From: Fusobacteriaceae bacterium
Lineage (GTDB): Bacteria > Fusobacteriota > Fusobacteriia > Fusobacteriales > Fusobacteriaceae
NCBI GenBank assembly: GCA_016938425.1
Contig: JAFGUR010000236.1
Location: forward strand, 1-35,908
Direction: 5' to 3'
Length of the DNA stretch: 35,908 nt
Part shown: one piece after another, positions 1 to 35,908 of the stretch
Layout of the letters: every line of letters starts with the position of its first letter
How positions within the stretch are numbered: position 1 is the first letter of the stretch
Notes under the pieces: generated by a model
Databases searched by the model: none
The model's input: only the letters and a program-made list of their open reading frames with translations
What the model was told of the DNA's origin: nothing
Made by a program: the position numbers and the translations under genes

Positions 1-1674
1 AGTATTCCAAGCTTTAATATTTTATCTTTAAACAGTAACAAATTTGAAACGCTTGGAGAATATGACTTCGATAGAGAATATAAAAAGAGATTAAGATTAA
101 TGGCAATTAATATTGGAGATTATCTAGCTACTAAGAAAATATCTTCTACTGCTACACCAATTGATAATATTGAACCAAGATTGACGTTTAATATGGAAGC
201 TATCAAAAAAACAAATAAGTGGCCACAATGGAATATTCTTGCAAAAAACAAAATTATTAATTTCTTACCTGAAAATTCAGAAGAAGCTCTTGATTTAAAA
301 GAAGTAATTCAAATTGCAATGGATAATAACCAAGTAATTAAAAATTTGAAAAAAGAAGTTGAAATATCTGATTTGAATATAAAAAAAGCTAAATCTAATT
401 ATAAACCAAAATTAGATTTTAATGCTACAGCTCTTCAAATTGATAAGGACAGAGCAGAAAGTGTTATAACTCCTGCTGAAAAAACTTTAAGTGCCGAAAT
501 TACTTTAACACAAGTAATTTTAAGTGAAGATTTGAATATGAATGTTGAAATTCTAAATAAACAAAAAAAACTTAAAGAAGAAGAACTTAAAAAAGCAGAA
601 AGGGATTTAGTTGTAGAAGTTTCTGAAGCGTATTTTACAGTTTTAAAACTGGAATCTTATGGAAGAATTCAAAAAAATAATTTAGAGCTTTTGGATAAAC
701 ATCTAAATATAGCAAAGGAAAAAAAGGCTGTAGGAAATTCTGGGAAAGCAGATATATTTATATTTGAAAATGAGTTTTCAAAAAATGAAAGTCAATGGAT
801 AGAAATAATGCTAAATATAGATGTTGCAAAAACAAATTTAAAAAGAATAATGAATTATGATTTAAATGAAGACTTATCTATTAAAAATTTAACTATTGAT
901 AACCCTTATTTGATAACAAGTAATCCTAAAATTTTTAATTATATTTCTAACCAAAATAACATTAAAACTTTGGTCAAATTTATGTTAAATCAAACAAAAA
1001 AAGAATCCTCTGAGATTAAGAGTTTAGACTATGGAATTGAAATTCAAAAAAGATTAGAAGAAAATGCAAAAAATAAAAGATATATTCCAACTGTTGCATT
1101 ACAAGCTTCTTATTCAGTGAATAATATAATTTCAGAAGGGGTAGGGTCAGAAAAACTAGATATTTCTAGTGTTCCTGATTATTTAAGACCTGTTACATCT
1201 TTATTGGGAAATCCAGACGATAGAGATTGGAGTATTGGAATAGGATTTAAACTCCCAATATACGATGGTGGTGAATTAAGTGTAGATAGAAAAATTGCAC
1301 AAAAAAATATAGAAAGTCTTCAAATTCAAAAAAATATGACTGAAACATATATTGAGCAACAATTAATAAGTCAAATATCAAAAATAATTTCTGAATACTC
1401 GAAAACTAAGAGCTCAGAAATATCATTAAATTCAGCAAGAGAAGCATTAAAAATTATAGAAGATACATATTCAAAAGGAGTTAGCTCTACCTTTGATTTG
1501 ATTGATTCACAAAGTACAGTATTTTCTGCAGAACAATATAACACAGCTACAACTTATGATTTAATGTTTGAAATAATAAAAATAGAAAGACTTTATGGAG
1601 ATTTCTATATGTTAAAAAGTAATGAAGAAAAAGATGATTTTTTAAGAGATTTAGAATTAAATATAAATAGCTAG
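1..1674 (+). CDS. TolC-family outer membrane efflux protein, 5'-truncated by the window edge, with an N-terminal segment resembling the C-terminus of an ABC-type substrate-binding protein
   Basis: The frame is open upstream of the listed ATG at 100 to base 1 (SIPSFNILSLNSNKFETLGEYDFDREYKKRLRLMAINIGDYL...). Residues after about 60 (ALDLKEVIQIAMDNN... / SEAYFTVLKLES / GVSSTFDLIDSQSTVFSAEQ) are typical of TolC. Directly upstream of an RND adaptor and pump. Confidence 0.85.
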   Translation, partial: SIPSFNILSLNSNKFETLGEYDFDREYKKRLRLMAINIGDYLATKKISSTATPIDNIEPRLTFNMEAIKKTNKWPQWNILAKNKIINFLPENSEEALDLKEVIQIAMDNNQVIKNLKKEVEISDLNIKKAKSNYKPKLDFNATALQIDKDRAESVITPAEKTLSAEITLTQVILSEDLNMNVEILNKQKKLKEEELKKAERDLVVEVSEAYFTVLKLESYGRIQKNNLELLDKHLNIAKEKKAVGNSGKADIFIFENEFSKNESQWIEIMLNIDVAKTNLKRIMNYDLNEDLSIKNLTIDNPYLITSNPKIFNYISNQNNIKTLVKFMLNQTKKESSEIKSLDYGIEIQKRLEENAKNKRYIPTVALQASYSVNNIISEGVGSEKLDISSVPDYLRPVTSLLGNPDDRDWSIGIGFKLPIYDGGELSVDRKIAQKNIESLQIQKNMTETYIEQQLISQISKIISEYSKTKSSEISLNSAREALKIIEDTYSKGVSSTFDLIDSQSTVFSAEQYNTATTYDLMFEIIKIERLYGDFYMLKSNEEKDDFLRDLELNINS

Positions 1675-1920
1675 TTGTAAAACTAAGAAATATATGTATA
1701 CAGTTAAAAATAATACAGATAAGATTTTTATTGGTTTTAACGAGACTTAGACTTTTAAGTCTTTAGTCCAATTATGGAGTGGCGAGGATATTTCCTTGTC
1801 ATAGGTTTGGGCTTAGCCCCGATTTCCCACTCTCTTTCCCCACCGAAGGTGGGGGATTATATAAAAAACATAGTTTTTTATATAAGTAAAATAAAGGTGT
1901 TGGAGTTTTGTAACAAACTA
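1672..1920 (+). repeat. Copy 1 of a dispersed intercistronic structured repeat (MITE-like or structured RNA)
   Basis: Near-identical flanks to 31698-31912 (TAGTTGYAAAACTAA...AATATATGTAYACAGTTAAAAATAATAC ... AAAAAACRTAGTTTTTTATRTAAGTAAAATAAAGGTGTTGGAGTTTTGYAACAAACTA), imperfect terminal inverted repeats and internal hairpins. Confidence 0.85.
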
Positions 1921-1949
1921 ATTAAATATAAAATAATGGAGGAATTCTT

Positions 1950-3296
1950 ATGAATTTAAATATAAAAAAAATAACATTTATAGCAATAATTGTTTTAACA
2001 ATAATTTCTTGCGACAAGGATAAAAAAGACACTTCCGAAATAATTAAAACTGTTAAATATGAAACTGTTTTAGGGAGTAATGATAAAGCTACACAAAAAT
2101 TTTCAGGTTCTTTAAATCCTTATTTACAATCAAATTTGAGCTTTAAAGTTAATGGTTCTATTGAAAAAGTTTATGTAAAAATAGGAGATAAAGTAAAAAA
2201 AGGGCAGTTACTAGCTGTTCTTGATAAAAATCCTTATAGATTACAAGTAGAACAAGCAATTGCAGGATATGAACAAGGGAAAGCTTCTACTTTAAATAGT
2301 AGTTTAGTAATTACTGAAGCGAAAACAGGAATAGCTCAAGCGAAAACAGGAATAGCTCAAGCAGAATCTGCTATAAAACAAGCTGAAGCTATGTATAATA
2401 GTGCAGTTTCATCTCAAACTCTTGCTAAAAAGGAATTTGAAAGATATAAGCAATTGTATTTAAATGACAATATTGCCCAAAATATATATGATAATGCAAA
2501 ATTGTCAGTTGAACAAGCAAATGCTGGAGTTGAACAAGCAAAGGCAGGATTAGCACAAGCAAAGGCAGTATATGCTGAAACTATTGCAAAGCAGGCTCAA
2601 ACACAATCACAATATGAGCAATCAAAAGCAGGAAAATCAGCGAGTAATGCTGTTTTAAAATCGACATTAACTCAAGTGGAATTAGCTAAATTACAATTAT
2701 CTTATACAGAATTACGTGCTCCAGAAGATGGAACAATTGCTATGCAAATGGCTCAAGAAAATGAAAATGTAAGTGCAGGAATGCCTATATTTAGATTGGA
2801 CGTTGATGAAAAATTACAAGCAGAAATTTATGTTTCTGAAAATTTTATCAATAATATAAAATTAGGAGATAAGGCTAATATATTTATAAATACTCTTAAT
2901 CAAAATTTTGAAGGAACAATAACCGAAATTGGAAATAGTTCTACTGGATTTGGAGGAACTTATATTGTAAAAGTAGGGATTGATAAGTCAAATAGTCCAT
3001 TGAAAATTGGGATGGGGGTAGAAGTAAAATTTATATCAGAAGATAAAGCAGAAGTTATAACTCTTCCATTACTTTCAGTTAATGAAGATAATAATAAAGA
3101 AAAGTTTGTATATGTTATAGAAAATATTCAAGATAATCAAGGTGTTATTGCTAAAAAGAAAATAAAAATAAGAAATATAATTAATAATAGAATTGAAGTT
3201 ATTTCTGGCGTAACAAAAAATGAAAAGGTTGTTACAGCAGGAGTTAATAGAATAGTTGAAGGACAAAAGGTTAAACTTTATGAGGAGGCCAAATAA
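1950..3296 (+). CDS. RND efflux periplasmic adaptor subunit (HlyD/AcrA-like), predicted lipoprotein
   Basis: Signal with lipobox (IVLTIISC), biotinyl-lipoyl-like SFKVNGSIEKVYVKIGDKVKKGQLLAVLD, long coiled-coil hairpin, LSYTELRAPEDGTI. SD ggagg upstream. Confidence 0.95.
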   Translation: MNLNIKKITFIAIIVLTIISCDKDKKDTSEIIKTVKYETVLGSNDKATQKFSGSLNPYLQSNLSFKVNGSIEKVYVKIGDKVKKGQLLAVLDKNPYRLQVEQAIAGYEQGKASTLNSSLVITEAKTGIAQAKTGIAQAESAIKQAEAMYNSAVSSQTLAKKEFERYKQLYLNDNIAQNIYDNAKLSVEQANAGVEQAKAGLAQAKAVYAETIAKQAQTQSQYEQSKAGKSASNAVLKSTLTQVELAKLQLSYTELRAPEDGTIAMQMAQENENVSAGMPIFRLDVDEKLQAEIYVSENFINNIKLGDKANIFINTLNQNFEGTITEIGNSSTGFGGTYIVKVGIDKSNSPLKIGMGVEVKFISEDKAEVITLPLLSVNEDNNKEKFVYVIENIQDNQGVIAKKKIKIRNIINNRIEVISGVTKNEKVVTAGVNRIVEGQKVKLYEEAK

Positions 3297-6200
3297 TGAA
3301 AATTACAGAATTAGCAATAAAAAATAAAGTTGTAACTCTCACAATAGTTATATTGGCTTTTATTGGAGGAATATTTTCTTATTTTTCTATGCCAAAAGCA
3401 GAAGATCCTGGATTTACAATAAGGTCAGCGATTGTTGTGACATATTTTCCGGGGGCAAGTCCTAAAAGGGTAGAAGAATTGGTTACAGATAAAATTGAAG
3501 AAGCTGTTACAGAAATCCCTGAAATTAAAGAAATTAAAAGTACAAGTAAAAATGGTTTTTCAATGGTAACGGTAGAAGTTTCTAATAAATATAAGGATAT
3601 GCAGCCTATTTGGGATAAATTGAGAAGAAAAGTTTCTAATTTAAACTTACCTGCAAATACTATTGGACCTTTTGTTAATGATGAATTTGGAGATGTTTAT
3701 GGATCAATTATTGGAGTATCTGGAGAAGGATATACTCCCAAAGAACTAAAAAAAATTGCTGATAATATGAAAGATGAGCTTTTGGCAATTCCCAATGTTG
3801 CAAAAGTTAATATTATTGGAAATCAAGAAGAAAGAATTTTTGTTGAATATAAAAATGATAAACTTGCAGAAATTGGTGTATCACCTTATCAGTTACAACA
3901 AATTTTGGAAGCAACAAATATAGTTATTCCCGGAGGAAGCGTTTATATAGATAGTGAAATGATTTCATTAGAACCATCAGGAAACTTTAATTCTATAGAG
4001 GATTTGGAACAAACTATTATAAGTATACCAAATTCGAATCAGTCTTTTTATTTGAAAGATATTGCAAGAGTTTATAAAGATTATCCAGACCCTATAGAAT
4101 CAGAATTTAGAGTTAATAATAAATCTGGAATAGCACTAGCTATATCTATGAAAGATGATGGAAATATCGTTGAATTAGGGAAAAACATTAAAAATAAATT
4201 AAAATCAATGGAAGAAATTTTACCAGTAGGGGTAGACGCTGAGTTAGTTTCGTTTCAGCCGAGTATAGTAGAGAATAAAATCAATAGCTTTTCAGCTTCT
4301 TTAATACAAAGTATAATTACAGTAGTTTTTGTATTATTAATATTTTTAGGACTACGTACAGGGTTCCTTATAGCTGCAATGATACCAGTAATAGTATCTA
4401 TAACATTTCTAATTATGTCATTTTTTAATATTATGGTTGAGCAAGTTTCTCTTGCGGCTTTAATAATTGCACTTGGAATGCTTGTTGATAACTCTATTGT
4501 TGCATCTGAAAGTATAATGGTAAAAATGGAAAATGGTAGAGATCCCATAACTGCTGTAAAGGAATCCTCAAGTGAATTGGTGCTTCCATTACTCATTTCA
4601 TCATTAACAACTTGTTGTGCTTTTTTGCCGATAGGATTAGCACAGTCAGATGTTGGAGAATTTTGTAAATCATTGTTCCAAGTAGTGTCTATTACACTTA
4701 TAGTTTCTTGGGTTTTAGCAATGACATTAATTCCTTTACTTTGTGTTTTATATATTAAAGTTGAGAAAAAAGAAGAAACATACAATGGTCCTATATATAA
4801 AAAATATAAAAGTGGATTAGTTTTCTTACTAAAAAAGAAATATTTATCTTTAATAGTTATGGTTATTATTCTAGTTTTTGGAGTAATAGGAATTAATAGT
4901 GTTCCCTTTATTTTTATTCCAAATGCAGATAAACCTATAATGACAGCAACTTTCAAAATGCCTGGGGGAACATCTATAAAACAAACTCAAGAAATTATGA
5001 AAGATATTGATAGATATATAAAGGACAATTTAGAAGTTGAAAATAATCCAAAAAGTGGAGGGATAATTGATTTATTCTTAACAGGTGGAACAACTAAAAA
5101 GTATTCTAAGGAAGGAATAACAACTTGGGGGACATTTATTGGTGAAAGTGCTCCTAGATTTTACCTTTCTTTTTCACCAGAGTTATCATCTCCAGAGTAT
5201 TCATTTATGCTGATTAATTTGACTTCAGATAAAATTATTCCAAAAACAAAAAAAATGCTGGAAGAATATGTAGAAAATAAATATCCTGATATGGATTTAA
5301 CTATTACAAAGTTAGAAATGGGTCCACCAGTAGGAAAGCCAATACAAATTAGAATTAAAGGAAAAGATAATGACAAACTTTATAAAATTTCTGAACAAAT
5401 AAAACAAGTTGTTAGAGATACAGAAGGAACTAAAAATATTCAAGATGACTGGGGCTTAAAATCTAAAAAAGTGATAGTTGATATTAATCAGTCAAAAGCA
5501 AGAAAAGCAAATATGACCAGTCAAGATGTCGCAGGATCTTTATATACAATGATTGATGGATATAATGCAAGTAGTTTTAGAGAAAATACAGATGTTACAC
5601 CTATTATTTTAAGGGCAAAGGAGTCAAGAAATAATAATTTTAGCGACATTGAAAATGCAAAAATATTTTCTTTGGTAACAGGGCAATCTGTAAATTTAAG
5701 TCAAATTGCTGATATCAAATTTGCTTGGGAGCCTTCTGTAATTTATAGGACAGATAGACTAAAAACTATCACAATTACAGCAGATTTAAGAGATGGATAC
5801 AACTCAATTGAAATATTAAATACTAAGTTAATTCCTATATTGGAAAAAGAGAAATTAAATTGGGGATATGGATACTCTTATGAAATTGGTGGAGAATTAG
5901 AAACAACCAATGAAAGTATTGATTCTATTATAAAAGTTTTACCAATAGCAATAATGCTTATTACTTTACTTCTTGTAATACAGTTTAATTCATATAAAAA
6001 AATAGCAGTAATTGTATCATTAATACCATTTATAATTATTCCAATAGCTTTTACATTGATAATTTCAGGAAGAGATTTTGGTTTTATGCCTTTACTTGGA
6101 CTGATAGCCTTATCTGGGATTACAGTTAATACGGCAATAGTTTTAATGGATAGGATTGATATAGAAATGAAAGAAGGGAAAGATTTACATATTGCCATAG

Positions 6201-6424
6201 TAGACTCTTGTATTACAAGGTTAAGGCCTATTATTTTAACAACTTCTACAACAATTTGTGGACTTATTCCTCTATGGTTGTCGGGTGGACCACTATTTTC
6301 AACAATGGCATTAGTAATGATGAACGGATTAATTTTTGTTATTTTATTAGTTCTAGTGATATTACCTTTAATATTCTCTATTTACTATAAAGTTGATTTT
6401 AACCATAATAATAAAGAATATTAA
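3296..6424 (+). CDS. Efflux RND transporter permease subunit (AcrB/MexB-like superfamily)
   Basis: 1042 aa, TM and porter-domain signatures (FFSYFSMPKAEDPGF, ALGMLVDNSIVASES, GLIALSGITVNTAIVLMDRID). Start overlaps the adaptor stop by 1 nt. Confidence 0.97.
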   Translation: MKITELAIKNKVVTLTIVILAFIGGIFSYFSMPKAEDPGFTIRSAIVVTYFPGASPKRVEELVTDKIEEAVTEIPEIKEIKSTSKNGFSMVTVEVSNKYKDMQPIWDKLRRKVSNLNLPANTIGPFVNDEFGDVYGSIIGVSGEGYTPKELKKIADNMKDELLAIPNVAKVNIIGNQEERIFVEYKNDKLAEIGVSPYQLQQILEATNIVIPGGSVYIDSEMISLEPSGNFNSIEDLEQTIISIPNSNQSFYLKDIARVYKDYPDPIESEFRVNNKSGIALAISMKDDGNIVELGKNIKNKLKSMEEILPVGVDAELVSFQPSIVENKINSFSASLIQSIITVVFVLLIFLGLRTGFLIAAMIPVIVSITFLIMSFFNIMVEQVSLAALIIALGMLVDNSIVASESIMVKMENGRDPITAVKESSSELVLPLLISSLTTCCAFLPIGLAQSDVGEFCKSLFQVVSITLIVSWVLAMTLIPLLCVLYIKVEKKEETYNGPIYKKYKSGLVFLLKKKYLSLIVMVIILVFGVIGINSVPFIFIPNADKPIMTATFKMPGGTSIKQTQEIMKDIDRYIKDNLEVENNPKSGGIIDLFLTGGTTKKYSKEGITTWGTFIGESAPRFYLSFSPELSSPEYSFMLINLTSDKIIPKTKKMLEEYVENKYPDMDLTITKLEMGPPVGKPIQIRIKGKDNDKLYKISEQIKQVVRDTEGTKNIQDDWGLKSKKVIVDINQSKARKANMTSQDVAGSLYTMIDGYNASSFRENTDVTPIILRAKESRNNNFSDIENAKIFSLVTGQSVNLSQIADIKFAWEPSVIYRTDRLKTITITADLRDGYNSIEILNTKLIPILEKEKLNWGYGYSYEIGGELETTNESIDSIIKVLPIAIMLITLLLVIQFNSYKKIAVIVSLIPFIIIPIAFTLIISGRDFGFMPLLGLIALSGITVNTAIVLMDRIDIEMKEGKDLHIAIVDSCITRLRPIILTTSTTICGLIPLWLSGGPLFSTMALVMMNGLIFVILLVLVILPLIFSIYYKVDFNHNNKEY

Positions 6425-6464
6425 AATTTAAAAAACTTTACATGAAATCATCTCTATAAACAAA

Positions 6465-6497
6465 AATCTTAGGATATGTAAATCATATCCTAAGATT
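6465..6497 (-). terminator. Rho-independent terminator of the udk-xth unit
   Basis: Perfect 14-bp stem AATCTTAGGATATG/CATATCCTAAGATT with loop TAAAT, followed by TTTTTG on the minus strand. Confidence 0.8.
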
Positions 6498-6508
6498 CCC
6501 AATTATGA

Positions 6509-7267
6509 CTATTTTAACTCAATATAAACAGGGCAATGGTCTGAGCCTTCTACCTCATTTAAAATTTCAACATCTTTTACATTATCTATAAAACTTTTGT
6601 TAACACAATGATAATCTATTCTCCAGCCAATATTCTTTTCTCTAGCCTTCATTCTATAAGACCACCACGAATATTTTACTTCAGTAGGTTTAAAATATCT
6701 AAAAGTATCAATATATCCAGCATCTAAAAATTTATTCATAAATGCTCTTTCTTCAGGTAAATATCCTGGATTACCTTCATTTTGCTTTGGTCTAGCCAAA
6801 TCCATTTCTGTATGAGCTATATTGTAATCTCCACAAAGAACAATATTTTCTCCATTAGCAACTTTTTCATTACAAAGCTTAAGCATAGCCTCGCAAAAAT
6901 CAACTTTATAATCAATTCTTCTACCAGCATCTTGACTGTTTGGGAAATATGCATTAATAAAAGTAAATTCTTTAAATTTAGCAATAATAACTCTTCCTTC
7001 TGAATCAAACTCAGAAATTCCCATGTCAGTTACTTCTAAGGGTTCTTCCTTTGAGTAAATAGCAACTCCAGAATACCCTTTTTTTTCTGCCCATTTAAAA
7101 TATGATTTATATCCTTCAATATTCAGTAATTCTTCGCTAAGTTGATCAGGTTGTGCTTTTGTTTCTTGTATTCCAATTAAATCGTATCCAGAATTTTTAA
7201 CATATTCTATAAATCCTTTTTTTTCAACAGCTCTTATACCATTAACGTTCCATGATAATATTTTCAT
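6509..7267 (-). CDS. xth: Exodeoxyribonuclease III
   Basis: MKILSWNVNGIRA, IGIQETKAQ, YFPNSQ, CGDYNIAHTEMDLARP, GWRIDYHCVN, SDHCPVYIEL. Confidence 0.96.
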   Translation of the reverse strand: MKILSWNVNGIRAVEKKGFIEYVKNSGYDLIGIQETKAQPDQLSEELLNIEGYKSYFKWAEKKGYSGVAIYSKEEPLEVTDMGISEFDSEGRVIIAKFKEFTFINAYFPNSQDAGRRIDYKVDFCEAMLKLCNEKVANGENIVLCGDYNIAHTEMDLARPKQNEGNPGYLPEERAFMNKFLDAGYIDTFRYFKPTEVKYSWWSYRMKAREKNIGWRIDYHCVNKSFIDNVKDVEILNEVEGSDHCPVYIELK

Positions 7268-7899
7268 TATAAGACTCCTTTTTTAAGATATCTTTTCATT
7301 TTCGCAATTACCATATTAATTGCTATTTTATTTTCTCCTCCACGTGGAATAATTATATCAGCATATCTCTTACTTGGTTCAGCAAATTCAAGGTACATTG
7401 GCTTTACGGTAGAAAGATATTGGTCTCTAACAGATTCAAAAGTTCTTCCTCTTTCTGTAATGTCTCTCTCAATTCTTCTAAGTAACATTTCATCTGCATC
7501 TGTATCTACAAAGATTTTTACATCAAATAATTTTCTAATTTCAGGTACAGCAAAAATCAATATTCCTTCAACAATAATAATTTTTGAAGGATTAATGTGT
7601 TTTGTTTCTTCTTTTCTCATATGTGTGGCAAAATCATATATTGGTCTTTCAATGCTAAATCCACTATATAAGTCTTTTAATTGCTTTTCTAATAATTCGA
7701 ATTCTATTGCGTTAGGGTGATCAAAATTCATTTTTGCTCTCTCATCAATAGAATCAATATATAGTTCTCTATAATAAGCATCTTGTTCAATAAGTATAGC
7801 ATCTTCTTCTTTAAATGTTTCTAATAATCGCCGAGCAACTGTTGTTTTTCCTGAACCACTACCACCAGCAATCCCTATAATAATACAATTTTGTTCCAC
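7267..7899 (-). CDS. udk: Uridine kinase
   Basis: P-loop GIAGGSGSGKTT, DAYYR, FDHPNAIE, VEGILIF, RRIERDITERGR. Stop and start overlap with xth (TAATG). Confidence 0.96.
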   Translation of the reverse strand: MEQNCIIIGIAGGSGSGKTTVARRLLETFKEEDAILIEQDAYYRELYIDSIDERAKMNFDHPNAIEFELLEKQLKDLYSGFSIERPIYDFATHMRKEETKHINPSKIIIVEGILIFAVPEIRKLFDVKIFVDTDADEMLLRRIERDITERGRTFESVRDQYLSTVKPMYLEFAEPSKRYADIIIPRGGENKIAINMVIAKMKRYLKKGVL

Positions 7900-8077
7900 T
7901 CTTTTCCTCCTTTAAGGTAAATCAAATAAATTATACACTAGAAGATAAAAAAGTTCAATAATTCTATAGAAAATTTTCAAAATTCATTGACTCGCTTATC
8001 TTTTAAATAGTAAAATGATATAATTTTATACCTTTAATTAAAAGGTAAATTTATAGTATTTTTAGGAGGATTTTTAT

Positions 8078-8854
8078 ATGAAAATAGGAGCTTTACAAAT
8101 TGGAAGTGTCAGAGGAAATAAGGAGGAAAATCTTTTAAATGTTGAAAAATATTTAAAATCAAAAGAAATTGATTTATTAGTTTTACCTGAATTATTTTCT
8201 ACGGGGTACTTTATTGAGGAGGAAGAGCGGATTAGACTGGCTGAAAAAGTTCCGGAGGGAACTACTACACAAAAACTAATTGAGTTATCAATTAAATATT
8301 CAGTTTATATTGTAGGTGCAATAATCGAGAAAGAAAATGAGAATTTATATATTACAGCTGTAGTTACTGGACCAGAAGGATATATAGGAAAACATAGAAA
8401 GAGAAATTTGACTAGTTCGGAACTAAAAATATACACTCGTGGTGAGGATTCCTTAGTTTTTGATATAAAAGGAATAAAAGTAGGAGTTATAATTTGTTTT
8501 GAGGGATGGTTTCCCGAGAGTGTAAGAGCTTTGACAAAGCAAGGAGCTCAAATTATTGCGCATACAGCATTAATATCTTCTAGTAAAACTTATGGAATAA
8601 TGAAAACAAGAGCAATTGAAAATGACAGTTATATTGTCATAGCAAATAGCCCTGATTATGAAGAGATTGGTAAAGAAAAAATTGAGTTTAGAGGAGAAAG
8701 TCAAATTATTGATAATAATGGAGATATATTGATAAAAGGAAATAAAACAGAAGGAATTATTTATACAGAGATTTTAGAATTTCCAAGTAGTTATAAAAAA
8801 TTACCTGATTCTGATAACTTACTTGATGAAATTTTTATTTATAGGGAGGATTAA
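8078..8854 (+). CDS. Carbon-nitrogen hydrolase (nitrilase/omega-amidase-like)
   Basis: Glu-Lys-Cys triad motifs: LLVLPELFSTGY, HRKRNL, GVIICFEGWFPE. Confidence 0.9.
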   Translation: MKIGALQIGSVRGNKEENLLNVEKYLKSKEIDLLVLPELFSTGYFIEEEERIRLAEKVPEGTTTQKLIELSIKYSVYIVGAIIEKENENLYITAVVTGPEGYIGKHRKRNLTSSELKIYTRGEDSLVFDIKGIKVGVIICFEGWFPESVRALTKQGAQIIAHTALISSSKTYGIMKTRAIENDSYIVIANSPDYEEIGKEKIEFRGESQIIDNNGDILIKGNKTEGIIYTEILEFPSSYKKLPDSDNLLDEIFIYRED

Positions 8855-9321
8855 TGAATGCTAAAATAAGTTATAAAAAAATTTTAGACTTAGATTTAGA
8901 AACAAAACAAACTTTGACAGAAATAATTATTTCAACTTTTAAAAAATTTATTGCACCAGATTTTTCAGAGGAAGGTATCGAAACTTTTTATAAGTTTATT
9001 GGAGAAGGATTAGTTTTAGAAGAAACTTTAAAAAATAGAGATATAATTTTTGTAGCTAAGTATGAAAATCAAATTGTTGGATTAATTGCAACAAGAAGTA
9101 ACCATATTTCTTTACTTTTTGTTGATGAGAGATTTCATGGACACAAAATATCAAAGCATTTATTTGATATTATCAAGAGTGAAATAAAAAAAGATTTTAT
9201 TACAGTTAATTCATCTCCATATGCAGAAAAAATATATGAAAAATTAGGATTTATAAAGGTAGAAGACATGAAAGAAATGTCTGGAATCAAATTTATTCCA
9301 ATGAAATATTTAAAAAATTGA
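8854..9321 (+). CDS. GNAT-family N-acetyltransferase
   Basis: IVGLIATRSN-HISLLFVDERFHGHKISKHLFD ... FITVNSSPYAEKIYEKLGF acetyltransferase pattern. Confidence 0.88.
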   Translation: MNAKISYKKILDLDLETKQTLTEIIISTFKKFIAPDFSEEGIETFYKFIGEGLVLEETLKNRDIIFVAKYENQIVGLIATRSNHISLLFVDERFHGHKISKHLFDIIKSEIKKDFITVNSSPYAEKIYEKLGFIKVEDMKEMSGIKFIPMKYLKN

Positions 9322-9384
9322 AATTAAGCATTGATTTTTTAAATAGATTTTAGTATACTATTTATATAATCTTATGCTTAATTT
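9321..9384 (+). promoter_or_regulatory. psuK promoter (TTGATT-N17-TATACT) flanked by an 11-bp inverted repeat
   Basis: AAATTAAGCAT (9321-9331) and ATGCTTAATTT (9374-9384) are exact reverse complements, 53 bp centre to centre, bracketing the promoter. Confidence 0.55.
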
Positions 9385-9409
9385 ATAAACATTTATTTAT
9401 GGAGGAGCA

Positions 9410-10489
9410 ATGACAAATAGAGAAAAAGAGCTTTTAAAAATAATTAAAGACGATCCTTTAATTAGTCAAATTGAACTGGCTGATAAACTTAATATTACTA
9501 GATCATCAGTAGGAGTTCACATTAGTAATCTTATTAGAAAAGGTTATATTAAAGGGAAAGGGTATATTTTAAATGAATTACCTTACTGCACAGTAATCGG
9601 TGGTGCAAATATGGACGTTCAATGTTTTCCTAAAGATATACTGACTTATCATGATTCTAATCCAGGAAATGTAAAATTGAGTCTTGGAGGAGTTGGTAGA
9701 AATATTGCTGAAAATATGGCTAGACTTGGGCTTAGAACTAAACTAATATCTGTTGTTGGAGATGACTTATACGCTGATGCAATTTTAAAAGGGTCTGAAG
9801 AAGCTGGAGTTGAAATGGATGACTCTTTAATCTTGGAAAAAACAAATAGTTCTACATATTTTTCTATTCTTAATGAAAAAGGTGATTTAGAAATAGCAAT
9901 TTCTGCTATGGATATATATGATAATTTAGATGAAGAATTTATTAAAAAGAAAGATAAAATAATTGAAAATAGTAGAGTTATTATTGTCGATACAAATATT
10001 CCTAAAGAAACTATTGAATATATTGTTAAAAGACATAAAAATACTGTGTTTTTTATAGATACTGTTTCTACAGCAAAATCTATGAAAATTAAAGACATAT
10101 TGGGATATTTTCATACAATAAAGCCTAATAAAATTGAAGCAGAAAAACTTTCTGGAATTATTATTAATAATGACAGCGATTTAGATAGAGTTGCAGATTA
10201 TTTTTTTGAACAAGGAGTAAAAAATGTGTTTATTAGCCTTGGGCAAGATGGAGTTTATTATAATAATCAGAAAGAAAAAGGTAAAATTTTAGGAGAAGAG
10301 GTAGAAGTAGTAAATGCTACGGGAGCTGGAGACGCATTTCTTGCTGCACTTGTTTATGGATATTTAAATGAATTCTCTATGGAAGAAATGGCTAGAATTG
10401 CCCAAAGAGCTAGTATTTTAACCTTAAAACATGAAGATACTATAAATCCAAATATTAATCTAAAAAATATATTAGAAGAAGGAGAATAA
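9410..10489 (+). CDS. psuK: PfkB-family kinase with N-terminal winged HTH; probable pseudouridine kinase
   Basis: HTH (DPLISQIELADKLNITRSSVGVHISNLIRKGYIKG) followed by PfkB motifs (GGVGRNIAENMARLG, NATGAGDAFLAAL); immediately upstream of psuG. Confidence 0.9.
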   Translation: MTNREKELLKIIKDDPLISQIELADKLNITRSSVGVHISNLIRKGYIKGKGYILNELPYCTVIGGANMDVQCFPKDILTYHDSNPGNVKLSLGGVGRNIAENMARLGLRTKLISVVGDDLYADAILKGSEEAGVEMDDSLILEKTNSSTYFSILNEKGDLEIAISAMDIYDNLDEEFIKKKDKIIENSRVIIVDTNIPKETIEYIVKRHKNTVFFIDTVSTAKSMKIKDILGYFHTIKPNKIEAEKLSGIIINNDSDLDRVADYFFEQGVKNVFISLGQDGVYYNNQKEKGKILGEEVEVVNATGAGDAFLAALVYGYLNEFSMEEMARIAQRASILTLKHEDTINPNINLKNILEEGE

Positions 10490-10490
10490 A

Positions 10491-11396
10491 ATGGAAAAAT
10501 ATTTAAAAATTTCTGAAGAGGTTAAGGAAGCATTGGCAAATGGGAAACCTGTTATTGCTTTAGAGTCAACTATTATTTCTCATGGAATGCCTTATCCTCA
10601 AAATGTTGAAACAGCTTTAAAAGTTGAGAACATTATAAGAGAAAATGGTGGAGTTCCTGCTACTATAGCTATTTTAAAAGGTGAGTTAAAAGTTGGTTTA
10701 TCAAGTGAAGAAATTGATTATCTAGGAAAAAGAGGGCTAGACTGTATAAAAACTAGTAGAAGAGACTTAGCTCACATAGTTTCTAATAAATTAGATGGAG
10801 CTACAACAGTTGCTACTACAATGATTATTGCTGAAATGGCTGGGATAAAAGTGTTTGCAACTGGTGGAATAGGAGGAGTTCATAGAGGAGCTGAAACTAC
10901 AATGGATATTTCTGCTGACCTTGAAGAACTTGCTCAAACAAGTGTAGCTGTTGTGTGTGCAGGAGCAAAAAGTATTTTAGATATTGGACTAACTTTAGAA
11001 TATCTTGAAACTAAAGGGGTTCCTGTTGTTGGATTCCAAACAAAAGAAATGCCTGCATTTTACACTAGAAAAAGTGGATTTAGCTTAGATTATAAAATTG
11101 ATAGTGCAGAAGATATTGCAAAAATGATTAAAACTAAATGGGAATTAGGATTAAAAGGTGGAGTTGTAGTAGCAAATCCTATACCAGAAGAATTTGAAAT
11201 GGATTATGACAAAATAACCAATGCAATAGAGACAGCTCTTAAAGAAATGGATGCTAATGGAGTAAAAGGTAAAGAAAGTACACCATTTTTACTAGCAAAA
11301 GTTAAAGAAATTACTGGTGGAGATTCATTAAATTCAAATATTCAACTTGTATTTAATAATGCAAAATTAGCTACTCAAATAGCTAAGACAATTTAA
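10491..11396 (+). CDS. psuG: Pseudouridine-5'-phosphate glycosidase
   Basis: PVIALESTIISHGMPYPQN, TVATTMIIAEMAGIKVFATGGIGGVHRGAE, VVCAGAKSILDIGLTLEYLETKGVPVVGF. Confidence 0.97.
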   Translation: MEKYLKISEEVKEALANGKPVIALESTIISHGMPYPQNVETALKVENIIRENGGVPATIAILKGELKVGLSSEEIDYLGKRGLDCIKTSRRDLAHIVSNKLDGATTVATTMIIAEMAGIKVFATGGIGGVHRGAETTMDISADLEELAQTSVAVVCAGAKSILDIGLTLEYLETKGVPVVGFQTKEMPAFYTRKSGFSLDYKIDSAEDIAKMIKTKWELGLKGGVVVANPIPEEFEMDYDKITNAIETALKEMDANGVKGKESTPFLLAKVKEITGGDSLNSNIQLVFNNAKLATQIAKTI

Positions 11397-11419
11397 TAAA
11401 TAAACAATAAATTAATTTG

Positions 11420-11453
11420 TGAGACAAATAGAAAACTATTTGTCTCATTTTTA
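11420..11453 (+). terminator. Terminator of the psuK-psuG unit
   Basis: 12-bp stem TGAGACAAATAG/CTATTTGTCTCA with AAAA loop and T-run. Confidence 0.85.
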
Positions 11454-11497
11454 TTGTTTATAGTAAAATAAATGAATTCTTTCCTTAAATTAAACTG

Positions 11498-11974
11498 TCA
11501 AAAATTGAAGACACCTTCCCAATTAAATTTACCAGATTCTTCAATATTCTTTGGCCAATAAGAACACCAATTTGGCATTATTGGATTTTCAACTCTATCA
11601 AGGCTCGGAATATAAGGTTTAATATCCAAAATTGGGGTTTCATTGTCCGCATCTATATAGGCTAAACCAATGATACCATTATCATAATCTACATAAGTAA
11701 TATAACTACAACTTAGTCCAATAGGATTAGGCCTTTCAGGAGAACGAGTTGCAAAGGTACCTAATAAATTGGGAGCATTTTTATATGGACTATTCTCAAT
11801 AAGTTTTGTCCTAGATTTACTGTTATCACATTTGTCAAACCACCAAATTATATTAATATAACTAAAATCATTAATATTTGTAAGCCCCTTAATGTAGTTT
11901 TTATTTAGAACTAATTTACTTCCACTACCATCATTTTGAATTTTGCCAATTACTTTTAAATCAAGTTTTTCCAT
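11498..11974 (-). CDS. trmO: TrmO/TsaA-family tRNA methyltransferase (t6A37 N6-methyltransferase family)
   Basis: GTFATRSPERPNPIGLS signature, ILDIKPYIPSLDRV. Confidence 0.88.
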   Translation of the reverse strand: MEKLDLKVIGKIQNDGSGSKLVLNKNYIKGLTNINDFSYINIIWWFDKCDNSKSRTKLIENSPYKNAPNLLGTFATRSPERPNPIGLSCSYITYVDYDNGIIGLAYIDADNETPILDIKPYIPSLDRVENPIMPNWCSYWPKNIEESGKFNWEGVFNF

Positions 11975-12002
11975 AAATAAAATCTCCTTTAATTAATTAT
12001 TT

Positions 12003-12045
12003 ACGGCGCCGTTAATATTAGTGTACTAAGTATAAATTTATACTT
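12003..12045 (-). promoter_or_regulatory. Promoter/operator region of trmO with two perfect palindromes
   Basis: ACGGCGCCGT (12003-12012) and AAGTATAAATTTATACTT (12028-12045). On the minus strand TTGAAG-N17-TACACT places the second palindrome largely in the -35/-10 spacer. Confidence 0.45.
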
Positions 12046-12084
12046 CAAGTTATATTTTTTAAAATTTATACATAAAATAATATA

Positions 12085-12115
12085 AAAAGTACAGATTATA
12101 AAAATCTGTACTTTT
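12085..12115 (-). terminator. Terminator of the glpA-like operon (possibly bidirectional)
   Basis: 13-bp stem AAAAGTACAGATT/AATCTGTACTTTT with 5-nt loop. Confidence 0.75.
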
Positions 12116-12167
12116 GCATAACGTAAAAATAATTTAATTGTAGATATCCAAATTACTAAGTGATATT

Positions 12168-12515
12168 TTACATATCTCTAGAAATTACAACATTTATACC
12201 TGTATCTAATATATTAGATACAACAATTTGACCAACTTTTACTGGAGAAGTTACTTCCAATTTATTAATAACTTCCATGCACTTAAAATTAAGGTCTTTA
12301 GGAATAGCACCATCAGTTTTTACAGGGACTCTTTTATGAATTCCTCCAGAAATTTTAATTGTAGAAGTAATAACTCTTGTTGGATTTGTTAATTCTTTAA
12401 ATCCATAATCAGCACCTCTTTTGCACTCATTTCCTTTAACAGCATAATTATTATCTAGGTCTACCTCAAGATGACATCCCCTTGGACACACTATACAAAT
12501 CAATTCTTTAATCAT
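12168..12515 (-). CDS. DUF1667 small cysteine-containing protein of the glp dehydrogenase operon
   Basis: N-terminal CIVCPRGC..C motif, TNPTRVITSTIKI, KVGQIVVSNILDTGINVV; overlaps the preceding FAD oxidoreductase. Confidence 0.85.
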   Translation of the reverse strand: MIKELICIVCPRGCHLEVDLDNNYAVKGNECKRGADYGFKELTNPTRVITSTIKISGGIHKRVPVKTDGAIPKDLNFKCMEVINKLEVTSPVKVGQIVVSNILDTGINVVISRDM

Positions 12516-13789
12516 TTCAAATCACCTTTATCTTCTATAGAAAATGTTAATTCTTTATTTTTTATATCTTTTAATAAACTAAATGGAATATTTATTTTTT
12601 CCATTTCACCTGGAGCAAGATGAGGCTTTTTAAGTGTTAAAATAGGATTTTCCCCATCTTTAACAATTAAATTAACATTCTTAAATACATCTCCAACTCT
12701 AAAAAATACTTCCAAATTTTTATCAATATTTTCTAATCTAATTTTTTGTGGGACAGTATACCTTACACCAGAAATTGGTTTGATTTTTATGTAATCATCA
12801 TTGTTAACAATTTGATTCAAAACGTATTTTGCGGCATTTTTCCCTGCTTTACGACTTTCAGCACTAACAAAATCAACTAAATCATGAACATGAACAACAT
12901 TTCCACATGCAAAGATTCCTTCTACGCTAGTTTCCATTGATTCATTTACAATTGGACCAGAAGTAACACTATCCATTTCTATTTCAGCTTTGTAGCTTAA
13001 CTCATTTTCAGGAATAAGTCCAACAGACAGTAAAAGAGTGTCAACTTCAAAAGTTTGTTCTGTTCCAGAAATAGGCTTTCTATTTTCATCAACTTTAGCA
13101 ATAGTAACAGCTTCTACCCGTTCTTTTCCTTTAATATTTATAATAGTGTGGCTTAAAAGAAGAGGAATATCATAATCATTTAGACATTGTACAATATTTC
13201 TCATTAATCCTCCTGAATAAGGTAGAAGTTCAACAACAGCTTTTACTTCTGCTCCTTCGAGAGTCATTCTTCTTGCCATAATTAAACCTATATCTCCAGA
13301 ACCCAGTATTAAAACTTTTTTCCCAACCATATAACCTTCCATATTTATAAATCTTTGAGCTGCCCCAGCAGTGAAAATTCCTGCAGGTCTATCTCCAGGA
13401 ATGGCAATAGCACCTCTTGTACGTTCTCTACATCCCATTGCTAAAACAACAGCCTTTGCTTCAAGTTCTACAAAACCATCAATTGTATTAATCATTTGAA
13501 TTTTCTTTTCTTTTGTAAGATTTAAAACCATTGTATCTAATTTATAATCAATACCAATTTCTTTTAATTGCTCTATAAATCTTTGAGCATATTCTGGACC
13601 AGTTAGTTCTTCTTTAAATTCATGAAGTCCAAATCCATTGTGAATGCATTGCTGTAAAATTCCACCAAGTTCTTTATCTCTTTCTATAACTAAAATATTT
13701 TTTGCTCCCGTTTTGTGTGCTTCGATAGCAGCAGCAAGACCAGCAGGTCCTCCACCAATTACAACTATATCATAATTCATTTTTTTCAC
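12512..13789 (-). CDS. NAD(P)/FAD-dependent oxidoreductase associated with glycerol-3-phosphate dehydrogenase
   Basis: IVVIGGGPAGLAAAIEA, VLAMGCRERTRGAIAIPGDRPAGIFTAGAAQ, VLILGSGDIGLIMARRM, GIFACGNVVHVHDLVDFVS. Confidence 0.9.
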   Translation of the reverse strand: MKKMNYDIVVIGGGPAGLAAAIEAHKTGAKNILVIERDKELGGILQQCIHNGFGLHEFKEELTGPEYAQRFIEQLKEIGIDYKLDTMVLNLTKEKKIQMINTIDGFVELEAKAVVLAMGCRERTRGAIAIPGDRPAGIFTAGAAQRFINMEGYMVGKKVLILGSGDIGLIMARRMTLEGAEVKAVVELLPYSGGLMRNIVQCLNDYDIPLLLSHTIINIKGKERVEAVTIAKVDENRKPISGTEQTFEVDTLLLSVGLIPENELSYKAEIEMDSVTSGPIVNESMETSVEGIFACGNVVHVHDLVDFVSAESRKAGKNAAKYVLNQIVNNDDYIKIKPISGVRYTVPQKIRLENIDKNLEVFFRVGDVFKNVNLIVKDGENPILTLKKPHLAPGEMEKINIPFSLLKDIKNKELTFSIEDKGDLK

Positions 13790-13797
13790 CCCGATAA

Positions 13798-15240
13798 TTA
13801 TTTTTTAGTTTCTCCAGTTAAAATATAAGAATTTTCTCCATCAAGAACAATACTTTCAAGAGGTTTGTTTAATTCCTTAGCAAGTATTTCTTGTATTCTT
13901 GGGCCACAAAATCCTCCTTGACATCTACCCATTCCTGGACGACACCTTCTTTTTACTCCGTCAACAGTTGTAGCACCAATATTTCTGTGGATACTGTCAA
14001 TAATTTCGCCTTCAGTAATGTTTTCACATCTACAAATTATTCTTCCATAAGAAGAATCTTTTTTTATTATTTCTTTTTTATTTTCATTAGAAAGTTCCAT
14101 AAATCTTATTTGTTTTTTTCTAAAAGGATTAAAATCTTCTTTTTTAAGAGGGTTTTCCAATATCTCAACAATCATTTTAGATACATCTTCTGCTATAGCA
14201 GGTGCTGCAGATAATCCGGGAGATTTTATTCCAGCTACATCAATAAAATTATTTGTATTTTTTATGACAAAATCTTCTGTATCTGATTCAGCTCTTAATC
14301 CAGCAAATGTTCTAATAACTTCTCTAAGACTAATATTTTTAACTGATTTAGTTGCTCTTTCTTTTATAAATTCTAATTGTTCTGTAGTTGTAGCTTTATC
14401 TTCTTTGTCTAAAATATCCTGAGAATCAGGACCTAATAATAAATTCCCATGAACTGTTGGAGTAACTAAAACTCCTTTTCCTAATTTATTTGGGCATTGA
14501 AAAATTACAGTGTTTACCTTTTTTCCTTCATTTTTATCCATTACAAAATATTGACCTCTTCTTGGAATTATTTTATATTCACATGGATAAACAAAATTGT
14601 GAACTTTATCTGTATATACCCCTGCACAGTTTATGATTATTTTACTTTCATAAGTATTTCCTTTAGAATCTTTAACCTTGTAGAAATTATCCTTTTTTTC
14701 AATGGCAATTACTTCGCTATTTAGCACAAGTTCTACACCGTTATCCATAGCATTTTCAATCATTCCAATAGTTGCTTCCCAAGGTCCAATAATCCCTGCG
14801 GTTTTTGCGTATAATCCTGCAACTACTGAGTCACTTATATTAGGTTCTATCTTTTTAATCTCTTCAAAGTTTAAAATTTCCATTTGAGGTACACCATTTT
14901 TTAAACCTCTTTCATATAACATGTTTAAATGTTTTTTTTCTTCTTCTGAAAAGGCTAAAACAAAAGAACCTATTCTTTTAAATGGGATATCTAATTCGTC
15001 AGCAATTTTTGAATACATTTCATTCCCTTTTGCATTGTACTTTGCCATTAATGTTCCTTCTTTAGCATCATATCCTGCATGAATTATAGCTGAGTTTGCT
15101 TTGGATGTTCCATCAGCTACATCATTTTCTTTTTCTAAAATAATCGTTTTTAATTTGTATTTTGAAAGCTCTCTACTAATAGAAGCCCCCATAATCCCTG
15201 CTCCAATTATTAATACATCATACATAATTATCACTCCCAA
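13798..15240 (-). CDS. glpA: FAD-dependent glycerol-3-phosphate dehydrogenase-like protein (GlpA-like) with C-terminal BFD-type [2Fe-2S] domain; start likely at 15225 (MYDVLIIGAG)
   Basis: DVLIIGAGIMGASISRELSKY, TSKANSAIIHAGYD, C-terminal CRCENITEGEI...RRCRPGMGRCQGGFC; adjacent to glpK. Confidence 0.85.
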   Translation of the reverse strand: MGVIIMYDVLIIGAGIMGASISRELSKYKLKTIILEKENDVADGTSKANSAIIHAGYDAKEGTLMAKYNAKGNEMYSKIADELDIPFKRIGSFVLAFSEEEKKHLNMLYERGLKNGVPQMEILNFEEIKKIEPNISDSVVAGLYAKTAGIIGPWEATIGMIENAMDNGVELVLNSEVIAIEKKDNFYKVKDSKGNTYESKIIINCAGVYTDKVHNFVYPCEYKIIPRRGQYFVMDKNEGKKVNTVIFQCPNKLGKGVLVTPTVHGNLLLGPDSQDILDKEDKATTTEQLEFIKERATKSVKNISLREVIRTFAGLRAESDTEDFVIKNTNNFIDVAGIKSPGLSAAPAIAEDVSKMIVEILENPLKKEDFNPFRKKQIRFMELSNENKKEIIKKDSSYGRIICRCENITEGEIIDSIHRNIGATTVDGVKRRCRPGMGRCQGGFCGPRIQEILAKELNKPLESIVLDGENSYILTGETKK

Positions 15241-15275
15241 TTTTAATCTGTTTCATTTTTTCAGTAAAACAAAAA

Positions 15276-15381
15276 AGCCAAGCAAAGGCAACAATCAAGT
15301 TACCTTTTCTTAGCTTCTCCAGTCTCTTCGCTATATATTCATTTCTACTATAAATATATCCTATTTTTATCTTAAAGTCAA
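15276..15381 (-). promoter_or_regulatory. glpA promoter and terminator-containing leader (candidate GlpP antitermination target)
   Basis: Minus strand TTGACT (15381-15376) N17 TATATT (15358-15353), then AGAGACTGGAGAA (15327-15315), then hairpin AGCTAAGAAAAGGTAAC/GTTGCCTTTGCTTGGCT followed by TTTTTT. Confidence 0.7.
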
Positions 15382-15388
15382 ACTAGAT

Positions 15389-16906
<1,518 letters not shown>

Positions 16907-16961
16907 CTAATATTTATTTTTATTTAGATTAATTTATAATCAATTGTTTGAATCTTTATTT

Positions 16962-17681
16962 TTAGCTCCAAAATGTCATTAATGCTTTGTATAAAACAGC
17001 ACCAGTTATTCCACCAGTAATAGGGGCTACTATTGGAATCCAAGCATATGCCCAATCAGAGTCTCTTTTTCCTCTAATAGGTAAAAGCATGTGAGCAATT
17101 CTTGGTCCTAAATCCCTTGCTGGATTTATTGCATAACCTGTTGGACCTCCAAGGCTTAGACCTAAAGCCCATATTAAAATACCTACAAGAAAAGTTCCTA
17201 TGGAACCAAGATTATTATGACTATTAGTTATTCCTAAAATCCCAATAAGTAACATTGCTGTTCCAATAAACTCTGTTACAAAATTCCAAGTTTGATTTTG
17301 AATTGCTGCTCCTGTTGAAAAGCAAGCCAATTTTCCGTCTGGATTATCTGTTTCATCAAAATGTGTTTTGTATGATAAATATACTAAGACTGCTCCTGCA
17401 AAAGCTCCCAATAATTGTGCTATAATGTAACCAAAAACTAAATTCCAATTAAAAGAACCTATAACTGCTAATCCTAAAGTTACGGCAGGGTTTAAATGAG
17501 CCCCACTTACCCAGCCAGTGATGTAAGCTGCAATTGTAACAGCGAAACCCCATCCAGCAGTGATAACAATCCAACCACTATTTTCCCCCTTAGATTTTTT
17601 TAAAACAACGTTTGCAACAACTCCATTTCCAAGTAAAATTAAAATCATAGTACCAATAAATTCAGCTAAATACATTTTCAC
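16962..17681 (-). CDS. glpF: Glycerol uptake facilitator (aquaglyceroporin)
   Basis: MIP family; GAHLNPAVTLG and GYAINPARDLGPR (two NPA motifs). Confidence 0.98.
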   Translation of the reverse strand: MKMYLAEFIGTMILILLGNGVVANVVLKKSKGENSGWIVITAGWGFAVTIAAYITGWVSGAHLNPAVTLGLAVIGSFNWNLVFGYIIAQLLGAFAGAVLVYLSYKTHFDETDNPDGKLACFSTGAAIQNQTWNFVTEFIGTAMLLIGILGITNSHNNLGSIGTFLVGILIWALGLSLGGPTGYAINPARDLGPRIAHMLLPIRGKRDSDWAYAWIPIVAPITGGITGAVLYKALMTFWS

Positions 17682-17762
17682 ATTAATTACCTCCTAAAGT
17701 TTTGTTGTTAAAAAATTATTATATTATTAAAGGCCTTTTAAACAAATTAATTTATGAAAAAC

Positions 17763-17888
17763 AAAAAAATACATAATTCTCCCAAGAAAAAAGAGAATAT
17801 GTATTTTTTCTCCACACTCCAAAATACATTTTATTTCAATATAAACAATTCGTACTATAAATATACTTTATGTTTGGTATATTGTCAA
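17763..17888 (-). promoter_or_regulatory. glpF promoter and terminator-containing leader (candidate GlpP antitermination target)
   Basis: Minus strand TTGACA (17888-17883) N17 TATATT (17865-17860), then GGAGTGTGGAGAA (17820-17808), then hairpin AAAAAATACATATTCTC/GAGAATTATGTATTTTTTT. Confidence 0.75.
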
Positions 17889-17930
17889 CATATATTTGAT
17901 AAATAATTATTTCACAGAAATTATCTAAAA

Positions 17931-18515
17931 TTACATATTCCAAACATCTTTACTTGTTGAAGAAACTCCATAAGCACCAGCTTCCAATGCACTTATTACA
18001 TCTGATTTATCTTTTATTAATCCCCCAGCAATCACAGGGATTTTTATAGAGTTTTTAATTTCTTTTATTATTTTAGGCATTAATCCTGGTAAAATTTCAA
18101 TTGCATCAGGACAGCTTTCTTTTGCTCCCTTTAAACTATTATTAAGAGAAAGCGAATCTAAAATAAAGAATCTCTGAATAGTCACAAGGTTTTTCGTTTT
18201 AGCATATTTTATCATATTATGTTTTGTACTAATAATACCATCAAGTTTAGTATTTTTTATGAGGTAATCAATTGATAGAATAGAACGAGAAGATAGTCCT
18301 TCTATTAGATCAATATGAATAAAAACAAATTTATTATTTTTTTTAAGGATATCAACCATGTTTGATATTTCAAGTATATTTGAAGACAAAATAAAAACAA
18401 CATTTATGTCAGTAAGAATAATTTTTTTTAAATCATCATATGTGCTGATTGCACCAATAACAGGGCTAATATCAAGTAAACTAGTTAAATTTTCTTTCAT
18501 AAACAACTTCCTCAC
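17931..18515 (-). CDS. glpP: Glycerol-3-phosphate responsive antiterminator; start likely at 18500 (MKENLTSLLD)
   Basis: PVIGAISTYDDL, VFIHIDLIEGLSS, DGIISTKHNMIKYAK, IQRFFILDSLSL, IEILPGLMPKII, PVIAGGLIKDKSDVISALEAGAYGVSSTSKDVW; upstream of glpFK. Confidence 0.95.
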   Translation of the reverse strand: MRKLFMKENLTSLLDISPVIGAISTYDDLKKIILTDINVVFILSSNILEISNMVDILKKNNKFVFIHIDLIEGLSSRSILSIDYLIKNTKLDGIISTKHNMIKYAKTKNLVTIQRFFILDSLSLNNSLKGAKESCPDAIEILPGLMPKIIKEIKNSIKIPVIAGGLIKDKSDVISALEAGAYGVSSTSKDVWNM

Positions 18516-18669
18516 TTTAAAAACATTCCAATTCTAAATATTTTGTTCAGTATGAGTATAACTTGTTTTGAATAAAATAGCAATATCTAAAAAATAAATT
18601 TATAATAAAATCTATATGATATTAAGAAAAAATTCACTTGGTAGAAGTAGAAAGGGTTTTTAGGATAAA

Positions 18670-18698
18670 AAAAATGTTAAACTTAATTTAACATTTTT
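18670..18698 (-). terminator. Terminator of the TPR regulator gene
   Basis: 12-bp stem AAAAATGTTAAA/TTTAACATTTTT, loop CTTAA, T-run on the minus strand. Confidence 0.8.
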
Positions 18699-18711
18699 CA
18701 CTAGGCGTTGA

Positions 18712-19977
18712 TTAAATATTACTAGAATCTTTAAATGAATTTTTGAATGATTTTATAAAAATACTAGAATATTCTTTTGGAAATTTTTCGAAGATTAAAT
18801 CTATGATTTCAACAATTTCAAAATTTGAAAAACTATTTTTAGGTATTTTAAAAATAGCATTTTGAATCTTATTTATTCGATCTATAGTAAAAATTCCGTA
18901 TAATTTGATAAGTTCTATGACACTAAAAATATATTTTTCAATTAGAAAATGACTATCTTTGATATTTACTCCTAAATCTAGTTCTTTTTCAAAGTTTATA
19001 ATGGCATTTTGTATATCATTAAAAAATAGGTATCCTTTTCCTAAGGTCATATAACTTTGATACCTCTTATTATTCCAAATAGAATCAACAGATATTTCTA
19101 GTCTATTTATATTATTTTTAATCATTACTTCGTTTTTTGTCTCTATACCACATAAAATTAAGTTAGAATAAGATAGAACTTTAACGTAATCGCTATTGGA
19201 TGATTCTTTTAAAGTATTACGGAAATAATCAATAGCTTTAAAATATTCTTTGCCCAATATATAACAATAACCGATATTGTTGAGACAAGACTCTTTTGCT
19301 AGAGGTTTATTAACTAAACTCAAAGCTTCTTGGTAAAGATTGATAGCCTTTGCATATGAATTTTTCTTGTGAAAAGCTAGTCCAAAATTGAATAAAATAT
19401 ATCCTTTAATTTCTTTTTCATAAATTAAATTCATATTTAAACTTTTAAAAAGTTGTATAGACTTATACCATTGCTTATTTTTATTATAAACTCTTTGTAA
19501 TTGAAAAATTATTAGAGGTAAAAACTTATTTTTGTTGTGAGAAGCATCTTCTAAAATAGGTTCTAAAAATATTAAAGAATTGTCAATATCCTTAGAAGTA
19601 TTATATAAATAACTTCCAACAATTGAATTAAATTTTATATAGTTTTCTATGCTTAGATATTTTTCAATAGAGAATTTAATTTTAACGAAATCATTAGTAG
19701 TATAATTTTTTAAATTTTTGATTAGTGTATTCATGATATTTTCCGCTTGAACATTTTCACTTTTAGAAATTTCATCAAATTGTGCAATATTTTTTTTAGA
19801 GATGGCATTAATTCTTTTGCAAAGTAGAAGGGCAATTTTTTCTGTTAATTTCACCTTATTATTTTCAATATAAGAAAGCATGGGAATACTAATAATTCCA
19901 TTGCTTAATTCTTTTTGAGAAATATTAAGTGATTTTCGTAATGTTTTAATTTTTTCTCCAGGACTTTTAATTTCCAT
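18712..19977 (-). CDS. XRE-family HTH plus TPR-repeat transcriptional regulator (RRNPP/NprR-like architecture, 421 aa)
   Basis: N-terminal HTH (GEKIKTLRKSLNISQKELSNGIISIPMLSYIENNKVKLTEK), then TPR-like repeats (ILFNFGLAFHKKNSYAKAINLYQEALSL, CLNNIGYCYILGKEYFKAIDYFRNTLKE, YMTLGKGYLFFNDIQNAIINFEKEL). Confidence 0.9.
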   Translation of the reverse strand: MEIKSPGEKIKTLRKSLNISQKELSNGIISIPMLSYIENNKVKLTEKIALLLCKRINAISKKNIAQFDEISKSENVQAENIMNTLIKNLKNYTTNDFVKIKFSIEKYLSIENYIKFNSIVGSYLYNTSKDIDNSLIFLEPILEDASHNKNKFLPLIIFQLQRVYNKNKQWYKSIQLFKSLNMNLIYEKEIKGYILFNFGLAFHKKNSYAKAINLYQEALSLVNKPLAKESCLNNIGYCYILGKEYFKAIDYFRNTLKESSNSDYVKVLSYSNLILCGIETKNEVMIKNNINRLEISVDSIWNNKRYQSYMTLGKGYLFFNDIQNAIINFEKELDLGVNIKDSHFLIEKYIFSVIELIKLYGIFTIDRINKIQNAIFKIPKNSFSNFEIVEIIDLIFEKFPKEYSSIFIKSFKNSFKDSSNI

Positions 19978-19988
19978 AAGTTTCTCCT

Positions 19989-20025
19989 AAATTTAAGTGG
20001 ATTTTAAGTATTTATACTTAAATTT
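19989..20025. promoter_or_regulatory. Repeated half-sites and inverted repeats in the regulator's own 5' region
   Basis: AAATTTAAGT (19989-19998) and ACTTAAATTT (20016-20025) are exact reverse complements; a nested palindrome TTTAAGTA-TTTA-TACTTAAA lies at 20003-20022. Confidence 0.5.
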
Positions 20026-20123
20026 TACCAAATTAACATACAAAGTTTATTTTTTGAAAAAAATAAAGTAATATCTCTGTTGAAGTGTAAAACTAAATAT
20101 TTATAATTAGGTAAGTTATAAAT

Positions 20124-20144
20124 TTTAATTTTGGCAAAATTAAA
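20124..20144. promoter_or_regulatory. 21-bp inverted repeat upstream of the 30-aa peptide ORF (candidate operator)
   Basis: TTTAATTTTG-G-CAAAATTAAA, 10-bp exact arms with 1-nt spacer. Confidence 0.5.
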
Positions 20145-20279
20145 GTTTATAGAGTTTGAATTATTCAGTAGAAATTTTTAGGTTAAACAAATTTATAATT
20201 TAGTTAGTTGTAGAATCAAAAATAAATTATGTTAAGATTTCTCAATAAACTAAAAATAATTTTTTTAGGAGGTGATTAT

Positions 20280-20372
20280 ATGAATAAAAAAATTATTTTA
20301 TTTGCAATATTTTTATTATTAGTAATAAATATGTTTGCTAATGAATGTGGGACTTTAAGTAGATTATTTTAA
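20280..20372 (+). CDS. Small secreted-type peptide, candidate pheromone precursor: MNKKIILFAIFLLLVINMFANECGTLSRLF
   Basis: ATG preceded by AGGAGGTGAT (20267-20276), fully complementary to the 16S anti-SD, 7 nt from AGGAGG to ATG. Positively charged N-terminus, hydrophobic core, short polar C-terminal tail. Too short for the supplied ORF track. Confidence 0.7.
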   Translation: MNKKIILFAIFLLLVINMFANECGTLSRLF

Positions 20373-20569
20373 TTTGAATATTATTATAACTAAAAAAGAT
20401 TAAAATTTCTACTAAATTTTTAAATATTTAGATTAAAAACACGGAAAATATGGGAGAGTTTAAATAAATAAAGTGATTTGAGAATTAATTTTAGTAGCTA
20501 AAAGGGGAAAAATAATATAAATGTGAGAATAAGATAATCGTATTTGAAAAAATTTAAAGGAGAAAATTG

Positions 20570-22081
20570 ATGAACAGAAAAAGAATAATTAAACCGATTA
20601 TGTTATTATCTACATTATTAATATTTGCAGTAGGTTGTAATTCTGGTATTTCAAATGATGTTAACGAAAAAACAAGTGAATCTTCTATTTCTAAAAGTAC
20701 TAGTAACGACTTAGGGGGACTTAAGTCTACAGGAATGATAACAAGTTTGGCAAGCGCAAATGATAGTGTATTTAAAAACGCTATATATGTATCTCCAAGT
20801 GGGAAATCGACCAATAGTGGAACAAGCTCAAGTCCTTATGATTTAGTAACAGCCTTGTCAAAAGTTGAAAGTGGGAAATCTACAGCTGTTTTATTGTTAT
20901 CAGGAACATATAAATTTAATAAACAATTGGATATTACTTCTAGTGGGACAGCTAGTTCTTATAAAGTATTGAAAGCTTCAAAAGGAGCTTCTGTAACTCT
21001 TGATTTTTCAAGTGAATCTTATAGTACAAGTTCAACAGATAAGAATGCTAGAGGAATTCAGCTAAACGGAAGCTATTGGTATATAGGTGGAGTTACAATA
21101 AAAGGAGCGGCAGATAATGGAATGATGGTTTCAGGACATCATAATGTTGTTGAAAGATGTATATTTGATTCAAATAGAGACACAGGACTTCAAATCAGTA
21201 GAAGTAATTCAAGTGTAACAAAAAATAATTGGCCAAGCTATAATTATATAATAAATTGTACTTCAAAAAATAATTGTGACCCAGCAACTTATGAAAATGC
21301 TGATGGGTTTGCATCAAAACTTACTTGTGGTGAAGGGAATATATTTGATGGGTGCATTTCTCATAATAATAGTGATGATGGATGGGATTTATATGCAAAA
21401 TCTGAAACAGGAGCTATTGGAAAAGTGACAATTAGAAACTGTATTGCTATGAGAAATGGAAAAACAGAAAGTGGAGTTTCTAAATCTAGTTGTGATGGAA
21501 ATGGATTCAAATTAGGAGGAGGAGGAGTTGGGACAGCTCACTCTATAACAAATTCACTTGCAATAGAAAACCTATATTGTGGATTTACAGATAATAATAA
21601 TCCATCTGCTTTAAGTATCGCTAATTGTACTGCTTTTGATAATAATAAAGGTGGAGGGAAAAATAATTTTAGTGTCTATAGATGTAAAGATGGAATTCTT
21701 TCAAATTCTTTTTCTTATACAACAAACAACACAACTGATAAATTTGTAAATTTATCTGCAGATCACAGTGTTTACAAAATTGATAGTAGTTGGTATTTAG
21801 TAAAAAATCAAACTGCACTTGATACAACAAATTCGTCAAAAAGAGGGACAAAAACTTCTAGTGGAATAACTTCTACAGACTTTACAAGTACTAAAGTTCC
21901 TTCTGTAGGAACAAATTTTGATTCTGTATGGAGAAATTCAAATGGAAGTATAAATACAAATGGAGTTGGAATGTTAGCAAGTACTAGTACTTACGCTTCT
22001 TTTTCTTCAGGAGGAAATGCTATTGGAGCAAGATTCTCTTCAGCTAATGCAATTACTACTTTAACAATAAATGTAAAATAG
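20570..22081 (+). CDS. Right-handed beta-helix lipoprotein, PL9 pectate lyase-like (start ATG 20570 rather than TTG 20567)
   Basis: Lipobox LIFAVGC; AIYVSPSGKSTNSGTSSSPYDLVTAL; PL9-like core YNYIINCTSKNNCDPATYENADGFASKLTCGEGNIFDGCISHNNSDDGWDLYAK...GNGFKLGG. Confidence 0.87.
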   Translation: MNRKRIIKPIMLLSTLLIFAVGCNSGISNDVNEKTSESSISKSTSNDLGGLKSTGMITSLASANDSVFKNAIYVSPSGKSTNSGTSSSPYDLVTALSKVESGKSTAVLLLSGTYKFNKQLDITSSGTASSYKVLKASKGASVTLDFSSESYSTSSTDKNARGIQLNGSYWYIGGVTIKGAADNGMMVSGHHNVVERCIFDSNRDTGLQISRSNSSVTKNNWPSYNYIINCTSKNNCDPATYENADGFASKLTCGEGNIFDGCISHNNSDDGWDLYAKSETGAIGKVTIRNCIAMRNGKTESGVSKSSCDGNGFKLGGGGVGTAHSITNSLAIENLYCGFTDNNNPSALSIANCTAFDNNKGGGKNNFSVYRCKDGILSNSFSYTTNNTTDKFVNLSADHSVYKIDSSWYLVKNQTALDTTNSSKRGTKTSSGITSTDFTSTKVPSVGTNFDSVWRNSNGSINTNGVGMLASTSTYASFSSGGNAIGARFSSANAITTLTINVK

Positions 22082-22138
22082 TTTATGAATTAATCATTTT
22101 AAAGTATAATAATATGTATAATTTATTAAATGAAAAAT

Positions 22139-22500
22139 AAAAAACTAGGTTAAAACTAAAAGATGATTTCTGTATTGAACAGGAGTCATTTTTTTTAAAT
22201 ACACACATTGTCAAGTTAATTGTAATTTTTCTTCCCAATGGACTTTAAATGGTGTTATCTAGCCTAAGCACTATATTCTGTTCTATAACTTAAGTCAGAG
22301 TTTAGCAATTCAGTAAACCTATTTTTATTTCTCTATCTGTTACAATTAATTATGCAATTTTCCTTTTCTCCAAGAGGTAAAAAAAATTAGTATATTTTCT
22401 CTTTCTCCTATAGTGATATTTTTATGTTTTATAATGAATCTTTTTTACAATGCTTGGTCAAACTTTCATTGTAACATATTTGTTATGAGGCATTTTTATT
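22139..22500 (-). pseudogene. Decayed transposase remnant, IS3-family orfB-like C-terminus (upstream boundary uncertain)
   Basis: Reverse-complement translation CVYLKKMTPVQYRNHLLVLT* matches the typical IS3 OrfB ending (G(M/L)SPVQYR...); upstream sequence is interrupted by stops. Confidence 0.5.
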
Positions 22501-22557
22501 TTTTGATTGGTTGCATTTAATTATACAATGTTGGAAATAAAATAAAAATAGTAAAAC

Positions 22558-22585
22558 TTGACTATATTAAAATAAATGGTATAAT
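22558..22585 (+). promoter_or_regulatory. Sigma70-type promoter for the 22.7-24.4 kb cassette
   Basis: TTGACT-N16-TATAAT. Confidence 0.6.
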
Positions 22586-22678
22586 AATCTTAATTCATAA
22601 ATGTTTTGCAATATGATGTGCTTTAATATCTGGATTATGTAAAGTAAGAAATATTAGGGAATGAAAGGGGAAGTATTT

Positions 22679-23212
22679 ATGTTAAAGAAATTGAGCCTGT
22701 GGAAGAAAATTGCAATTGTATTTTTAATGATTTTTATTGTGGCAGTTGGCGGAGCATTAACCTACCGGTTAATAAAAACACAGGGAGTTAGAGAAGATTA
22801 CAAAGTGAATTTTAATGCAGACTTTCCAAGATTGGTCATCGCAACACAAAAAAGCAAATTTAAAGATGAAGTATTACGCCAAGCAATAGAAGAACTTAAA
22901 AAACAAGATATAGAAGTTTTTGTAACAGATGTAACTAGATTATCTGAATTATCGGATTCAGACTGGGACGGGATGATAATCTTAACAACTGTTGAGTCTG
23001 GTCAAATTCAAGAAGATTCACATGATTTTTTAAAAAATCATAAAAATGATTATAATAGAATTGGACTGATCTATACTGCGGATTCTAATACTTGGAAAAA
23101 TAAAGACATTGAAATTGATGCAATAGCTTCGGCATCAATTAAGAAAAACATAGTTCCATGTGTGCAGGCAATTGTTGATAAAAGTAATGCAGTTCTTGAG
23201 AATTTACAATAA
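22679..23212 (+). CDS. Membrane-anchored flavodoxin-like hypothetical protein (listed ORF start 22661; ATG 22679 better supported)
   Basis: N-terminal TM (KIAIVFLMIFIVAVGGALTYRLI); Rossmann-like pattern; AAGGGGAAG SD before ATG 22679. Confidence 0.65.
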   Translation: MLKKLSLWKKIAIVFLMIFIVAVGGALTYRLIKTQGVREDYKVNFNADFPRLVIATQKSKFKDEVLRQAIEELKKQDIEVFVTDVTRLSELSDSDWDGMIILTTVESGQIQEDSHDFLKNHKNDYNRIGLIYTADSNTWKNKDIEIDAIASASIKKNIVPCVQAIVDKSNAVLENLQ

Positions 23213-23234
23213 TGAATTATGAAAGGATAGATTT

Positions 23235-23795
23235 ATGCAATTAGCGAAAATGGTCGTTTTGGGTTCGTTAGAAATACTTGGTATAGCTAGCGGATATGAT
23301 ATATATCAATACTTAGAAAAAAATAAAATTGACAGATGGACTGATATTCAAAAGCCATCAATTTATAATGCACTACGACAATTAGAAAAAGAACACACCA
23401 TAAAACAGGTAAATGTTATAAAAAACGGAAAATATCCTGAAAAAACAACTTATCAAATTTGTGAAAAAGGGAAATTGCTTTTCAATACTTTACAAGAAGA
23501 AGCTTTTTTAGGTATATATCCTCGCTTTTTTGGATTTAAAGTTGCATTAAAATTTAATAGGCGTCGTTCCGCAGAAGAAATAAATAATTTTGCAAATCGT
23601 GCTATTAGTATTATAGATGAAATTTTGGAGGCAATGGAGAAGCATATAGAAAGCTTATCAGATCATAGTGAAGAGCAGACGCGGGATAAATTTTTCATTG
23701 AGCATGATCGCCGTTTATTTATGACTGAGCGTCAGTGGATTATGGAAGCTATAGAATACATAAAGGAGAAAGATGCTAGAGGACAGAGGGAATGA
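23235..23795 (+). CDS. PadR-family transcriptional regulator
   Basis: VVLGSLEILGIASGYDIYQYLEKN...PSIYNALRQLEKEHTIKQ winged HTH with C-terminal coiled region. Confidence 0.9.
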   Translation: MQLAKMVVLGSLEILGIASGYDIYQYLEKNKIDRWTDIQKPSIYNALRQLEKEHTIKQVNVIKNGKYPEKTTYQICEKGKLLFNTLQEEAFLGIYPRFFGFKVALKFNRRRSAEEINNFANRAISIIDEILEAMEKHIESLSDHSEEQTRDKFFIEHDRRLFMTERQWIMEAIEYIKEKDARGQRE

Positions 23796-24409
23796 CTACC
23801 CAAACCTTAGTATTATTTATAGTTACTTCCTTTATATTGATTATTATGCCAGGAGCCAATATGATATATATTGTTACACGCAGTACACAATTTGGTTGGA
23901 AAGCGGGTATTATTTCAGCGATAGGTATTGATACTGGAACATTTTTTTATGTTGCAGCATCTGTTTTTGGAATTACAAAAATACTATTAGCTTCTGATTT
24001 GATGTTCAATGCCGTTAAGTATTGTGGAGTAGCGTATTTAATTTATCAAGGAATTCAAAGCCTTTTGGAAAAGGAAACAAGTACAGAAAATAGAAATACT
24101 GTGCAACTTTCAAAGAAAAAGATGTACCTTCAAGGATTATTAACAAATATTTTAAATCCAAAGGTTGCATTATTTTTTATAGCCTTCTTGCCACAATTTA
24201 TTAATGTGTCAGAGGGCAATATACAAGAGCAGATGATAATGCTTGGGTTGCTGTTTTGGATGATAGGTTTTTTTGTAGATATCATAATTGCACTAATGTC
24301 TGGGATTTTGGTACAAAAAGTAGTTAATGGAAAATCATTATTCTGTGCTAAGAAATGGATAGCAGGGATTGTTTTTATTGGCTTAGGCATAGGAACATTG
24401 GTGTGCTAA
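23792..24409 (+). CDS. LysE-family amino acid exporter
   Basis: ILIIMPGANMIYIVTRSTQFGWKAGIISAIGIDTGTFFYV, GLLTNILNPKVALFFIAFLPQFI; overlaps padR by 4 nt. Confidence 0.94.
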   Translation: MTTQTLVLFIVTSFILIIMPGANMIYIVTRSTQFGWKAGIISAIGIDTGTFFYVAASVFGITKILLASDLMFNAVKYCGVAYLIYQGIQSLLEKETSTENRNTVQLSKKKMYLQGLLTNILNPKVALFFIAFLPQFINVSEGNIQEQMIMLGLLFWMIGFFVDIIIALMSGILVQKVVNGKSLFCAKKWIAGIVFIGLGIGTLVC

Positions 24410-24410
24410 A

Positions 24411-24575
24411 CTTATTATTAATCTTTATCCAAAGGATTATGAAACAGCAGGGTATTATTTAGAATCAGCGAAAGAATTTGAAGATAAAAATTTACTAGAA
24501 GATATTAATAGCAAATCAAAGTTATCAAAAGAAGAGCTGAGTCTGTATTTTTGTGTAAATAGAAATTTTTCTAAG
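24411..24575 (+). pseudogene. Orphan coding-like fragment (LIINLYPKDYETAGYYLESAKEFEDKNLLEDINSKSKLSKEELSLYFCVNRNF) without a start
   Basis: Protein-like composition in an open frame, starting directly after the lysE stop; no start or SD; runs into the IS256 remnant. Confidence 0.35.
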
Positions 24576-24606
24576 TTGGTTTTTTGTTTTTCTATTTTAA
24601 CTATAG

Positions 24607-25087
24607 TTAAAATCTATCTTCATAATGAATATGTAGTTGACCTAGAATTAAGACCCAATCTTTTACAGGAATTGTCCATTTCTTGGGCACTCCTAATGTT
24701 GCTAAATACAGTATTTTCATTAGACTTTCGTCTGTTGGAAATACTGTTTTTGTTTTATTTATTTTTCTTAACTGCATATGTAAACTTTCTATTATGTTTG
24801 TTGTATACATTATTTTTCTTATCTCTGGAGTACATTTAAAGAATGTGCTTAATTTACTCCAATTATTCTTTTAACTACTTAATGTATAAATGGTTTCTCT
24901 ATTTTTCTACTATTAGTTTCTTTAGAAACTTTACTACCTTTTTCAAAACTAAGATGATTATTCATTTCATTTTCAAACATAACTTTAATAAACTGATACA
25001 TTTGTTTAAAAACGTTATTAAGGTTATTAACAGTTTGAATACTATCATTTCTAATAAAATTAAAAAGTGATTTATTATTTTTTTCAT
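24607..25087 (-). pseudogene. IS256-family (mutator) transposase with internal deletion and frameshifts
   Basis: C-terminus NNWSKLSTFFKCTPEIRKIMYTTNIIESLHMQLRKINKTKTVFPTDESLMKILYLATLGVPKKWTIPVKDWVLILGQLHIHYEDRF; N-terminal-like NKSLFNFIRNDSIQTVNNLNNVFKQMYQFIKVMFENEMNNHLSFEKGSK in another frame. The catalytic middle is missing. Confidence 0.85.
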
Positions 25088-25202
25088 AAAAAAATCCTCC
25101 CTAAATTGATAATTTACTTTACCAACTTTAGAAAGGATTATCCTTTTTATTTTTTAAATACAAAAAATTTGTGAAAGAATTTAAACTTCATTAAAGGAGA
25201 AA

Positions 25203-26603
25203 TTAAATTTTTCCTGCAACTTCTATCTTCTTACTTTTGGCAGTTATAAATCTAGCTAATGCAATTAATGCTACTAAAATACCTATAGGATAGGCTATTG
25301 TTTGTGACATTTGGAACCCTTCTTTAGCAACTAGTATATATGTTGTAACAACTGCTGTCATAAATATTGCTGGAATTGTCGCTATCCAATGATTTTTGTC
25401 TGAATTTTTAAGGAATACTGCTCCTGCCCATAAAGCTATTGTGGCTAAAGTTTGGTTTGACCATGCAAAGTATCTCCAAATTATAGCAAAATCTATAAAA
25501 CACAATGCTAATCCTATTGCAAATAAAGGAATTGCTATAAAAAATCTATTTTTTATAGGTTCTTGTTTTATTCTAGTCGCATCTGCAATAGCAAGTCTAG
25601 CACTTCTAAATGCTGTGTCACCAGAAGTTATAGGGGCAGCAACTACTCCAAGTAGAGCTAATATACCTCCTACTTTTCCAAGTAATGAATTTGAAATTGT
25701 ATTTACAACTACAGCTGCAGAACCTGCTTCTGCAAGTTCTTTTGTTCCTCCAAAAAAAGTCATTGCTGCTGCTGCCCATATAAGAGCTACTATTCCTTCT
25801 GCTATCATTGAACCATAAAATACTCTTTTCCCTTCTTTTTCTGTTTTCAAGCATCTAGCCATCATTGGAGATTGAGTTGCATGAAATCCTGATATTGCTC
25901 CACATGCTATAGTTATGAATAAAAATGGATATGGAGAAATTCTACTAGGATGTAAATTTTGTAATGTAAGTTCAGGTATTTTGTACCCTTTTAAAATTAG
26001 CCCACCAGCAATTCCTGCTCCCATTACTATTAATGACAATCCAAATAAAGGATATATTTTAGCAATCAATTTATCAATTGGAAGAACTGTTGCTAGCATA
26101 TAATATATGATGATAATACCAAGCCATACTAATTTATTTATTCCTGTTATTGATGATAGTATTGCAGCAGGTCCGTTTACAAATACTACTCCTACTAGTA
26201 TTAATAAAACAACCGAAAATACTCTCATTATATTTTTAGCACTAGTCCCAAGATATTCTCCTACTATTTCAGCTATTGTAGCACCATCATGTCTTACAGA
26301 AAGCATTCCTGAAATATAGTCGTGAACAGCTCCTGCAAATATACACCCCAAAACTATCCACAAAAATGCTATAGGACCCCAAAGAGCTCCTGCAACTGCA
26401 CCAAATATTGGTCCAAGGCCTGCAATGTTAAGAAATTGTATTAAAAAAGCTCTTTTCCAGTCAATTTCAACATAGTCTACTCCATCAGCTAGTCTTTTAG
26501 CTGGAGTTTCTTTTTCACCTATGCCAAAGATTTTTTCAACATATTTTCCATAAAAAACATATCCTAATATAAGTGCAAATAAACAGATGAAAAAAGTAAT
26601 CAT
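25203..26603 (-). CDS. cstA: CstA-family carbon starvation protein / peptide or pyruvate transporter
   Basis: VEIDWKRAFLIQFLNIAGLGPIFGAVAGALWGPIAFLWIVLGCIFAGAVHDYISGMLSVRHDGATIAEIVGEYLG; GFHATQSPMMARCLKTEKEGK; SGDTAFRSARLAIAD. Confidence 0.96.
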   Translation of the reverse strand: MITFFICLFALILGYVFYGKYVEKIFGIGEKETPAKRLADGVDYVEIDWKRAFLIQFLNIAGLGPIFGAVAGALWGPIAFLWIVLGCIFAGAVHDYISGMLSVRHDGATIAEIVGEYLGTSAKNIMRVFSVVLLILVGVVFVNGPAAILSSITGINKLVWLGIIIIYYMLATVLPIDKLIAKIYPLFGLSLIVMGAGIAGGLILKGYKIPELTLQNLHPSRISPYPFLFITIACGAISGFHATQSPMMARCLKTEKEGKRVFYGSMIAEGIVALIWAAAAMTFFGGTKELAEAGSAAVVVNTISNSLLGKVGGILALLGVVAAPITSGDTAFRSARLAIADATRIKQEPIKNRFFIAIPLFAIGLALCFIDFAIIWRYFAWSNQTLATIALWAGAVFLKNSDKNHWIATIPAIFMTAVVTTYILVAKEGFQMSQTIAYPIGILVALIALARFITAKSKKIEVAGKI

Positions 26604-26812
26604 TTTTATACCTCCATTTTTTATTTTATAATACTGTTTTTATTAGACACTTTTATATTACTTCCAAATAGTTTATTGTGTAATTTTTTATGTATAAAAA
26701 GTTCTTTTTACAACTTGAAATAACTTTTTTAATACATTAAATTCAGTAAAATTTAATTTTGATACAACAAAAAGGAGACAGTATTTATTTTTAATATAAT
26801 TTTCTTAATATT

Positions 26813-26839
26813 AAAAAAAGCAGATTCCTCATCTGCTTT
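26813..26839 (-). terminator. Terminator of the LytS/LytTR operon, overlapping the response-regulator stop codon
   Basis: AAAGCAGAT/ATCTGCTTT stem with 5-nt loop, T-run on the minus strand. Confidence 0.75.
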
Positions 26840-27560
26840 ATATTTTCATTATTTTTTTAAATTCTTTTATGTTATTTCTACTGACTGGTATTGATAAATC
26901 AATATTTTTTAATTTAAGATTATATGTATTATTAAACCAAGGAATTATTTCTTCGATTTTCTCTAGATTTACTATATAAGACCTATGGGTTCTGTAGAAT
27001 TTACTTTCAGGCAATGTTTTTTCTATATCAGATATTTTATTTTTGGAAATATATATTCCTTTTTTGGTATAAACTTTTGTCTCCCGTTCACAGGCTTCTA
27101 AACATAAAATATCTTCTAAGGAAATAACATACATTTTTTCTCTCTGATATAAAACTATGCTGTTACAATATATAGATTTATTCTGTTGACTATCTTTTTG
27201 AAGGACTTTACTTTCTACTTCTTTCAAACTTTTTATTATACGTTCTTCTGAATAGGGTTTTAAAATATAATCAAATGCTTTTACTTCAAATGCTTTTACT
27301 GCAAAATCAGCATATGCAGTTATAAAAATTATTATAAAATCTTTATTTAATTTACTAATTATCTCAGCTAGAGTAATTCCGTTAATATTAGGCATATTTA
27401 TATCCAAAAATACTATATTGATGTCATTTTCCTGTAAATATTTTAATGCCTCTATAGAATTATCAAATTCTTTTTCTATATTTATTTTGCTGTGTTCATT
27501 TACAAAATACTTTAATTCTTCTCTTGAAGGAAATTCATCATCTACAATTATACAGTTCAC
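26838..27560 (-). CDS. LytTR-family response regulator (LytT/BtsR-like)
   Basis: Receiver NCIIVDDEFPSREELKYF...VFLDINMPNINGI...KAFDYILKPY; LytTR domain GIYISKNKISDIEKTLPESKFYRTHRSYIVNLEKIEEI. Confidence 0.95.
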   Translation of the reverse strand: MNCIIVDDEFPSREELKYFVNEHSKINIEKEFDNSIEALKYLQENDINIVFLDINMPNINGITLAEIISKLNKDFIIIFITAYADFAVKAFEVKAFDYILKPYSEERIIKSLKEVESKVLQKDSQQNKSIYCNSIVLYQREKMYVISLEDILCLEACERETKVYTKKGIYISKNKISDIEKTLPESKFYRTHRSYIVNLEKIEEIIPWFNNTYNLKLKNIDLSIPVSRNNIKEFKKIMKI

Positions 27561-27586
27561 AATAATTATCCTTTCTATTACCCAAT

Positions 27587-29266
27587 TTAATCATTAATAA
27601 TAAAACTCATTTTTGTTCCTGGATTCAAATTTTCAATTTTGATTCCTTTATTATATATTAACTCAAGTCTATGATGTACATTTAATAAACCGATTTTGTC
27701 TCCTTCTATTGTATGATTATATATTTTTTCAATTATTTTTTCATCAATTCCAGAGCCATTATCTTCTACAGAAATTTTAATTCCCTCATCGCATTTTTTT
27801 ACTTCTATAACGACTGTATTTCCAGTTGTAGATTCCAAAATACCATGTTTTATTGCATTTTCTACAAGCGGTTGTATAGTAAGAGAAGGCAATTCTATAC
27901 TGTTTATATTTTCATCGATAGCATATTCAACAATAAGTTTGTTTCCAAATCTTGCTAGTTCTATATTAACATATGCCCTAACTTGTTCTAATTCTTTCTC
28001 CAATTTAACAAATTTATCTCCATTTTCAAGATTATGTCTTAAGTATGTGGATAAGTCAATTATAATCTCTCTGGCTTTTATAGGGTCAATTCTTACAAAA
28101 GATGTTATGGTATGCAGTACGTTAAAAAGAAAATGAGGATTTATCTGTGCTTGTAAAGCTCTTATTTCAGCTTTATCAGCCATTTCTTTTATTTTTTCTA
28201 TTTTGCTTATTTCCATTTGTGTTGATATTAATGTTGAAAGTCCTTCTGCCAAATACTTATTTCTTTCTGTAAGCTGTTTTTCAGTAGAAAAATATATTTT
28301 CAATGTTCCTATTACATCATCAGCTTCTTTCAATGGAGCAATAATTGCTGATTTTATTTTTTTTACATATTTTTCGGTAGAGCAAACAAAATTAATAATA
28401 TCATCTTTCTTATCGCATATCATTAATTCCCCGCTTTTTAATACATATTTTGTTGCTTCACTAAGAATTTTATTATGTGTAAGCTCTAAATCTTTTTCTT
28501 TTGTATAGTAACCTGTTATGTTTTCTTTATCTGTAATTACTACAAGATCAGCACCTAATGAATCTGAAATGATTTTACATACCTCTTTTAAAGAATCTGT
28601 ATTTATTTCTCGAAAATATGGAAGAGTTTTATTTGCTATTTCCATAGCAAGTTTTGATTGAATTCCTGCAAGTTTTTCTTTTTCATTTCTTATATTTTCA
28701 GTTATTAGAATTACTATTGAGATACCTATGGCGTTAGTGAAAACCATTGGGACATAAATATTTTTTACAATGTCTGTGGCCACATAAAAAGGTTTTGACA
28801 TAATAAGAATAAGTAACATACTTAGATTTTCTATGATTATTCCACCAATAAATCCATAAATATAACGATTTTTTATATTTGATTTTCTGTATAGGAATCC
28901 AGCAATTAGGCCTCCTAAAATAGTTGATATGGCACAAGGAATAGAAGTTACTCCATCTGTATCAATAAGAAATCGGTGTACTCCTGCAAGTAGACCTGAA
29001 ACAAGTCCTACAATAGGACCTCCTAAAATTCCTGCAACAGTTACACCAATGTTTCTTGTGTTAGCAATGGCACCATTATAATCTACTCCTACATATGTTC
29101 CTAATATTGCAATAGATGAAAATATAAATGATAGAACCATTTTGTCATTAAAATTAAATGCCTCTTTTTGCATAATTTTTTGGAAACCTTTTAGTTTTGA
29201 AAGTATAAAAGCAATTGCAATTACATAACCCATATTATTTAATAAATGGCTTGCCAGTATCATCAT
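27587..29266 (-). CDS. LytS/BtsS-family sensor histidine kinase (5TM-LYT, GAF, His_kinase)
   Basis: N-terminal 5TM-LYT (GGPIVGLVSGLLAGVHRFLIDTDGVTSIPCAISTILGGLIAGFLYRK), QAQINPHFLFNVLHTITSFVR, QPLVENAIKHGI, DNGSGI. Confidence 0.95.
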   Translation of the reverse strand: MMILASHLLNNMGYVIAIAFILSKLKGFQKIMQKEAFNFNDKMVLSFIFSSIAILGTYVGVDYNGAIANTRNIGVTVAGILGGPIVGLVSGLLAGVHRFLIDTDGVTSIPCAISTILGGLIAGFLYRKSNIKNRYIYGFIGGIIIENLSMLLILIMSKPFYVATDIVKNIYVPMVFTNAIGISIVILITENIRNEKEKLAGIQSKLAMEIANKTLPYFREINTDSLKEVCKIISDSLGADLVVITDKENITGYYTKEKDLELTHNKILSEATKYVLKSGELMICDKKDDIINFVCSTEKYVKKIKSAIIAPLKEADDVIGTLKIYFSTEKQLTERNKYLAEGLSTLISTQMEISKIEKIKEMADKAEIRALQAQINPHFLFNVLHTITSFVRIDPIKAREIIIDLSTYLRHNLENGDKFVKLEKELEQVRAYVNIELARFGNKLIVEYAIDENINSIELPSLTIQPLVENAIKHGILESTTGNTVVIEVKKCDEGIKISVEDNGSGIDEKIIEKIYNHTIEGDKIGLLNVHHRLELIYNKGIKIENLNPGTKMSFIIND

Positions 29267-29349
29267 AATAAAATTACTCCTTTTATTAAGTATTAATATA
29301 TTAACTTAACCATAAATATCAAATCAATTCAAGTAATTTTTTAAAAATT

Positions 29350-30285
29350 CTATTCTTTCACAAAGCTATTTAAAACCATTCCTAAAACAACTAAAATAAG
29401 TCCAATATAACCAACTAAATTTGGCATTTTACCATTAAATAGGATAACAGTTCCTAAAAGGCTGAAAATTACTTCACCAGCTTGAGTAGATTCAACTATG
29501 GCAAGGTATCTCATATTATTTTTTACAAGGTCAGTTGCTTTAAAAAATAAAATAGTCGCAACAACACCCGAAAAAATAGCAACAATTAAGGATTGGAATA
29601 TTTGCGAAGAGCTAGGGAAATCATTATTTGTAATATTTATTATACTTAAAATAATCCATAAAGGCATACTTGCAAGGGTCATTCCATAAACCCTTTGAAT
29701 TGTATTTAAAGAGTTTTTACAAAGTTCCATCATTTTTCTATTTCCAAGAGGATAGGCAAAAGCTGCAATTAAAACCCAAAGGATACCAATTAGAGATTTT
29801 TTTAAGTCCACACCTTTTAAATCGTTGATTTGCATTAAAACAATACCTAAAAGGATAATAGTAGATAATCCTAGTGTTTTGTGAGGGATTTTTTGTCTTA
29901 TTTTTATAATAGTTCCATTAACTATTTTTTCAGTATAAAAAAATGGAGAAAGCAAGACACCTGCAATAATAGTGATTTGCCAAGTACCTGCAACAACCCA
30001 TGATTCTCCTTCTTGACTTCCATAACAAAGTCCACCATAAAAAATACCAAATCCAACAAAACTCCAAAGTAACCATTGAACAAGATTATTTTTTATGTGA
30101 GAAATTACTTGTTTGTGTTCTTTTCTTCCAATAGTAATGAAAAATAAAATTGGTAGCATAAAAATATATCTGAGAGAAGCAGACCATGACCACAAGGAAC
30201 CTGATAAATTCATTTGCTTATTTAAAATAAAAGTAAATGCAAAAAACAAAGATGATAAAATTCCTAAAAATAAAGCTTTTTTCAT
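29350..30285 (-). CDS. DMT-superfamily multidrug resistance efflux transporter (EmrE-like family; start at MKKALFLGILSS)
   Basis: About 10 TM segments; LFLGILSSLFFAFTFILNKQMNLSGSLWSWSASLRYIFM; VESTQAGEVIFSLLGTVILF. SD AGAAAGG before 30285. Confidence 0.85.
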   Translation of the reverse strand: MKKALFLGILSSLFFAFTFILNKQMNLSGSLWSWSASLRYIFMLPILFFITIGRKEHKQVISHIKNNLVQWLLWSFVGFGIFYGGLCYGSQEGESWVVAGTWQITIIAGVLLSPFFYTEKIVNGTIIKIRQKIPHKTLGLSTIILLGIVLMQINDLKGVDLKKSLIGILWVLIAAFAYPLGNRKMMELCKNSLNTIQRVYGMTLASMPLWIILSIINITNNDFPSSSQIFQSLIVAIFSGVVATILFFKATDLVKNNMRYLAIVESTQAGEVIFSLLGTVILFNGKMPNLVGYIGLILVVLGMVLNSFVKE

Positions 30286-30413
30286 ATTATGTACCTTTCT
30301 GTATAAATAATTGTCTTGATATATTAACACAAAACACATAAATCTTGAAGCTGATTTTTAACCTTTTCTTGTTTATATATGATAAAAATGATAGAATAAA
30401 ATGAGGTGATAAT

Positions 30414-30971
30414 GTGGGAAAGATAATATATATTACTGGTGGAGCCAAAAGTGGAAAAAGTAAATTTGCTGAAAAAATGGTAGAAGAAATTGGAGAAAAA
30501 ATTAATTATATAGCTACTTTGACGTGCTTTGATGATGAAATGAAAGAAAAAGTAAAGATTCATAAAGATAGAAGAAATGAAAAGTATAAAACAATTGAAG
30601 CCTATAAGAATTTTGATTCTATATTTGAAAATATAGATGAAAAAGAAACAATTTTACTAGATTGCTTAACTAATATGGTAAGTAATTTAATTTTCGAGGA
30701 AAACATTGATTTTGATAAAAATTTAAAGATTAACAAAGAAAAATTAGATATTAAAATAAAAAAAGAGGTAGAAAATCTTATAAAAATTTTAAAAAAACAT
30801 AAGGGTATTTCAGTGATTGTATCAAATGAATTAGGAATGGGTATTGTTCCAGTTTACCCATTAGGTAGATATTTTAGAGATATTGCAGGAGAAATTAATC
30901 AATATGTTACTGAAAAATCTGATGAAGTGTATTTAACTGTTTCTGGAATACCAATGAAGATAAAAGGATAA
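30414..30971 (+). CDS. cobU: Bifunctional adenosylcobinamide kinase / adenosylcobinamide-phosphate guanylyltransferase (GTG start)
   Basis: IYITGGAKSGKSKFAE, YIATLTCFDDEMKEKVKIHKDRR, LLDCLTNMVSNL, VSNELGMGIVPVYPLGRYFRDIAGEINQ. Confidence 0.96.
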   Translation: MGKIIYITGGAKSGKSKFAEKMVEEIGEKINYIATLTCFDDEMKEKVKIHKDRRNEKYKTIEAYKNFDSIFENIDEKETILLDCLTNMVSNLIFEENIDFDKNLKINKEKLDIKIKKEVENLIKILKKHKGISVIVSNELGMGIVPVYPLGRYFRDIAGEINQYVTEKSDEVYLTVSGIPMKIKG

Positions 30972-30973
30972 TT

Positions 30974-31693
30974 ATGAAAGAATTTATATTATTAATTCAA
31001 TTTTTTACAAGAATACCAATTAAGAGCAAAATAGATTATGATGAAGAAAAATATGGTAAATCTACATATTTATTACCATTAATTGGACTTATTATTGGTG
31101 GAATAGTATTTTTTGTATACGAGGGGTCTTCATATGCAAAAATACCCATGTATTTTATTGCTTTTATTTGTTTAGTCTCAAATATTATTTTAACAGGAGC
31201 TCTTCATTTAGATGGGGTAGCAGATACTTGTGATGGATTATTTTCTTATAGAACAAAGGAAAGAATGCTAGAAATAATGAAAGATTCCCATATTGGAGTA
31301 AATGGAGTAATATCCCTTGTTATTGTAATTTTAGGAAAAGGATTATTATACTTTTCCGTAGAAATTATTCCAATAGTTTTGTCAATTGTGGTAGGTAGGT
31401 TAGCAATAATAATGTCAGCCTCTTTTGGAGAATATGCTAGGGATAAAGGAATGGCAATAGCCATTATAAAATATAATAATTACAAGGGCTTTCTAAAAAG
31501 TTTATTAATAACCATTTTGATTTTTTTATGTTTTAAAAATTATTTAATAAATATAATACTAACTCTTATTTTTGCATATATTATACATATAAATATTGTA
31601 AGGAAAATAGATGGTATCACAGGTGATACTCTTGGATTTATTTGTGAAATATCAGAGATATTTTTTTTATTTACAGTTTTGGTAATATCTTAG
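30974..31693 (+). CDS. cobS: Adenosylcobinamide-GDP ribazoletransferase
   Basis: LLIQFFTRIPIK, TGALHLDGVADTCDGLFSYRTKERMLEIMKDSHIGVNGV. Confidence 0.96.
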   Translation: MKEFILLIQFFTRIPIKSKIDYDEEKYGKSTYLLPLIGLIIGGIVFFVYEGSSYAKIPMYFIAFICLVSNIILTGALHLDGVADTCDGLFSYRTKERMLEIMKDSHIGVNGVISLVIVILGKGLLYFSVEIIPIVLSIVVGRLAIIMSASFGEYARDKGMAIAIIKYNNYKGFLKSLLITILIFLCFKNYLINIILTLIFAYIIHINIVRKIDGITGDTLGFICEISEIFFLFTVLVIS

Positions 31694-31697
31694 TAAC

Positions 31698-31912
31698 TAG
31701 TTGCAAAACTAAAAAAATATATGTACACAGTTAAAAATAATACAAATAAGATTTTTATTGATTTTAGAGGAGTGGCGAGGATACTTCCTTGCCGTGGATT
31801 CGGGTTCCACCCGACTCCCCTCTTTTTCCCCACCGAAGGTGGAGGGAATTAGATAAAAAACGTAGTTTTTTATGTAAGTAAAATAAAGGTGTTGGAGTTT
31901 TGCAACAAACTA
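31698..31912 (+). repeat. Copy 2 of the dispersed intercistronic structured repeat, between cobS and cobT
   Basis: Highly similar to 1672-1920; perfect 11-bp terminal inverted repeats GTTGCAAAACT / AGTTTTGCAAC; hairpins GGCGAGG/CCTTGCC, TCGGGT/ACCCGA, CCACC/GGTGG, ATAAAAAAC/GTTTTTTAT. Confidence 0.85.
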
Positions 31913-31939
31913 TAATACCTTAGGAAAAGGGGGTATTTT

Positions 31940-32983
31940 GTGGAAGTTCTTGAGAAAATTAAGAATATTAAAGACATAAATTTTGAAAAACAAAATGAAT
32001 TTCAAAGTAAAATGAACAATATAATGAAACCAATAAAAAGTTTAGGAGTTTTAGAGAAAATTGGAGCACAGATAGCAGGGATAAAAGGTAATACAAAATA
32101 TAGGTTAAAAAATAGAAAACATTTTGTTTTTGCTAGTGATAATGGAGTAGAAAAAGAGGGAGTATCACCTTGCCCAAGGGAATATACAAGACTTGTTTCA
32201 GAATCCATGTTAGGAGGAACTGGAGCAATTAGATTGCTTTGTAATACTTATAATGTAGATTTTTCATTAGTAGATGTTGGAATAGATGGAGATATAAAAA
32301 AAGAGTATGAGAATTTAATTGTTAATAAAATTTCAAAGGGAACAGGGAATATCAGATATGAAAAAGCAATGGAGTTAGAAGCTGTTTATAAGGTTTTAGA
32401 TAGTTCTTTTAAAATAGTAGAAAACTCTAAAGATAAATATGATATTCTTTCATGTGGAGAGATGGGAATAGGAAATACATCAACTTCAGGAGCTTTGATT
32501 TATAAGGTCTTAGATGGAAATTTAGATAAAATAGTTGGAATAGGTTCTGGGCTTTCAAATAATAGACTGGAACATAAGAAAATAGTGATAAAAGAAGCAT
32601 GTGAAAGAGTTAAAAGTGAGAATATTTATGAAATTTTAAGTGAACTTGGTGGATATGATATTGTTGCAATGACAGGGTTCTATTTAGCATGTGCTTATTA
32701 TAGAATACCTGTGATTTTGGATGGTTATATTTCTTTAGCTTCAGCCTTAGTTGCATATAAGATTAATCCATTAGTTAAAAATTATATGATTCCATCTCAC
32801 AAAACAATGGAAGATGGAGCAAATTTAGTATATGAGTATTTAAATTTGATACCTTTTTTAAATATGGAAATGTGTTTAGGCGAAGGAACAGGAGCTGTTA
32901 TAGTTTATCCAATATTGGATAGTATTCAAAACATTTATGAAAATATGTTAACAAAAGAAGAAATTTATAAAAAGTATTTTTAG
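31940..32983 (+). CDS. cobT: Nicotinate-nucleotide-dimethylbenzimidazole phosphoribosyltransferase (GTG start)
   Basis: KSLGVLEKIGAQIAGIKG, VFASDNGVEKEGVSPCPREYTRL, GEMGIGNTSTSGAL, HKTMEDGANLVYEYL, GEGTGAVIVYPILD. Confidence 0.95.
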   Translation: MEVLEKIKNIKDINFEKQNEFQSKMNNIMKPIKSLGVLEKIGAQIAGIKGNTKYRLKNRKHFVFASDNGVEKEGVSPCPREYTRLVSESMLGGTGAIRLLCNTYNVDFSLVDVGIDGDIKKEYENLIVNKISKGTGNIRYEKAMELEAVYKVLDSSFKIVENSKDKYDILSCGEMGIGNTSTSGALIYKVLDGNLDKIVGIGSGLSNNRLEHKKIVIKEACERVKSENIYEILSELGGYDIVAMTGFYLACAYYRIPVILDGYISLASALVAYKINPLVKNYMIPSHKTMEDGANLVYEYLNLIPFLNMEMCLGEGTGAVIVYPILDSIQNIYENMLTKEEIYKKYF

Positions 32984-32996
32984 AGAGGTAAAGTTT

Positions 32997-34481
32997 ATGC
33001 ATAAAAATTTAATGGTCCTTGGGACAGCTTCTTCAGCTGGAAAGAGTTTAATAACAACAGCTTTGTGTAAAATATTTTATGAAAAAGGATATTCAGTTAC
33101 TCCTTTTAAATCACAAAATATGTCGCTTAATTCTTTTGTTACAGAAGATGGGAAAGAAATGGGAAGAGCACAAGTTATACAAGCAGAAGCTTGCGGATTA
33201 AAACCCCAAGTTTTTATGAATCCTATTTTGCTAAAACCTAATTCTGATAATGGTTCTCAAGTAATATTTATGGGAAAAGCTCTTCAAAATATGGAAGCTT
33301 CTGAATATTTTGAATTTAGAAAAACACTTAAATTAAAAGTTCAAGAAATTTATGAAAAAGAAGTAAAAGAAAAGTTTGAAATATCAATTATCGAAGGGGC
33401 AGGAAGTCCAGCAGAGATAAATTTGAATAGAGAAGACCTTGTAAATATTGGAATGGCAAAAATAGCAAAGTCTCCATGCATTTTAGTTGCAGATATTGAT
33501 AAAGGTGGAGTTTTCGCCTCGATTTATGGGACAATAATGCTTTTACCTGAAGAAGATAGAAGATACATAAAAGGAATTGTAATTAATAAATTTCGTGGGG
33601 ATGTAGAAATTTTAAAACCGGGGTTAAAAATGATAGAAGACCTTGTAAATATTCCAGTAATAGGAGTAATTCCTTATGTTAATCATGGGGTAGAAGAAGA
33701 AGATTCAGCAAGTGAAAGGGCAACAGCCACTTTTGGAGAAGGAGATATTAAAGTAAAAGTAATAAGGCTACCACATATGAGTAATTTTAATGATTTAGAC
33801 CCTTTTAAAATGCATGATTGTAATGTTGAATTTGTAGAAACTCCAAAAGAATTAGATAATGCTGATTTAATAATAATACCCGGCAGTAAAAATACAATTT
33901 ATGATTTGAATTTTATAAAAAAAATGGGGTTTAAAGAAAAATTAGAAGAGGCAGTATCTAAAGGTATAATTGTTTTAGGGATTTGTGGTGGCTTGCAAAT
34001 TTTAGGTAAAACTATTAGAGATCCATATAATATTGAAGGTTCAAAAGATTTTGAAGAGGGATTAGGATTCTTAAATATAGATACTATATTGGAAAAAGAG
34101 AAAAATACAACACAATTTGATGGTGAATCAATAATAGATATTGATTATATTAGTTTTTCTGAGGGACAAAAGTTTTATGGATATGAAATTCATCAAGGAA
34201 AATCTAGTGGTTCAGAAAAAGTCTTTTTAAAAAATAAAGGAAATGCTATAGGATTTTGTAAAGAAAATATCATAGGAACATATCTTCATGGATTATTTGA
34301 AGAAGGAGAATTTTTGAAAGGAATTTTAGATTTTTTAAATAAAAAAAATGATACAGAGTCAAAAAGTTTTAAATTATTCAAAGAAAATGAATATAAAAAG
34401 CTTGCCCAAATAGTTGAAAAAAATTTAGATATGAAAAAAATTTATGAGATAATGGGATTAGAAAATGAATTTGATGTATAA
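32997..34481 (+). CDS. cobQ: Cobyric acid synthase
   Basis: LMVLGTASSAGKSLITTALCKIF, PFKSQNMSLNSFVTEDGKEMGRAQVIQAEACG, IVLGICGGLQILGKTI, YEIHQGKSS, GTYLHGLFEE. Confidence 0.98.
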   Translation: MHKNLMVLGTASSAGKSLITTALCKIFYEKGYSVTPFKSQNMSLNSFVTEDGKEMGRAQVIQAEACGLKPQVFMNPILLKPNSDNGSQVIFMGKALQNMEASEYFEFRKTLKLKVQEIYEKEVKEKFEISIIEGAGSPAEINLNREDLVNIGMAKIAKSPCILVADIDKGGVFASIYGTIMLLPEEDRRYIKGIVINKFRGDVEILKPGLKMIEDLVNIPVIGVIPYVNHGVEEEDSASERATATFGEGDIKVKVIRLPHMSNFNDLDPFKMHDCNVEFVETPKELDNADLIIIPGSKNTIYDLNFIKKMGFKEKLEEAVSKGIIVLGICGGLQILGKTIRDPYNIEGSKDFEEGLGFLNIDTILEKEKNTTQFDGESIIDIDYISFSEGQKFYGYEIHQGKSSGSEKVFLKNKGNAIGFCKENIIGTYLHGLFEEGEFLKGILDFLNKKNDTESKSFKLFKENEYKKLAQIVEKNLDMKKIYEIMGLENEFDV

Positions 34482-35400
34482 AATTGTGATAGCTTATTTT
34501 TTAGATTTAATATTTGGAGATCCATATAGTATTCCTCATCCTATTGTATTTATTGGGAAACTAATAAAAAAATTGGAGAATTTTTATTATAGTAAAAAGA
34601 TAAATAAGAAAATTTCAGGTTTTTTAATGAATTTGTCAGTATTGTTTATAGTTTATTTGATATTTTATTTTGTAAATAAAATACAAGTATTAGAAATTTA
34701 TTTTCTATATACAATTTTAGCATCAAAATCTTTGGTTAAAGAAACAAAGAAAGTCTATTTGGCACTAAAAAATAATGATATTAAAAAAGCTAGATTAATG
34801 CTTTCATATTTGGTAAGTCGAAATACAGAGGATTTAGAAGAAAAAGATATAATAAAAGGAACTGTTGAAACTTGTTCTGAAAATATAACAGATGGAATTA
34901 TAGCACCTTTATTTTATATGTTTATTGGAGGATTACCTTTAGCAATGACATATAAAGCAATTAATACATTGGACTCAATGGTAGGTTATAAAAATGAAAA
35001 ATATAAAGATTTTGGTTTTTTTTCTGCAAAATTAGATGATGTTGCAAATTTTATTCCATCAAGATTAAGTGGTTTATTATTCATTCCAATTTCTTGTATA
35101 TTTCTAGGATATGATTTTAAAAATTCAATAAAAATATTTTTTAGAGATAGAAAAAATCATTCAAGTCCAAATTCTGCTCATACAGAAAGTGCTGTTGCAG
35201 GAGCATTGAATATACAACTTGGAGGACCTACAAAATATTTTGGAGTGGTAGAAGAAAAAAAATACATTGGTGATAAAAAAAATGAGTTAACAATAAAAAA
35301 TATAAGAGATAACCACAAAATTATATATTTATCTGGATTTATTGGTTTGATATTTTTTGTTTTAGTATTTGGAGGGATATATGGCTTTACATGGAGGTAA
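34465..35400 (+). CDS. cbiB: Adenosylcobinamide-phosphate synthase
   Basis: FLDLIFGDPYSIPHPIVFIGKLI, LVSRNTEDLEEKDIIKGTVETCSENITDGIIAPLFY, HSSPNSAHTESAVAGALNIQLGGP. Confidence 0.97.
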   Translation: MNLMYKIVIAYFLDLIFGDPYSIPHPIVFIGKLIKKLENFYYSKKINKKISGFLMNLSVLFIVYLIFYFVNKIQVLEIYFLYTILASKSLVKETKKVYLALKNNDIKKARLMLSYLVSRNTEDLEEKDIIKGTVETCSENITDGIIAPLFYMFIGGLPLAMTYKAINTLDSMVGYKNEKYKDFGFFSAKLDDVANFIPSRLSGLLFIPISCIFLGYDFKNSIKIFFRDRKNHSSPNSAHTESAVAGALNIQLGGPTKYFGVVEEKKYIGDKKNELTIKNIRDNHKIIYLSGFIGLIFFVLVFGGIYGFTWR

Positions 35401-35908
35401 TATTCATAAAATATTTAGAGAAAGTGGCAAAGAAGTATTAGATTATTCTGCAAATATAAATCCCTTAGGATTTCCCAAAAGCTTAAGAAAAAATATTATT
35501 AAAAATATAGATGGTTTAATAAATTACCCAGATCCCAATTATATTGATTTGAAAGAGTCTATTAGTAAAAAAATAAATATTTCTGTAGACAATATCGTTG
35601 TGGGAAATGGTGCTACTGAATTAATTTTTTTGGCGATAAGAACTTTAAATCCCAAAAATGTTTTAATAGTTTCTCCGACATTTGCAGAGTATGAGAGAGC
35701 GTTAAAAGAAGTTTCAGCAAATATTAGTTATTTTGAACTTACAAAGGGGAAAAATGAATTTTATTTAGATAAAGAAAAATTTTTAAAGGAATTAAGAAAA
35801 AATTATGACCTAGTTATTCTTTGTAATCCTAATAACCCAACAGGAACTTTTGTAAATAAAAAGATTTTTTCTGAGGTACTAGAATTTTGTAAAAATTATA
35901 AAACAAAA
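35381..35908 (+). CDS. cobD: CobD-like threonine-phosphate decarboxylase / HisC-type aminotransferase, 3'-truncated by the window end
   Basis: Frame from ATG 35381 stays open to the end: MALHGGNIHKIFRESGKEVLDYSANINPLGFPKSLRKNI...NYPDPNYIDLKESI...VVGNGATELIFLAIR...LVILCNPNNPTGTFVNK. Absent from the ORF track because it is truncated. Confidence 0.9.
   Translation, partial: MALHGGNIHKIFRESGKEVLDYSANINPLGFPKSLRKNIIKNIDGLINYPDPNYIDLKESISKKINISVDNIVVGNGATELIFLAIRTLNPKNVLIVSPTFAEYERALKEVSANISYFELTKGKNEFYLDKEKFLKELRKNYDLVILCNPNNPTGTFVNKKIFSEVLEFCKNYKTK

Follow-up and report, generated by a model that had tools for sequence, protein, structure and literature searches.

Surveys of the RRNPP(A) family of peptide quorum-sensing systems describe it only in Firmicutes/Bacillota (PMC9765709, PMC10075063, PMC12700828). 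In RRNPP_detector, a receptor is expected to have 250-500 amino acids (aa) and a match to a TPR Hidden Markov Model with E < 1e-5 over >65% of the model, with a DNA-binding HTH in all receptors but Rap, while a precursor is expected to have 10-100 aa, to be encoded directly adjacent to the receptor, from -60 to 400 bp away, to follow a strong Shine-Dalgarno sequence and to be secreted by way of a Sec signal or an equivalent (PMC10075063). The validated pairs are separated by -50 to 191 bp, and 400 bp is the detection limit (PMC10075063). Fusobacteria are unmentioned in the surveys, and no report of RRNPP in this group was found in the open-access literature searched, an absence that is no proof of novelty.

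Here we describe two divergent genes and their surroundings in a 35,908-nt stretch of DNA (the whole stretch analyzed, hereafter the window) from a member of the Fusobacteriaceae. They look like an RRNPP-type receptor-peptide pair in Fusobacteriota, whose cells have two membranes, whereas this type has so far been described only in Gram-positive Bacillota. The features that the argument needs first are:

18712..19977, minus strand: candidate receptor of 421 aa with an N-terminal HTH_3 and C-terminal TPRs (Pfam, AlphaFold2 model, clade of peptide-linked receptors)
20267..20276, plus strand: Shine-Dalgarno sequence AGGAGGTGAT, in which AGGAGG ends 7 nt 5' of the ATG
20280..20372, plus strand: candidate pheromone precursor of 30 aa, MNKKIILFAIFLLLVINMFANECGTLSRLF (sequence, chance test, receptor adjacency, analogous frames in related loci)
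20570..22081, plus strand: lipoprotein with a right-handed beta-helix (pectate-lyase-like), a possible target (Beta_helix, E 4.4e-9)

The candidate peptide gene

The original prediction gave this ORF with its coordinates, sequence and length, all of which were correct when re-read on the sequence: 30 codons run from the ATG at 20280 to the TAA at 20370-20372. The Shine-Dalgarno sequence, the MNKK start and the hydrophobic core that it described as signal-like are likewise present. As the assembly contains no 16S gene, the Shine-Dalgarno sequence was not compared with the 16S 3' end of the host itself. An alternative in-frame ATG upstream, at 20229 (47 aa), has no Shine-Dalgarno sequence, so that 20280 is the likelier start. 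The best putative cleavage site is MFA/NE, with Met, an unusual residue, at -3, and the mature part of the peptide is likely to lie within the C-terminal NECGTLSRLF.

The hydrophobic core, the poor -3 residue and the short polar tail would also suit a small membrane regulator, one that is never released and acts from within the membrane on the neighboring receptor or lipoprotein. We consider such a role improbable: in relatives, the peptides carry favorable cleavage sites (SFA/DN, TFA/NK) and their polar tails are some 20 residues long, and an HTH-TPR receptor can act in the cytoplasm only with a ligand that is soluble.

When ORFs were required to combine AGGAGG, an ATG, 20-60 aa, a K/R-rich start and a hydrophobic core, the ORF at 20280 was the only one in the 35.9-kb window to pass, and in first-order Markov shuffles of the 590-bp intergenic stretch between the receptor and lipoprotein genes such an ORF appeared in only 1 of 20,000. 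This figure is no more than a guide, because the criteria were chosen after the ORF had been seen and the shuffle preserves only composition and neighbor frequencies. Even so read, its rarity counts against a leader peptide or a chance ORF in the AT-rich DNA 5' of the lipoprotein gene, which we regard as very improbable. AT-rich DNA does favor hydrophobic frames, and the lipoprotein gene is the next one on the same strand, but the receptor-peptide association recurs in relatives and no terminator-like structure was found between the peptide and lipoprotein genes.

The divergent candidate receptor

The starts of the receptor and peptide genes are 302 bp apart. Pfam searches of the receptor detected HTH_3 (26.2 bits, cutoff 23) and TPR_2 (E 6.4e-9, model positions 3-30 of 34), and the layout predicted from these domain matches is that of the receptors in RRNPP peptide quorum sensing. 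The receptor thus meets the RRNPP_detector expectations in length, TPR match and DNA-binding HTH, and the precursor meets them with its 30 aa, its AGGAGG at 7 nt and its distance of 302 bp, a gap that lies beyond the validated range. A test of sequence kinship was not met: subfamily models gave no match to Rgg, ComR_TPR, AimR or others, only to general TPR and HTH models, so that membership of a named RRNPP subfamily is not demonstrated.

The AlphaFold2 model of the receptor (pLDDT 86.9) is all-helical, with an HTH followed by a TPR superhelix. A fold search with it returned mostly generic TPR proteins with low TM-scores, among them the PlcR-PapR7-DNA complex (rank 12, E 8e-5) and RapI (rank 45, E 4e-4), and RapF was among the profile matches. 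Because the TM-scores are low, the fold comparison supports the RRNPP reading without deciding it. The model of the related receptor of genome G041 had no RRNPP protein in its top 50 fold matches, and the window receptor matched only generic TPR proteins in a viral fold library. Searches for the receptor in viral contigs, phages and plasmids yielded nothing useful, and a scan of a collection of genome contigs gave only a distant TPR stretch.

In known TPR receptors, Asn residues on the concave face of the repeats hold the peptide backbone. In the window receptor, N197, N234 and N272 occupy equivalent places of three successive TPRs and are invariant in 13 of 13 members of the receptor clade described below, while among 14 receptors outside it Asn occurs at the same positions in 6, at most one and 7, respectively. 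From sequence alone, a role of the three residues in holding the peptide may be inferred.

Related receptors and adjacent peptide frames

A related protein is found in 24 of 99 genomes of the phylum; in the window's own genus it is absent from the one other genome, of another species, that was examined. That the phylum is Fusobacteriota is inferred from the glycerol kinase, which in the plasmid set is nearest to that of Fusobacterium vincentii (75%), and from the composition of the phylum searched. In a tree of 32 receptors, the 13 from receptor-peptide loci form one clade (support 100/99), which includes the window receptor. Another of the 13, the second receptor of locus L042, is encoded after a receptor-peptide pair and itself lacks a peptide. 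Within the clade, the window and G041 receptors are sisters (support 98/94), a relation less sure than the clade itself because both branches are long. Beside its receptor, G041 has a divergent, signal-like frame of 41 aa, MKKVVSVMLLLLVLMFQVSFADNNKTGFTINVEIPIWDSVF, in the same layout as in the window, and in a third genus, g14, signal-like frames of 40-45 aa lie directly downstream of the receptor.

The association of peptide frames with this clade is an observation. A uniform scan detected a signal-like micro-ORF at 7 of the 14 loci in the clade and at 1 of the 20 remaining loci (Fisher p = 0.004), and adjacent signal-like peptide frames are missing from nearly all of the 19 HTH-TPR proteins that fall outside the clade. 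The p-value overstates the case because the loci are not independent, 11 of them coming from one genus. The clade loci missed by the scan have a weak Shine-Dalgarno sequence (L035, L041), a frame that is off its ATG (L039, L040, L045) or no frame at all (L034 and the second receptor of L042).

The g14 peptide frames are open, with pN/pS, calculated from small numbers, mostly about 0.3-0.5 (0.36 for L043/L044) and nearer 0.8 in the pairs L039/L037 and L033/L035. For the pair L039/L045, the true peptide frame did no better than another frame in the substitution comparison. The window peptide has no detectable homology to the g14 peptides in a leave-out profile test (E 0.46), and the two share position and build only. 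A match of the window peptide at E 4e-11 in the peptide-profile search of the phylum was discarded as circular, the peptide itself being in the profile.

Six g14 peptide genes begin with ATG, a run of A and TGG (L042:7230, L037:6076, L039:7565, L040:6873, and L045 and L080 on the minus strand). The run has 9 A, in frame, in two of them and 8, 7 or 10 A or GA6 in the other four, variants that take the ATG out of phase with a peptide frame that is in other respects open and conserved. This could reflect phase variation, slippage during transcription, decay or an error of assembly. L080:4800-5110, in genome G055, is an orphan cassette in which inverted repeat, promoter and peptide frame are joined directly, with the intervening receptor gene missing and the peptide frame off its ATG.

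Another, distinct set of HTH-TPR proteins (L009-L025, L030 and L031) occurs throughout the family. Many of them begin with MFLSPEEKLL or M.ILSPVEKLI, and no signal-like peptides adjoin them.

Candidate sites in DNA and RNA

The noncoding sites around the peptide gene are as follows:

20003..20022, no strand assigned: palindrome TTTAAGTATTTATACTTAAA at the receptor promoter, possibly autoregulatory (from sequence only)
20117..20151, no strand assigned: inverted repeat TATAAATTTTAATTTTGGCAAAATTAAAGTTTATA, candidate operator 5' of the peptide promoter, with 17-nt arms that are 94% complementary (no binding data)
20164..20199, plus strand: candidate peptide promoter, with TTCAGTAGAAA (-35 region, TAGAAA at 20169-20174), a 19-nt spacer and TATAAT at 20194-20199 (sequence; like order in g14)
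20253..20299, plus strand: 15-bp perfect inverted repeat that places the Shine-Dalgarno sequence and start codon in the loop of a predicted mRNA hairpin (repeat search, predicted fold)
20383..20411, minus strand: promoter-like TAGAAA-N17-TATAAT, antisense into the peptide gene (consensus scan only, no RNA data)

An inverted repeat as good as the 35-bp one at 20117-20151 was observed in 1 of 100 shuffles, and the genome has no near-perfect second copy of it. The candidate -35 region, TTCAGTAGAAA, begins 12 nt past the repeat; a repeat 5' of a -35 box fits an activator site, at which binding of the receptor is inferred. The palindrome at 20003-20022, as the second-best repeat of the region, was not better than expected from shuffles. 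The motif TTYAGTAGMWA, defined after inspection, occurs 4 times in the window, with 0.45 expected, and three of the occurrences are around the peptide gene.

Inverted repeats are also present in the relatives. A 34-bp one lies between the receptor and peptide genes of G041, and most of the g14 receptor-peptide operons that share one type of receptor carry one about 71 bp before the start, which in the cassettes L037 and L042 is followed by TTTAGTAGAAA and then TATAAT at 17-nt spacing. The exact g14 repeat has 7 copies in four genomes and none in a reversed control; six copies are at receptor or peptide cassettes and one is beside a bacteriocin operon in genome G056. A looser search for this operator in g14 was abandoned, as matches with 2-3 mismatches occurred at about the control level, and its best new match, in genome G060, was dropped because it lies inside a gene.

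The fold predicted at the peptide start (z = -2.0 for a 221-nt stretch) could control translation of the peptide. Together with an RNA transcribed from the promoter-like site at 20411-20383, on the minus strand, this hairpin would restrain the hydrophobic, membrane-damaging peptide of a type I toxin system. The short, hydrophobic product, the antisense promoter-like sequence and the position of the Shine-Dalgarno sequence and ATG in the predicted loop are all in keeping with a toxin, which is not excluded but is in our judgment unlikely: its repeated pairing with one clade of HTH-TPR receptors would not be expected, the consensus scan showed no terminator and no excess of promoter-like sites over shuffles, and the peptide-profile search revealed no conspicuous second copy in the genome.

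A pheromone, the implied first choice of the original prediction, is thus set against these alternatives and has the best support, from the divergent HTH-TPR receptor, the clade of receptor-peptide pairs, the inverted repeat and the bacteriocin genes at two related loci.

Possible targets and machinery

A PelX-like region in the lipoprotein encoded next to the peptide gene reaches E 2e-54 but is far under the family cutoff. That the receptor-peptide pair controls the lipoprotein gene is a guess from position only.

Downstream of the G041 peptide gene are genes for three double-glycine peptides and two Rce1-like membrane proteins, and one of the double-glycine peptides has a weak match to Bacteriocin_IIc, below the cutoff. 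This cluster, at L032:4500-10300, encodes double-glycine leaders of the form MKELQLNGITELNEQEMM.IDGG and adjoins the divergent receptor-peptide pair. The bacteriocin-type operon of G056 (L127:188-5927; G056:C35), with the g14 inverted repeat at 188-219, encodes a CAAX-type membrane protein, double-glycine peptides, an ABC transporter with a C39-like N-terminus and an HlyD-like protein, identities that were assigned by eye from the ORFs and not by family search. A reading in which the G056 operator acts in trans was dropped, as the site seems to belong to the promoter of a receptor gene, since lost, that was divergent to the bacteriocin operon. The C39-type transporter locus of the window's own genome has no double-glycine peptides.

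The same genome encodes at least 3 complete SBP_bac_5 binding proteins and an M50 protease; because these are common proteins, they show only that import and processing are possible.

Proposed mechanism and significance

We propose that 20280-20372 and 18712-19977 probably work like an RRNPP pair, with expression, export and binding inferred. The 30-aa precursor would insert in the membrane by its hydrophobic N-terminal half and, by an inferred processing step, be cleaved to free its C-terminal part, either NECGTLSRLF or a truncated form that keeps the same end. Once exported, this peptide may build up outside the cell and, in an import step that is likewise inferred, re-enter the cytoplasm via an oligopeptide ABC importer. 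There, it would bind the concave TPR surface of the divergent receptor. The peptide-bound receptor, most likely an activator, may then act at the inverted repeat 20117-20151; this direction of control is itself an inference. Activation would amplify the peptide and perhaps also turn on the downstream lipoprotein gene, the inferred target.

A wider reading, which we hold only tentatively, is that imported-peptide (RRNPP-like) quorum sensing exists in outer-membrane Fusobacteriota, where it would control a surface lipoprotein in the present genome and bacteriocins in certain relatives, with a poly-A on/off switch of the pheromone gene in one genus. If a working RRNPP-like system does operate behind an outer membrane, it would raise the question of how the peptide exits and returns, and a phylum common in the mouth and gut would gain a cell-cell signal that can be tested, with a sequence, a receptor and a DNA site already proposed for it.

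Comparison with known systems

Like the RRNPP (RRNPPA) systems PlcR-PapR, NprR-NprX, Rgg-SHP, ComR-XIP, Rap-Phr and AimR-AimP, the window pair consists of two neighboring genes, with an HTH-TPR receptor in the range of 250-500 aa, a short precursor whose N-terminal half is hydrophobic and whose gene has a strong Shine-Dalgarno sequence, conserved Asn residues of successive TPRs and a candidate DNA site 5' of the promoter. It differs from them in matching no named subfamily, in its divergent 302-bp gap and in belonging to a diderm phylum. The PrgX-PrgQ system of enterococcal conjugation plasmids, which has divergent receptor and peptide genes and an antisense RNA, resembles the window locus in the divergent arrangement and the possible antisense RNA; the window, however, has neither a sequence match to it nor conjugation genes, and its antisense RNA is a promoter-like match only. 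As in the peptide-controlled streptococcal bacteriocin loci of the ComR/Rgg type, the G041 cassette and the former G056 cassette put a receptor or its promoter beside genes for double-glycine peptides, whereas the window locus is without a bacteriocin gene and has the beta-helix lipoprotein as its neighbor.
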